DNA of 64,000 nucleotides from Streptomyces sp. SCUT-3 (GTDB lineage: Bacteria > Actinomycetota > Actinomycetes > Streptomycetales > Streptomycetaceae), in the NCBI RefSeq assembly GCF_014083985.1, contig NZ_CP046907.1:4812501-4876500 (forward strand), read 5' to 3'. The position numbers and the translations under genes were made by a program. This document shows, piece by piece, positions 1 through 64,000 of the stretch. Numbering within the stretch: position 1 is the first letter of the stretch; each line of letters opens with the position of its first letter. The notes beneath the pieces were generated by a model, which worked only from the letters and a program-made list of their open reading frames with translations, searched no databases and was not told where the DNA came from.

Positions 1-1
1 C

Positions 2-394
2 CCCGCCCGCCGCCTGCTCGCGCCCGCCGCGACACTGGCCGGCGTGGCCGCCGCGTTCGCCTACGTCGCGGCCGTGGACCCCAACCAGCCCGGCCACTAC
101 CCCGGCTGCCCCCTGCTGGAACTGACCGGCATCTACTGCCCCGGCTGCGGGGGGCTGCGCAGCGCCCACGCCTTCGCCCACGGGGACCTCCCGGCCGCCT
201 TCGGCGCCAACGCCGTCGCGGTCGTCGGCTACTTCCTGTTCGCCGCGCTGTGGTCGGTGTGGGTCTGGCGGGCCGCGCGCGGACGCACCTTCGCCCTCGC
301 GCTGCGGCCCGCGCACTGGTGGGCGGTCGGGACCGTGGTGCTGGTCTTCAGCGTGGTCCGGAACCTGCCGTTCGGGTCGGCCCTGGCACCGTGA
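2..394 (+). CDS. DUF2752 family membrane protein (5' partial)
   Basis: The reading frame is open from the first bases of the window, so the true start is probably upstream; a GTG at 44 would cut the first hydrophobic segment. The protein carries the DUF2752 signature: a Cys-Pro pair, then TGIYCPGCGGLR followed by H-x-L-x-HGD-like residues (here AHAFAHGDL) and an Asn-rich helix start. Two further membrane segments follow. The two cysteine pairs resemble a metal site, but the biochemical role of the family is unknown to me. It lies just upstream of the tryptophan genes, with 132 bases between them. The family assignment is confident; function is not. Confidence 0.8.
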   Translation, partial: PARRLLAPAATLAGVAAAFAYVAAVDPNQPGHYPGCPLLELTGIYCPGCGGLRSAHAFAHGDLPAAFGANAVAVVGYFLFAALWSVWVWRAARGRTFALALRPAHWWAVGTVVLVFSVVRNLPFGSALAP

Positions 395-526
395 CGACCG
401 CCGCCGCGGCAGCTTCTGTCCAGCTTGTGGGACCGTGCGCCGCTGAATGATGGGTGTGCGCGGTTCGCCGGATACCATCGGCGGTGCCTGCGCTTTCCCG
501 CCACTTTGCCGACAGGAGGAGCCCGC

Positions 527-1336
527 GTGAGTGTGCTCGACGAGATCATCGACGGAGTCCGTGCCGACCTCGCCGAGCGACAGGCGCGCGTCTCCCTCGA
601 GGAGCTCAAGGAGCGGGCCGCCAAGGCTCCCCGGGCCAAGGACGGCGTGGCCGCCCTGCGCGGTGACAGCGTCAAGGTGATCTGCGAGGTCAAGCGGTCC
701 AGCCCCTCCAAGGGCGCGCTGGCCGCGATCGCCGACCCGGCGGGCCTGGCAGCGGACTACGAGGCGGGCGGCGCGGCCGTCATCAGCGTTCTCACCGAGC
801 AGCGCCGCTTCGGGGGGTCGCTCGCCGACCTGGAGGCGGTGCGCGCCAAGGTCGACATCCCCGTCCTGCGCAAGGACTTCGTCGTCACCTCCTACCAGCT
901 GTGGGAGGCCCGCGCGTACGGCGCCGACCTGGTCCTGCTGATCGTCGCCGCGCTCGGGCAGGAGGCCCTGGTCTCGCTGATCGAGCGCGCCCGGTCGATC
1001 GGTCTCACCCCCCTCGTCGAGGTGCACGACGAGGAGGAGGCGGAGCGGGCCGTCGCCGCCGGGGCGCGGATCATCGGCGTCAACGCCCGCAACCTCAAGA
1101 CCCTCGAGGTGGACCGCGGCAACTTCGCCCGGGTGGCCCCCGAGATCCCGGACGGCATCGTCAAGGTCGCCGAGTCCGGGGTGCGCGGCCCGCACGACCT
1201 GATCGCCTACGCCAACGAGGGCGCCGACGCCGTGCTCGTCGGCGAGTCCCTGGTCACCGGCAGGGACCCCAAGGCCGCCGTGGCCGACCTCGTCGCCGCC
1301 GGCGCCCACCCCGCGCTGCGCCACGGGCGGGGCTGA
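527..1336 (+). CDS. trpC: Indole-3-glycerol phosphate synthase
   Basis: Closes the indole ring by converting carboxyphenylamino-deoxyribulose phosphate to indole-3-glycerol phosphate in tryptophan synthesis; cytoplasmic TIM barrel. The 269-residue length is normal. Visible signatures are [11 protein letters not shown] (residues 53-63, catalytic Lys), VLRKDF, GVNARNL and VAESGV near the phosphate site. I chose the GTG at 527 because AGGAGG lies just upstream and the protein then begins [10 protein letters not shown], as in actinobacterial homologues; an upstream in-frame ATG would add an unrelated leader. It heads the trpC-trpM-trpB-trpA cluster. No convincing attenuator or T-box is visible in the 132-base leader. 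Confidence 0.97.
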
Positions 1337-1346
1337 CCGCACCGCC

Positions 1347-1526
1347 ATGCCCCCGCACGCACCGCTGCCGGCCCCGGCCGCCGGCCTCGCCGCACCGATG
1401 CGCTGTGCGCCGCCGCGCTCCCTGAGGGGATGCCGGGCGCCGGCGCGCCGCGTGCTGGGCCGCCGCGTGCGCTACCACATCGGCTGCGAACCGGGACAGA
1501 TCAACGGGCGGCGATGGCAGGGCTGA
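1347..1526 (+). CDS. trpM: TrpM, tryptophan-cluster small protein
   Basis: A 59-residue frame starting ATG 10 bases after the trpC stop. The N-terminal half is Ala/Pro-rich; the C-terminal half is basic and well defined: [14 protein letters not shown], then [18 protein letters not shown]. In actinomycetes a small gene with this Arg-rich ending and a C-terminal Gly-Gln-x-Asn-Gly-x-x-Trp motif sits between trpC and trpB and is called trpM. In Streptomyces it has been linked to control of tryptophan and precursor supply. No catalytic motif is seen. The assignment rests on position and the C-terminal motif together; the N-terminus is less certain, and Met18 is an alternative start. Confidence 0.8.
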
Positions 1527-1620
1527 GCGCCCCGCGCCGGTTCCCCCGGGCCGCCCGGCCCGGTGGGGACCGGTGAGAACGCCCACGTCACCCGTTCCCT
1601 GTTCACCGGGAGTCAGTTTC

Positions 1621-2889
1621 ATGTCCACCGACTTCTTCCTGCCCGACCCCCTGGGCCTGGTGCCCGACCCCGGGGGCTACTTCGGTGCCTTCGGCGGCAA
1701 GTTCGTGCCCGAGGCCCTGGTCGCCGCGATCGACGAGGTCGCGGTGGAGTACGCCAGGGCCAAGGCCGATCCGGAGTTCGCCGCCGAGCTCAACGACCTG
1801 CTGGTCAACTACACCGGCCGCCCCAGCCCGCTCACCGAGGCGAAGCGGTTCGCCGAGCACGCCGGCGGAGCCCGGGTCTTCCTCAAGCGCGAGGACCTCA
1901 ACCACACCGGCTCGCACAAGATCAACAACGTGCTCGGCCAGGCGCTGCTGACCAAGCGCATCGGCAAGACGCGGGTGATCGCCGAGACCGGCGCCGGGCA
2001 GCACGGCGTGGCCACCGCGACCGCCTGCGCGCTGCTGGGCCTGGAGTGCACCGTCTACATGGGCGAGATCGACACCGAGCGCCAGGCGCTCAACGTCGCC
2101 CGCATGCGCATCCTCGGCGCCGACGTCGTCGCGGTGGCCTCCGGCAGCCGCACCCTCAAGGACGCCATCAACGAGGCGTTCCGCGACTGGGTGGCCAACG
2201 TCGACCACACCCACTACCTGTTCGGCACGGTCGCCGGCCCGGCGCCGTTCCCGGCGATGGTCCGCGACTTCCACCGGGTGATCGGCGTCGAGGCCCGCCG
2301 CCAGATCCTCGAGCGCACCGGCCGGCTGCCCGACGCGGTCGCCGCCTGCGTCGGCGGCGGCTCCAACGCCATCGGCATCTTCCACCCCTTCATCGAGGAC
2401 GAGGGCGTGCGCCTGGTCGGCTTCGAGGCGGGCGGCCACGGGGTGGAGTCCGGCGAGCACGCGGCCACCCTGACCGCCGGCGACCCCGGCATCCTGCACG
2501 GCTCCCGCTCCTACGTCCTCCAGGACGACGAGGGGCAGATCACCGAGCCGTACTCGATCTCGGCGGGCCTGGACTACCCCGGCATCGGCCCGGAGCACGC
2601 CTGGCTCAAGGACTCCGGCAGGGCGGAGTACCGCCCGGTCACCGACGCCCGGGCCATGGAGGCCCTGCGGCTGCTGTCCCGCACCGAGGGCATCATCCCG
2701 GCGATCGAGTCCGCCCACGCCCTGGCCGGGGCGCTGGAGCTGGGGCGGGAGCTGGGCCCCGAGGGCCTGCTGCTGGTCAACCTCTCCGGCCGGGGCGACA
2801 AGGACATGGACACCGCGGCCCGCTACTTCGGGCTGTACGACGAGGCCCCCGCGGACGCGGACGGCGGCAAGGGGGGCGAGGGCCGGTGA
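1621..2889 (+). CDS. trpB: Tryptophan synthase beta chain
   Basis: PLP enzyme joining indole and serine to give tryptophan, in an alpha2-beta2 complex with TrpA. The PLP lysine is Lys100 in [17 protein letters not shown] and [10 protein letters not shown] (phosphate-binding loop) are intact, as is the C-terminal region around LSGRGDKDM. With the ATG at 1621 the protein is 422 residues, normal for the TrpB1 type that pairs with TrpA. A GGGAG lies about ten bases upstream. Earlier in-frame starts would add an unconserved leader. It overlaps trpA by four bases, consistent with translational coupling of the two subunits. Confidence 0.97.
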
Positions 2890-3704
2890 GCGGCAACGTC
2901 GAACTGCTGGACAACGTGCTGGCCGCGGCCCGGAGCGAGAACCGCGCGGCCCTGGTGGGCTACCTGCCGGCCGGGTTCCCGACGGTGGACGGCGGCGTCG
3001 CGGCGGTCACCGCGCTCGTCGAGGGCGGCTGCGACGTCGTCGAGGTCGGCCTTCCGCACAGCGACCCGGTGATGGACGGCCCGGTCATCCAGACCGCCGA
3101 CGACATCGCCCTGCGCGGCGGGGTCCGCATCGCCGACGTGATGCGGACGGTGCGCGAGGCCCACGCGGCCACCGGCGCCCCGGTGCTGGTGATGACCTAC
3201 TGGAACCCGGTGGACCGCTACGGCCCCGAGCGGTTCGCGGCCGAGCTGGCCGAGGCCGGCGGGGCGGGCTGCATCCTGCCCGACCTGCCGGTCGAGGAGT
3301 CCGCGGCCTGGCGGAAGGCGGCCGCCGAGCACCACCTGGCCACCGTCTTCGTCGTCGCGCCCTCCTCGCGTCCCGAGCGGCTGGCCAGGATCACCGCGGC
3401 CGGCAGCGGCTTCGTCTACGCGGCCTCGCTGATGGGCGTCACCGGCACCCGCGAGAGCGTGGGGAACGAGGCGGCCGAGCTGGTGGAGCGCACCCGCGCC
3501 ACCACCGGCCTGCCGGTCTGCGTCGGCCTGGGCGTCTCCAACGCCGAGCAGGCCGCGGAGGTGGCGCTCTTCGCCGACGGCGTCATCGTCGGCTCCGCCT
3601 TCGTCAAGCTCCTCCTGGAGGCCGGGGACGACCTGGACACCGGGCTGGAGCGGGTGCGGGAGCTGGCGGCGGACCTGGCCAAGGGCGTGCGCTCGCGCAC
3701 CTAG
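2886..3704 (+). CDS. trpA: Tryptophan synthase alpha chain
   Basis: Cleaves indole-3-glycerol phosphate to indole, which is channelled to TrpB. The GTG start overlaps the trpB stop (GTGA). The catalytic acids are visible in [15 protein letters not shown] as Glu53 and Asp64, spaced 11 apart as in the E. coli enzyme. The phosphate-binding end GVSNAEQA and the GVIVGSAFV strand are present. The length, 272 residues, is normal. A perfect 44-base palindrome (3747-3790) lies 42 bases after the stop and should end the trp transcript. Confidence 0.97.
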
Positions 3705-3746
3705 CGGGACCCGCCGCGGGCCGGGGACGGCCCGCGGCCCCCACGT

Positions 3747-3790
3747 GCGGCGGGCGGCCGCAGGCACCGGTGCCTGCGGCCGCCCGCCGC
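3747..3790 (+). terminator. Perfect palindromic terminator after trpA
   Basis: The two 22-base arms pair without a mismatch around an ACCGGT centre; weaker G-T pairs extend the stem outwards. There is no T-tract, as is usual for GC-rich actinomycete terminators. It separates trpA from the thioredoxin-like gene. Confidence 0.75.
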
Positions 3791-3889
3791 GTGCGCGGGG
3801 ACCGGGAGGACCAGGAGGCGTGTCCTTCGTTCGGGTGGTCCTGCCGCCGTGGTGCGTGGACTTGTCCGCCCGCCGTCGTTGGGCAGCCA

Positions 3890-4654
3890 GTGAGCCAGAA
3901 GAACCGTGACGGTAAGCGCGGCGCCCGTGAGCGCCTCCAGGAGCAGCGGCAGCAGGAGGCGGCCCGGGCCAAGCGAAGGCGGACGCTCGTGGCGGCCGCG
4001 GTGGTGGCGGGGGTCCTCGCCGTCGCCGCGGCGGTCGGGGTGGTGGTCGCCAACACCGGCGGGGAGGACGAGGGGCCGGTCGCCTCGCCGAAGGGCGCCG
4101 GGGGCGAGAACGGCCTCGTCCTGTCGAAGGGGCGGGCCGACGCTCCGGCGACCCTGACCGTGTACGAGGACTTCCGCTGCCCGGCCTGCAAGCAGTTCGA
4201 GGACACCTACCGCTCGACGATCGACTCGCTGGTGAAGTCCGGGGACCTCAGGGTGGACTACCACCTGGTGACGATCATCGACGGCAACGTGGGCGGCCAG
4301 GGGTCGACGCGGGCCGCCAACGCCGCCGCCTGCTCGCAGGACGCCGGGCACTTCCCCGAGTACCACGACGTGCTCTTCGCCAACCAGCCGCCGGAGACGG
4401 AGGACGCGTTCGCCGACAACGGCCGCCTGCTGAAACTGGCCGGAAAGGTGGACGGCCTGCGGAGCGGCGCCTTCGACTCGTGCGTCGAGAAGGGCACCTA
4501 CGAGGACTGGGTGGCCCGGTCCAGCAGCACCCTCACCGACGACGGCTACAACTCCACGCCCACCGTGCTGCTCGACGGCAAGGACGTCTACTCGGGCGGC
4601 AGGCTGACACCGGAGTCGTTGAGGAAGCAGGTCGAGGACGCGGCCCGCTCCTGA
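3890..4654 (+). CDS. Membrane-anchored DsbA-like thioredoxin-fold protein
   Basis: A 254-residue protein with a basic, coiled N-terminus (1-31), one membrane helix (32-54), a Gly/Glu linker and an extracytoplasmic thioredoxin/DsbA fold (thioredoxin_4 type). The active site is CPAC (97-100) in YEDFRCPACKQFE, and the cis-Pro loop is in STPTVLLDG. Two further Cys (in AACSQD and FDSCVEK) could form a structural disulfide. A role in disulfide formation or exchange of secreted proteins is inferred from the family. The GTG at 3890 gives the conserved SQKNRDGKRGAR start; a longer frame from 3770 would begin inside the trpA terminator. It sits directly before lgt. Confidence 0.9.
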   Translation: MSQKNRDGKRGARERLQEQRQQEAARAKRRRTLVAAAVVAGVLAVAAAVGVVVANTGGEDEGPVASPKGAGGENGLVLSKGRADAPATLTVYEDFRCPACKQFEDTYRSTIDSLVKSGDLRVDYHLVTIIDGNVGGQGSTRAANAAACSQDAGHFPEYHDVLFANQPPETEDAFADNGRLLKLAGKVDGLRSGAFDSCVEKGTYEDWVARSSSTLTDDGYNSTPTVLLDGKDVYSGGRLTPESLRKQVEDAARS

Positions 4655-4743
4655 ACCGGGCCCGGCCCGGACCACTGCCGTTACCCACCCGTTGCCGGGG
4701 GTGCTGCCGCAGCGCCCCGCGGCACGGTAGCGTCGTCGGTGCC

Positions 4744-5847
4744 ATGGACTCCCTCGCATTCATCCCCAGCCCCTCGACCGGGGTCCTCTACCTCGGTCCG
4801 GTCCCGCTGCGCGGCTACGCGTTCTGCATCATCCTCGGCGTCTTCGTGGGCGTCTGGCTCGGCGGCAGGCGCTGGGTCGCCCGCGGCGGCCTGCCGGGAA
4901 CGGTCGCGGACATCGCGGTGTGGGCCGTGCCGTTCGGCCTCGTCGGCGGGCGGCTGTACCACGTCATCACCTCGTACGAGCTCTACTTCGGCGAGGGCCG
5001 CAACTGGGTCGACGCCTTCAAGATCTGGGAGGGCGGCCTCGGCATCTGGGGCGCGATCGCGCTCGGCGCGGTCGGCGCCTGGATCGGCTGCCGCCGGCGG
5101 GGCATCCCGCTGCCCGCCTACGCGGACGCGCTGGCCCCCGGGATCGCCCTCGCCCAGGCGCTCGGCCGCTGGGGCAACTGGTTCAACCAGGAGCTGTACG
5201 GCCGCCCGACCACGCTGCCCTGGGCGCTGGAGATCGACGAGGCGCACCGCCCCTTCGAGACGCCCGAGCTGGCCACCTACCACCCGACGTTCCTGTACGA
5301 GTCGCTGTGGTGCGTCGGCGTCGCGCTGCTGGTGATCTGGGCCGACCGCAGGTTCCGCCTCGGCCACGGCCGGGCGTTCGCCCTGTACGTCGCGGCCTAC
5401 ACCGTCGGCCGGTTCTGGATCGAGTACATGCGGGTCGACGACGCGCACCACATCCTCGGCCTGCGGCTGAACAACTGGACCAGCATCGTGGTCTTCCTCG
5501 GTGCCGTGGTCTACATGGTGCTCTCGGCCCGCAAGCGGCCCGGCCGCGAGGAGGTCGTCGAACCGGCCGCGGTCGCCGCGGCGGGAGCCGGCGCACCGGA
5601 GGCGGGCGCCGGGAAGGCCTCCGGAGAGGAGACGTCGGACACAGTCGCGGGCACCGGGGACGAGCCGGACGCCGAGTCCGGCAGCAAGTCCGGTGCCGGG
5701 GCCGACGAGTCCGGCAGCAAGCCCGACGCCGGGTCCGGCAAGGAGACGGCCGCAGACAAGCCCGTCGACAAGCCCGTCGACAAGCCCGCGGACAAGGCCG
5801 CGGACACGGCGGACAGCAAGGCCGGAGCGGACAGCAGCCGCGCCTGA
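4744..5847 (+). CDS. lgt: Prolipoprotein diacylglyceryl transferase
   Basis: Transfers diacylglycerol from phosphatidylglycerol to the lipobox cysteine of prelipoproteins, the first step of lipoprotein maturation; several lipoproteins are encoded nearby (LivK, the Rieske protein). The seven-helix core is visible to about residue 265, with the signature GRWGNWFNQELYG and the conserved RxYHV (GGRLYHVI) and WEGGLGIWG segments. The protein is 367 residues; the last 100 or so form a hydrophilic Ala/Glu/Ser/Lys tail with PVDK/PADK repeats, as in other actinomycete Lgt proteins. A TAGCGT -10-like box ends ten bases before the ATG and no Shine-Dalgarno is evident, so the leader may be only a few bases. 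Confidence 0.96.
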   Translation: MDSLAFIPSPSTGVLYLGPVPLRGYAFCIILGVFVGVWLGGRRWVARGGLPGTVADIAVWAVPFGLVGGRLYHVITSYELYFGEGRNWVDAFKIWEGGLGIWGAIALGAVGAWIGCRRRGIPLPAYADALAPGIALAQALGRWGNWFNQELYGRPTTLPWALEIDEAHRPFETPELATYHPTFLYESLWCVGVALLVIWADRRFRLGHGRAFALYVAAYTVGRFWIEYMRVDDAHHILGLRLNNWTSIVVFLGAVVYMVLSARKRPGREEVVEPAAVAAAGAGAPEAGAGKASGEETSDTVAGTGDEPDAESGSKSGAGADESGSKPDAGSGKETAADKPVDKPVDKPADKAADTADSKAGADSSRA

Positions 5848-5869
5848 CACCCCGGACCGCACACCTTCC

Positions 5870-5904
5870 GCGGCCGCCGCGCCCCCACCGGGCACGGCGG
5901 CCGC
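5870..5904 (+). terminator. Hairpin terminator after lgt
   Basis: A ten-base perfect stem (GCGGCCGCCG with its complement) continues past one mismatch into a four-pair GC inner stem. It lies 22 bases after the lgt stop. There is no T-tract. Confidence 0.6.
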
Positions 5905-6022
5905 CGCGCTGTCCGGGAGGGGCCGGGGGAGCGGTGCGGGAGGGGCCGAAGGAGGGATGCGGGCAGGTTCGGCCAGCCTTCCCTTGCTGGAAAGAGAAGT
6001 TCTTCGTGCATATCTTCAGGTC

Positions 6023-6775
6023 ATGAGCATCGTCACGGGCAGTGAAGCGGCAGGGCCGGCCGGACCGGAGAAGGAGGCCCGCGCGGAAGTGCACCACGCC
6101 CACCGGGACGTCAACGGCGGCTGGCTGCGGCCGGCCGTCTTCGGGGCGATGGACGGCCTGGTCTCCAACCTCGCGCTGATCAGCGGCGTGGCCGGCGGCC
6201 GGGTCTCCTCCTCCACCATCGTGCTCACCGGCCTGGCCGGACTCGCCGCGGGCGCCTTCTCCATGGCGGCCGGCGAGTACACCTCGGTCGCCTCCCAGAG
6301 GGAGCTGGTCGAGGCCGAGCTGGACATCGAGCGGCGGGAGCTGCACCGCAATCCCGAGGGGGAGCTGCGCGAGCTGGCGGAGCTGTACGAGGCGCGCGGG
6401 GTGGAGCCGGAGCTGGCGGCCGAGGTGGCCCGGCAGCTCACCCGCGAGCCCGAGCAGGCGCTGGAGATACACGCCCGCGAGGAGCTGGGGGTGGACCCCA
6501 CGGACATGCCCTCGCCGCTGGTGGCGGCCGGCTCGTCCTTCGCGGCCTTCGCCGTGGGGGCGCTGCTGCCGCTGCTGCCCTACCTGCTGGGGGCGACCCA
6601 GCTGTGGCCTGCGGTCGCCCTGTCGCTGGCCGGGCTGTTCGGCTGCGGGGCGGTGGTGGCGAGGATCACGGCGCGCAGCTGGTGGTTCAGCGGCCTGCGG
6701 CAGCTCCTCCTGGGCGCGGCCGCGGCCGGGGTCACCTTCTTCGTGGGGTCCCTGTTCGGCGCCACCGTCGGGTGA
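6023..6775 (+). CDS. VIT1/CCC1-family transporter
   Basis: A 250-residue membrane protein of the vacuolar iron transporter family. The N-terminal HRDVNGGWLRPAVFGAMDGLVSN stretch matches the family start, followed by two helices around the GLAGLAAGAFSMAAGEYTS signature. A soluble acidic, helical region (about 90-160) with repeated Glu resembles the metal-binding domain of the family, and three C-terminal helices follow. By family knowledge it moves Fe(II) or Mn(II), here out of the cytoplasm. The ATG at 6023 is chosen because the protein then starts like its homologues. It stands alone, with terminators on both sides. Substrate is inferred. Confidence 0.9.
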   Translation: MSIVTGSEAAGPAGPEKEARAEVHHAHRDVNGGWLRPAVFGAMDGLVSNLALISGVAGGRVSSSTIVLTGLAGLAAGAFSMAAGEYTSVASQRELVEAELDIERRELHRNPEGELRELAELYEARGVEPELAAEVARQLTREPEQALEIHAREELGVDPTDMPSPLVAAGSSFAAFAVGALLPLLPYLLGATQLWPAVALSLAGLFGCGAVVARITARSWWFSGLRQLLLGAAAAGVTFFVGSLFGATVG

Positions 6776-6778
6776 GGC

Positions 6779-6812
6779 GCGGCTCTCGCCGCGCCGCCGC
6801 GGCGAGAGCCGC
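6779..6812 (+). terminator. Rho-independent terminator after the VIT gene
   Basis: A 15-base perfect stem with a four-base loop begins four bases after the stop codon and is followed by ACCACTTTTGTT. It is one of the few terminators in the window with a T-run. Confidence 0.8.
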
Positions 6813-7074
6813 ACCACTTTTGTTACCCGCCGGTTTCGGCGGTCTTTCCGCCGGGAATCAGTCGATGGCGCCACGGGCAGCGTTGCCCGCCGGGCGCACC
6901 GGCCGGCCGGGCGCAGCCCCCGGAGCGGCCTTGGCACCCCCTCCGTGTCCACATGGTGGAATCGGGTATCCGTTCTCCGGTACTTCGACCATCATGTAAC
7001 CTGCAAGAAATAGCACCGGGCCAGCGTCGTCCCAGTTGCATCTGTCATATGCCGCGACGACGACGGGAGAGCCG
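6813..7074 (+). promoter_or_regulatory. gltB upstream region with a GlnR-like half site
   Basis: A non-coding stretch before gltB. At 6996-7011 GTAAC is followed by six bases and GAAAT, matching one half of the actinomycete GlnR box (gTnAC-n6-GaAAc). A second half at the expected spacing is not seen. The AT-richer segment around 6985-7015 is the likeliest promoter area, but I cannot pick convincing -35/-10 boxes. GGGAGA at 7066-7071 is the ribosome binding site for the ATG at 7075. Nitrogen control is a hypothesis only. Confidence 0.3.
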
Positions 7075-10000
7075 ATGCGTTCCGCGTCCACGCACTCCGT
7101 GCCCGAGACCTTCCCCGGTCGGGCACACATGGACGGGCGCCCCGCGCCTCAGGGGATGTACGACCCCCGCAACGAGCACGACGCCTGCGGCGTCGGCTTC
7201 GTGGCCACCCTCACCGGCGAGGCCGACCACGCGCTCGTGGAGCAGGCCCTGACGGTCCTGACCAACCTCGAACACCGCGGGGCCACCGGGGCCGAGCCCG
7301 ACTCGGGCGACGGCGCCGGAATCCTCGTCCAGGTCCCGGACGCGTTCCTGCGCGAGACCGCCGGGTTCGAACTCCCCGCCGCCGGCGCCTACGCCGTGGG
7401 CATCGCCTTCCTCCCGGTCGGTGACGACGACTGCGACAAGGCCAAGGACGCGATCGAGGGCATCGCCGCCGAGGAGAAGCTGGCCGTGCTCGGCTGGCGC
7501 GAGGTCCCGGTCGCCCCGGGCATCCTGGGCGCCACCGCCCGCTCGACCATGCCCCGCTTCGAGCAGCTCTTCGTCGCCGACGCCGAGGGCGCCCGCACCG
7601 GCCTGGAGCTGGACCGGGTCGCCTTCGTGCTGCGCAAGCGCGCCGAGCGCGAGGCCGACGTCTACTTCCCGTCGCTGTCCGCGCGGACCATGGTCTACAA
7701 GGGCATGCTGACCACCGGGCAGCTGGAGCCGTTCTTCCCCGACCTGTCCGACGAGCGGTTCGCCACCGCCATCGCCCTGGTCCACTCGCGGTTCTCCACC
7801 AACACCTTCCCGAGCTGGCCGCTGGCCCACCCGTACCGGTTCGTCGCCCACAACGGCGAGATCAACACCGTCATGGGCAACCGCAACTGGATGCGGGCCC
7901 GCGAGTCCCGCCTCGCCAGCGATCTCATCCCCGGCGACCTGGACCGCATCTTCCCCGTCTGCACCCCCGGCGCCTCCGACTCCGCCTCCTTCGACGAGGT
8001 CCTGGAGCTGCTGCACCTGGGCGGGCGCTCCCTGCCCCACAGCGTGCTGATGATGATCCCCGAGGCGTGGGAGAACCACGACTCGATGGACCCGGCCCGC
8101 CGCGCGTTCTACGAGTACCACTCCACGATCATGGAGCCCTGGGACGGCCCGGCCTGCGTCACCTTCACCGACGGCACCCTCGTCGGCGCGGTCCTGGACC
8201 GCAACGGCCTGCGCCCCGGCCGCTACTGGGTCACCGACGACGGCCTGGTCGTCCTCTCCTCCGAGGTCGGCGTCCTGGACATCGACCCGGCCAGGGTCGT
8301 CCGCAAGGGCCGCCTGCAGCCCGGCCGCATGTTCCTCGTCGACACCGCCGAGCACCGCATCGTCGAGAACGACGAGATCAAGGCGCAGCTCGCCGCCGAG
8401 AACCCCTACCAGGAGTGGCTGGACGCCGGCCTGGTCGGCATCGACGAGCTGCCCGAGCGCGAGCACATCGTGCACACCCACGCCTCGGTCACCCGCCGCC
8501 AGCAGACCTTCGGGTACACCGAGGAGGAGCTGCGCGTCATCCTCACCCCGATGGCGAAGGCCGGCGCGGAGCCGATCGGCTCCATGGGCACCGACTCGCC
8601 CATCGCCGCGCTCTCCGAGCGCCCCCGGCTGCTCTTCGACTACTTCACCCAGCTGTTCGCGCAGGTCACCAACCCGCCGCTGGACGCCATCCGCGAGGAG
8701 CTCGTCACCTCGCTGGTCTCGGTCGTCGGACCGCAGGGCAACCTGCTCGTCCCCGCCCCGGCTTCCTGCCGCAGCGTCACCCTGCCGTTCCCGGTGATCG
8801 ACAACGACGAGCTGGCCAAGCTCATCCACATCAACGCCGACGGCGACATGCCCGGCATGAAGTCCGCCACCCTCTCCGGCCTGTACCGCGTCGCCGGCGG
8901 CGGCGAGGCCCTGGCCGCCCGGCTGGCCGAGATCTGCGCCGAGGCGGACGCCGCCATCGAGGCCGGCGCCCGGATCATCGTGCTCTCCGACCGGCACTCC
9001 GACGCCGAGCACGCCCCGATCCCCTCGCTGCTGCTGACCTCCGCGGTCCACCACCACCTGATCCGCACCAAGCAGCGCACCGACGTCGGCCTGATCGTCG
9101 AGGCCGGCGACGTCCGCGAGGTGCACCACGTGGCGCTTCTCGTCGGCTACGGCGCCGCCGCGGTCAACCCCTACCTGGCCATGGAGTCGGTGGAGGACCT
9201 CGTCCGGGCCGGCACCTTCCTGACCGGCATCGAGCCCGAGACCGCGATCCGCAACCTGATCAAGGCCCTGGGCAAGGGCGTGCTGAAGGTGATGTCCAAG
9301 ATGGGCATCTCCACCGTCGCCTCCTACCGCGGCGCCCAGGTCTTCGAGGCCGTCGGCCTGGACCAGGAGTTCGTCAACACCTACTTCCACGGCACCGCCA
9401 CCAAGATCGGCGGCGTCGGCCTGGACGTGGTCGCGGCCGAGGTCGCCGCCCGGCACGCCAAGGCCTACCCGGCCTCCGGCATCGCCGCGGCCCACCGCCG
9501 CCTGGACATCGGCGGCGAGTACCAGTGGCGCCGCGAGGGCGAGCCGCACCTGTTCGACCCGGACACCGTCTTCCGCCTGCAGCACGCCACCCGCACGCGC
9601 CGCTACGACATCTTCAAGCAGTACACCGCGCGGGTGAACGAGCAGTCCGAGCGCCTGATGACGCTCCGCGGCCTGTTCGGCTTCAAGGCCGGCGAGCGCA
9701 CCCCCGTCCCGATCGACGAGGTCGAGCCGGTCTCCGCGATCGTCAAGCGGTTCTCCACCGGCGCGATGTCCTACGGGTCCATCTCGCAGGAGGCCCACGA
9801 GACCCTCGCTGTCGCCATGAACCGGCTGGGCGCCAAGTCCAACACCGGCGAGGGCGGCGAGGACCCCGACCGCCTGTACGACCCGGCCCGCCGCAGCGCC
9901 ATCAAGCAGGTCGCCTCCGGCCGCTTCGGCGTCACCAGCGAGTACCTGGTCAACGCGGACGACATCCAGATCAAGATGGCCCAGGGCGCCAAGCCCGGCG

Positions 10001-11655
10001 AGGGCGGCCAGCTGCCCGGCCACAAGGTCTACCCGTGGGTCGCGAAGACCCGGCACTCCACCCCGGGCGTCGGCCTGATCTCCCCGCCGCCGCACCACGA
10101 CATCTACTCCATCGAGGACCTCGCCCAGCTCATCCACGACCTGAAGAACGCCAACCCGTCGGCCCGCATCCACGTGAAGCTGGTCTCCGAGGTCGGCGTC
10201 GGCACGGTCGCGGCGGGCGTGTCCAAGGCCCACGCGGACGTCGTCCTGATCTCCGGCCACGACGGCGGAACCGGCGCCTCCCCGCTGACCTCCCTCAAGC
10301 ACGCGGGCGGCCCCTGGGAGCTCGGCCTCGCCGAGACCCAGCAGACCCTGCTGCTCAACGGCCTGCGCGACCGCATCGTGGTGCAGACCGACGGCCAGCT
10401 CAAGACCGGCCGCGACGTCGTGATCGCCGCCCTGCTCGGCGCCGAGGAGTTCGGCTTCGCCACCGCGCCCCTGGTCGTCTCCGGCTGCGTCATGATGCGC
10501 GTGTGCCACCTCGACACCTGCCCGGTCGGCATCGCCACCCAGAACCCGGTGCTGCGCGAGCGCTACGCCGGCAAGGCCGAGCACGTGGTGAACTTCTTCG
10601 AGTTCATCGCCGAGGAGGTCCGCGAGCTCCTCGCCGAGCTCGGCTTCCGCTCTATCGAGGAGGCCGTCGGCCACGCCGAGCTGATCGACACCGGCCGCGC
10701 GATCGACCACTGGAAGGCCCAGGGCCTGGACCTGGCACCGCTGCTGCACGTGCCCGACCTGCCCGCCGGCGCCGCCCGCCACCAGGTCGTCGGCCAGGAC
10801 CACGGACTCGACAAGGCCCTGGACAAGCAGCTCATCGAGCTCGCCGCCGACGCCCTGGAGAACGGCAACCCGGTGCGCGCCCAGGTCAAGGTGCGCAACA
10901 CCAACCGCACGGTCGGCACCATGCTCGGCCACGAGGTGACCAAGCGGTACGGCGGGGCGGGCCTGCCCGAGAACACCGTCGACATCACCTTCACCGGGTC
11001 CGCCGGCCAGTCCTTCGGCGCCTTCGTGCCCAAGGGCGTCACCCTGCGCCTGGAGGGCGACGCCAACGACTACGTCGGCAAGGGCCTGTCCGGCGGCCGG
11101 ATCGTCGTCCGCCCGGACCGCGCGGCCGACCACCTGGCCGAGTACTCCACCATCGCCGGCAACACCATCGGCTACGGCGCCACCGGCGGCGAGATCTACC
11201 TGCGCGGCCGCGTGGGCGAGCGCTTCTGCGTCCGCAACTCCGGCGCCACGGTCGTCGCCGAGGGCGTGGGCGACCACGGCTGCGAGTACATGACCGGCGG
11301 ACGCGCCGTCGTCCTGGGCGAGACCGGCCGCAACTTCGCGGCCGGCATGTCCGGCGGCATCGCCTACGTGCTCGACCTCGACCCGGACAACGTCAACACC
11401 GGCATGGTCGACGTCGAGGCCCTCGACGCCGCCGACATCCAGTGGCTGCACGACGCGGTGCGCCGCCACAAGGAGGAGACCGGCTCCACCGTCGCCGAGA
11501 AGCTGCTCGCCGACTGGGGAACCACCCTCACCCGCTTCGGCAAGATCATGCCGAGGGACTACAAGGCAGTGCTCGCCGCCAAGGACGCCGCCGAGCTGGC
11601 CGGGCTCTCCGAGTCCGACACCGTTGCGAAGATGATGGAGGCGGCACATGGCTGA
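7075..11655 (+). CDS. gltB: Glutamate synthase large subunit
   Basis: Makes two glutamates from glutamine and 2-oxoglutarate. The 1526-residue protein has the usual order: a propeptide with catalytic Cys38 exposed after cleavage ([10 protein letters not shown]) in a class II amidotransferase domain (about 38-430), a central linker domain, an FMN/2-oxoglutarate barrel (about 830-1200) with the 3Fe-4S ligands [13 protein letters not shown] (from residue 1138), and a C-terminal Gly-rich beta-helix. The ATG at 7075 follows GGGAGA; an in-frame ATG 13 codons upstream lacks a ribosome site. The end overlaps gltD by eight bases, so the subunits are probably translated in a coupled way. Confidence 0.97.
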
Positions 11656-13111
11656 CCCGAAGGGATTCCTCACCACGCCGCAGCAGCACTGCGAGCGCCG
11701 CCCGGTCGAGGAGCGCAAGCAGGACTGGAACGAGGTCTACGTCCCCGGCGGGCTGCTGCCCATCATCACCGAGCAGGCCGGCCGCTGCATGGACTGCGGC
11801 ATCCCGTTCTGCCACAACGGCTGCCCGCTGGGGAACCTCATCCCCGAGTGGAACGACTACGCCTGGCGCGGTGACTGGAAGGCCGCCATCGAGCGGCTGC
11901 ACGCCACCAACAACTTCCCGGAGTTCACCGGGCGGCTGTGCCCGGCCCCGTGCGAGTCGGCCTGCGTCCTGGGCATCAACCGGGACCCGGTGACCATCAA
12001 GAACGTCGAGGTCACCATCATTGACAAGGCGTGGGACAACGGCGACGTCGCCCCGCAGCCCCCCGAGCGCCTGTCCGGCAAGACCGTCGCCGTCATCGGC
12101 TCCGGCCCCGCCGGCCTGGCAGCCGCCCAGCAGCTCACCCGCGCCGGGCACACCGTGGCGGTGTACGAGCGCGCCGACCGCATCGGCGGCCTGCTGCGCT
12201 ACGGCATCCCCGAGTTCAAGATGGAGAAGCGGCACATCAACCGCCGCATCGAGCAGATGCGCGCGGAGGGCACCAAGTTCCGCACCGGCGTGCAGGTCGG
12301 CACCGACATCGACGGCGACCGGCTCAAGCGCCGCTACGACGCGGTCGTCATCGCCGCCGGCGCCACCCAGTGGCGCGACCTGCCCGTGCCCGGGCGCGAG
12401 CTCAAGGGCGTCTACCAGGCCATGGAGTACCTGCCCCTGGCCAACAAGGTCCAGGAGGGCGACTACGTCACCCCGCCGGTCTCGGCCGAGGGCAAGCACG
12501 TGGTCGTCATCGGCGGCGGCGACACCGGCGCGGACTGCGTCGGCACCGCCCACCGCCAGGGCGCGGCCTCGGTCACCCAGCTCGAGATCATGCCGCAGCC
12601 GTCGGAGACCCGGCCCGCGCACCAGCCCTGGCCGACCATGCCGATGACCTACAAGGTCACCTCGGCCCACGAGGAGGGCGGCGAGCGCGTCTACGCCGTC
12701 AGCACCACCCACTTCGAGGGCGACGAGGACGGCAACGTCCAGTTCCTGCACCTGGTCGAGGTCGAGTTCAAGGACGGGAAGTTCGAGCCCAAGCCCGGCA
12801 CCGGGCGGAGGATCCCCGCGCAGCTGGTCACCCTGGCCATGGGCTTCACCGGCACCGACCGGAAGAACGGCCTGGTCGAGCAGCTCGGCCTGGAGCTGGA
12901 CAACCGCGGCAACATCGCCCGCGACGGCAACTACGCCACCAACGTCGACGGCGTCTTCGTCGCCGGCGACGCCGGCCGCGGCCAGTCGCTGATCGTGTGG
13001 GCCATCGCCGAGGGACGCTCCGCCGCCAAGGCGGTGGACGCCTACCTCACCGGCACCCCCAGCACCCTCCCGGCCCCGATCCGCCCCACCGACCGCCCCC
13101 TGACGGTCTGA
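11648..13111 (+). CDS. gltD: Glutamate synthase small subunit
   Basis: The 487-residue FAD/NAD(P)H partner that passes electrons to GltB. The N-terminal domain has the cysteine clusters [14 protein letters not shown] and [10 protein letters not shown], which ligate 4Fe-4S centres. Two Rossmann folds follow: [10 protein letters not shown] near residue 150 (FAD) and [10 protein letters not shown] near 295 (NAD(P)H). The C-terminal [14 protein letters not shown] closes the FAD site. It overlaps the gltB end by eight bases; the ribosome binding site GGAGG lies in the last gltB codons. A 19-pair hairpin follows at 13134. Confidence 0.97.
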
Positions 13112-13133
13112 CGGCGGGACCCCGCCCGCGACA

Positions 13134-13177
13134 CGCCGACGGCGCCCGGCAGCACCCGCTGCCGGGCGCCGTCGGCG
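13134..13177. terminator. Bidirectional terminator between gltD and the VOC gene
   Basis: Nineteen perfect base pairs (arms 13134-13152 and 13159-13177) with a six-base loop lie between two convergent genes. It should work in both directions. Confidence 0.8.
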
Positions 13178-13198
13178 TCCGCACGGCCGTGTCCCCGC

Positions 13199-13579
13199 TC
13201 AGCCCTGCCCGTAGCACAGGCAGAACGGGTGCCCGGCCGGATCGGCGAAGACCCGGAAACCGCGCTTCTCCCCGCCGCTGTCGTGCAGGAACACCGCCCC
13301 CAGGGCGAGCACCTGCTCCTGCGCCCGCTCCACGTCCTCGCGCGTGTCCACCTCGAGGTCCAGGTGCATCTGCTGCGGGTGCGCGGAATCCGGCCACTGC
13401 GGCGGGACGTGGTCGGGGGCCTTCTGGAACGCCAGGGGAGTGGTGCCGTCCCCGCCGGCCAGCGTCACCCACGACTCGTCGAGCTCCTTCAGCTCCCAGC
13501 CCAGGATCTGCTGGTAGAAGCGGCCCAGGGCGGCCGGGTCCGGACAGTCGATCACCATCACCTGCATCTTCGCGATCAT
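13199..13579 (-). CDS. VOC-family (glyoxalase/bleomycin-resistance-like) protein
   Basis: A 126-residue, single-module vicinal-oxygen-chelate protein. It opens MQVMVIDCPDPAALGRFYQQILGWEL, typical of the Glyoxalase_6 type, and has a His in QMHLDLEVD and a C-terminal FADPAGHPFCLC strand where metal ligands usually lie. The family covers lyases, dioxygenases and binding proteins, so the substrate cannot be named. The first ATG (13579) is used; a second Met five codons in is possible. It converges on gltD across a shared terminator. Confidence 0.88.
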   Translation of the reverse strand: MIAKMQVMVIDCPDPAALGRFYQQILGWELKELDESWVTLAGGDGTTPLAFQKAPDHVPPQWPDSAHPQQMHLDLEVDTREDVERAQEQVLALGAVFLHDSGGEKRGFRVFADPAGHPFCLCYGQG

Positions 13580-13666
13580 CCGGCCAGTCTCACGCCCCCG
13601 CGCGGCACGCTCAACCGCCCGGCGCAGGCCTGGCCGAAAAGCGGCGCCCGGCCCCGGGAAGCCCCC

Positions 13667-14905
13667 TCAGCCGCGCAGCGCCAGGTAGTGCGCCCGGCGC
13701 TGCGGGTCACAGGCCAGCTCCACCGCGGCGAACGCCATCGCCAGCGCCCCCGCCCGCACCGCGTCGTCCGCCGCCGCGCCGCCCGCCAGCTCGGCGAACC
13801 GCGGCGTGTGCGGATCCGCGTCCGCCCCCGCCAGCCCCAGGTGCGGATGGATCGCCGGCAGCGCGTGCGTCACGTTGCCCATGTCCGTCGACGCGCCCAG
13901 CCGCCGCGGCCCGGCCGGAGGCGCCGGCACCTCCCGGCCCGCCGCGGCCAGGCCCCGCGCGTACGCGCCCATCAGCCACTCGTCGTTGCGCAGGTCCAGG
14001 TAGTCCGGCTGCGTCGCCCGCACCTCCACCCCGCACCCCGTGGCCGTCGCCGCCCCCCGGAAGCAGTTCAGCACCCGCTCCCTGGCCACGGACAGCTCCG
14101 CGGCCGTCGGCGTGCGCACCTCGTACTCCAGCACCGTCCGGTCCGGCACGATGTTCGTCCGCTCGCCCCCGTGCCGCACGATCCCCGCCACCCGGTACCC
14201 GTCCGGCAACTGCTGCCGCAGCTGGCCCACCGCGACCTGCGCCACCACCGCCGCGTCCCCCGCGTTGACCCCCAGGTGCGGCGCCAGCCCCGCGTGCGCC
14301 GCCCGCCCCGTGAACACCACCTCGAAACGGGCCACCGCCGTCGTCGACGACCGCGGGTCCACGTCGTCGGCCCGCCCCGGGTGCACCATCATCGCCACCG
14401 TCACGTCGTCGAAGACGCCCGCCTCCAGCATCAGGGCCTTGCCCCCGCCCTCCTCCTCGGCCGGCGTGCCCAGCAGCTTCACCCGCAGCCCCAGCTCGTC
14501 CGCCACCGCCGACAGCCCGACCGCCGCCCCGGCCCCCGCCGCGCAGATCACGTTGTGCCCGCACGCGTGCCCCAGCCCCGGCAGCGCGTCGTACTCCGCG
14601 CACACCCCCACCGTCAGGTCCCCCGAACCGCACACCGCGGTCAGCGCCGTCGGAAGCCCCGCGACCCCCCGCTCCACCGCGAACCCCGCACCCTCCAGCA
14701 GGCCGCCCAGCCGCTCCGCGGCCCGCACCTCCCCGAACGCCGTCTCCGGATCCGCGTGCAGGGCCCGCGCCAGCCCCACCAGCCGCCCCTCGTACCCGGC
14801 CAGCCGCTCCACGACCCGCTCCCGGAACCGGACCACGGAAGAAGACCCCGACGACCCCGACGACCCCGACGGCCCCGACACTGAAGACCCCGACACTGAA
14901 GACAT
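13667..14905 (-). CDS. M20-family amidohydrolase/peptidase
   Basis: A 412-residue zinc hydrolase of the M20D (AbgB/hippurate hydrolase-like) group. Metal-site signatures are ADPETAFGE, EYDALPGLGHACGHN and PAEEEGGGK, with a dimerisation domain in the middle (TGRAAHAG) and a late His in HPHLG. The likely reaction is hydrolysis of N-acyl or p-aminobenzoyl amides; the exact substrate is unknown. The ATG at 14905 follows GAGGGA. Residues 1-22 are a Ser/Gly/Val run encoded by short tandem repeats, and an alternative GTG at 14836 would skip it but has no ribosome site. It is divergent from pepN. Confidence 0.88.
   Translation of the reverse strand: MSSVSGSSVSGPSGSSGSSGSSSVVRFRERVVERLAGYEGRLVGLARALHADPETAFGEVRAAERLGGLLEGAGFAVERGVAGLPTALTAVCGSGDLTVGVCAEYDALPGLGHACGHNVICAAGAGAAVGLSAVADELGLRVKLLGTPAEEEGGGKALMLEAGVFDDVTVAMMVHPGRADDVDPRSSTTAVARFEVVFTGRAAHAGLAPHLGVNAGDAAVVAQVAVGQLRQQLPDGYRVAGIVRHGGERTNIVPDRTVLEYEVRTPTAAELSVARERVLNCFRGAATATGCGVEVRATQPDYLDLRNDEWLMGAYARGLAAAGREVPAPPAGPRRLGASTDMGNVTHALPAIHPHLGLAGADADPHTPRFAELAGGAAADDAVRAGALAMAFAAVELACDPQRRAHYLALRG
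14844..14902. repeat. Short tandem repeats at the M20 gene 5' end
   Basis: Four 9-base units of the GACCCCGAC type (14844-14879, one with a single change) run into a longer unit ACTGAA-GACCCCGAC that begins to repeat. All lie inside the first 22 codons of the minus-strand gene and encode its Ser/Gly/Val start. This is a candidate for slippage-driven length change. Confidence 0.7.
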
Positions 14906-14999
14906 CGCACCCGTCCCTCTCGCACGGCCCCGTTCCACCGGTTCCCAGCCTGCCCCAAACCCCGCTGCGACCGGCAACCGCATGCGGCAGCATGAGCCC

Positions 15000-17554
<2,555 letters not shown>

Positions 17555-17563
17555 CCGGCCCGC

Positions 17564-17607
17564 CCCGGCCGGGGCGCACCCCCGGCCGGGGGTGCGCCCC
17601 GGCCGGG
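17564..17607 (+). terminator. Perfect 44-base palindrome after pepN
   Basis: Twenty-two perfect pairs around a GGCC centre, starting ten bases after the pepN stop. It has the same arm length as the palindrome after trpA and no T-tract. Confidence 0.7.
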
Positions 17608-17645
17608 CGGCCGGCCCGCCCGTCCACCTCTCACGGAAGGCCCCC

Positions 17646-18359
17646 ATGACCCACCCGCACGACACCGCCCCCGCACCCGACCCCCGCGTCAGCGTCCACG
17701 GCGAGGCCCACCTCGAGGTCGAACCCGAACTCGCCCGCATCGGCATCGTCGTCACCGCCCGCGGCACCGACCGCCGCCACACCCTCGACGACCTCACCCG
17801 CCGCAACAGCCGCTGCCTCGAACTCCTCCGCGGCTACGGGGACGCCGTCGAGTCGATCGAGAGCGGCGCCCTCCACGTCGCCCCCGAACTCGCCAAAGGA
17901 CGCGGCGAACGCGTCCGCGCCCACCACGGCAGCGTCCGCATCAACGCCACCGTCACCGACTTCTCCGTCCTCGGAGAACTCACCACCCGCCTCGGCGACC
18001 TCGAACTCACCCACGTCAGCGGACCCTGGTGGTCGCTGCGCCCCGACAGCCCCGCCCACCGCCGCGTCCGCCAACAGGCGGTCCAGGAGGCCGTCCGGCG
18101 CGCCCGCGAGTACGCCGAAGCCCTCGGCTCCCGCCTCCTGACCCTCACCGAACTCGCCGACCCCGGAGCCGAAACCCCCTACGCGCCCAGGGCCGCCGGC
18201 TTCGCGCCCGCGCCCGCCGGGGCCGCCCGCGGCCTCGCGGCCGAACCCGCCCCCCTCGACCTCGAACCCCAGCGGCAGACCGTCCGAGCCCGCGTCACCG
18301 CCCGCTTCACCATGACCCCGCCCGACCTCGGCGCACCGGCCGGACAGCAGCCCGGCTGA
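17646..18359 (+). CDS. SIMPL (DUF541) domain protein
   Basis: A 237-residue protein of the SIMPL/DUF541 family. It begins with a strand VSVHGEAHLEVEPELARIGIVVTARG and has the usual helix (LDDLTRRNSRCLELL) and a second alpha/beta unit ending RARVTARFTM. Many family members are secreted; here I see no signal peptide, so it may be cytoplasmic. The molecular function of the family is not established. The ATG at 17646 follows GGAAGG. The C-terminal quarter is Ala/Pro-rich. It lies between two hairpins and is probably a single-gene unit, or is co-transcribed with pepN at reduced level. Confidence 0.85.
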   Translation: MTHPHDTAPAPDPRVSVHGEAHLEVEPELARIGIVVTARGTDRRHTLDDLTRRNSRCLELLRGYGDAVESIESGALHVAPELAKGRGERVRAHHGSVRINATVTDFSVLGELTTRLGDLELTHVSGPWWSLRPDSPAHRRVRQQAVQEAVRRAREYAEALGSRLLTLTELADPGAETPYAPRAAGFAPAPAGAARGLAAEPAPLDLEPQRQTVRARVTARFTMTPPDLGAPAGQQPG

Positions 18360-18367
18360 CGGACCGA

Positions 18368-18402
18368 CGGCCCCGGCCGCACCGCACCGCCCCCCGGGGC
18401 CG
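18368..18402 (+). terminator. Hairpin after the SIMPL gene
   Basis: A nine-pair stem (CGGCCCCGG with CCGGGGCCG) with a 17-base loop starts nine bases after the stop codon. There is no T-tract. Confidence 0.5.
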
Positions 18403-18544
18403 GAAGGACCGCGGCCGGGCCCACGCTCCGGCGCACCCGTCCGGAGCACCCGTCCGCCGGACCCTCCCGACGCACCCGCAAAACCTCCACCAAGACGTCC
18501 ACGCGCCGCAGCCGCGACAGAACCGTCTACCAACAGGTAGCACC

Positions 18545-18550
18545 TAGGCT
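18545..18550 (+). promoter_or_regulatory. -10 box for a leaderless pyk transcript
   Basis: TAGGCT ends seven bases before the pyk ATG, which would put the transcription start at the start codon. No Shine-Dalgarno precedes the ATG. The -35 region is not recognisable. Confidence 0.5.
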
Positions 18551-18556
18551 CGACCC

Positions 18557-19996
18557 ATGCGCCGAGCAAAGATCGTCTGCACCCTCGGGCCCGCCACCGG
18601 CACCTACGACCGGATCAGAGCCCTGGTCGACGCGGGAATGGACGTCGCCCGACTCAACATGAGCCACGGCACCCACGCCGAACACAGCACCCGCTACGAC
18701 CACGTCCGTACGGCCTCCGACGAAACCGGACGCAGCGTCGGTGTCCTCGCCGACCTCCAGGGCCCCAAGATCCGACTCGGCACCTTCGCCGAAGGGCCCG
18801 TCCTCCTCGAGGCCGGCGACCCCTTCACCATCAGCTGCGAGAACGTCCCCGGCGACCGTCACCGCTGCAGCACCACCTACCCCAAGCTCTCCACCGACGT
18901 CGCCCCCGGCGACCACATCCTCGTCGACGACGGCCGCGTCACCCTCGAGGTCACCCGCATCGACGGCCCCCGCGTCCACACCACCGTCCTGGACGGCGGC
19001 ATCCTCTCCGACCACAAGGCGATCAACCTCCCCGGCACCACCACCACCTCCCTCCCCGCCCTCTCCGACAAGGACGTCCGCGACCTGAGGTGGGCCCTGC
19101 GCCGGGGCGCCGACCTCGTCGCCCTCTCCCACGTCCGCAACGCCCACGACATCGACCACGTCCACCGCGTCATGGACGAGGAGGGCCGCCGGCTCCCCGT
19201 CATCGCCAAGATCGAGAAGCCCCAGGCCGTCGAAAACCTCCCCGCCGTCGTCGACGCCTTCGACGGCATCATGATCGCCAGGGGCGACCTCGGCGTCGAA
19301 ACACCCCTCGAGGACGTCCCCCACATCCAGAAACGGGCCGTCAAACTCGCCAGGCGCAACGCCAAACCCGTCATCGTCGCCACCCAGATGCTCGACTCCA
19401 TGGTCGACGCCTCCCGCCCCACCCGCGCCGAGGCCTCCGACGTCGCCAACGCCGTCATGGACGGCGCCGACGCGCTCATGCTCTCCGGCGAGACCGGCAT
19501 CGGCGCCCACCCCGTCGAAGCCGTCGAGACCATGGCCCGCATCATCACCGCCGTCGAGGAGGAGACCCTCGCCGCCGGCCTCGCCCCCCTCGCCGCCCGC
19601 GACAAGCCCCGCACCCAGGGAGGGGCCGTCGCCCGCGCCGCCGCCGAGATGGGCGACTTCCTCCACGCCACCCACCTCGTCGCCTTCACCGCCAGCGGCG
19701 ACACGGCCCGCCGACTCGCCCGCTACCGCCCGCCCGTCCCCGTCCTCGCCTTCACCCCCGAACCCGCCACCCGCTCCCAGCTCTCCCTCACCTGGGGCAC
19801 CGAGACCTTCCTCGGGCCCGTCGCCGCCAACACCGACGAGATGGTCGGCCAGGTCGACGAACAACTCCTGCGCATCGGCCGCTGCAAGCCCGGCGACACC
19901 GTCATCATCACCGCCGGCTCGCCCCCCGGGACCCCGGGCAGCACCAACCTCGTCCGCGTCCACCACATCGGCGAACGCGCCACCCGCCGCGCCTGA
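18557..19996 (+). CDS. pyk: Pyruvate kinase
   Basis: Last step of glycolysis: phosphoenolpyruvate plus ADP to pyruvate plus ATP. The 479-residue length is normal. Visible features are RAKIVCTLGPAT, LNMSHGTH, the active-site Lys in IAKIEKPQAVENL, the metal-binding MIARGDLGVE, and ATQMLDSM; the B domain lies at about 70-170, and the C-terminal domain (about 345-479) is the usual effector-binding fold. The ATG lacks a ribosome site and is preceded by a well-placed TAGGCT, so the mRNA is probably leaderless. It converges on the LAGLIDADG-type gene. Confidence 0.96.
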   Translation: MRRAKIVCTLGPATGTYDRIRALVDAGMDVARLNMSHGTHAEHSTRYDHVRTASDETGRSVGVLADLQGPKIRLGTFAEGPVLLEAGDPFTISCENVPGDRHRCSTTYPKLSTDVAPGDHILVDDGRVTLEVTRIDGPRVHTTVLDGGILSDHKAINLPGTTTTSLPALSDKDVRDLRWALRRGADLVALSHVRNAHDIDHVHRVMDEEGRRLPVIAKIEKPQAVENLPAVVDAFDGIMIARGDLGVETPLEDVPHIQKRAVKLARRNAKPVIVATQMLDSMVDASRPTRAEASDVANAVMDGADALMLSGETGIGAHPVEAVETMARIITAVEEETLAAGLAPLAARDKPRTQGGAVARAAAEMGDFLHATHLVAFTASGDTARRLARYRPPVPVLAFTPEPATRSQLSLTWGTETFLGPVAANTDEMVGQVDEQLLRIGRCKPGDTVIITAGSPPGTPGSTNLVRVHHIGERATRRA

Positions 19997-20072
19997 CCCG
20001 CGCCCGGCCCGCACCGCCCGCCGCGCGCAACCCGCGCCGCCCGGCACCGCCCGGCACCACCTGCGCCCCGAC

Positions 20073-20093
20073 CGCCCCGCACCGGCCGGGGCG
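20073..20093. terminator. Hairpin between pyk and the LAGLIDADG-type gene
   Basis: A seven-pair GC stem with a seven-base loop in the gap between convergent genes; a second weaker pairing (20063-20069 with 20088-20094) overlaps it. Confidence 0.45.
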
Positions 20094-20096
20094 CGC

Positions 20097-20888
20097 TCAG
20101 TACTTGGCCCCCACGTGCAGGTCCATCAACGCCACCGACTCCCGCCGCGCCACGGAGATGTTGCGCGCCCCCGTGCGCTTCCAGGCGACGCCCAGCCGGT
20201 CCAGCGTCGCGGTGCACAGCCGCATGATGTCCTCCGACGCATTGGTGAAGAAGTACCGCGGGTACTCGTAGTGCCTGGGGCCGTCGGCGAGGTGCCGGAC
20301 GATCCGGTTGGTCGTGCGGCAGCCGTCGGAGTGGAACAGCCCGCGGACCAGTTCCCAGGGGTGGGAGTCGGCCATGTCCTGCTGCCAGGGCTCCAGCCTG
20401 ATGCGCCGGTGGTGCTTCCTGCCCGGACCGTGCTGGGGGAAGTGGCAGACCAGGTGCTTGGAGTAGACCTTGACGTAGGTGCAGCCGGGGGCCCGCACAC
20501 GGCACACCCTGTTGCCCGGCCAGACCGCCTGCACGGCGCCCGCGGCCGCGTCGATGAGCCCGGGCCAGCGGTTGTCGCACGCGATGCGCAGGCACTGCAC
20601 CCCCCTGCGGTGGGCGCTGATGCAACCGTCGCCGAGGTAGAGGCCGAGAAGGTAGACGTATTCGGCGGCGGGGGCGGGCGGAGACGGTGTTTCGGCACAC
20701 AGGCCGCACGACGTCCCGCTTCTGCGGGGCAACGGCTCGATGCGCACCGTCCATTCCCGGATCGCGGAGCGGGATATGCCGGTGTGTCTGCTGACCGAGT
20801 TGAGGCTGCGGCCGTCGGAGAGGAGGGCGAGGGCGTGCCTGCGCGTTTCCAGGTCGTACACGGGCACGAGAATGGCCCGGGCCTTCAC
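20097..20888 (-). CDS. HTH plus LAGLIDADG-type DNA-binding/endonuclease-like protein
   Basis: A 263-residue protein. Residues 15-50 form a helix-turn-helix of the transposase/resolvase type (ALLSDGRSLNSVSRHTGISR). A CxxC pair (61-64) follows. Two LAGLIDADG-like helices lie at 79-88 (YLLGLYLGDG) and 180-189 (LVRGLFHSDG), each ending in the acidic residue used for metal-dependent cleavage, with a basic beta region between them. A single-chain homing-endonuclease fold, active or reused as a regulator, is the best reading. The GTG start is weakly supported (no clear ribosome site). It stands between pyk and a tRNA gene; tRNA genes are common homing sites, but no intron or intein is seen. Confidence 0.75.
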   Translation of the reverse strand: MKARAILVPVYDLETRRHALALLSDGRSLNSVSRHTGISRSAIREWTVRIEPLPRRSGTSCGLCAETPSPPAPAAEYVYLLGLYLGDGCISAHRRGVQCLRIACDNRWPGLIDAAAGAVQAVWPGNRVCRVRAPGCTYVKVYSKHLVCHFPQHGPGRKHHRRIRLEPWQQDMADSHPWELVRGLFHSDGCRTTNRIVRHLADGPRHYEYPRYFFTNASEDIMRLCTATLDRLGVAWKRTGARNISVARRESVALMDLHVGAKY

Positions 20889-20970
20889 GTGACGGGCGGG
20901 ATCGGGGGTTCGTTCACCCTGACCGGCGAAAGCCGTCTACATGTTGGATACCTTGGAATAAAAGGGAAAA

Positions 20971-21043
20971 TGCCCCGGGTGGGATTCGAACCCACACTGA
21001 ATACTGTTTGAGAGTATCGCCTCTGCCGTTGGGCTACCGGGGC
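20971..21043 (-). tRNA. tRNA-Leu(CAA) with a short variable loop
   Basis: A complete cloverleaf of 73 bases reads on the minus strand: acceptor GCCCCGG/CCGGGGC, a three-pair D stem with D loop AACGGCAGA, anticodon stem ATACT/AGTAT with loop CTCAAAC (anticodon CAA at 21010-21008), variable loop TCAGT and T arm GTGGG-TTCGAAT-CCCAC, with A as discriminator base. CCA is not encoded; a T-rich stretch follows. CAA reads the Leu codon UUG, but the five-base variable loop is class I, while ordinary bacterial tRNA-Leu has a long variable arm. The D loop resembles tRNA-Gln. I recall a short leuX tRNA beside pdtaR in M. tuberculosis, which would make this a conserved oddity. Confidence 0.88.
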
Positions 21044-21140
21044 TCCTTTGAAACGAAGGATAGCGGAGACCCTTCGTGCCTCAAACATACAGGAGCTGGG
21101 TACTCTCGTGGGGCACCCCTGCCCAGAAGCGAGGAGCACA

Positions 21141-21782
21141 GTGAGCACCGCTGACGCGCCCGATGAGCCCGCTGCCACCGACGAGCAGCAGCACGTCCCC
21201 CCGATGACCACCCGGGTCGTCATCGCCGAGGACGAAGCACTGATCCGCCTCGATCTGAAAGAGATGCTCGAGGAGGAGGGGTACTCCGTGGTCGGCGAGG
21301 CCGGTGACGGCGAGACCGCGGTCCGGCTCGCGGAGGAGCACCGCCCCGACCTGGTGATCCTGGACGTGAAGATGCCGGTGCTCGACGGCATCTCGGCGGC
21401 GGAGCGGATCGCGGGCGCGAGCATCGCACCGGTGCTGATGCTGACGGCGTTCTCCCAGCGCGAGCTGGTGGAGCGGGCGCGGGACGCCGGTGCGATGGCG
21501 TACCTGGTGAAGCCGTTCAACAAGAGCGACCTGGTGCCGGCGATCGAGATGGCGGTGTCGCGGTACACCGAGCTGCGGGCGCTGGAGCGGGAGGTCGCGG
21601 ACCTGGCGCAGCGGCTGGAGACCCGCAAGCTGGTGGACCGGGCGAAGAGCGTGCTGCAGACGAAGTACGGGCTGACCGAGCCCGCGGCGTTCCGCTGGAT
21701 CCAGAAGACGTCGATGGACCGGCGGATGTCGATGCAGGCGGTGGCGCAGGCCGTGATCGAAGAGGTGGCGGAGGAGAAGTAG
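21141..21782 (+). CDS. pdtaR: ANTAR-domain response regulator (PdtaR)
   Basis: A 213-residue two-component regulator that acts on RNA. The receiver domain (about 25-140) has DE at 31-32, phospho-acceptor Asp75 in LVILDVKMP and Lys in YLVKPF. A coiled linker leads to an ANTAR domain (about 150-205: RKLVDRAKSVLQTKYGLTEPAAFRWIQKTSMDRRMSM), which binds paired hairpins to prevent transcription termination. The family partner is the histidine kinase PdtaS, not encoded here. The GTG at 21141 follows GAGGAG. Residues 1-22 are an acidic, low-complexity extension; an ATG at codon 22 (21204) is a possible alternative start. Confidence 0.93.
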   Translation: MSTADAPDEPAATDEQQHVPPMTTRVVIAEDEALIRLDLKEMLEEEGYSVVGEAGDGETAVRLAEEHRPDLVILDVKMPVLDGISAAERIAGASIAPVLMLTAFSQRELVERARDAGAMAYLVKPFNKSDLVPAIEMAVSRYTELRALEREVADLAQRLETRKLVDRAKSVLQTKYGLTEPAAFRWIQKTSMDRRMSMQAVAQAVIEEVAEEK

Positions 21783-21803
21783 TCGGCGCCCGGGCCGGGC
21801 GTG

Positions 21804-21845
21804 CACGAGGGCCCGTACCGGGTGGATCCGGTACGGGCCCTCGTG
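21804..21845. terminator. Bidirectional terminator between pdtaR and livF
   Basis: An 18-pair perfect stem (CACGAGGGCCCGTACCGG and its complement) with a six-base loop between convergent genes. Confidence 0.8.
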
Positions 21846-21897
21846 TCGTGCGTCCGGTGTGCGGTGCGTCCGGTCGGGTCCGGTCCCGCAGGGGTGC

Positions 21898-22614
21898 TCA
21901 GTCCTCGCCGAGGTAGGCCTTGCGGACGGACTCGTCGTGGAGGAGGTCGGCTCCGGTGCCGGAGAGGACGATCCTCCCGGTCTCCATGACGTGTCCGGTG
22001 TCGGCCAGGGAGAGGGCGGCCTGGGCGTTCTGCTCGACGAGCAGGATGGTGGTGCCCTGCGCCTTGAGTTCGGCGATGGTGGCCATGATCTTCTGCATCA
22101 TGATCGGGGAGAGGCCCATGGAGGGCTCGTCGAGCATGAGCAGTTTGGGCTGCGACATCAGGGCGCGGCCCATGGCGAGCATCTGCTGCTCGCCGCCGGA
22201 CATGGTTCCCGCGGCCTGCTTGCGGCGTTCCCCGAGGATGGGGAAGAGGTCGTAGGCGCGCTGGATGTCCTTGTTGATGCCGGCGGCGTCCCTGCGGAGG
22301 AAGGCGCCGAGGCGGAGGTTCTCCTCGATGCTGAGGCGGGGGAAGATGTGGCGGCCCTCGGGGGAGTGGGCGAGCCCGAGGGAGACCACCTTGTGGGCGG
22401 GGACGGACGCGAGGTCCTGCCCGTCGAAGAGGATCTTCCCGGAGAGGGGCTTGAGGAGCCCGGAGAGGGTGCGCAGGGTGGTGGTCTTGCCCGCGCCGTT
22501 GGTGCCGATGAGGGTGACGACCTGGCCGGCCTCGACGCTGAAGCTGATGCCCTTGACGGCTTCGATCTTGCCGTAGGCGACTCGGAGGTCCTCGACCTCG
22601 AGCAGTGCGGTCAT
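21898..22614 (-). CDS. livF: Branched-chain amino acid ABC transporter ATP-binding protein LivF
   Basis: One of two ATPases of the Leu/Ile/Val (HAAT-type) importer. The 238-residue sequence has Walker A GTNGAGKTT, signature SGGEQQ, Walker B LLMLDEPS, the LivF-specific HSPEGRHIFPRLSIEENL region and the switch His replaced as usual by VEQNAQ. The ATG overlaps the livG stop by four bases (ATGA), so it is the last gene of livKHMGF. Substrate could also be amides or urea in some members; branched-chain amino acids are the default. Confidence 0.95.
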   Translation of the reverse strand: MTALLEVEDLRVAYGKIEAVKGISFSVEAGQVVTLIGTNGAGKTTTLRTLSGLLKPLSGKILFDGQDLASVPAHKVVSLGLAHSPEGRHIFPRLSIEENLRLGAFLRRDAAGINKDIQRAYDLFPILGERRKQAAGTMSGGEQQMLAMGRALMSQPKLLMLDEPSMGLSPIMMQKIMATIAELKAQGTTILLVEQNAQAALSLADTGHVMETGRIVLSGTGADLLHDESVRKAYLGED

Positions 22615-23507
22615 CGCTGCTCCTCCTCGTCGGTGGTGGTGCCGGCCGCGGGGGTGCCGGTGCGGGTGGCGGCTTCGGCCGCTTCGACCTCGGCGGCCTC
22701 GGCCTGTCCGGGGTCGTCCTCCATGGGGGTGCCGATGTAGGCGGCGATGACGCGTTCGTCGCTCTGGACGGTGTCGGGGGTGCCCTCGACGAGCTTCTCG
22801 CCCTGGACGAGGACGGCGACGCGGTCGCAGAGGTTGAAGATGAACCGCATGTCGTGCTCGATGACGAGGACGGCGATGCCGCGGTCGCGGATGGCGAAGA
22901 CGAGTTCCTCGGTGGCGCGGGTCTCCTGCGGGTTCATGCCGGCGGTGGGCTCGTCGAGGAGGAGCAGGCCGGGGTCGCTGGCGAGGGCGCGGGCGATCTC
23001 GAGCTTGCGCTGCTCGCCGTAGGGGAGGTTGCGGGAGAGGTGGTCGGCCTTGTGGGCGAGGCCGGTGAACTCGAGGAGTTCCATGGCCTTGTCGCGGGCG
23101 GCCTTCTCGGCCCGCTTGAACCCGGGGCCGCGCAGGAGGGCGGAGAAGAGGCCCTCCTTGGTGCGGGTGTGTCCGCCGACGAGGACGTTCTCCAGCACGG
23201 TCATGTTGGGGAACAGCCGGATGTTCTGGAAGGTGCGGGCGATGCCGGCGGCGGTGACGAGGTGGGGCTTGGGGGGCAGGACCTTGCCCCGGTAGGTGAC
23301 GCTGCCTTCGGTGGGCACGTAGAGGCCGGTGAGGCAGTTGAAGAAGGTGGTCTTGCCGGCTCCGTTGGGGCCGATGAGGCCGACGATCTCTCCGGGGTTG
23401 ACGGTGAGTTCGACGTTGCGGACGGCGGTGAGGCCGCCGAACCGCATGATGACGCCGGAGGCGTGCAGGAGGGGTGCGGTGGTGTCGGTGCTCATGGGGG
23501 TGTTCAC
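22611..23507 (-). CDS. livG: Branched-chain amino acid ABC transporter ATP-binding protein LivG
   Basis: The second ATPase of the importer: Walker A GPNGAGKTT, the Q-loop region ARTFQNIRLFPNMTVLENV, the signature in LPYGEQRKLEIARAL (a normal LivG variant of LSGGQ), Walker B LLLLDEPTAGMNP and the switch in VIEHDM. The GTG at 23507 overlaps the livM stop as GTGA and has AAGG seven bases before it; an ATG four codons later (23495) is an alternative start. At 298 residues it is longer than usual because of a C-terminal Glu/Ala/Thr tail of about 35 residues. Confidence 0.93.
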   Translation of the reverse strand: MNTPMSTDTTAPLLHASGVIMRFGGLTAVRNVELTVNPGEIVGLIGPNGAGKTTFFNCLTGLYVPTEGSVTYRGKVLPPKPHLVTAAGIARTFQNIRLFPNMTVLENVLVGGHTRTKEGLFSALLRGPGFKRAEKAARDKAMELLEFTGLAHKADHLSRNLPYGEQRKLEIARALASDPGLLLLDEPTAGMNPQETRATEELVFAIRDRGIAVLVIEHDMRFIFNLCDRVAVLVQGEKLVEGTPDTVQSDERVIAAYIGTPMEDDPGQAEAAEVEAAEAATRTGTPAAGTTTDEEEQR

Positions 23508-25219
23508 GCCCCTGCCTTGGTGAGGCCGGCGGTCTCGTCCGGCGTCTTCTGGTCGGGGACGGTGGGCGGTGCGGTGTCCTCGTGGAACTCGAGCTGCTTG
23601 CGCCGGTCGGCGATGAGGCCCTCGGGGCGGAACCGCATGAGCAGGACGAGGGCCAGGCCGAAGAGGAGCAGCTGGTAGTCCTGCATGAACTGGAGCTTGG
23701 CCGGGATGAGGTAGAGCAGGGAGGCGCCGAGGAGGGGGCCGCTGATGGTGCCCATGCCGCCGAGGATGACGGCGGCGAGGAGGAAGGCGCTGTTGGGGGG
23801 GACGGGTCCGGCGAACAGGTACTGCTCGGGGACGACGGTGTAGGAGACGTGGGCCTGGACGGTTCCGGCGAGTCCGGCGAGGGCCGCGCCGAGGGCGAAG
23901 GCCATGAGCTTGAGCCGGAAGGTGTTGATGCCCATGGCGGTGGCGGCGGTCTCGTCCTCGCGGATGGCGACCCAGGCGCGTCCGATGCGGGAGTTGTTGG
24001 CGCGGGCGAAGACGAGGACGACGACGGCGGTGAACACCAGCATCAGCAGGTAGTAGTTGGCGAACCTGCCGAGGGTGATGCCGCCGATGTCGTGGGGCTG
24101 CCCGAAGTCGTACCCGAGGATGACGAGGTCGGGGATGTTGGGGACGCCGTTGGGTCCGCCGGTGATGTTGGGGCCGGAGGAGCCGTCCATGTTGTTGACG
24201 GCGATGCGGAAGATCTCGCCGAAGCCGAGGGTGACGATGGCGAGGTAGTCGCCGCGCAGCCGCAGGGTGGGTGCTCCGATGACGACGCCGAAGACCAGGG
24301 AGGCGGTGGCGCCGACGAGGACGGCGGCCCAGAAGGGCAGGTGGACGTCGAAGGGGGAGGCGGGGGAGCCGGAGACGAGGGCCGCGGCGTAGGCGCCGAC
24401 GCCGAGGAAGGCGACGTAGCCGAGGTCGAGGAGTCCGGCGAGGCCGACGACGACGTTCAGGCCGAGGGCGACGGTGGCGAAGATGAGGATGTTGGCCGCG
24501 ACGGAGGTGTACTGGTCGCTGGTCTGGGTGAAGGGGAACGCCGCCGCGGCGGCGAAGGCCGCGCCGACGGTGACGGTGCGGTGCTTGGCGGTGAGGGCGT
24601 TGAGCCTGGCGATGAGCCCGGACTTGCTCAGGGCGGCGGCGGTGAGGCCGACGGTGATCAGGTAGCCGGTGAACAGCTCGCCGTACTCGGTGTCGATGCC
24701 GTAGGTGATGACGTACAGGCCGGCGCCGAAGGCGGCGACGATGATCAGGATCTCGGCCCAGGAGCCCAGTTCGCGGGTGGCCGCGGGGGCGCGGGTGTCG
24801 TCGGGGAGGAGGAACGCCCCGGCGACGGGGACGGCGGAGGCCGCTGCGGCGACCCATGCGCCCGGTTCGAGGTGGACCAGGCCGCCGAGGGTGGCGGCGA
24901 TGGAGACGACGGTGAACCAGGTGGTGCCCAGGCCGGCGAGGGCGCTCAGCCGCAGGGCCTTGGTGGTGCCTGCGGGGGCGAGCCAGCGCAGGCCCTTGAC
25001 GCCGAGGGCGGCCAGCGCGAGGGCGAGGGTGATCAGGCCGGAGGCGAGGGTGAGGAGCTGGAGTCCGCCGGGGTACCCGTAGACGGTGAGGTTTCCGGGG
25101 TAGGCGGAGGTGTAGGTCCAGGCCAGCAGGGTGCTGCCGGCGGTGGCGAGTGCTCCTGCCGCGGTGATGACGCGGGCGGTTCCGGCGGGGACGGCCGGGC
25201 GTCCGGTGGTGGTGTTCAT
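23504..25219 (-). CDS. livM: Branched-chain amino acid ABC transporter permease LivM
   Basis: Membrane subunit of the Liv importer, 571 residues. The conserved permease core begins near residue 230 (VAANILIFATVALGLNVVVGLAGLLDLGYVAF) and contains the ATPase-contact motif GRAWVAIREDETAATAMGI. The first 230 residues hold about six extra hydrophobic segments, making the protein nearly twice the usual LivM length; such N-terminal membrane extensions occur in other actinomycete LivM proteins. The ATG at 25219 has GAGG just upstream; a GTG overlapping the livH stop (25228) is possible. It overlaps livG by four bases. Confidence 0.92.
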   Translation of the reverse strand: MNTTTGRPAVPAGTARVITAAGALATAGSTLLAWTYTSAYPGNLTVYGYPGGLQLLTLASGLITLALALAALGVKGLRWLAPAGTTKALRLSALAGLGTTWFTVVSIAATLGGLVHLEPGAWVAAAASAVPVAGAFLLPDDTRAPAATRELGSWAEILIIVAAFGAGLYVITYGIDTEYGELFTGYLITVGLTAAALSKSGLIARLNALTAKHRTVTVGAAFAAAAAFPFTQTSDQYTSVAANILIFATVALGLNVVVGLAGLLDLGYVAFLGVGAYAAALVSGSPASPFDVHLPFWAAVLVGATASLVFGVVIGAPTLRLRGDYLAIVTLGFGEIFRIAVNNMDGSSGPNITGGPNGVPNIPDLVILGYDFGQPHDIGGITLGRFANYYLLMLVFTAVVVLVFARANNSRIGRAWVAIREDETAATAMGINTFRLKLMAFALGAALAGLAGTVQAHVSYTVVPEQYLFAGPVPPNSAFLLAAVILGGMGTISGPLLGASLLYLIPAKLQFMQDYQLLLFGLALVLLMRFRPEGLIADRRKQLEFHEDTAPPTVPDQKTPDETAGLTKAGA

Positions 25220-25224
25220 CTGCC

Positions 25225-26154
25225 TCACGCCCTGTCCGTGACGCGCTCGCCGAGGAGGCCCTGCGGCCTGACCAGGAGCACGACGATGAGGAGTACGAAG
25301 GCCCACACGTTGGCCCAGGCGCCGCCGCCGAGCTGCGACATGCCGGGGATGTCCTGGATGTAGGCGGTGGCGAGGGCTTCGGCGAGGCCGAGGACGACTC
25401 CGCCGAGCATGGCGCCGTAGATGTTGCCGATGCCGCCGAGGACGGCCGCGGTGAAGGCCTTGAGGCCGGCGATGAAGCCCATCATGAAGTCGACCTGGCC
25501 GTAGCGCAGTCCGTGGGCGACGGCGGCGACGGCGGCGAAGGCGCCGCCGATGGCGAAGGCGGTGACGATGATGCGGTCGGTGTTGATGCCCATGAGCTTG
25601 GCGGTGTCGGGGTCCTGCGCGGTGGCCTGCATGGCGCGGCCGGTGCGGGTCTTGGACACGAACATGCCGAGGACGATCATGCACAGCGGGGCGGCGAGCA
25701 GGAGGAACAGGTCGGCGGGCTGGAGGCGGATGCCGATGACGGAGAAGGCGTCGCCGTCGAACTGCGGGAAGGAGCGGGCCTTCTTGGCGTCGGGGTAGAA
25801 GGCCCAGACGATCTGCTGCAGGGCGATGGACAGGCCGATGGCGGTGATGAGGGGCGCCAGTCGGGGGCCGCCGCGCAGCGGGCGGTAGGCGAAACGTTCC
25901 GCTGCGGTGGCGGTGGCGACGGAGGCCAGGGCTCCGCCGACGAGCATGACGGGTACCGCGATCCACATGGATGTTCCGGACGGCAGGAACAGGAATGTGG
26001 TGAGGGCGCCGAAGCCCCCGATCATGAATATCTCGCCGTGGGCGAAGTTGATGAGCTGGACGATGCCGTAGACCATGGTGTACCCGATGGCGATGAGGCC
26101 GTACATCGCGCCGAGTATCAGGCCGTTGGCCAGCTGTTGCGGCAGTTCGTGCAC
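25225..26154 (-). CDS. livH: Branched-chain amino acid ABC transporter permease LivH
   Basis: Membrane subunit of the Liv importer, 309 residues, normal length. It begins LANGLILGAMYGLIAIGYTMVYGIVQLINFAHGEIFMIG, the LivH hallmark, and has the ATPase-contact motif GRAMQATAQDPDTAKLMGI followed by four helices. It is separated from livK by a stable hairpin and from livM by five bases, so H, M, G and F should be translated from one message. Confidence 0.95.
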   Translation of the reverse strand: MHELPQQLANGLILGAMYGLIAIGYTMVYGIVQLINFAHGEIFMIGGFGALTTFLFLPSGTSMWIAVPVMLVGGALASVATATAAERFAYRPLRGGPRLAPLITAIGLSIALQQIVWAFYPDAKKARSFPQFDGDAFSVIGIRLQPADLFLLLAAPLCMIVLGMFVSKTRTGRAMQATAQDPDTAKLMGINTDRIIVTAFAIGGAFAAVAAVAHGLRYGQVDFMMGFIAGLKAFTAAVLGGIGNIYGAMLGGVVLGLAEALATAYIQDIPGMSQLGGGAWANVWAFVLLIVVLLVRPQGLLGERVTDRA

Positions 26155-26187
26155 CGCAGGCCTCCGATGAGTTTGTCGGACGGTATG

Positions 26188-26220
26188 CCGCGCGGGGGCG
26201 CTGGTGGCGCCCCCGCGCGG
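26188..26220 (-). terminator. Intra-operon hairpin between livK and livH
   Basis: Fourteen perfect GC pairs around a five-base loop sit between the livK stop and the livH start on the minus strand. It probably stabilises the livK message or partly terminates it, giving more binding protein than permease. Confidence 0.6.
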
Positions 26221-26244
26221 TTGGGTGGTGTGGGCGGTCCGGGA

Positions 26245-27477
26245 TCAGCCGGTGTAGGTGCCGCTCTCGACGGACACCCACTCGCCGTCCTTGACCTGGT
26301 AGACGGTCAGCTGCTTGTTGGTGGTGTCGCCGAAGTCGTCGTAGGAGACCTTGCCGGTGACGCCGTCGAAGGAGACGTCGCTCATGGCCTCGACGACCTT
26401 GGAGCGGGCGTCCTCGGGGAGCTTGCCGTCGTTGGCCTCGACGACCGCCTTGACGGCCTCGATGATCGACCAGGCGGCGTCGTAGGAGTACCCGCCGTAG
26501 GCGGCGTAGGGGTCCTTGTAGCCGGCGGCGTTGTAGCTCTCGATGAACTCCTTGGCGGAGGGGAGCTTCTCGACGGGCTGGCCGACGGAGGTGGCGTAGT
26601 CGCCGTCGGCGTTGTTGTTGGCGAGCTTGATGAACTCGGGGTCGTAGATGCCGTCGCCGCCCATGACCGGGATGTCGGAGCCGGCCTTCTTGATCTGGTC
26701 GGACAGCGGGCCGGCCTCGGGGTACTGGCCGCCGTAGTAGACGGAGTCGGCCTTGGCGGCCTTGACCTTGTCGGCGATGGCGGAGAAGTCCTTCTCGCCG
26801 ACGTTGAGGCGGTCGGTGCCGACGACCTTGCCGCCGAGGCGCTCGAACTCCTCGGCGAAGATCTTGGCGAGGCCGGCGCCGTAGGTCTGCTTGTCGTCGA
26901 TGACGAAGACCTTCTTCTTCTTCGCCGTCTCGTAGTAGTACTTGGCGGCGAAGCGGCCCTGGATGATGTCCGTGGTGGCCGTGCGGAAGTAGGTCTTGAA
27001 GGGGCGCTTGAGGTCGCCGTCCGCCCACTTGCTGCCCTGGCTGAGGTCGGGGCTGGTGTTGGCGGGGGAGACCTGGGTGAGGCCCGCGTCGGCGAAGACC
27101 TTCTGCATGGACTGGGAGACGCCGGAGTTCAGGGGGCCGACGACGCCGAGGACGTCGGAGTCGGCGACGAGCGTGGTGGCGTTCTGCTGGCCGGAGGAGG
27201 GCTTGGCCTGGTCGTCCAGCGCCTTGATCTCGAAGGTGACGCCGGGGACTTCCTTGTTCTTGTTGGCCGTCTTGACGGCCAGGTCCGCGGAGTTCTTGAT
27301 GCCCTGGCCCAGGGCGGACAGGTCACCGGTCAGGGGGGCGTCCACGCCGATGACGACGGTGGTGCCCCCGCCTTCCGAGCCGCCACCGGCGGAGTCGTCA
27401 CGGGACCCGCAGGCCGTGAGGGTGAGGGCTCCGGTGGTGAGGATGCTGGTGAGAACGAGCAAGGAACGGTGACGCAC
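26245..27477 (-). CDS. livK: Branched-chain amino acid-binding lipoprotein LivK
   Basis: Substrate-binding lipoprotein of the Liv importer, 410 residues. The GTG at 27477 is preceded by AAGGA and gives a lipoprotein signal peptide: basic MRHR, a hydrophobic stretch, and the lipobox LTAC with Cys23 as the Lgt target. After a Gly/Ser linker comes a type I periplasmic-binding fold (VVIGVDAPLTGDLSALGQGIKN; VVGPLNSGVSQSMQKVFADAGL; VFVIDDKQTYGAGLA). Being first in the operon and followed by a hairpin fits its need for high expression. Which amino acid it binds cannot be read from sequence. Confidence 0.94.
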   Translation of the reverse strand: MRHRSLLVLTSILTTGALTLTACGSRDDSAGGGSEGGGTTVVIGVDAPLTGDLSALGQGIKNSADLAVKTANKNKEVPGVTFEIKALDDQAKPSSGQQNATTLVADSDVLGVVGPLNSGVSQSMQKVFADAGLTQVSPANTSPDLSQGSKWADGDLKRPFKTYFRTATTDIIQGRFAAKYYYETAKKKKVFVIDDKQTYGAGLAKIFAEEFERLGGKVVGTDRLNVGEKDFSAIADKVKAAKADSVYYGGQYPEAGPLSDQIKKAGSDIPVMGGDGIYDPEFIKLANNNADGDYATSVGQPVEKLPSAKEFIESYNAAGYKDPYAAYGGYSYDAAWSIIEAVKAVVEANDGKLPEDARSKVVEAMSDVSFDGVTGKVSYDDFGDTTNKQLTVYQVKDGEWVSVESGTYTG

Positions 27478-28037
27478 GATCAGTCCTTTCCCAGGGCGCG
27501 GCTTCCTCCCATTGAGGTGCCGAGTCGCGCGCTTGTACCGAAAGGTTGGTCGATCCTTCGGCGCGGTGACTGGCGGTGACTCTAGGGGCGGGGCGGCCGG
27601 TCGGACAGAGGGGGACCGATGATGTGACTGTCTTGTTATGGCCGGTATTGGAGGTAGTGCTTCCGGATGGTCGGGGAAGAGCGCCTCGTTCGGTTCAACT
27701 TCCTTGATCCACAAGGGAGTTTGCAGTTCGGGCATCGGTCGGCGGCCGGGGATCCGGATGCGTGGTACACGCACCGGATGTGAGGTCTTTCGAGGTCACG
27801 CGCGTAGATTCCGCCCGGCGTCCTCCGGGACCCCCGCATTGCAGAAATGTTACACACCGTTACGGCGGCGGGTCGTGGCACCCCGACGGCCGGCCGTCCG
27901 GGGCCCCTCCGGGACCCGGCCGGAACCCGGTCGGGCCCTTCCCCGCCCGCCCTTCCCCGCCCGCCGGTCCGCGTCCGCTTCCGCCTGCCGGGTCCTGGAA
28001 CGACGCCGCCCCGCACGGCGTCCGGCGCGGGCCGGGG

Positions 28038-28112
28038 TCGTGCGGGGCGGAGTCGTGCGGGGCGGGGGCGTGCGGGGCGGAGTCGTGCGGGGCGGGGGCG
28101 TGCGGGGCGGGG
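28038..28112. repeat. Five 15-base GC-rich tandem repeats
   Basis: Five adjoining copies of a unit close to (t/g)CGTGCGGGGCGG(a/g)G, differing only at two positions. They are non-coding and lie downstream of the thioesterase stop. Confidence 0.85.
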
Positions 28113-28135
28113 GCGCCCCGGGCGGGCCGGGGCGC
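28113..28135 (-). terminator. Hairpin after the thioesterase gene
   Basis: A nine-pair GC stem directly downstream of the minus-strand stop codon at 28144, merging with the tandem repeats. No T-tract is present. Confidence 0.5.
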
Positions 28136-28143
28136 GGCGGGCC

Positions 28144-28626
28144 TCAGCCGGCAGAGCCGTCCGGGGCGGGGACGTCGCGCAGTACGCAGGTCAGGCGGGC
28201 ACTGCACACGCGCCGCCCCTCCTCGTCGCTGACGGCGATCTCGTAGGTGGCGGTGGTGCGGCCGGTGTGCACCGGGGTGGCGACCCCGGTGACCGTGCCG
28301 GAGCGCAGGCCGCGGTGGTGGGTGGCGTTGAGGTCCACCCCGACGGCGAGCTTGCGCGCACCGCCGTGCAGCATGGCGCCGATCGAGCCGAGGGTCTCGG
28401 CCAGCACGGCCGAGGCGCCGCCGTGCAGCAGCCCGTAGGGCTGCGTGTTGCCCTCCACCGGCATGGTGCCGACCACGCGCTGCGCGGACGCCTCGATGAT
28501 CTCGATCCCCATGCGGGTGCCCAGGTGCCCGGCGGAGAAGAGGGCGTGGAGGTCTATGCCGAGGCCTGCGTACTCCTCGACGACCTCGGGCGGGAACTGG
28601 ATCTGGGTCTGGGTCTGCTCGCCCAC
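28144..28626 (-). CDS. PaaI-type hotdog-fold thioesterase
   Basis: A 160-residue hotdog-fold protein. GMGSM-like positions and the helix LLHGGASAVLAETLGSIGAM (catalytic-face acidic residue and Gly-rich turn) match PaaI/YdiI-type acyl-CoA thioesterases, followed by NATHHRGLRSGTVTG and the strand TATYEIAVSDEEGRRVCSARLTC. Substrate is unknown; menaquinone precursor DHNA-CoA or phenylacetate-type CoAs are typical. The GTG at 28626 is the likely start. It follows the oxidoreductase gene by 47 bases on the same strand. Confidence 0.88.
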   Translation of the reverse strand: MGEQTQTQIQFPPEVVEEYAGLGIDLHALFSAGHLGTRMGIEIIEASAQRVVGTMPVEGNTQPYGLLHGGASAVLAETLGSIGAMLHGGARKLAVGVDLNATHHRGLRSGTVTGVATPVHTGRTTATYEIAVSDEEGRRVCSARLTCVLRDVPAPDGSAG

Positions 28627-28673
28627 GGGCCGGGCTCCGATCCTCGATGTCCTTGTAGTGTGCAGCGTTTTTA

Positions 28674-30992
28674 TCAGGTGGTAGTGGCGGCCTCCAACCG
28701 GATCACCACCGACTTCGACGCGGGGGTGTTGCTGGTGTCCGCCGTGGAGTCCAGCGGGACCAGGACGTTGGTCTCGGGGTAGTAGGCCGCTGCGCAGCCG
28801 CGGGCGGTCGGGTAGTGCACGACGCGGAAGCCCGGGGCGCGCCGCGTGCTGCCGTCGGTCCACTCGCTCACCAGGTCGGCGTACGAGCCGTCGGCGAAGC
28901 CCGCCGCGGCCGCGTCGTCGGGGTGGACCAGGACGACCCGGCGGCCGCCGGTGATGCCGCGGTAGCGGTCGTCCAGCCCGTAGACCGTGGTGTTGTACTG
29001 GTCGTGCGAGCGCAGGGTCTGCAGCAGCAGCCGCCCGGCGGGCACCTCCGGGTACTCCACGGGCGCGGCGGTGAAGTGCGCCCGGCCGGTGGCGGTGGGG
29101 AAGGTGCGCGAATCCCTGGGGCCGTGGGGGAGGCGGAACCCCTCCGGCCGGCGGGCGCGGGCGTTGTAGTCCTCGAACCCGGGGACCACCCGGGAGACCG
29201 CCTCGCGGATGCGGTCGTAGTCCGCCTCGAACTCCTCCCACGGCACGGTGTCGCCGGGCCCGAGGACCGCGCGGGCCAGGCGGGCCACCACGGCGGGCTC
29301 GGACAGCAGCGCCTCCCCGGCCGGCGGCAGGGTGCCGCGGGAGGCGTGGACCATCCCCATGGAGTCCTCGACGGTGACGAACTGCTCCCCGCCCGCCTGC
29401 ACGTCCCGCTCCGTGCGGCCCAGCACGGGCAGGATCAGCGCGCGGGCCCCGGTGACCGTGTGGGAGCGGTTGAGCTTGGTGGACACGTGCACGGTCAGCC
29501 GGCAGCGGCGCATCGCGGCCTCGGTGACGTGCGTGTCGGGGCTCGCGGCCACGAAGTTGCCGCCCATGGCGAAGAAGACTTTCACCTTCCCGTCGCGCAT
29601 GGCGCGGATGGAGTTGACCACGTCCAGCCCGTGGCGGCGCGGGGGCTCGAAGCCGAACTCGGCGCCCAGGGCGTCGAGGAAGGCGGCCGGCGGCCGCTCG
29701 AAGATGCCCATGGTGCGGTCGCCCTGGACGTTGCTGTGGCCGCGCACCGGGCACACCCCGGCTCCGGGGCGCCCGATGTCGCCGCGCAGCAGCAGCATGT
29801 TGACGACCTCGCGGATCGTCGGCACCGAGTGCTTGTGCTGGGTCAGTCCCATGGCCCAGCACACCACCGTGGCCCGGGAGGCGCGGATCATGTCGAAGGC
29901 CGCGTCGATCTCCTCGCGGCGAAGCCCGGTGGCCTCCAGCACCCGCCCGGGGCCGCCCGCGCGCACGGCGGCGGCGAACTCCTCGAAGCCGGCGGTGTGC
30001 TCCTCGACGAAGGCGCGGTCGACCACGGTGCCGGGGGCCGCGTCCTCGGCCTCCAGCAGCATCCGGTTCCACTCGCGGAACAGGGCCTGGTCGCCGCCGA
30101 TGCGCACCTGCAGGAACAGGTCGGTCAGCGCGGTGCCGCCGCCGAGCAGGCCGCGCGCGGTCTGCGGGTTCCGGAACCGCTCCAGCCCGGCCTCGGGCAG
30201 CGGGTTGACCGTGATGATGCGGGCGCCGGCCTTCTTGGCCCGCTCCAGGGCGGACAGCATCCGCGGGTGGTTGGTGCCCGGGTTCTGCCCGGCGACGATG
30301 ATCAGCTCGGCCTTGTACAGGTCCTCCAGGGACACGCTGCCCTTGCCGACGCCGATGGTCTCGGTCAGCGCCGACCCCGAGGACTCGTGGCACATGTTGG
30401 AGCAGTCGGGCAGGTTGTTGGTGCCCAGCCGGCGGGCGAAGAGCTGGTAGAGGAAGGCGGCCTCGTTGCCGGTGCGCCCGGAGGTGTAGAAGACGGCCTC
30501 GTCCGGCGAGGCCAGCGCGTTGATCTCCTCGGCGACGATGCCGAAGGCCCGCTCCCAGCTCACCGGCCGGTAGTGGCCGTCGCCGCCGGCGCCCGGCTCG
30601 CCCTCGTAGAGCACCGGCTCGGTCAGGCGGCCCTGCTGGCCCAGCCAGTACCCGCTGCGTCCGGCCAGTCCGGAGACCGGGTGGCGGGCGAAGAAGGCGG
30701 GCGTGACCCGTCGCAGCGTCGCCTCCTCGGCCACGGCCTTGGCGCCGTTCTCGCAGAACTCGGCGAGGTGCCGCTCGCCCGGCCCGGGCTCGGGCCAGGC
30801 GCAGCCGGGGCAGTCGAACCCGCCGGCCTGGTTGACCCGCAGCAGGGTCAGCGCGGTCCGCCTCACGCCCATCTGCTGCTGGGCGGCCCGCAGGCTCTTG
30901 GCGACGGCCTTCGCCCCGGCGGCCGCGTGCTGCGGGGCACCGACCTCGGGCGCGTCCTGTACGGGGTCGCCGGCGGGAGCCTTTCCGGCCAT
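28674..30992 (-). CDS. FdhF/YdeP-family molybdopterin oxidoreductase
   Basis: A 772-residue protein of the formate-dehydrogenase-like YdeP group. It has GGFDCPGCAWPEP near the N-terminus, NLPDCSNMCHESSGSAL (Mo-site region), AGQNPGTNHPR, the bis-MGD binding segments GLTQHKHSVPTIREVVN and CPVRGHSNVQGDRTMGI, and a C-terminal molydopterin dinucleotide-binding barrel (LRSHDQYNTTVYGL). The classical N-terminal 4Fe-4S CxxC set is reduced, and no in-frame TGA marks a selenocysteine. Family members are linked to acid tolerance in E. coli but the substrate is not settled. The ATG follows AGGAGG. It is divergent from polA. Confidence 0.92.
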   Translation of the reverse strand: MAGKAPAGDPVQDAPEVGAPQHAAAGAKAVAKSLRAAQQQMGVRRTALTLLRVNQAGGFDCPGCAWPEPGPGERHLAEFCENGAKAVAEEATLRRVTPAFFARHPVSGLAGRSGYWLGQQGRLTEPVLYEGEPGAGGDGHYRPVSWERAFGIVAEEINALASPDEAVFYTSGRTGNEAAFLYQLFARRLGTNNLPDCSNMCHESSGSALTETIGVGKGSVSLEDLYKAELIIVAGQNPGTNHPRMLSALERAKKAGARIITVNPLPEAGLERFRNPQTARGLLGGGTALTDLFLQVRIGGDQALFREWNRMLLEAEDAAPGTVVDRAFVEEHTAGFEEFAAAVRAGGPGRVLEATGLRREEIDAAFDMIRASRATVVCWAMGLTQHKHSVPTIREVVNMLLLRGDIGRPGAGVCPVRGHSNVQGDRTMGIFERPPAAFLDALGAEFGFEPPRRHGLDVVNSIRAMRDGKVKVFFAMGGNFVAASPDTHVTEAAMRRCRLTVHVSTKLNRSHTVTGARALILPVLGRTERDVQAGGEQFVTVEDSMGMVHASRGTLPPAGEALLSEPAVVARLARAVLGPGDTVPWEEFEADYDRIREAVSRVVPGFEDYNARARRPEGFRLPHGPRDSRTFPTATGRAHFTAAPVEYPEVPAGRLLLQTLRSHDQYNTTVYGLDDRYRGITGGRRVVLVHPDDAAAAGFADGSYADLVSEWTDGSTRRAPGFRVVHYPTARGCAAAYYPETNVLVPLDSTADTSNTPASKSVVIRLEAATTT

Positions 30993-31125
30993 GGTCGTCC
31001 TCCTAGCGGTGCGGGCGGTGCGGTGCGTACCGCCGATCCTCCCGCAGCGCCCGCGGAAAGCGAAGCGGGCCGGGAACGGCCGCGGGACGGCGCGGGGAGC
31101 GGTCGGCCGTCGCGGTGGCGGCGGG

Positions 31126-31148
31126 CTGTCGGTGCGGCGGCCTAGGAT
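31126..31148 (+). promoter_or_regulatory. RecA-NDp/PafBC-like promoter of polA
   Basis: TGTCGGTG, eight bases, then TAGGAT fits the tTGTCRGTG-N8-TAnnnT promoter class described in mycobacteria. The -10 ends seven bases before the polA GTG, predicting a leaderless message. Match is by eye; regulation by PafBC is inferred. Confidence 0.6.
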
Positions 31149-31154
31149 CGGCTC

Positions 31155-33884
31155 GTGGCAGCTACAGCATCGAAGACGGCAACGACGGGCACCGACGCGG
31201 CGAGGGGGGGCCGGCCGCGCCTGCTGCTCCTGGACGGGCACTCCCTGGCCTACAGGGCGTTCTACGCCCTGCCGGTGGAGAACTTCAACACCTCCACCGG
31301 GCAGCCGACCAACGCCGTCTACGGCTTCGCCTCGATGCTGGCCAACACCCTGCGCGACGAGGCCCCCACCCACCTCGCCGTCGCCTTCGACGTCTCCCGC
31401 AAGACCTGGCGGTTCGAGGAGTTCCCCGAGTACAAGGCGAACCGCGCCAAGACCCCCGACGAGTTCCGCAGCCAGGTCGGGCTGATCGGCGAGCTGCTGG
31501 ACGGCATGTCGGTGCCGAGGTTCGCGGTCGAGGGCTTCGAGGCGGACGACGTCATCGCCACCCTGGCCACCCGGGCCGCCGCCGAGGGCTACGAGGTCCT
31601 GATCGTCACCGGCGACCGCGACTGCCTGCAGCTGGTCACCGACGACGTCACGGTGCTGTACCCCACCAAGGGCGTCTCGGAGCTGACCCGCTTCACCCCG
31701 GCCAAGGTCGAGGAGAAGTACGGGCTGTCCCCGCAGCAGTACCCCGACCTCGCCGCGCTGCGCGGCGACCCCTCCGACAACCTTCCGGGCATCCCCGGGG
31801 TCGGGGAGAAGACCGCCACGAAGTGGATCAAGCAGTTCGGGTCCTTCGCCGAGCTGGTCGAGCGCGCCGACGAGGTCAAGGGCAAGGTCGGCGAGAAGCT
31901 GCGCGAGCACCTGGAGGCGGTCAAGCTGAACCGGCGGCTGACCGAGATGGTGCGCGACGTCGTACTGGACTGCACCCCGGGCGACCTGGCCCGCGCCCCC
32001 TACGACCGGGACGCGCTGGCCGCGGTCCTGGACGCCCTGGAGTTCCGCAACCCCAACTTCCGCGAGCGGCTGTACGCCGTCGACCCCGGCGCCGCCGAGG
32101 AGGAGGCCGCGGCCGGGGCCGCGGGCGTCGAGGTCGACGGCACCGTCCTCGGCACCGGGCAGCTGGCCGGCTGGCTGGCCGCGCACGGCGCCGGGCCGCT
32201 GGGCGTGGCCACCGTCGACACCTGGGCCCTGGGCAGCGGCAACGTCGCCGAGATCGCCCTGGCCGCGGCCGACGGCCCGGCCGCCCGGTTCGACCCGGCC
32301 GAGGCCGACGAGGCCGACTCGGCGGCGTTCGCCGCCTGGACCGCCGACGCGGACCGGCCCAAGGTCCTGCACGACGCAAAGCAGGTCATGAGGGTCTTCG
32401 CCGAGCACGGCTGGAGCGTCGCCGGCGTCACCCTGGACACCGCCCTCGCCGCCTACCTGGTCAAGCCCGGCCGCCGCTCCTTCGACCTGGAGGGGCTGTC
32501 CGTGGAGTACCTGGGCCGCGAGCTGACCCCGACCGCCGCCGACGGCCAGCTGGCCTTCGGGGTCGACGAGCAGGCCGAGGCCGAGGCCCTGATGGTCAAG
32601 GCCCGCACCGTCCTCGACCTGGGAGAGCACCTCGCCGCCCGCCTGGAGGCCGACGGCGCCCGCGAGCTCCTGCGGGACGTCGAACTGCCCGTCAGCGCCC
32701 TTCTTGCCCGCATGGAGCGGGCCGGCATCGCGGCCGACCGCGAGTGGCTGGACCGCCTGGAGCAGCAGTTCGCCGCCGCCGTCCAGCAGGCCGTCACCGA
32801 GGCGCACGCTTCCGTCGGGCACGAGTTCAACCTCGGCTCGCCCAAGCAGCTGCAGGAGGTGCTCTTCGGCGAACTGGGCCTGCCGCGGACGAAGAAGACC
32901 AAGACCGGCTTCACCACCGACGCCGACGCCCTGGCCTGGCTGGCCGGGCAGACCGAGCACGAACTGCCCGTGATCATGCTGCGCCACCGCGAGCAGGCCC
33001 GGCTGCGCAGCACCGTCGAGGGGCTGATCAAGACGATCGCCCCCGACGGCCGTATCCACACCACCTTCAACCAGCTGGTCACCGCCACCGGCCGGCTCTC
33101 CTCCACCGACCCCAACCTGCAGAACATCCCGGTGCGCACCGAGGAGGGCCGGGCCATCCGCCGGGCGTTCGTCGTCGGCGAGGGCTACGAGTCGCTGCTG
33201 ACCGCCGACTACAGCCAGATCGAACTGCGCATCATGGCCCACCTCTCCGAGGACGAGGCGCTCATCGCCGCCTTCACCTCCGGCGAGGACCTGCACACCA
33301 CCGTCGCCTCCCAGGTCTTCGAGGTCGAACCGACCGCCGTCGACCCCGAGATGCGCCGCAAGACCAAGGCCATGTCCTACGGACTGGCCTACGGGCTCTC
33401 CGCGTTCGGCCTCTCCCAGCAGTTGGGCATCACGCCCGAGGAGGCCCGCCGGCTGATGGAGAACTACTTCCTGCGCTTCGGCGGGGTGCGCGACTACCTG
33501 CACCGCGTCGTCGAGGACGCCCGCGTCACCGGCTACACCGAGACCGTCCTGGGCCGCCGCCGCTACCTGCCCGACCTCAACAGCGACAACCGGCAGCGCC
33601 GCGAGATGGCCGAGCGGATGGCGCTCAACGCCCCCATCCAGGGCTCCGCCGCCGACATCGTCAAGATCGCCATGCTGAGGGTCGACGACGCCCTGCGCAC
33701 CGAGGGGCTGTCCTCCAGGATGCTGCTGCAGGTCCACGACGAAGTGGTCCTGGAGGTCGCCCCCGGCGAGCGGGAGGCCGTGGAGGAGCTGGTCCGGCGG
33801 GAGATGGGCGCGGCCTACCCGCTGCGCGCCCCGCTGGACGTCTCGGTCGGCGTCGGCCCCGACTGGGAGTCGGCGGCCCACTGA
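31155..33884 (+). CDS. polA: DNA polymerase I
   Basis: Repair and Okazaki-fragment polymerase, 909 residues. The N-terminal 5'-3' nuclease domain (about 20-320) has LLLDGHSLAYRAFYALP, FEADDVIATLA and VTGDRDCLQL. The middle domain (about 330-510) has the 3'-5' exonuclease fold but, as in other actinobacterial PolA, I do not see the DEDD carboxylates, so proofreading is probably lost. The polymerase domain has RLSSTDPNLQNIPVRT, DYSQIELR (motif A), RRKTKAMSYGLAYG (O helix) and QVHDEVVLE (motif C). The GTG has no ribosome site but a well-placed -10. A terminator lies 16 bases after the stop. Confidence 0.97.
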   Translation: MAATASKTATTGTDAARGGRPRLLLLDGHSLAYRAFYALPVENFNTSTGQPTNAVYGFASMLANTLRDEAPTHLAVAFDVSRKTWRFEEFPEYKANRAKTPDEFRSQVGLIGELLDGMSVPRFAVEGFEADDVIATLATRAAAEGYEVLIVTGDRDCLQLVTDDVTVLYPTKGVSELTRFTPAKVEEKYGLSPQQYPDLAALRGDPSDNLPGIPGVGEKTATKWIKQFGSFAELVERADEVKGKVGEKLREHLEAVKLNRRLTEMVRDVVLDCTPGDLARAPYDRDALAAVLDALEFRNPNFRERLYAVDPGAAEEEAAAGAAGVEVDGTVLGTGQLAGWLAAHGAGPLGVATVDTWALGSGNVAEIALAAADGPAARFDPAEADEADSAAFAAWTADADRPKVLHDAKQVMRVFAEHGWSVAGVTLDTALAAYLVKPGRRSFDLEGLSVEYLGRELTPTAADGQLAFGVDEQAEAEALMVKARTVLDLGEHLAARLEADGARELLRDVELPVSALLARMERAGIAADREWLDRLEQQFAAAVQQAVTEAHASVGHEFNLGSPKQLQEVLFGELGLPRTKKTKTGFTTDADALAWLAGQTEHELPVIMLRHREQARLRSTVEGLIKTIAPDGRIHTTFNQLVTATGRLSSTDPNLQNIPVRTEEGRAIRRAFVVGEGYESLLTADYSQIELRIMAHLSEDEALIAAFTSGEDLHTTVASQVFEVEPTAVDPEMRRKTKAMSYGLAYGLSAFGLSQQLGITPEEARRLMENYFLRFGGVRDYLHRVVEDARVTGYTETVLGRRRYLPDLNSDNRQRREMAERMALNAPIQGSAADIVKIAMLRVDDALRTEGLSSRMLLQVHDEVVLEVAPGEREAVEELVRREMGAAYPLRAPLDVSVGVGPDWESAAH

Positions 33885-34792
33885 CCGTCCGCCGCGCCGG
33901 CCGCCGGGGGCCCGTCCCGACGGCCGGCGCGGGCCCCCGGCGGCAGGGCCCGGCCCGCCCGCACCCGCGCCGCCCGCACCCGTGCCGCCCGCACCCGCGC
34001 CGCCCGCACCCGTGCCGCAGCGGCCAGGAGCAGCAGCCCCGCCGCCAGGCCCGCACCGGCCCCGAACATCGCCGTCGGCACGAAGTCCGTCGTCCTCGCG
34101 CCGTCGCCCAGCACGGCGGCGTAGCGCACGCACCGGTGCACCGCCCCGGCGGCCGCGCACCCCAGGACCAGCACCCGGGCCGCGGCACGGCCCCACGCCG
34201 TGGCGGGCGCGGCCCCCGGCGGCAGCGGCCCGTCCGGCGCCCGCCGCACCGCGCTCGCGCACCACGCCCCGAGCAGCGCCAGCGCCAGGGCCGACGACCC
34301 GTACTGCACCACCAGGTACGCGGGAACGCCCGCCACCACCGTGTCCAGCCCCGGCACCAGCCGCACGCCCCAGCGCCCCGGGTGCGTGAAGGAGTCCCAC
34401 AGCACGTGCGAGGCCGCCCCCAGCACCGCCGAGAACCAGAACCACGCCGCGGCCGCCACGGGCGGCCGGCCGCGCAGGGGCCGGCCGTGCAGCACCGCGT
34501 ACGCGCGCCCGGCCCACCGGCGCGACAGCAGCGCGGCCACCGGCCCGCGCAGGGCGAGCCACACCCCCACCAGCGCCGCCGCCACCAGCGGGTCCACCAG
34601 CACCGTGCCCCAGGGGGTGTGCGTCACCTGCCCGTGCACGAACAGCCCGCCCGCCGCCGAGGCGGCGAAGTACGGCACGTCCGGGGCGAACGACCCGGCG
34701 ACCAGGGCCGAGGCCACCAGCGGCCCCCGTCCCGCGCCGTCGCGCCGCACCAGCGGCAGCACCGCCGCCGCATGACTCGCAGTGAAAGGCAT
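33815..34792 (-). CDS. DUF4184-family membrane protein with a read-through-like tail
   Basis: Starts MPFTASHAAAVLPL, the DUF4184 hallmark, with AGSFAPDVPYF, a VLWDSFTH motif and about six membrane helices to near residue 270. His/Asp residues in the N-terminal motifs suggest a metal site like that of YdjM-type hydrolases, but the function is unknown. The last 55 residues do not look like a membrane protein: an RVRAA repeat made by 15-base DNA repeats, then a Gly/Ala/Pro stretch that crosses the polA terminator and overlaps the polA 3' end by 70 bases in antisense. The ATG at 34792 has GAAAGG-like complement nearby but a weak ribosome site. Confidence 0.8.
   Translation of the reverse strand: MPFTASHAAAVLPLVRRDGAGRGPLVASALVAGSFAPDVPYFAASAAGGLFVHGQVTHTPWGTVLVDPLVAAALVGVWLALRGPVAALLSRRWAGRAYAVLHGRPLRGRPPVAAAAWFWFSAVLGAASHVLWDSFTHPGRWGVRLVPGLDTVVAGVPAYLVVQYGSSALALALLGAWCASAVRRAPDGPLPPGAAPATAWGRAAARVLVLGCAAAGAVHRCVRYAAVLGDGARTTDFVPTAMFGAGAGLAAGLLLLAAAARVRAARVRAARVRAARVRAGRALPPGARAGRRDGPPAAGAADGQWAADSQSGPTPTETSSGARSG
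33900..33944 (+). terminator. Terminator after polA
   Basis: Fifteen perfect pairs (GCCGCCGGGGGCCCG with its complement) around a 15-base loop that can form a smaller hairpin. It lies inside the tail of the opposing DUF4184 gene. Confidence 0.65.
33956..34015. repeat. Four 15-base tandem repeats in the DUF4184 tail
   Basis: Four copies of CGCCCGCACCCG(c/t)GC alternate C and T at one position, so the array can also be read as two 30-base units. On the minus strand they encode RVRAA repeats. Confidence 0.85.
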
Positions 34793-34991
34793 CCTTCTCC
34801 CCGGCTCGTGCGTCTGATCATTGTGCGGGAACGCCCCGCGAGCCCCACGGTCCTGCGCACTCCTGCCACAGGCTTGTGACGAAGCGGTGGAGAGCCGCGT
34901 CGGGCCGGTGTTCCCGGGCATGGAGTTGGCGTACTGTCACCTGGACCCAGGGCCGGGCGACTCGGAGAAGGCAGCGGAGGGGAAACGACGA

Positions 34992-36374
34992 ATGGCACCG
35001 CGGTTCGGACGACGGATGGGCAGGGGAGTCGCCGGCACGGCCATAGCGGCAGCGGCGATGGCGGCACTGACCGCCTCCCAGGCACCGGGCCTCGCCTCGG
35101 CCCAGCCCGCGAGCAGCACACCGGACCTGCCGCCGTCCGGCGCGCCCGACGGCGGCGGCGACTCCTCCTACTACACCGACCTGCCCCCGCTGACCGTCCC
35201 CGACAGCCCGGCCGCCGGCATCCCCGGATCGGTCAACAGCGGCGGCATACCCACCACGGTCCTGGCCGCCTACCAGCGCGCCGAGACCGCGATCGAGGGC
35301 AGCGTCCCCGAGTGCGGGCTCCCCTGGCAACTGCTCGCCGGCATCGGCCAGGTCGAGTCCAACCACGCCCGCGGCGGCAAGGTCGACGTCCACGGGACCA
35401 CCCTCAGCCCGATCCGCGGCCCCCAGCTCAACGGCGAGGGATTCGCCGAGATCCGCGACACCGACGACGGCGAGTACGACGGCGACGCCACCCACGACCG
35501 GGCCGTCGGGCCCATGCAGTTCATCCCCTCCACGTGGGCGACCTGGGGCGCCGACGGCAACGGGGACGGCAGGCGCGACCCCAACAACGTCTTCGACGCG
35601 GCCCTCGCCGCCGGCCTGTACCTGTGCGCCGACGACCGCGACCTGGACGACGACGCCCAGCTGGACCGGGCCGTCCTCAGCTACAACCACAGCCGGGAGT
35701 ACCTGCGCACCGTCAGGTCCTGGTACGAGTACTACCTCACCGGTTCGCACGAGACCCCCGACACCGCCGGGGACGGCTACGCGCCCGGGGACTGGGCGGC
35801 CCCCGCGGCCCCCGCAGTCCCGGCCCCCACGTCCGGCAGCAAGCCCGGGAAGGGGACGGGCGGTTCGGGCGAGGACTCCGGCCGCCCGGGCAAGGGCTCC
35901 GGCGGGAAGGGGAAGCCGGGCAGTCCCTCCGACCGGGAGACGCCCCCCGCCGAGGAGGACACCGCGACCCCCCGGCCCACCCCGTCCCCCTCCAAGAAGC
36001 CCGGCCGACCCACCCCCACGCCCACCGAGACCGGCGGCCAGACCCCCGCCCCCTCCCCGAGCTGCCCGGCGGAGACGCCGACCGCGACGCCGAGCGGGAC
36101 GCCCACCGCGACGCCCACCGCGACGCCGAGCGGGACACCCACCATGCCTCCGGCCCCCACGCCGTCGGAGTCCACCACCCCCGCCCCCACCCCGCCCGGG
36201 GACGGGGAGGACGAGGACCCCTGCGCCGCACCGGCCCTCGGTGACGGGGCCGGCGAGGACGGGGGGACGGACGGCACGGACGCCGCGGACGGCGGAACCC
36301 CCGACGGCGGAACCCCCGACGGGACCGCCGGAGCGGCCGCCGACGACGCCGTCCTGCGCCGCGAGACCGCCTGA
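34992..36374 (+). CDS. Secreted lytic murein transglycosylase (SLT/MltB-like)
   Basis: A 460-residue secreted protein. Residues 1-38 are a signal peptide (RRMGRG, hydrophobic AGTAIAAAAMAAL, cleavage near SAQPAS). The catalytic domain (about 80-255) has the MltB/SLT_2 layout: IPTTVLAAYQRAE, LLAGIGQVESNHA with the catalytic Glu, RAVGPMQFIPSTWATWG and DPNNVFDAALAAGLYLC, and should cleave peptidoglycan glycan strands. The remaining 200 residues are Pro/Thr/Gly/Ser-rich with TPTAT and GTPDG repeats, likely a wall-spanning tail. The ATG at 34992 follows GGAGGGG. It is divergent from the DUF4184 gene. I looked for a c-di-AMP riboswitch upstream and did not find one. Confidence 0.9.
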   Translation: MAPRFGRRMGRGVAGTAIAAAAMAALTASQAPGLASAQPASSTPDLPPSGAPDGGGDSSYYTDLPPLTVPDSPAAGIPGSVNSGGIPTTVLAAYQRAETAIEGSVPECGLPWQLLAGIGQVESNHARGGKVDVHGTTLSPIRGPQLNGEGFAEIRDTDDGEYDGDATHDRAVGPMQFIPSTWATWGADGNGDGRRDPNNVFDAALAAGLYLCADDRDLDDDAQLDRAVLSYNHSREYLRTVRSWYEYYLTGSHETPDTAGDGYAPGDWAAPAAPAVPAPTSGSKPGKGTGGSGEDSGRPGKGSGGKGKPGSPSDRETPPAEEDTATPRPTPSPSKKPGRPTPTPTETGGQTPAPSPSCPAETPTATPSGTPTATPTATPSGTPTMPPAPTPSESTTPAPTPPGDGEDEDPCAAPALGDGAGEDGGTDGTDAADGGTPDGGTPDGTAGAAADDAVLRRETA

Positions 36375-36450
36375 CCGGCCGTCACCGGCCGCGTCCCGGC
36401 GCCCGGCCCGACGCCCGGCCCGGTGCCCGGACCGGACCGGCCCGGCCTGT

Positions 36451-36481
36451 ACCGGCCCGGGGGCAGGGCCCCCGGGCCGGT
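36451..36481. terminator. Bidirectional terminator between the transglycosylase gene and hrpB
   Basis: Fourteen perfect pairs with a three-base loop; flanking GC words (36441-36449 and 36483-36491) can extend it into a much longer hairpin. It lies between convergent genes. Confidence 0.75.
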
Positions 36482-36648
36482 GCGGGCCGGGCCTGCCCGC
36501 ATCCGGTGCCCCGGTCCCTCCCACCCCGCCGTGCCGCCTCCCGGCGGCGGTGCGTCGCCCGCGCGGGTACGCCCCGCGCGGGCGCGCCGAGGCCGGTGGG
36601 GTCGGTGAGGCCGCGGGCAGCAGGAAGGACACGCCCGCGGCCCCGGTG

Positions 36649-39372
36649 TCAGCGGTGCCCGGCCGACCCGCGCGGGGAGACCCGGCGGGTCGGCTCGGCG
36701 CCGGCGGGGTCCTGCGGCCAGGGGTGCCTGGGGTAGCGGCCGCGCAGTTCGGCCCGCACCGCGCGGTAGCCGTCCCGCCAGAACGACGCCAGGTCCGCGG
36801 TGACCGCGGCCGGGCGTCCCGCGGGGGAGAGCAGGTGCACCAGCACCGGGACCCTCCCGCCGGCCAGCGACGGCCCGCGCTCCCACCCGAACAGCTCCTG
36901 CAACTTCACCGCCAGCACCGGCTGTTCGCCCGAGTAGTCGATCCGGATCCGCGATCCGCTCGGCACTCGGACGCGTTCCGGCGCCAGTTCGTCGAAGCGC
37001 CCCGCGTCGCCGGAGGCCCAGGGGAGCAGCCGGGCCAGCGCGGCACCCGCGTCGACCCGCTCCAAGTCGGACCGGCGCCGCGCCGCGGCCAGCTCCGGGC
37101 CCAGCCACTCGTCCGCCCGTTCCAGCAGCGCCGCCTCCGAGACGTCCGGCCACGGCTCGCCCAACTCGCGGTGGAGGAAGGCCGTCCGCTGCCGCACCCC
37201 CACCGCCTCCGCGGTCCAGCGCAGCAGTCCGGTGCCCTCGCGCCGCAGCCCCTCGGCCAGCGCGGCCCGCACGGCGGCGGGGTCGGGTGCGCGCAGCGGC
37301 CGCGAGGCCAGCTCCACCGCGCCCAGACGCTCCACGGCCCGGGCCACCACGTCGCCGTCCCCCCAGACGACCTCCTCGCCGGCGTCCAGCAGCGGTGCGG
37401 CGGCCCGGCGCGCGGTCCCCTCGTCGACCACCGCGGCCAGCCGCACCCGCGCCGACGCGGCGTGCGCGGGCCGGTCCGCGACCGCCACCGCCAGCCACGG
37501 CGCCCCGGCCAGGCGGGACCCCTCCGGCAGCTGCGCCGCCGTGCCCGACACCATCAGGTACGACCCGCCGCCGCGCGCACGCGCCACCCGCTCCGGGAAC
37601 GCCAGCGCGGCGACCAGCCCGGCCACGCGGTCGTCGGACGCCCCGTCACCGGCCCCCGCCGGCGCGGAGCCCGCCCCCGCGGACCCGGTTTCGGCCCCCG
37701 CCCCGGCACCCGCGGTCGGCCCCGCGGCGGGCTCCGGGGCGGGCCCTGCGGCGGTGGGGCCGTCCACGTCCCGCAGCGCGCCGAGCAGCCGCCTCACCTC
37801 GGCGCGCCAGCGCGCCGCGTACCCCGCGTGCCGGCCGTCCCCGCCGCGGCGCACCGTGCGCCACACCTCGACCAGGTCCTCGCCGCCGGCCTCCCGCGGC
37901 GGCTCCTCCGACAGCAGCGCCACCACCTCGGCAGCCTGACGGGGGCCCACCAGCGCCGCGCCGTCCAGCAGTGCCCGGGCCAGCCGCGGGTGGAGCCCCA
38001 GGCGGGCCATCGCGGTGCCCCGCGCGGTCACCCGGCCGGCGGCGCCCGCACCGCCCCGTCCCCCCGCCCCTCCCGCACCGGGCGCGCCGACCGCGCCGAC
38101 GGCCCGCAGTACCTCCCGGGCGGCGGCCAGCGCGCCCGCGGGCGGCGGGTCCAGCAGCGCCAGGCCGGCCCCGTCCGGGGCGCCCCAGCAGGCCGCCTGC
38201 AGGGCGAAGGAGGACAGGTCGGCCACCGCGATCTCCGGCGAGGGCCACCGGGGCGCCGACGCGTCCTCCGCCTGCGACCAGCACCGGTAGACCACGCCCG
38301 GCGCCTCGCGCCCGGCCCGGCCCGCGCGCTGGCGAGCCGCCGCCCGCGAGACCCGCACGGTCACCAGTGAGCCCAGGCCGCGGCCGTGGTCGGTCCGCGG
38401 TTCGCGCGCCAGCCCCGAGTCCACGACCACCCGCACCCCGGGCACCGTCAGGCTCGACTCGGCGACCGACGTCGCCAGCACCACCCGGCGCCGGCCGCCC
38501 GGGGCGGACCCCCGCAGCACCTCGTCCTGGACGGACGCGGGGGCCTGCCCGTGCACCTGGAGCACCTCGGCGTCCGTCCCGGCGAGCTGCCCGGCCACCG
38601 CCGCGATCTCGCCCACCCCGGGCAGGAAGCACAGCACGTCGCCGTCCCGCTCGCCCAGGGCCCGCCGGACCACCGAGGCGACGTGCCGGACCAGCGCCGG
38701 GTCGACCCTCGTCCCGTGGGCGGGGCGCACCGGCCGCGCGGGCGGCGCCCACACCACCTCCACCGGGTGCGAGACGCCCTGCGCCTCGACCACGGGCGCC
38801 GGCCCCTCCGCGCCCCCCACCAGCCGCGCCCACGCGGCGGTGTCGGTGGTCGCCGAGGCGGCCACCAGCCGCAGTTCCGGGCGCAGTGCGGCCCGCACGT
38901 CCAGCAGGAACGCCATCGCGGTGTCGGCGTCCAGGTGCCGCTCGTGGCACTCGTCGAGCACGACCGTGCCCACCCCGGCCAGTTCCTGGTCGCGCTGCAG
39001 ACGCTGCAGCAGCACGCCGGTGGTCACCACCTCCACCACCGTCTCCCGGCCCACCCGCCGCTCGCCGCGCACGGTGAAGCCGACCCGCTGCCCCACGTCC
39101 TCGCCGAGCAGCCAGGCCATCCGCCGGGCCGCGGCCCGGGCGGCGATCCGCCGCGGTTCGGCCACCACCACCCGGCCGGGCGTGCCGGGCGGGGCCCCCG
39201 CCCCGCCGCCGGGGGAGGGCAGCAGACCGGCCAGGGCCAGCGGCACCAGGGTGGTCTTGCCGGTCCCCGGCGGCGCCGCGAGCACCGCGGTGCCGCGCTG
39301 CTCCAGCGCGTCGAGGAGCGCGGGCACGCAGGAGCGGACGGGCAGCAGGTCGAGGGCGCGGGTGCGGATCAC
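36649..39372 (-). CDS. hrpB: ATP-dependent helicase HrpB
   Basis: A 907-residue DEAH/DECH-box RNA/DNA helicase. Motifs in order: Walker A APPGTGKTT (about 33-41), VAEPRRIAARAAA, TTGVLLQRL, DECH in VLDECHERHLD, SATTDT, FLPGVGEI and the motif VI region QRAGRAGRE. The C-terminal HrpB domain (from about 620) ends in the WPQDPAGAEPTRR tail. Its cellular role is poorly known. The GTG at 39372, preceded by GGGAG, gives the usual ALDLLPVRSCVPALLDAL start. The middle of the protein has a long Ala/Gly/Pro insertion (about 545-585). Confidence 0.93.
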   Translation of the reverse strand: MIRTRALDLLPVRSCVPALLDALEQRGTAVLAAPPGTGKTTLVPLALAGLLPSPGGGAGAPPGTPGRVVVAEPRRIAARAAARRMAWLLGEDVGQRVGFTVRGERRVGRETVVEVVTTGVLLQRLQRDQELAGVGTVVLDECHERHLDADTAMAFLLDVRAALRPELRLVAASATTDTAAWARLVGGAEGPAPVVEAQGVSHPVEVVWAPPARPVRPAHGTRVDPALVRHVASVVRRALGERDGDVLCFLPGVGEIAAVAGQLAGTDAEVLQVHGQAPASVQDEVLRGSAPGGRRRVVLATSVAESSLTVPGVRVVVDSGLAREPRTDHGRGLGSLVTVRVSRAAARQRAGRAGREAPGVVYRCWSQAEDASAPRWPSPEIAVADLSSFALQAACWGAPDGAGLALLDPPPAGALAAAREVLRAVGAVGAPGAGGAGGRGGAGAAGRVTARGTAMARLGLHPRLARALLDGAALVGPRQAAEVVALLSEEPPREAGGEDLVEVWRTVRRGGDGRHAGYAARWRAEVRRLLGALRDVDGPTAAGPAPEPAAGPTAGAGAGAETGSAGAGSAPAGAGDGASDDRVAGLVAALAFPERVARARGGGSYLMVSGTAAQLPEGSRLAGAPWLAVAVADRPAHAASARVRLAAVVDEGTARRAAAPLLDAGEEVVWGDGDVVARAVERLGAVELASRPLRAPDPAAVRAALAEGLRREGTGLLRWTAEAVGVRQRTAFLHRELGEPWPDVSEAALLERADEWLGPELAAARRRSDLERVDAGAALARLLPWASGDAGRFDELAPERVRVPSGSRIRIDYSGEQPVLAVKLQELFGWERGPSLAGGRVPVLVHLLSPAGRPAAVTADLASFWRDGYRAVRAELRGRYPRHPWPQDPAGAEPTRRVSPRGSAGHR

Positions 39373-39439
39373 CCGCCCAGTCTCCCAGCGGCGGGAGTCC
39401 CGCCGGCGGCGCACCGTGCCCCGCCCGGGCGTGCCGGGG

Positions 39440-40345
39440 TCAGTCCCGCAGGCAGACGAAGACCGCAGTGCCGGGGATCAGGCGGCCGCGCAGGGGGCTC
39501 CAGCCGCCCCACTCCTGGCGGTTCCACGCCGGCCACTCCGGCTCCACCAGGTCCACCAGGCGGAAGCCGGCGGCGGCGATCTCGCGCACCCGGTCGCCGA
39601 GGGTGCGGTGGTGCTCCACGTACTCGGTCCGGCCCGAGGGGCCCTGCTCCACGTACGGGGTGCGGTCGAAGTAGGAGGAGACGGCGGTCAGCCCCTCGGG
39701 CCCCGGCTCGTCGGGGAAGGCCCAGCGGATCGGGTGCGTCACCGAGAACACCCAGCGCCCGCCCGGCCGCAGCACCCGGTGGACCTCGCGCATCACCCCG
39801 GCGGCGTCGGCGACGAACGGCAGGGCGCCGTAGGCGGAGCACGCCAGGTCGAACGAGCCGTCGCGGAACGGCAGCGCCCCGGCGTCGGCCTGCACGACCG
39901 GGACGGGCGCGGGGGCGTCCCCGCCCGTCCCGCCCGCCCGCGCGGCGAGCCGGGCGTCGATGCGGAGCGAGTGCTGCAGCTGGCGGTGGGAGATGTCCAG
40001 CGCCACCGGGCGCGCCCCGCGGCCGGCGAGCCAGCGGGAGCACTGCGCCGCGCCGGCCCCGATCTCCAGCACCGACAGGCCCTTCAGCCGGTCCGCGGGC
40101 CCCAGCAGCCCGGCGGTCTCCTCGTCGAGGCCCTCGGGGCCCCACACGAACCGGTCGTCGCCGAGGAAAGCGCCGTGCTCGTCCTGGTACTCGTCGGCGT
40201 TGCGGTCCCACCAGGAGCGGTTGGCCCGGCTGCTCTCCGCCCCGCCGGCCTCGCGCCGCACGGCCTGCGCCTCGTCCGGGTCCGCCTGCTGTGCGTCCGC
40301 CGGCGGCCCGTCCGCGGGCCGGGGGGACCCCGGGTGTTGATTCAT
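39440..40345 (-). CDS. Class I SAM-dependent methyltransferase
   Basis: A 301-residue Methyltransf_11-type enzyme. After a disordered 40-residue start comes SSRANRSWWDRNADEYQDEHG, then SAM motif I VLEIGAGAAQ, an acidic residue at the end of beta-2 (ALDIS), motif II-III (FDLACSAYGALPFV, LRPGGRWVFSVTHPI). The substrate is unknown; the WWDRNADEYQ opening is shared by a conserved actinobacterial group. The ATG at 40345 lacks a strong ribosome site. It is divergent from rpsA. Confidence 0.9.
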   Translation of the reverse strand: MNQHPGSPRPADGPPADAQQADPDEAQAVRREAGGAESSRANRSWWDRNADEYQDEHGAFLGDDRFVWGPEGLDEETAGLLGPADRLKGLSVLEIGAGAAQCSRWLAGRGARPVALDISHRQLQHSLRIDARLAARAGGTGGDAPAPVPVVQADAGALPFRDGSFDLACSAYGALPFVADAAGVMREVHRVLRPGGRWVFSVTHPIRWAFPDEPGPEGLTAVSSYFDRTPYVEQGPSGRTEYVEHHRTLGDRVREIAAAGFRLVDLVEPEWPAWNRQEWGGWSPLRGRLIPGTAVFVCLRD

Positions 40346-40667
40346 CGTGAGCGCCGCGTACCCTTACGTATCGACCTGTGGCTGCGGGGTGCGTCTTGCC
40401 TCGCCGCAGCATGGAACAACCAGTGTGCCGGGTGTGGGGCTTTTGCCCTGAGCGTGCTCTTCGCGCATTGACCGTGCCCGGCTGCCCCCGTATGCTACAA
40501 GTTGCGCTGCGGGCCTGCGCACCTCGGACGGAGCAGGCTGCGCTCGCATCTGTTGCAGGATGCAGGACCCCCGGTTTTCCGGGCGGGCTCACTCTCCAGC
40601 AGAGCGATACGGGCTCCTGGCGCTGCAGTACCTACGACTCACTGTCCGTACCGGAGCCCTTTTCCTA
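40346..40667 (+). other. rpsA promoter region and leader
   Basis: The gap between the divergent methyltransferase gene and rpsA. It contains the rpsA promoter (40468-40496), leaving a predicted untranslated leader of about 165 bases. That leader is markedly less GC-biased than the neighbourhood and could fold, for example through CCCCCGGTTTTCCGGGCGG near 40570. I cannot assign a known regulatory RNA family. Confidence 0.5.
40468..40496 (+). promoter_or_regulatory. Consensus vegetative promoter of rpsA
   Basis: TTGACC, a 17-base spacer, and TATGCT form a near-consensus promoter for the primary sigma factor, the best-matching -35/-10 pair I found in the window. Transcription would start near 40503. 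Confidence 0.7.
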
Positions 40668-42164
40668 ATGACGAGCAGCACCGAGGCCCCTCGTACCACC
40701 AAGCAGGTGGCGGTCAACGACATCGGTAACGAGGAAGCCTTCCTCGCCGCGATCGACGAGACGATCAAGTACTTCAACGACGGCGACATCGTCGACGGCG
40801 TCATCGTGAAGGTCGACCGGGACGAGGTCCTGCTCGACATCGGTTACAAGACCGAGGGTGTCATCCCCTCGCGCGAGCTTTCCATCAAGCACGACGTCGA
40901 CCCCAACGAGGTCGTCGCCGTGGGCGATGAGATCGAGGCCCTCGTCCTCCAGAAGGAGGACAAGGAGGGTCGTCTGATCCTGTCCAAGAAGCGCGCCCAG
41001 TACGAGCGCGCCTGGGGCACGATCGAGAAGATCAAGGAAGAGGACGGCATCGTCACCGGTACCGTCATCGAGGTCGTCAAGGGTGGTCTCATCCTCGACA
41101 TCGGCCTCCGCGGCTTCCTCCCCGCCTCCCTCGTGGAGATGCGTCGCGTCCGCGACCTCCAGCCCTACGTGGGCAAGGAGCTCGAGGCCAAGATCATCGA
41201 GCTGGACAAGAACCGCAACAACGTGGTCCTGTCCCGCCGTGCCTGGCTGGAGCAGACCCAGAGCGAGGTCCGCCAGACCTTCCTCACCACCCTGCAGAAG
41301 GGCCAGGTGCGCTCCGGCGTCGTCTCCTCCATCGTCAACTTCGGTGCGTTCGTGGACCTCGGCGGCGTCGACGGTCTGGTGCACGTCTCGGAGCTGTCCT
41401 GGAAGCACATCGACCACCCCTCCGAGGTCGTCGAGGTCGGCCAGGAGGTCACGGTCGAGGTCCTGGACGTCGACATGGACCGCGAGCGCGTCTCCCTGTC
41501 GCTCAAGGCGACCCAGGAAGACCCGTGGCAGCAGTTCGCCCGGACCCACCAGATCGGCCAGGTCGTCCCCGGCAAGGTCACCAAGCTGGTTCCGTTCGGT
41601 GCGTTCGTCCGCGTCGACGAGGGCATCGAGGGCCTGGTCCACATCTCCGAGCTGGCCGAGCGCCACGTGGAGATCCCGGAGCAGGTCGTCCAGGTCAACG
41701 ACGAGATCTTCGTCAAGGTCATCGACATCGACCTCGAGCGCCGTCGCATCAGCCTCTCGCTGAAGCAGGCCAACGAGGCCTTCGGTGCCGACCCGACGGC
41801 GGTCGAGTTCGACCCGACCCTGTACGGCATGGCCGCGTCCTACGACGACCAGGGCAACTACATCTACCCCGAGGGCTTCGACCCGGAGGCCAACGACTGG
41901 CTGCCCGGCTACGAGAAGCAGCGCGAGGAGTGGGAGGCCCAGTACGCCGAGGCCCACGCCCGCTTCGAGCAGCACCAGGCGCAGGTCATCAAGGCCCGCG
42001 AGGCCGACGAGCAGGCCGGCGACGAGGCTGCTGCGGCTCCGCAGGGCGGCGGCGCCGCCGGCGGCGGCTCGTACTCCTCGGACTCGGGCGACACCTCCGG
42101 TGCCCTGGCCTCCGACGAGGCCCTGGCCGCGCTCCGCGAGAAGCTGGCCGGCGGCCAGAGCTGA
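40668..42164 (+). CDS. rpsA: 30S ribosomal protein S1
   Basis: A 498-residue S1 protein with four S1 RNA-binding domains (about 35-105, 120-190, 205-275, 290-360) and repeats such as GAFVDLGGVDGLVHVSELSW and GAFVRVDEGIEGLVHISEL. An actinobacterial C-terminal tail follows, with YDDQGNYIYPEGFDPE, a charged helix and a Gly/Ser end. It binds mRNA and helps initiation on messages with leaders. The coding sequence uses CGT, GGT and AAG more than its neighbours, as highly expressed genes do. The ATG at 40668 has a weak GGAG about 12 bases upstream. A 14-pair terminator follows. Confidence 0.97.
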   Translation: MTSSTEAPRTTKQVAVNDIGNEEAFLAAIDETIKYFNDGDIVDGVIVKVDRDEVLLDIGYKTEGVIPSRELSIKHDVDPNEVVAVGDEIEALVLQKEDKEGRLILSKKRAQYERAWGTIEKIKEEDGIVTGTVIEVVKGGLILDIGLRGFLPASLVEMRRVRDLQPYVGKELEAKIIELDKNRNNVVLSRRAWLEQTQSEVRQTFLTTLQKGQVRSGVVSSIVNFGAFVDLGGVDGLVHVSELSWKHIDHPSEVVEVGQEVTVEVLDVDMDRERVSLSLKATQEDPWQQFARTHQIGQVVPGKVTKLVPFGAFVRVDEGIEGLVHISELAERHVEIPEQVVQVNDEIFVKVIDIDLERRRISLSLKQANEAFGADPTAVEFDPTLYGMAASYDDQGNYIYPEGFDPEANDWLPGYEKQREEWEAQYAEAHARFEQHQAQVIKAREADEQAGDEAAAAPQGGGAAGGGSYSSDSGDTSGALASDEALAALREKLAGGQS

Positions 42165-42220
42165 ATCCCGCGAGGCGCAGCATCCGCGAGGCTGAACCCG
42201 GCTGAGCGGCGCTGAACCGC

Positions 42221-42256
42221 ACGAGGCCCCACCCAGTACGCCGGGTGGGGCCTCGT
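42221..42256 (+). terminator. Terminator after rpsA
   Basis: A 14-pair perfect stem (ACGAGGCCCCACCC and its complement) with an eight-base loop, 56 bases after the stop. Confidence 0.75.
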
Positions 42257-42410
42257 CGTGTCCAAAGCACCGCACCGCGACCCGCCCGGTCCGCCCTCCC
42301 GCAGGCCGCCGACCGGCGGGAATGCGAACGCCCTTCCGGGAGTTCACCCTCTCGGACCGGCGGACCGCCGGCCCGTAGGGCCCCGGGGCCCAGGGGAGGA
42401 AGGGAGCACG

Positions 42411-43349
42411 GTGCAGGATCCGCAGGAGTTGTACACGATCGAACCGGGGGCCGACGAGGCCGTGGCGCAGGCCGCCGGGGAAACCGGGCCGGTGCTGCTC
42501 CACCACCTGGAGGGGTTCATCGACGCCGGCGACACCGGCGCCCAGGTGGTCCGCAGGCTCCTGGACGGCCGGCCGCACCGGCTCCTCGCCCGTTTCGACA
42601 CCGACCGGCTCGTCGACTACCGGGCCCGCCGCCCCCTGATGACGTTCGACCGTGACCGCTGGTCCTCCTACGCGGCCCCGCAGACCACCCTGCACCTGGT
42701 CGACGACGCAGCCGGCACCGCGTTCCTGCTGCTGTCCGGCCTCGAACCGGACACGGAGTGGGAACGCTTCACGGCGGCGGTGCAGCAGCTCGTCCGGCGC
42801 TTCGGCGTGCGGATCGCGGTCAACTTCCACGGCATCCCGATGGGGGTGCCCCACACCCGGCCCGTCGGGCTCACCCCGCACGGCAACCGCATCGACCTCG
42901 TCCCCGGTCACCGCGACTGGTTCGACGAGGCCCAGGTGCCCGGCAGCGCCGACGCCCTGATCGAGCTGCGCCTGACCGAGGCCGGCCACGACGTGCTGGG
43001 CGTCGCCGCCCACGTCCCCCACTACCTGGCCCGCTCGGTCTACCCGCCGAGCGCCCTCGCGGTCGTCGAGACGGTCACCGCCGCGACCGGGCTGGTCCTG
43101 CCCGACGTGGCAGCCGCCCTGCGCGCCGAGGCGCACCGGGTGCACGAGGAGATCGACCGGCAGATGGCCGACGGCGACCGGGAGCTCCTGCAGGTCGTCA
43201 GGGGCCTGGAGAGCCAGTACGACGCCGTGGCGGGGGCGGGCGGCCGCGAGAACCTCCTCGCCGAGCCGGCGGACCTGCCCTCCGCCGAGGAGCTCGGCGA
43301 CGAGTTCGAGCGCTACCTCGCCGAGCAGGACCTCGACGGCGGATCGTGA
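42411..43349 (+). CDS. PAC2-family protein
   Basis: A 312-residue protein of the PAC2 (proteasome assembly chaperone-like) family. It begins [12 protein letters not shown] and has [61 protein letters not shown] and [15 protein letters not shown]-like (here [16 protein letters not shown]) segments, all typical. Bacterial members are conserved in actinobacteria; their function is not established and this does not prove a proteasome link. The GTG at 42411 follows a strong GGAGGAAGGGA. It lies between rpsA and coaE. Confidence 0.9.
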
Positions 43350-43428
43350 CCCGGCCCGCCGGGGCCGCCGGGCCGACCGGGGCCCGGCTGCCCGCGGGCC
43401 CGACAGCGCGCCCGGGCACGGCACCTCG

Positions 43429-43434
43429 TAGTCT
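43429..43434 (+). promoter_or_regulatory. -10 box for a near-leaderless coaE transcript
   Basis: TAGTCT ends eight bases before the coaE ATG, and no Shine-Dalgarno is present. The -35 region is unclear. Confidence 0.4.
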
Positions 43435-43441
43435 GTCCGGC

Positions 43442-44056
43442 ATGCTGAAGATCGGACTCACGGGCGGAATCGGCGCCGGCAAGAGCGAGGTCTCGCGCCT
43501 CCTCGCCTCCTACGGGGCGGTGGTCGTCGATGCGGACCGCATCGCCCGGGAGGTCGTCGAGCCGGGCACGGAGGGCCTGGCCGCGGTCGTCGCCGAGTTC
43601 GGCGAGGGGATCCTCACCCCGGAGGGGACCCTGGACCGGCCCCGCCTCGGCGCGGTCGTCTTCAACGACCCCGAGCGCCTGCGGGCGCTCAACGCGATCG
43701 TCCACCCCCTGGTCGGCCGCCGTTCCGCCGAGCTGGAGGCGGCGGCCGGTCCCGGGGACGTCGTGGTGCACGACGTCCCGCTGCTCACCGAGAACGGCCT
43801 CGCGCCGCTGTACGACCTCGTCGTGGTCGTCGACGCCTCCCCCGGGACCCGGCTGGACCGGCTGGTGCGGCTGCGCGGCATGACCGAGGAGGAGGCCCGC
43901 GCCCGCATGGCCAACCAGGCCACCCGCGAGCAGCGCCTGGCCGTCGCCGACGTCGTCATCGACAACGACGGCCCCCTCGAAGCGCTCGAACCCCGGGTCC
44001 GCGCCGTCTGGGACGACCTGCGCAGGCGCGCCCGGGCCGGCGGCGCGGCAGAGTAG
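43442..44056 (+). CDS. coaE: Dephospho-CoA kinase
   Basis: Last step of coenzyme A synthesis: phosphorylates the ribose 3'-OH of dephospho-CoA. The 204-residue length is normal for the single-domain enzyme; mycobacterial CoaE carries an extra UPF0157 domain that is absent here. Motifs: P-loop [10 protein letters not shown] (8-17), [34 protein letters not shown] and [21 protein letters not shown]. No ribosome site is visible, in line with the -10 box just upstream. Confidence 0.96.
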
Positions 44057-44243
44057 CGGAAGCCGGAGGACCCACCCCCGCCCGGGTGATCGGCGCCCAC
44101 CGCGACGAGCAGGTCGCGGCCTTCGCGCCGCACGTCCTGACCCGGCAGGAGGCCCGGCGCGCCGGCCCCGCCGGGCGGCGGCGGATGCGGCGCCGGGCGA
44201 AGCCGCCCCTGCCGCACCGGCGCCGCCGGTCCGCGGCCGCGGG

Positions 44244-44528
44244 CTACCGGCGTCGTCGTCGCGGCGGGGTGCCGTGGACCGGTTCGTAGGGCGGCACGTC
44301 CCGGCCGGGCTGGTAGTGGGCGCCCTGACGGATGCGACAGCCGACCACGAACAGGTCCACCAGGGCGATCAGCGCCAGCGCCGCGCAGGTCACCGCCCAG
44401 GCGGTGTTCCCGATCAGGGCGAAGGCCACCGCGCCCCCGGCGGTCCACAGCAGTCCCCAGACCGCCAGCACCCGCCGCATCCGCAGCGGACTGCGGGCGT
44501 GTATCGGCTCGTCCCCGGAACGAAGCAT
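44244..44528 (-). CDS. DUF6343-family small membrane protein
   Basis: A 94-residue protein with two membrane helices (about 21-40 and 44-63) framed by LRSGDEPIHARSPLRMR at the N-terminus and IRQGAHYQPGRDVPPYEP near the end, the pattern of the actinomycete DUF6343 family. Its function is unknown. The ATG at 44528 follows GGAGGTG. It is third in a minus-strand series with the small hydrophobic protein and the PRC-barrel protein. Confidence 0.8.
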   Translation of the reverse strand: MLRSGDEPIHARSPLRMRRVLAVWGLLWTAGGAVAFALIGNTAWAVTCAALALIALVDLFVVGCRIRQGAHYQPGRDVPPYEPVHGTPPRRRRR

Positions 44529-44665
44529 GGCAACGCACCTCCGTCCCGCGCCTACCCCCGCCCCGGGGGCCAACCCTTCCGGGAGCCGGCGGACGCGATC
44601 GAGGAGACCCTCGACGAGACGGCGGCGCCGTTCGTGCGAGGACCGCGGCAGGGCCGCGGGCCGGC

Positions 44666-44836
44666 CTAGCGGGCCGGGCGGCGGCCCCTGCGGCGGCCGA
44701 GCGTGGCGCCGAGCAGCACCAGGCTCAGGAGGAAGACGGCGATCCCGATGAACAGCAGGTAGAGCATGCCCTTGAGCGTGACGCCCAGGACGCCCAGGAC
44801 GAGGGCGACCAGGAGGAGGAAGAGGAAGAGGGCCAT
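44666..44836 (-). CDS. 56-residue hydrophobic membrane peptide
   Basis: A very small frame starting ATG with GAGGAG eight bases upstream. Residues 2-46 are almost entirely Leu/Val/Ala/Phe with one Lys-Gly break (LKGMLYLLFI), giving two membrane helices, and the tail is basic (GRRRGRRPAR). Similar short hydrophobic proteins are common in Streptomyces but have no assigned role. The good ribosome site and its place between the PRC-barrel and DUF6343 genes support it as real. Confidence 0.65.
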   Translation of the reverse strand: MALFLFLLLVALVLGVLGVTLKGMLYLLFIGIAVFLLSLVLLGATLGRRRGRRPAR

Positions 44837-44884
44837 GTCCGGGCTCCTCGCTGACGAAAATGGGGGGCGGGGCGGGGGCGGGAG

Positions 44885-45241
44885 TCACCGCCGGGCCAGG
44901 CGCCGCTCTCCGCCGGCTCCCGGCCGATGGGTCATGTTGTAGTGCTGGAAGACCGCGGGCTCCTCCTCGGCCGGCAGTTCGCCGTCGACGTCGATGGACG
45001 GGGCGCTCTTGACCGCCTTCCTGCTGTGGGCGACCTTCAGGCTGCCCGGGCCCACGACCGCCCCGTCCAGGGGGGCGAAGACCAGGCGGTGGCGGCCGAG
45101 CAGCCCGACCCGCACGGTGACGAACACCGGGCGGTCGGTGGCGGTGTCGACGTACACCGCCTCCAGCGTGCCGATCCTGTCCCCGGCGGGGTCCACCACG
45201 TCGTGCCCGCGCCAGTCGCGGACGTCCTCGGCCTCGATCAT
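44885..45241 (-). CDS. PRC-barrel domain protein
   Basis: A 118-residue protein with an N-terminal PRC-barrel (MIEAEDVRDWRGHDVVDPAGDRIGTLEAVYVDTATDRPVFVTVRVG and the following beta strands, about 1-78). A short linker leads to ELPAEEEPAVFQHYNM and a basic end. PRC-barrels bind RNA-processing or membrane partners; in actinomycetes such stand-alone proteins are often stress-induced (inference from family). The ATG at 45241 has AGAGG upstream; a GTG two codons earlier is possible. It is first in the minus-strand group and divergent from the AraC-type gene. Confidence 0.82.
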   Translation of the reverse strand: MIEAEDVRDWRGHDVVDPAGDRIGTLEAVYVDTATDRPVFVTVRVGLLGRHRLVFAPLDGAVVGPGSLKVAHSRKAVKSAPSIDVDGELPAEEEPAVFQHYNMTHRPGAGGERRLARR

Positions 45242-45430
45242 GGCCACCTCTCGGTCTCGTGCGGGTCCGTGCGGAAACAGCTGTCGTTACGTATCCCCCC
45301 GAAAAAGACTTAATACCCCGCAGGGGAGCGAAACGCCCGCGGGCCCGCCGCTGCGCCGCGGAGATGCTTCCGCCGGGCGCGGGAAGGCCGGGAGAATGCC
45401 CCCGCGGGGCCGGAGGCAGGGAGGAGCCGC

Positions 45431-46339
45431 ATGAGGACCGAACGGGGAAGGACGGGCGACGAGGGCAGCTGGGAGATCCGGCAGGGGCTTCCCGATCCCC
45501 GCCTGCGTGGCCGCGTGCTCGGGTACCGCGGGCACCGGATGGACCTGGGAGGGCCCCGGCGGCGGCTCGAGGTGCCGGTGAGCGCGGTGACGCTGGTGGT
45601 GGAGTTCGAGAGCACCGTGCTGCTCACCGACGCGGCGGAGCCGGGCCGGAGCGCGACCCTGTCCTCCCTGGTCAGCGGAGTGCACCGGACCGCCACCGTC
45701 GGCGAGTACGCCGGGCGGCTGCACGGCGTCACGGTCTCCCTCACCCCCGCCGGGGCCTACGAGATGCTGGGCCCGGTGGTGGGGGACCTGGGCAACCAGT
45801 GGGCGGACCCGGCCGACGTCCTCGGAACGGACGGACGGGACCTGGCCGCCAGGCTGACGGACGCACCGGACTGGCCGTCCCGCTACCGCATCCTGGACCG
45901 CTTCTTCGTCTCCCGGCTCCTGGAGGGGACGCCGTGGAGGCCGGAGGTCGCCTTCGCGTGGAGGGAGCTGCACCGCACCGGAGGGACGGTGCCGATCCGC
46001 AGGCTCGCCGGGACGACCGGGTACAGCCTCCGCCGGCTGGAGACCCTGTTCCGCCGGCAGGTGGGACTGACCCCGAAGCAGGCGGCCCAGGTGCTGCGGC
46101 TGAGGCGGGTCCTCCAGATGTACGAGAGGGAGCCGGGGCTGGGCGGCGCCGAGATCGCGGCGCGCTGCGGGTTCTTCGACCAGGCGCACCTGGACCACAC
46201 CTTCCGGGCGATGGTGGGGTGCTCGCCGCGCCGCTTCTTCGCCCACCGCTCGGCGGGCGGCCCCACGGAGCCGGTCGACAGGCTGGCCGGGACCGTCACC
46301 AGCGCGCTGCTGCCAACCGGGACGGCCGGGGCTCTGTGA
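45431..46339 (+). CDS. AraC-family transcriptional regulator
   Basis: A 302-residue regulator. The N-terminal 165 residues form a beta-rich domain (GYRGHRMDLGGPRRRLEVPVS, VSLTPAGAYEMLGPVVGDL), as in the helix-turn-helix AraC group that senses small ligands. The C-terminal double HTH (about 190-285) has IRRLAGTTGYSLRRLETLFRRQVGLTPKQ and IAARCGFFDQAHLDHTFRAMVGCSPRRF. The ATG follows GGGAGGAG. Its target is unknown; the divergent PRC-barrel operon is the nearest candidate. Confidence 0.9.
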   Translation: MRTERGRTGDEGSWEIRQGLPDPRLRGRVLGYRGHRMDLGGPRRRLEVPVSAVTLVVEFESTVLLTDAAEPGRSATLSSLVSGVHRTATVGEYAGRLHGVTVSLTPAGAYEMLGPVVGDLGNQWADPADVLGTDGRDLAARLTDAPDWPSRYRILDRFFVSRLLEGTPWRPEVAFAWRELHRTGGTVPIRRLAGTTGYSLRRLETLFRRQVGLTPKQAAQVLRLRRVLQMYEREPGLGGAEIAARCGFFDQAHLDHTFRAMVGCSPRRFFAHRSAGGPTEPVDRLAGTVTSALLPTGTAGAL

Positions 46340-46389
46340 CCCGGGGCGCGGCGGCCCGGGTGCGGTGACCGGGGCTCTGTGACCCGGGG
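46326..46389. repeat. 21-base direct repeat at the araC-type gene end
   Basis: The word CCGGGGCTCTGTGACCCGGGG occurs at 46326-46346, spanning the stop codon, and again at 46369-46389. The two copies are identical and start 43 bases apart. Confidence 0.8.
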
Positions 46390-46489
46390 TGCCGCGGTCC
46401 GGGGCGCCGTCACACTGCGTGGCCGGCCGGACATGGGAGTTCGCTTTTTTACAAGTCCGGCGGAACGCCGCCGGTGGAAGCTTGTTCCA

Positions 46490-46518
46490 GGCCCTGCGCC
46501 ACGGGGGGACGCAGGGCC
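46490..46518 (+). terminator. Hairpin after the AraC-type gene
   Basis: A nine-pair stem (GGCCCTGCG and its complement) with an 11-base loop in the convergent gap. Confidence 0.45.
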
Positions 46519-46538
46519 GCCACCGTCACCGGGCCGCT

Positions 46539-46577
46539 GCTCCCGGCCCGGCCCCGGGGAGGGGCCGGGCCGGGAGC
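46539..46577 (-). terminator. Terminator of the serine protease gene
   Basis: Seventeen perfect pairs with a five-base loop, beginning ten bases downstream of the minus-strand stop. Confidence 0.75.
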
Positions 46578-46587
46578 CGTCCGTCCG

Positions 46588-47481
46588 TCAGGGCAGGTCG
46601 ACGAAGGGCGCCAGGAAGGCGCGGGCGCCGGGGGCGTCCAGGCGGTAGACCACGTTCGTGGCGTAGCACGGCGAGTCGCCGGTGATCGTCGTCGCGACCA
46701 GCACCCGCTTCCCGTCGAGCTCGGCGAAGTTGGGGCCGCCGGAGTCGCCGTAGCAGGCGCCGCCGTTGCCCTGGGGCTCGGTCATGGCGAGCCGTATCCA
46801 GGCGTCGTTGAGCGCGTTGAAGCTCACCGGGGCCTTCATCCGGACACCGCCGCCGGGGTGGGTGTGGCCCCCGGGGCCGCGGCGGGCCTCCTGGGTGCCG
46901 TAGCCGGCCACGGTGAAGTCGGTGCCGTCCAGGCCCTGCGGCCCGAGCGCGCCGAGCTGCCCGGCCCCGGGGAGGACGGCCGGTGTGAAGCTCCAGCGCT
47001 CCCGCATGTCCTGCGCCGGGACCTCGACCACCGAGATGTCGCGGGTGTCGGAGGCCGGCCCGGGGTATTCGGGGTGGCTGTGGGCGGTGCCCTCGACGGC
47101 CACCGCGGCCGCGACGGCCGCCGGGTCGCCCGGGTGCGCGGCCGCCGCCTCGTCCAGGGCGGACTGGACGTCCTGCTCCAGCGAGACGAAGAACCGCACG
47201 TTCTCCGGCCAGTCGGTGGTGCAGTGCGCGGCGGTCAGGAAGGTGTCCGCGTCGATCATGGTGCCCGAGCAGACCCAGTCGACCCGGTCCGGGGTCCGCG
47301 GGTCCGCGTCGTTGTCCCAGGTCGCCACCAGGGCGCCGACCTCGGTGCGCTCGGGCGCGGGGGTGGCGTTGTAGGAGCCGATGGCAGCGGCGGGCAGGGC
47401 CGCTGCCAGGGCCAGGGCGGTCGTGGTCGCCGCGAGGACGGACGCCCGGACCGTGACCGAGCGCGGATGGGTGGCCTTCAC
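46588..47481 (-). CDS. Secreted trypsin-like serine protease
   Basis: A 297-residue S1-family protease with a signal peptide (basic start, hydrophobic ATTTALALAAALPAAA, cleavage near AIG). The triad is visible: His in FLTAAHCTTDW, Asp in SDTRDISVVEV and Ser in CYGDSGGP. Cys pairs flank the His and Ser as in trypsin folds. There is no propeptide or binding domain. The GTG at 47481 gives a short n-region; GGGG lies about ten bases upstream, and an ATG at 47538 is an alternative start. It ends at a strong terminator and diverges from the MazF-like gene. Confidence 0.88.
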   Translation of the reverse strand: MKATHPRSVTVRASVLAATTTALALAAALPAAAIGSYNATPAPERTEVGALVATWDNDADPRTPDRVDWVCSGTMIDADTFLTAAHCTTDWPENVRFFVSLEQDVQSALDEAAAAHPGDPAAVAAAVAVEGTAHSHPEYPGPASDTRDISVVEVPAQDMRERWSFTPAVLPGAGQLGALGPQGLDGTDFTVAGYGTQEARRGPGGHTHPGGGVRMKAPVSFNALNDAWIRLAMTEPQGNGGACYGDSGGPNFAELDGKRVLVATTITGDSPCYATNVVYRLDAPGARAFLAPFVDLP

Positions 47482-47644
47482 TGTGGTGGTGCCCCTTTCC
47501 TCATCGGCCGCCCGTTCGGCGGCGCGCAGGGCATTCAACCCCCTCGCGGTGCCCCGGCGACAGGGGTGCGCACGACCCGGCTCCGACTCGCTCGACGCCC
47601 CGGGGCGCCCGCCGACCGGTTCAACGCCCCGCGGGGCGTGGGGC

Positions 47645-47650
47645 TAGCGT
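47645..47650 (+). promoter_or_regulatory. -10 box for a leaderless MazF-like transcript
   Basis: TAGCGT ends seven bases before the GTG at 47657, with no ribosome site in between. Confidence 0.45.
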
Positions 47651-47656
47651 GTCCGC

Positions 47657-48118
47657 GTGACGACATCGACCAACGAGCCCGCGGGCACCGCCGCTTCTCC
47701 CGGACGCTTCGGGAAGGAGGCCACCACCGAGGCCGACCCGAGCCGCGTGGGCCGGGTGCGCACGGCGTACGCGCCCGACCCGGACGGCGACCCGGACCCC
47801 GGCGAGATCGTCTGGACCTGGGTGCCCTACGAGGAGAACGACGGGCGCGGCAAGGACCGGCCGGTGCTGGTGGTGGGCCACGAGGAGGCCGGCACGCTGC
47901 TGGCGGTGCAGCTGTCCAGCAGGCGGCACGACGGCGACCACGAGTGGCTGCCGCTCGGCTCGGGCCCGTGGGACCGCTCCGGGCGGGACTCGTGGGTCGA
48001 CCTGGACCGGGTCCTGCGGGTGCACCCGGGCGGCATGCGGCGCGAGGCGTGCGCCCTGGACCGCGCCCGGTACAACCGGGTGGTGCACAGCCTGCAGCTG
48101 CGCCACGGCTGGCGCTGA
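47657..48118 (+). CDS. PemK/MazF-family protein without an adjacent antitoxin
   Basis: A 153-residue protein. Residues 1-40 are disordered; the core has GEIVWTWVPYEENDGRGKDRPVLVVG, LLAVQLSSR, WVDLDRVLRV and a C-terminal helix RARYNRVVHSL, fitting the SH3-like PemK/MazF endoribonuclease fold. The usual antitoxin gene is not found on either side: upstream is a divergent protease gene and downstream a phosphatase. It may be a solitary homologue with a housekeeping role rather than an active toxin. Leaderless initiation is likely. Confidence 0.85.
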   Translation: MTTSTNEPAGTAASPGRFGKEATTEADPSRVGRVRTAYAPDPDGDPDPGEIVWTWVPYEENDGRGKDRPVLVVGHEEAGTLLAVQLSSRRHDGDHEWLPLGSGPWDRSGRDSWVDLDRVLRVHPGGMRREACALDRARYNRVVHSLQLRHGWR

Positions 48119-48276
48119 CCGCCCGGCGTGCCCGGACGGCCCGGACGCCGGCGCCCGCCCGGCCCCGGGGCGCCCGCCCGGCCCCGGGGCGCCCACCCGG
48201 TCGTGGCACGGTTGCCCGGCCGGGCCGGAGCACCGAGAGTGGCGGTGACAGCCGCTCGTTCTCGGGAAGGGGCGCC

Positions 48277-50402
48277 ATGGGACGCACCGACGGGAGCGCC
48301 TCCAGCGGCCTGGCCCTGGAGGTCTTCGACCCCGCGCCGGTCGCGGTGGCGGCCGTCCTGGGCCCCCTGCACCTCCTGGCGTACACCAACGCCGACTACC
48401 GCAAGGTGTTCGGGGCCCGTCCGCTGGGGGTGCCGCTGCGGGAGGCGTTCTCCGACCTGGAGACGCGCGAGTACTTCTCCCTCTTCGACCGGGTCTTCGC
48501 CGAGCGGGAGGGGGTGCGCGTGGAGGAGGCCCCCGTGGTCCTCGCGCGCGCCGACGGGACGTCCGAAAGGCACTTCTTCACCTTCAGCCTGTCCCCGCTG
48601 ACCACCCGCACGGGGGAAGACGGGGTGCTGGTCGTGGCGGTCGAGACCACCCGGCAGACGGCTGCGGCGGAGCGCATCCGCGTCCTGTCCGAGGAGCGGC
48701 GCAGGGCCCTGCAGCGCTACCGCAGCCTGGTGACGGCCGGGGCCCAGGTCGTGTGGGTCAGCGACGCCGACGGGCGGTTCGTCGAACCCAGCCCGGGCTG
48801 GCAGCGCGTGACCGGCCAGACCTGGGAGGAGTACCGCGGCGACGGGTGGACGGAGGCCATCCACCCCCAGGACCGAGAAGCGGCCCGCCGGGCGCAGGCC
48901 GAGGCGCTGGAGCGGCTCCCCGACGTGTTCCGGTGGACCTACCGCCTGCGCACCGCGGACGGCGGCTACCGGCACTTCGCGGTGCGGGCGGTGCCGATCC
49001 GCGAGAACGGCGCCGTGGCCGAGTGGGTGGGCACCTGCACCGACGTCGAGGAGCAGTGGCGGCGCGACCGCCGCGAGGAGATCCTCGCCCGCGCCGCGGC
49101 GGCCGTGACCGAGACCATGCGGGTCCAGGACGCCTTCGCGGCGCTGGGCCGCGTGATCGTCCCGGACCTCGCCGACGAGTGCGCCGTCTACCTGGCCCTC
49201 GAGCCGGGCGACCCGCCCCCGGACCGGCCGGTCCTCGTCGAACGGGTCGCCGCCGTCGCCCGGGACGGCCTGCCGCCCGAACTGCCGCCCCGCCGCACGG
49301 AACGGTTCCCCCCGGACAGCGCGCCGGCCCGTGCGGTCCGGGAGCGCCGCCCGGTCCGCGCCGCCTTCCCGCCGGGGGCGGTGCCGCCCGGCACCGCCCC
49401 CCGGGGCAGCGTGCCGTGGCTGACCGCCGCGTCCGCGCACGGCATGGCGCTGCTGCCGGTCGTGGTCGACGGGGTGGTGACGGCGCTGGTGAGCACGGCG
49501 GTGTGCGGGGACCGCGACCCGCTGGGCGAGGAGGACGTCGAGCTGATGCTGGCCGTCCTGGAACGGGCGCACGGCGCCGTGAGCGGGGCCCTGCGCCTCC
49601 AGCGCGCCCAACGGGTGGCCCTGGCCCTGCAGCGGAGCCTGCTCACCGAACCGCCCCGGGTGCCGGGGGTCGAGATCGCCGCCCGCTACCTGCCCAGCCC
49701 GGCGGCGGCGGAGGTCGGGGGCGACTGGTACGACTCCTTCGTCCTGCCCTGCGGCGACCCCGTCCTGATCATCGGGGACGTGACCGGCCACGACGTGGAG
49801 GCGGCCGTCACCATGGGCAGGCTGCGCAACATGCTCCGGGCGCTCGCGGTCGACCGCAGGGAGGAGCTGCCCGGGGAGGTCCTGCGCCGGCTGGACCTCG
49901 CCCTCCGGGCCATGGCCCCCGGGGAGACCACCGCCACCTGCACCCTCGCCCGCGTCGAGCGGTCCCCGGACGGCGGGAGGCGGCTGGTCCACTCCGCGGC
50001 GGGCCACCCGCCGCCGCTGCTGGTCACAGGGGACGGGAACGCCCGCCTGCTCGCCGCGGCCCACGGCCCCCTCCTGGGAGTGCTCCCCGACGTGCCGCGC
50101 GGCAGTTCGGTGGACCCGCTGCCGCCGGGGAGCACCCTGCTGCTCTACACCGACGGCCTCGTCGAACGCCCGGGGGAGGACATCGACGAGGGCCTGGCCC
50201 GGCTGCTCCGGCACGCGGCCGGCCTGGCCCGCGAACCGGTGGAGGCGTTCTGCGACGAGCTGCTGGCCGCCGCGGACCCCACCGGCCACGACGACATCGC
50301 CGTGATCGCCCTGCGCCTGCCGGAGGGCCCCCGCACCGCCGGGGATCCCGCAGTGCCGGACCGGGGTGGGCCGCGGCCCGGGCCCTCGGGTAGCGTCGGA
50401 TC

Positions 50403-50406
<4 letters not shown>
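48277..50406 (+). CDS. PAS-PAS-GAF-SpoIIE protein phosphatase
   Basis: A 709-residue sensor phosphatase with PAS-like domains at about 10-125 and 145-265 (VWVSDADGRFVEPSPGWQRVTGQTWEEYRGDGWTEAIHPQDRE is a clear PAS_3 start). A GAF-like domain follows (about 275-430), then a PP2C/SpoIIE phosphatase domain (about 455-685) with QRSLLTEPPRVPGVEIAARYLPS, EVGGDWYDSF, IGDVTGHDVEAA, LLYTDGLVE and GHDDIAVIAL carrying the metal-binding Asp residues. Such proteins usually control anti-sigma-factor antagonists. The ATG follows GGAAGGGG. Its stop overlaps the RNase J start as ATGA. Confidence 0.92.
50391..50396 (+). promoter_or_regulatory. -10 box for a leaderless rnj transcript
   Basis: TAGCGT ends seven bases before the rnj ATG, inside the end of the phosphatase gene. 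It suggests that rnj is also transcribed on its own. Confidence 0.45.
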
Positions 50407-52088
<1,682 letters not shown>

Positions 52089-52161
52089 CGGACGGCGCCG
52101 GCCCCCGCCCCGGCCCGCCCCGGCACCGGCCCGGCCCCGCACCCGCGGGGACCGGCCCCGG

Positions 52162-52184
52162 ATGTCGGTGCCGGCCCGTACGGT
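52162..52184 (+). promoter_or_regulatory. RecA-NDp/PafBC-like promoter of uvrB
   Basis: TGTCGGTG, eight bases, then TACGGT matches tTGTCRGTG-N8-TAnnnT. The -10 ends seven bases before the uvrB ATG, predicting a leaderless, DNA-damage-inducible message. Assignment is by pattern only. Confidence 0.6.
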
Positions 52185-52190
52185 GGTGGC

Positions 52191-54281
<2,091 letters not shown>

Positions 54282-54298
54282 GGGCACGCGGGCAGGGG

Positions 54299-54330
54299 AC
54301 GCCGGGCAGGGAGGGACGGGCCCGGCGTCC
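54299..54330 (+). terminator. Terminator after uvrB
   Basis: A ten-pair perfect stem (GACGCCGGGC and its complement) with a 12-base loop, 18 bases after the stop. The word CCCGGCGTCCGTCGCG is repeated just downstream. Confidence 0.6.
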
Positions 54331-54509
54331 GTCGCGCGCCCCCCGGCGTCCGTCGCGACCCCGGGACCGGCCGTGCCCGGAGTACCGCTGTGTCCCAGGA
54401 CCGCCACAACGGGGCACTCGGACGCGCCGGAGGGCGTTCCCCTTGCGTAGGGTGCGGAACGACCGCACAACGGCCGGTGGTCGCGGCCACCATAGAGAAG
54501 GGACACGCC

Positions 54510-55082
54510 ATGTCCGTCAGCCTCGTCAAGGGACAGCGGATCAGCCTGGAGAAGTCGGGCGGCGGTGAACTGAGCGTGGTCCGCATGGGTCTGGGCTGGG
54601 ACGCGGTCAAACGGCGCGGCCTGTTCGGCAGGCGGGAGCAGGAGATCGACCTGGACGCCTCCGTGGTCCTCTTCGCCGACAACCAGCCGGTGGACGTGGT
54701 GTTCTTCCAGCACCTCACCAGCGACGACGGCTCCGTGCGGCACACCGGCGACAACCGCACCGGCGCCGGCTCCGGCGACGACGAGTCGATCCTGGTGGAC
54801 CTGCAGCGGGTGCCCGTCCACATCTCCCAGCTGGTCTTCACCGTGAACTCCTTCACCGGCCAGACCTTCCAGGAGGTGGAGAACGCCTTCTGCCGCCTGG
54901 TCGACGAGTCCAGCGGCGAGGAACTGGCGCGCTACACCCTCACCGGCGGCGGCAACTACACCGCACAGGTCATGGCCAAGGTCTACCGCCACGGTGACGG
55001 CTGGAAGATGGCCGCCATCGGCGAGCCCGCCTCCGGCCGCACCTTCCAGGACCTGATGCCGGCCATCGCCGCACACCTGTAG
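54510..55082 (+). CDS. terD: TerD-family stress protein
   Basis: A 190-residue TerD-domain protein: MSVSLVKGQRISLEK, VRMGLGWD, EIDLDASVVLF, HTGDNRTGAGSGDDESILVDL with acidic residues that bind calcium in this family, VFTVNSFTGQTFQEVENAFCRL, and a C-terminal FQDLMPAIAAHL. TerD proteins are induced by tellurite, oxidants and other envelope or DNA stress; the mechanism is not settled. AGAAGGG precedes the ATG. It is followed by a TerD-fusion gene and then terC, forming a small ter group inside the uvr gene region. Confidence 0.93.
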   Translation: MSVSLVKGQRISLEKSGGGELSVVRMGLGWDAVKRRGLFGRREQEIDLDASVVLFADNQPVDVVFFQHLTSDDGSVRHTGDNRTGAGSGDDESILVDLQRVPVHISQLVFTVNSFTGQTFQEVENAFCRLVDESSGEELARYTLTGGGNYTAQVMAKVYRHGDGWKMAAIGEPASGRTFQDLMPAIAAHL

Positions 55083-55093
55083 GGCGGACCGGG

Positions 55094-55116
55094 GCCGCCC
55101 GCCGACGGCGGGCGGC
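55094..55116 (+). terminator. Hairpin between terD and the TerD-fusion gene
   Basis: A ten-pair GC stem with a three-base loop, 11 bases after the terD stop. It may limit read-through rather than abolish it. Confidence 0.5.
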
Positions 55117-55205
55117 GGCAGGGCCCGCCCGCGCGGACGGCGCGGGCGGAGGGCACGGCACGGACGGCGGCAGGGGCCGCCGCAGGAGCAGGGGGCGTTG
55201 CGCGG

Positions 55206-56969
55206 ATGGCCGTCGAACTCGTGAGGGGCCAGAACCTTCCACTGCCCGGCACCCGCCTGAGGGTGGCGGTCCGCGCGGCGGAACCGGTGGTCGTGGCGGC
55301 GGTGCTGGCCGACGCGGCGGGGCGGGCCCGGGGAACGGACCGGGTGGCGCACCCGGGAGCCCCCGCGCTGCCCGGCGTGGCCGTGCCCGCCGGCGCCGCG
55401 GCGCGGCACGAGGTGGCCGTCGACCTGGAGGCGCTCCCGCCGGGGACGGAGCGGCTCGCCGTGGTGCTGGTGCTCCCCGGCGGCCGGTTCGGCGCGGCAG
55501 AGGCCCCGTACGCCTCGGTCGAGGACGCGGAGGGCGGCACGGTCGCCGGCTTCGCCCTCTCCGGGCTCGGTGAGGAGACGGCCGTGGTCGCCGTCGAGTT
55601 GTACCGGCGGCAGGGCGTCTGGAAGGTCCGGGCGGTGGGCCAGGGCTACGCGGGCGGGTTCGGCGAACTGCTTGCTGACCACGGCCTGGCCCGGGCCCCG
55701 CAGGTGCTCCGCGCGGTCGCGGACGCGGGCCGTGCGGTCGCCGCCCCGGCCGCCGGTGCGACCGGGGAGCACGGGGCGGTGGGCGGCGCGGCGGAAGCCC
55801 CTGCCGCCGGGGCCCCCGCCACCGGATTCCCCGCCACCGGGTCCCCCGCAGCGGGACCGGACCCCGGCCGGCCGACCGAGGAGCGCCTGTACCGCCAGGT
55901 CTGGGGGATGTTCGAGGACCTGGCCCGTGCGGTCGCCGCGTACCGCAGCGCGGTGGACTTCGCCGAGTCGCGGATGGAGCGGGAGCTGGAGCGGGTCCTG
56001 GACGACCCGGCCGCCCGGATCGGAACGGCCGCGGCCGCGGCCCGCGAGGCGGCCCGGACCAGGTGCGCCGAACTGGTGGAGCGGGCCCGGGCCGTCCTGG
56101 ACCGTGACGTGCTGCAGCTGGCCGAGGAGGCCGACGAGGTCGAGCCCGCGCTGCCGGCCGCCCTCGCCCGGTGGGACAGTCCCGCATGGAGCGCGTTCCG
56201 CGCCCCTGCGGAGGCGCCCCGGGCACTGAGGCTGGGGGACCTGACGGTTCCCGAGGCCCCGGGACTGCGCATCCCGATGCTGGTGGCGCTGCCCCTGGAG
56301 CGCGGGCTGTGGGTGGACAGCGGTCGCGGGGAGGAGGGCGCGGGGGACTTCGCGCCGGAGGAGGCGGACGCCCTGGCGCTCGCGGTCGCGGTGGCCCTGG
56401 TGGTCCGGCTGACGGCCGCGCACCCGGCGGGCGGGCCCGCCCTGGAAGTGGTCGACCCGGCGGGCACGGCGATGCCCGCGCTCGCCCCGCTGCTGGCGGC
56501 CGGTGTGCTGCGCGAACCGCCCGCCCCGGGCGCCGCGGGGGTCTCGGAGACGCTGGAGCGGCTGGTGCGACGGGTCGACCTGGTGCAGATGGCGGTGCGC
56601 GGCGGCGCCGTCGACGCGCTGCCGCCCGGGCTGGACCCTGCGGGGCTGCTGCTGCTCGTGCACGACTTCCCGCACGGTTTCGACGACCGGTCGATCACCC
56701 GTCTGCGCTACCTGGCGGACGAGGGCCCCGCGGCGGGCGTGCACCTGCTGATGGTCGCCGACCGCGAGGAGGCCGCCGGCCACGGCCCGCTGCTGGACCC
56801 GCTGTGGCGGAGCCTGCTCCGGCTCACCCCGGTGCCCGAGGCGTACCTGGCCGACCCGTGGGTGGGGCACGCCTGGACGTTTCACCCGCTGCTCCCGGAG
56901 TCCGGCAGTACGGTCCTGGACCGGGCGGCCCGGGCCTCCGCCGAGGCCCGCCGGGCCTCGGGGCGCTGA
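55206..56969 (+). CDS. TerD-domain / degenerate FtsK-like fusion protein
   Basis: A 587-residue fusion. Residues 1-160 form a reduced TerD-like domain (MAVELVRGQNLPLPGTRLRV; VVAVELYRRQGVWKVRAVGQGYAGGFGELL). A Gly/Ala/Pro linker (about 175-215) is followed by a long helical region (220-310). The C-terminal 260 residues resemble an FtsK-like P-loop domain: LRIPMLVALPLERGLWVDSG stands where the nucleotide-binding strand-loop should be, but the Walker A Gly-Lys-Ser/Thr is missing, while LLLLVHDFPHGFDD resembles Walker B. It is therefore probably a non-hydrolysing relative. Related TerD-linked ATPase-like proteins occur in actinomycetes; the role is unknown. The ATG lacks a strong ribosome site. 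Confidence 0.72.
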   Translation: MAVELVRGQNLPLPGTRLRVAVRAAEPVVVAAVLADAAGRARGTDRVAHPGAPALPGVAVPAGAAARHEVAVDLEALPPGTERLAVVLVLPGGRFGAAEAPYASVEDAEGGTVAGFALSGLGEETAVVAVELYRRQGVWKVRAVGQGYAGGFGELLADHGLARAPQVLRAVADAGRAVAAPAAGATGEHGAVGGAAEAPAAGAPATGFPATGSPAAGPDPGRPTEERLYRQVWGMFEDLARAVAAYRSAVDFAESRMERELERVLDDPAARIGTAAAAAREAARTRCAELVERARAVLDRDVLQLAEEADEVEPALPAALARWDSPAWSAFRAPAEAPRALRLGDLTVPEAPGLRIPMLVALPLERGLWVDSGRGEEGAGDFAPEEADALALAVAVALVVRLTAAHPAGGPALEVVDPAGTAMPALAPLLAAGVLREPPAPGAAGVSETLERLVRRVDLVQMAVRGGAVDALPPGLDPAGLLLLVHDFPHGFDDRSITRLRYLADEGPAAGVHLLMVADREEAAGHGPLLDPLWRSLLRLTPVPEAYLADPWVGHAWTFHPLLPESGSTVLDRAARASAEARRASGR

Positions 56970-57056
56970 CCGCCGGGCCGCGCGGCCCGGCTCCCGGGGA
57001 CCCGGCCCCCGAAGGCCCGGCCTCCGAAGGCCCGTGAGGGCTTTCACCAGGCTTTC

Positions 57057-57086
57057 TTTACCTTTTCATGGGGTCCCCTGTACTGT
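57057..57086 (+). promoter_or_regulatory. Putative promoter of the terC riboswitch transcript
   Basis: TTTACC, 18 bases, then TACTGT. A start about seven bases later falls directly before the first riboswitch stem. Confidence 0.4.
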
Positions 57087-57094
57087 TCTTTGGG

Positions 57095-57195
57095 CGGAGG
57101 GGAGTATTCCCTGCTGCGACGAGCCCGTCATCACGGTGCCCCACGGCACCCGGGCCGTCGGCCCGGCGCACGCGTCCGGGTGGAAGAGACCTCCG
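57095..57195 (+). promoter_or_regulatory. yybP-ykoY manganese riboswitch upstream of terC
   Basis: All the family hallmarks are here: a closing stem CGGAGG (57095-57100) with CCTCCG (57190-57195), the internal GGGGAGTA right after the 5' strand, CCGTCATCACGG in the middle, a GC hairpin, and GGAAGAGACC just before the 3' strand. This RNA class binds Mn(II) and turns on exporters. TerC proteins are well-known targets, some shown to export manganese. It sits about 45 bases ahead of the ribosome site of terC. Confidence 0.85.
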
Positions 57196-57241
57196 GCAGC
57201 GACGACGCTGACACTTGCCGTCTCAATCTGCCGGAGGAGCA

Positions 57242-58219
57242 GTGGACGTTTCCCTGAGTGCATGGGTGCTGACCGTGGTCGGTCTGGCCGCCCTCATCGC
57301 CGTGGACTTCTTCATCGGCCGCAAGCCGCACGAGGTCTCCATCAAGGAGGCCGGCATCTGGACGATCGTCTGGGTGGCCCTGGCGGTGGTCTTCGGTATC
57401 GGACTGCTCGTCCTCGGCGGCGGGCAGCCGGCCGGCGAGTTCTTCGCCGGCTACATCACCGAGAAGTCCCTGAGCGTCGACAACCTCTTCGTCTTCGTGC
57501 TGATCATGGCGAAGTTCTCGGTGCCCCCGATGTACCAGCAGCGCGTGCTGATGATCGGCGTGCTGATCGCGCTGGTGCTCCGCGCCGGGTTCATCGCCGC
57601 GGGCGCCGTGATCATCTCCACCTTCTCGTGGGTCTTCTACATCTTCGGCGCGTTCCTGATCTACACCGCCTGGAAGCTGATCCAGGAGGCGCGCTCGGGC
57701 GACGAGGACGAGGAGTTCGAGGAGAACCGGCTGCTCAAGGCCATCGAGAGCCGCTTCCCGGTGGCCGACAGGTACCACGGCACCAAGCTGTTCGTCCGCG
57801 AGAACGGCAGGCGGCTGATCACGCCGATGCTGATCGTCATGCTCGCCATCGGCACGACGGACATCCTCTTCGCCCTGGACTCGATCCCCGCGATCTTCGG
57901 CCTCACCCAGGACCCGTACATCGTCTTCACCGCCAACGCCTTCGCCCTGATGGGCCTGCGGCAGCTGTACTTCCTGATCGGCGGGCTGCTCAAGAAGCTG
58001 GTCCACCTCTCCTACGGCCTGTCGGTCATCCTCGGGTTCATCGGCGTCAAGCTGCTGCTGCACGCGATGCACGAGTCGGGGCTGCACGTGCCCGAGATCG
58101 GCATCCCGTTCTCGCTGGGCTTCATCGTCCTGGTCCTGGCGGTCACCACCTTCACCAGCCTGCGCGCCTCGCGGAAGCAGGCCGCGGAGGAGGAGCGGGC
58201 GGCCGGCGGCCCCGTCTGA
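57242..58219 (+). CDS. terC: TerC-family membrane protein, probable manganese exporter
   Basis: A 325-residue protein with about eight membrane helices. The family signatures are VDFFIGRKPHEVSIKEA, EKSLSVDNLFVFVLIM with a membrane Asp, and TTDILFALDSIPAIFGLTQDPYIVFTANAFALMGLRQLYFLI with a second Asp. TerC/Alx proteins export Mn(II) and support metalation of secreted proteins; the tellurite phenotype is probably indirect. The GTG follows GGAGGAG. The upstream manganese riboswitch is strong support for the manganese role. Confidence 0.93.
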   Translation: MDVSLSAWVLTVVGLAALIAVDFFIGRKPHEVSIKEAGIWTIVWVALAVVFGIGLLVLGGGQPAGEFFAGYITEKSLSVDNLFVFVLIMAKFSVPPMYQQRVLMIGVLIALVLRAGFIAAGAVIISTFSWVFYIFGAFLIYTAWKLIQEARSGDEDEEFEENRLLKAIESRFPVADRYHGTKLFVRENGRRLITPMLIVMLAIGTTDILFALDSIPAIFGLTQDPYIVFTANAFALMGLRQLYFLIGGLLKKLVHLSYGLSVILGFIGVKLLLHAMHESGLHVPEIGIPFSLGFIVLVLAVTTFTSLRASRKQAAEEERAAGGPV

Positions 58220-58262
58220 CGGCGTCGGGCCCCGTCCGACGGCCGGGGCCTTCGTGCGGCAC

Positions 58263-58302
58263 CGGTGCCCGTGCCGGGGGAGCGCCCCCGGCACGGGCAC
58301 CG
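58263..58302. terminator. Bidirectional terminator between terC and the MBL-fold gene
   Basis: Eighteen perfect pairs with a four-base AGCG loop in the gap between convergent genes. Confidence 0.8.
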
Positions 58303-58308
58303 TCCGTG

Positions 58309-58965
58309 CTACCAGCCGCGCTCCCGCCACTCCTGCAGGTGGGGGCGCTCGGCGCCGAGCGTGGTGTCCTTCCCGTGGCCGGGGTAGACCCAGGTCTCGT
58401 CGGGCAGCGGGCCGAAGAGCTTGGTCTCCACGTCGTCGACGAGCGAGGCGAACGCGCGGGAGTCGCCGAAGGTGTTGCCGACGCCCCCGGGGAAGAGGCA
58501 GTCGCCGCTGAAGACGTGCGGGTGGCCGTGCGGGTCGTCGTAGACCAGCGCGATGCTGCCGGGCGTGTGCCCGACCAGGTGCCGCGCGGTCAGCTCCACC
58601 CGGCCCACCCGCACCGTGTCCCCGTCGTCGACGAGCACGTCGGTGGGGACGGGGATGCCCTCCGCGTCGTGCCGGCCCGCCAGGGTGCGGGCGCCCGTGG
58701 CGTCGACCACGGCCCGCAGGGCGCCCCAGTGGTCGCCGTGCCGGTGGGTGGTGACCACCGAGGAGATGCCGTCGTCCCCGATCAGCCGCAGCAGGGTCTC
58801 CGGCTCCGCGGCGGCGTCGATCAGCACCTGCTCGCCGGTGGCCCGGCAGCGCAGCAGGTAGGCGTTGTTCTCCATGGGGCCGACCGCGACCTTGGTGATC
58901 ACCAGGTCCGCCAGTTCGTGCACGTGCGGCTCCCCGCCGACACGGACGTTGCCGTCGTACGCCAT
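58309..58965 (-). CDS. Metallo-beta-lactamase-fold hydrolase (glyoxalase II-like)
   Basis: A 218-residue MBL-fold enzyme. The zinc ligands are visible in THRHGDHWG, HLVGHTPGS, FSGDCLFPGG and YPGHGKDT, the layout of glyoxalase II-type thioesterases and related hydrolases. The start MENNAYLLR-like segment (GPMENNAYLLRCRATGEQVLIDAA) is also typical. I recall a homologue at the same place beside uvrA in M. tuberculosis (Rv1637c). Substrate is not determinable. The ATG at 58965 has a weak ribosome site. Confidence 0.9.
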   Translation of the reverse strand: MAYDGNVRVGGEPHVHELADLVITKVAVGPMENNAYLLRCRATGEQVLIDAAAEPETLLRLIGDDGISSVVTTHRHGDHWGALRAVVDATGARTLAGRHDAEGIPVPTDVLVDDGDTVRVGRVELTARHLVGHTPGSIALVYDDPHGHPHVFSGDCLFPGGVGNTFGDSRAFASLVDDVETKLFGPLPDETWVYPGHGKDTTLGAERPHLQEWRERGW

Positions 58966-59272
58966 CGTGGTGTCCTCGTCTTCCTCGTGGCCCGTGCCGA
59001 TGCCCGGACCCTTCCCGGGACGCAGTCTGTCAGCCCGGCCGTCACCCGGCCGCCGTCACCCGGCCGCCGTCGGCCGTCGCCCGGTCGCGCCGCCCGGGAC
59101 CGGTGTCGCTCGTAAGGGTGAACCGGGCTCGCGGCGCACGGAAATCGAATGTGCGTGCTATAGGGTCGGATCCTGCATCAGGAAGAAAAGCCGAGGGCAC
59201 CCTGTTTAGGCTGACCGGGGGGTGCCCTGTCACTCCCACAGCTCAAGCTGTCCAAGAAAGGTGCCTGCCGGC
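58966..59272. other. Divergent region between the MBL-fold gene and uvrA
   Basis: No gene is seen in these 307 bases. Two copies of GTCACCCGGCCGCC lie near 59040-59070. On the plus strand the AT-richer GTGCTATAGGGT at about 59155-59166 is a plausible -10 area for uvrA, which would leave a leader of about 100 bases. Unlike uvrB and uvrC, no TGTCRGTG-N8-TAnnnT match is visible. No LexA-type SOS box was recognised. Confidence 0.45.
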
Positions 59273-62119
<2,847 letters not shown>

Positions 62120-62161
62120 GGGAGGGCGGCACCGCCCGCCCGTTCCCCGCCCCGTACCGCT

Positions 62162-62192
62162 CCGGCGGCCGCTTCGGGCAGGCGGCCGCCGG
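62162..62192 (+). terminator. Terminator after uvrA
   Basis: An 11-pair perfect stem (CCGGCGGCCGC and its complement) with a nine-base loop, 42 bases after the stop. Confidence 0.65.
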
Positions 62193-62255
62193 GGCGGCGA
62201 AGCCCTCGCATAGGGTCGACAGCAGGTACCGCACACACCCGAAGGACCACCTGCG

Positions 62256-62678
62256 ATGAACGACACCGCCCCCGCCGGACCCCGCCGCCGCACCGTGCTG
62301 TGCGGAGCAGCCCTGGCCGGCGCCGCCGGCCTCGGCCTGACCGCCTGCGGCTCCGGGAGCGGCTCGGACGCGCTGCCCGCCCGCCCGGTGGAGCTCGGCC
62401 CCGCCTCCGACGTCCCTGTCGGCGAGGCCAAGCTCTACCGGGACAAGAGGATCCTCGTCGCGCGCACCGCCGAGGACGAGTACAAGGCGTTCAGCGCCGT
62501 GTGCACCCACCAGGGCTGCCCCCTGGACGAGATCAGGGACGGGCTGGCGAACTGCCCCTGCCACCGCAGCCTGTTCGACCCCGCCACCGGCAGGGTCGAA
62601 CAGGGGCCGGCGGTCGACCCCCTGCCGTCGGTCCCCGTCCGCGTGGAGAACGGCAGGCTTGTCGCAGGCAGTCAGTAG
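62256..62678 (+). CDS. Rieske [2Fe-2S] lipoprotein with Tat-like signal
   Basis: A 140-residue secreted Rieske protein. The signal has [10 protein letters not shown] (Tat-like twin arginine) and a lipobox LTAC with Cys31, so it should be exported and lipid-anchored. After a Gly/Ser spacer, the Rieske fold has the cluster ligands CTHQGC and CPCHRS (Arg in place of the more usual Gly after His). As a single small domain with no cytochrome partner nearby, its electron partner is unknown. A TAGGGT box at 62211 may be its -10. Its last codons contain the uvrC promoter. Confidence 0.9.
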
Positions 62679-62681
62679 GGT
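62659..62681 (+). promoter_or_regulatory. RecA-NDp/PafBC-like promoter of uvrC
   Basis: TTGTCGCAG, eight bases, then TAGGGT matches seven of nine positions of the -35-side consensus and all of TAnnnT. It overlaps the end of the Rieske gene, and the -10 ends eight bases before the uvrC ATG, so the message should be leaderless or nearly so. Confidence 0.5.
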
Positions 62682-62688
62682 TGGGGCC

Positions 62689-64000
62689 ATGGCCGACCCT
62701 TCGAGCTACCGACCCGCGCCGGGGCAGATCCCGGACTCGCCCGGGGTGTACAAGTTCCGCGACGCCCACGGCCGCGTCGTCTACGTGGGCAAGGCCAAGA
62801 GCCTGCGCCAGCGGCTCTCGTCGTACTTCCAGGACGTCGCCGGCCTGCACCCGCGCACCCGCACCATGGTCACCACGGCCGCCTCGGTGGAGTGGACGGT
62901 GGTCGGCACCGAGGTCGAGGCGCTCCAGCTGGAGTACTCCTGGATCAAGGAGTTCGACCCGCGGTTCAACGTCAAGTACCGCGACGACAAGAGCTACCCC
63001 TCCCTGGCGGTCACCATGGGCGAGGAGTTCCCCCGCGTCCAGGTGATGCGGGGGCCGAAGAAGAAGGGCGTGCGCTACTTCGGCCCCTACGCCCACGCCT
63101 GGGCCATCCGCGAGACCGTCGACCTGCTGCTGCGGGTCTTCCCCGTGCGCACCTGCTCCAACGGCGTCTTCAAGCGCGCCGCCCAGGTCGGCAGGCCCTG
63201 CCTGCTCGGCTACATCGACAAGTGCTCCGCCCCCTGCGTGGGCCGGGTCACCCCCGCCGAGCACCGCGAACTCGCCGAGGAGTTCTGCGACTTCATGGCC
63301 GGTCGCACCGGCGCCTACCTGCGCCGCCTGGAACAGGCCATGAAGGACGCGGCGGCGGACATGGAGTACGAGAGGGCGGCCCGCCTCAGGGACGACATCG
63401 AGGCCCTCAAGCGCGCCATGGAGAAGAACGCGGTGGTCCTGGCCGACGCCACCGACGCCGACCTGATCGCCCTGGCCGAGGACGAGCTCGAGGCCGCCGT
63501 GCAGATATTCCACGTCCGCGGCGGCCGGGTGCGCGGCCAGCGCGGCTGGGTCACCGACAAGGTCGAGGCCGTCGACACCGCGGGCCTGGTCGAGCACGCC
63601 CTCCAGCAGCTCTACGGCGAGGAGAGCGGCGAGGCCGTGCCCCGGGAGGTGCTCGTGCCGGCCCTGCCCGACCCCGTCGCACCGCTCGCCCAGTGGCTCG
63701 GAGAGCGCCGCGGCTCCCGGGTCGACCTGCGCATACCGCAGCGCGGCGACAAGAAGGACCTGATGGACACGGTCCGCCGCAACGCCGAGCAGGCCCTGGC
63801 CCTGCACAAGACGAAGCGGGCCTCCGACCTGACCACCCGCTCCCGCGCACTGGAGGAGATCGCCGAGGCGCTCGGGCTGGACTCCGCCCCGCTGCGCATC
63901 GAGTGCTTCGACATCTCCCACCTGCAGGGCGACGACGTGGTCGCCTCCATGGTCGTCTTCGAGGACGGCCTGCCCCGCAAGGGCGAGTACCGCCGGTTCC
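62689..64000 (+). CDS. uvrC: UvrABC system protein C (3' partial)
   Basis: Dual-incision nuclease of nucleotide excision repair; the window ends after codon 437 with the frame still open. The GIY-YIG nuclease is at the N-terminus ([31 protein letters not shown]), followed by the conserved RTCSNGVF and [17 protein letters not shown] Cys region, and the UVR motif ([23 protein letters not shown], about 220-245) that binds UvrB. The RNase H-like endonuclease domain begins near 400 ([21 protein letters not shown]). No ribosome site is seen before the ATG. Confidence 0.96.

What the first reader, a model, noticed from the sequence alone, without database searches (positions are those of the whole stretch)
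20971..21043. tRNA-Leu(CAA) with a class I body
The anticodon CAA and A73 point to leucine, but the variable loop is five bases long and the D arm is Gln-like, so the long arm of standard leucine tRNAs is missing. Either LeuRS accepts it, another synthetase charges it, or it has a regulatory or suppressor-like role. UUG is a rare codon in this GC-rich sequence.
Basis: partly seen in the sequence, partly recalled or inferred. Interest (0 to 1): 0.65.

Follow-up and report, generated by a model that had tools for sequence, protein, structure and literature searches.

The report
Short-armed leucine tRNA that swaps in
This is a real, deeply conserved leucine tRNA that lacks the long arm textbooks say every bacterial leucine tRNA has; it is the genome's only tRNA with the UUG-matching anticodon, and across related bacteria it repeatedly trades places with the normal long-armed form at one chromosomal site beside a homing-endonuclease-like gene.

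Summary
Window 20971-21043(-) is a complete tRNA (RF00005, 58 bits) with anticodon CAA, A73 and a 5-nt variable loop. It is no oddity or pseudogene. It is one member of a class I (short-arm) tRNA-Leu family found across Actinomycetota (Streptomyces, Mycobacterium, Nocardia, Corynebacterium, Bifidobacterium and others) and in large phages, with anticodons CAA, UAA, UAG and rarely GAG. Every stem covaries, and so does the A15-U48 elbow pair. It keeps the leucine determinants known for E. coli (A73, A15-U48, G18G19, A20a) and lacks only the arm, which is dispensable there. This genome has no class II CAA gene and one LeuRS; UUG codons sit at leucine positions. Best reading: LeuRS charges it and it decodes UUG. 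New: in all 54 related genomes examined, one tRNA-Leu(CAA) sits divergently beside the same ANTAR-regulator gene, but it is class I in 32 and class II in 22, mixed within 9 genera. At least 13 well-supported swaps are implied. Its class travels with a downstream HTH-LAGLIDADG gene rather than with the upstream regulator, suggesting homing-type cassette replacement. Charging, cleavage and the driver of the swaps are inferred, not shown.

The parts
20971..21043 (-). tRNA-Leu(CAA), class I body: 7-bp acceptor stem, 3-bp D stem with C13.A22 mismatch, 5-bp anticodon stem, 5-nt variable loop UCAGU, T arm, A73, no encoded CCA
   Evidence: ARAGORN; RF00005 58.2 bits; model R1 95.9 bits against 62.7 for the next tRNA (Asn) in this genome
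21057..21084 (-). candidate promoter of the tRNA (TTGAGG, 16 nt, TATCCT, ending about 14 nt before the tRNA), by eye only
   Evidence: sequence; the consensus scan found nothing, so this is a guess
20097..20888 (-). HTH-LAGLIDADG protein, 263 aa, starting 82 nt downstream of the tRNA 3' end; two LAGLIDADG motifs with invariant Asp87 and Asp188; candidate free-standing homing endonuclease linked to the tRNA allele
   Evidence: Pfam HTH_23 in 22/22 and LAGLIDADG_3 in 20/22 relatives at E up to 0.1, mostly weak; AlphaFold pLDDT 88, best PDB matches I-Tsp061I, I-AniI, I-DmoI; single copy; present in 36 of 54 loci
21204..21782 (+). ANTAR response regulator (conserved part), divergent from the tRNA; the fixed upstream neighbour of tRNA-Leu(CAA) in all 54 Streptomycetales genomes examined
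   Evidence: Response_reg 7e-29, ANTAR 2e-20; divergent at 129-199 bp in 54/54 loci
18557..19996 (+). pyruvate kinase, outer syntenic marker of the locus
   Evidence: PK 2.5e-109; also beside many class I and class II loci

Best explanation
It is the genome's only tRNA-Leu(CAA), a working elongator tRNA that brings leucine to UUG codons. It belongs to a class I tRNA-Leu family in which the long variable arm is replaced by a five-base loop, usually NCAGU. LeuRS would accept it because leucine identity in bacteria rests on A73 and the D-loop/T-loop elbow (A15-U48, G18G19, A20a), all kept here, and not on the arm or the anticodon. It is an alternative allele of the ordinary class II tRNA-Leu(CAA) at the same locus: in related genomes one or the other stands beside the ANTAR regulator gene. 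The two are exchanged as a cassette with the start of the downstream HTH-LAGLIDADG gene, most likely by homing-type recombination; phage-borne copies are a likely outside source. Shown by computation: fold, conservation, elements kept, lack of a class II CAA gene here, leucine at UUG columns, same-locus alternation, linkage of class to the LAGLIDADG type. Inferred: expression, charging by LeuRS, decoding, and the agent of the swaps.
For: Fold and conservation. No class II CAA gene in this genome; its Leu set is class II CAG, 2x GAG and UAA plus class I CAA and UAG. In 248 Actinomycetota genomes, class I and class II patterns rarely co-occur: CAA 1 of 28 against 162 of 220, UAA 0 of 41 against 113 of 207 (Fisher about 1e-12, not corrected for kinship). 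Same locus, either class. E. coli leucine determinants from PMC9976931. UUG columns: 98% leucine residues, 9 of 9 conserved columns. One LeuRS over cut-off in this genome. Six Streptomyces genomes are tabulated with a single Leu(CAA) gene each (PMC4932002). PMC10865867: phage Gaia integrates into the M. smegmatis tRNA-Leu-CAA and carries its own; Gaia's is class II (84 nt), while a cluster J attP copy of the host gene is class I, so a class II tRNA appears to stand in for a class I one. Cassette linkage.
Against: No expression, charging or proteomic data were available. bldA (UAA) can in principle also read UUG by wobble, so this tRNA need not be essential. The class II patterns miss some variants (GGCATACAC D arms), so class II counts outside this genome are lower bounds. 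Two genomes have both classes (G249, extra copy in a 16-tRNA array; G036, extra copy beside an IS21-like pair). The UUG test rests on 10 codon columns. The tRNA body tree is too short to show where the class I body came from.
Confidence: 0.87

Rival explanations
1. A tRNA charged by a synthetase other than LeuRS, giving another amino acid at UUG.
For: The body is class I and its D arm is shared with Gln, Asn and Lys tRNAs; mean identity to class II Leu (0.62) is no higher than to Arg or Thr tRNAs.
Against: Anticodon CAA lacks the anticodon determinants of Gln, Asn, Lys, Met, Val and Trp synthetases (established knowledge); there is no G3-U70 for AlaRS and no long arm for SerRS; UUG columns are leucine in relatives; a class II tRNA-Leu(CAA) is the alternative at the same locus.
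Confidence: 0.04
2. A non-translational, regulatory or pseudogene tRNA, with UUG read by bldA wobble.
For: UUG is rare (1.76 per 1000 codons); no promoter scored in the consensus scan.
Against: All stems and the elbow pair covary; the anticodon is invariably CAA at this locus; mycobacteria-like genomes (family f6) carry class I tRNAs for both CAA and UAA and match no class II pattern for either, so there the short forms would be the only readers of the UUA/UUG box.
Confidence: 0.05
3. The class swaps are caused by prophages or other elements integrating into this tRNA gene and leaving their own tRNA behind, and not by the LAGLIDADG gene.
For: Published tRNA-dependent lysogeny at tRNA-Leu-CAA by phage Gaia (PMC10865867); Gaia's tRNA is class II and a cluster J attP copy of the host gene is class I; class I tRNA-Leu genes are carried by many large phages.
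Against: The swapped segment ends inside the LAGLIDADG gene and class tracks its HTH type; spacing to the regulator gene is nearly constant (129-199 bp) with no element in between.
Confidence: 0.35
4. The class I form arose independently many times by loss of the arm from the local class II gene.
For: Same locus and overlapping T-arm and D-loop motifs.
Against: Class I sequences of distant families share A9, C12, C13, an NCAGU loop and often a GCCCCGG acceptor stem that local class II genes lack; one clade for all class I rows is not rejected (p-AU 0.365).
Confidence: 0.1

Closest known systems
Canonical bacterial class II tRNA-Leu (CAA isoacceptor)
   Same: anticodon, A73, A14, A15-U48, G18G19, A20a, mismatched 13-22 pair, same chromosomal locus in relatives
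   Different: no long variable arm; A9, C12 and C13 in place of G9, G12 and G/A13; five-base loop NCAGU
Metazoan mitochondrial tRNA-Leu (short variable loop)
   Same: leucylated without a long arm, using A73 and A14 (PMC9976931)
   Different: organellar, with its own mitochondrial LeuRS; here a bacterium with a single LeuRS serving both classes
Cluster-encoded tRNA-Leu(TAG) with a short variable loop in some mycobacteria (PMC6582537)
   Same: short-loop leucine tRNA, noted in passing; presumed phage-derived cluster with HNH homing genes
   Different: an extra copy beside a normal isoacceptor; no phylum-wide family, replacement or same-locus alternation was described
T4 SegB free-standing homing endonuclease and the T4 tRNA region (PMC2988022)
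   Same: free-standing homing nuclease beside tRNA genes that promotes inheritance of its own version
   Different: GIY-YIG nuclease of a phage; here a LAGLIDADG gene beside one chromosomal tRNA, cleavage untested
[quoted passage not shown]
   Same: CAA anticodon on a body without the long arm
   Different: a recent single-base anticodon change of tRNA-Met, probably silent; the present family is ancient and keeps Leu elements

Membership tests
tRNA (RF00005) | cloverleaf covariance model above gathering score | tested here: met
   58.2 bits against 29
tRNA-Leu (leucine identity set known from E. coli) | discriminator A73 | tested here: met
   invariant in 21 aligned members
tRNA-Leu (leucine identity set known from E. 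coli) | A15-U48 trans-Levitt pair, G18G19, A20a | tested here: met
   A15-U48 in 19 of 21 and G-C in 2, GG invariant; A20a in this sequence and nearly invariant
tRNA-Leu (leucine identity set known from E. coli) | charged with leucine by LeuRS | not testable with these tools
   needs aminoacylation; indirect support
canonical class II tRNA-Leu | long variable arm (about 10 nt or more) | tested here: not met
   5 nt here, 13-17 nt in class II genes of the same locus and genome
nonsense suppressor tRNA | anticodon pairing with a stop codon | tested here: not met
   anticodon CAA
LAGLIDADG homing endonuclease (neighbour gene) | two LAGLIDADG motifs with catalytic acidic residues and the LAGLIDADG fold | tested here: met
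   invariant D87 and D188; PDB matches I-Tsp061I 2.9e-8, I-AniI 1.1e-6, I-DmoI; the transcription factor WhiA also matches (9e-6)
LAGLIDADG homing endonuclease (neighbour gene) | patchy presence, decay and absence at one conserved site | tested here: met
   36 of 54 loci, several fragmentary, 18 without it
LAGLIDADG homing endonuclease (neighbour gene) | cuts the allele that lacks it and is copied into the break | not testable with these tools
   needs cleavage and cross experiments

The most novel reading that the evidence does not exclude
A selfish or arms-race cassette, made of a tRNA-Leu allele plus a LAGLIDADG nuclease whose HTH type matches that allele, keeps replacing the chromosomal tRNA-Leu(CAA) of actinobacteria. 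[quoted passage not shown]
Probability: 0.3. Interest if true: 0.88.

Novelty: new variant of a known kind. Interest (0 to 1): 0.74.

Why it matters
The long variable arm is taught as a class-defining trait of bacterial leucine tRNAs. Here members of a whole phylum, including Mycobacterium, Streptomyces and Bifidobacterium, use leucine tRNAs without it, so one LeuRS must accept both shapes: a natural test of leucine identity. Isotype rules in tRNA annotation and recognition models need revising. The repeated exchange of the only CAA isoacceptor at one chromosomal site, tied to a homing-type gene and mirrored in phages, makes it testable whether tRNA genes of cellular chromosomes can be carried along by homing elements.

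Tried and rejected
Consensus promoter and terminator scan: nothing. ARAGORN's tRNA-Thr at 34421-34496 has no Rfam support and is absent from the genome's tRNA list: probably false. A tRNA-body tree to find the origin of class I: unresolved in 68 columns; one clade not rejected. LAGLIDADG relatives in plasmids and phages: none, and no paralogue in the genome, so a dispersed family was dropped. A second LeuRS dedicated to class I: no sign; one LeuRS over cut-off in this genome. Pure V-arm deletion from the local class II gene: rejected as sole explanation because class I genes of distant families share body changes. The first class II CAA pattern seemed to show genomes with neither form; reading the locus showed class II variants that the pattern misses, and a few class I genes missed by BLAST. 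The second structural alignment was not collected.

Full report
What is there. The tRNA at window 20971-21043 (minus strand) is found independently by ARAGORN and by the Rfam tRNA model (58.2 bits, gathering score 29). It reads GCCCCGG UA GCCC AACGGCAGA GGC G AUACU CUCAAAC AGUAU UCAGU GUGGG UUCGAAU CCCAC CCGGGGC A: anticodon CAA, A73, a five-base variable loop and no encoded CCA. It is divergent to a response regulator with an ANTAR output domain, about 160 bp away, and is followed after 82 nt by an HTH-LAGLIDADG gene and then pyruvate kinase.

It is a conserved family, not an accident. BLAST finds it in 39 of 61 related genomes and every fetched locus has CAA. In 21 distinct sequences 98.6% of pair cells are standard pairs, 15 of 21 pairs change on both sides (0 of 500 shuffles as many), and the 15-48 elbow pair is A-U in 19 and G-C in 2. 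A covariance model made from them scores this copy at 95.9 bits and the next tRNA of the genome (Asn) at 62.7. A pattern for the family returns CAA, UAA and UAG members in named Gordonia, Nocardia, Rhodococcus, Mycobacterium, Corynebacterium, Bifidobacterium, Pseudonocardia, Micromonospora, Salinispora, Streptomyces and others, and a few from other phyla in metagenome assemblies. Phages of Lactobacillus, Synechococcus, Myxococcus, Sinorhizobium, Gordonia, Streptomyces and Mycobacterium carry members too, including a GAG one in phage Darko.

It is this genome's only CAA tRNA. The whole-genome tRNA list contains class II tRNA-Leu for CAG, GAG (two) and UAA (bldA), and class I tRNA-Leu for CAA and, also unusual, UAG. 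BLAST with the CAG gene finds only CAG and GAG. In 248 genomes of at least 95% completeness, 28 match the class I CAA pattern and only one of them also matches a class II CAA pattern, against 162 of the other 220; for UAA the figures are 0 of 41 and 113 of 207 (Fisher tests do not correct for kinship, and the class II patterns miss some variants). One match, in G069, does not look like a tRNA and was left out. The exceptions G249 and G036 have their class II copy in a 16-tRNA array and beside an IS21-like istA/istB pair.

Why leucine. In E. coli, leucine identity depends on A73, the A15-U48 pair, G18G19 and A20a, and neither the anticodon nor the long arm is needed (PMC9976931). All of these are kept here. 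There is one LeuRS over the family cut-off in this genome. At UUG codons of window genes the aligned residues in six relatives are leucine in 98% of cases and in 9 of 9 conserved columns; CUA columns are leucine in 14 of 15. A published lysogeny study adds indirect evidence: mycobacteria have a minimal, non-redundant tRNA set, phage Gaia integrates into the M. smegmatis tRNA-Leu-CAA gene through an 8-bp core and carries its own tRNA-Leu-CAA (PMC10865867). Reading the sequences, Gaia's tRNA is class II (84 nt), the cluster J phage Baka holds beside its integrase a class I 3' half of the host gene, and an 8-mer of the class I anticodon loop (ATTCAAAA) recurs downstream of Gaia's integrase. That the M. 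smegmatis host gene is class I is inferred from the phage copy; the host gene itself was not read. If so, a class II tRNA stands in for a class I one.

The locus alternates between classes. Where the class I gene is missing, a class II tRNA-Leu(CAA) sits in the same place beside the same ANTAR regulator gene. In 54 Streptomycetales genomes there was always one tRNA-Leu(CAA) there, divergent, 129-199 bp from the conserved start of the regulator, 32 class I and 22 class II; nine genera contain both. On the regulator's protein tree the class label needs 19 changes, 13 forced by well-supported branches, no fewer than shuffled labels (mean 17.3). This tree is built from about 200 columns and cannot be taken as the species tree, but mixed genera do not depend on it.

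What moves. In the close pair L362 (class I) and L363 (class II) the DNA is about 97% identical up to the tRNA promoter region, then differs through the tRNA and the first part of the downstream HTH-LAGLIDADG gene, and recovers to 90-95% in the rest of that gene; other pairs break at about the same upstream point. On the LAGLIDADG tree the tRNA class needs 5 changes (shuffled 9.3-9.6, 1 of 500 as low), on the regulator tree of the same 27 loci 11 (shuffled about 9.3). The HTH segment itself comes in types: an SLNS..TGIS type in 8 of 12 classifiable class I loci and 0 of 14 class II loci (p 3e-4; alignment). The protein has two LAGLIDADG motifs with invariant aspartates, a confident model (pLDDT 88) that matches homing endonucleases best, no second copy in the genome, no relatives in the plasmid or phage collections, and a present, broken or absent pattern at this single site, as expected of a homing gene. 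Cleavage was not tested, and the match to WhiA, a transcription factor, is a reminder that LAGLIDADG proteins need not be nucleases.

Interpretation. The tRNA most likely works as an ordinary leucine tRNA for UUG (0.87). The swapping is shown as a pattern; that the LAGLIDADG protein drives it is a hypothesis (about 0.4), with phage integration as a rival or partner. Why a short arm would be favoured is open; one testable idea is escape from enzymes that attack the long arm, as reported for tRNA-Tyr with Septu and retron-Eco7 (PMC13096335).

Novelty. In the open-access papers searched, the only mention found of a short-loop bacterial tRNA-Leu was an extra cluster-encoded TAG gene in some mycobacteria (PMC6582537); a table of Streptomyces tRNAs lists a single CAA gene per genome, and no remark on its shape was found there (PMC4932002). 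Subscription literature could not be searched.

Noticed in passing
L086 (genome C1:3965302-3965375, outside the window): The genome's tRNA-Leu(UAG) is also class I (75 nt, loop GUGUC); close relatives occur in only two other sampled genomes (G014, G016), and L112 looks like a chimera of the UAG and CAA forms.
   Followed up: partly
window 34421-34496 (-): ARAGORN calls a tRNA-Thr(CGT) that Rfam does not support at gathering threshold and that is missing from the genome-wide tRNA list; probably a false positive.
   Followed up: partly
L074 (genome C1:779166-779524): Two adjacent odd 74-75 nt tRNA-like genes, one with a possible four-base anticodon CUUU (Lys) and one Ser(CGA) without a long arm; they group together in the tRNA tree.
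   Followed up: no
L170 (G249:C2): A 16-tRNA array including class II Leu(CAA) and Leu(CAG) in a genome that also has the class I CAA gene; looks like a mobile array.
   Followed up: partly
L344 Lactobacillus phage Bacchae; L349 Mycobacterium phage Darko; L277 Chloroflexaceae metagenome contig: Class I tRNA-Leu genes sit in tRNA arrays: three in Bacchae (UAG, UAA, CAA), GAG and CAA in Darko, CAA and UAA in L277, which also has class II GAG and CAG genes.
   Followed up: partly
window 21898-27774 (-): A branched-chain amino acid (Liv-type) ABC transporter cluster follows the ANTAR regulator gene; a leucine-uptake cluster near a leucine tRNA is probably coincidence.
   Followed up: no
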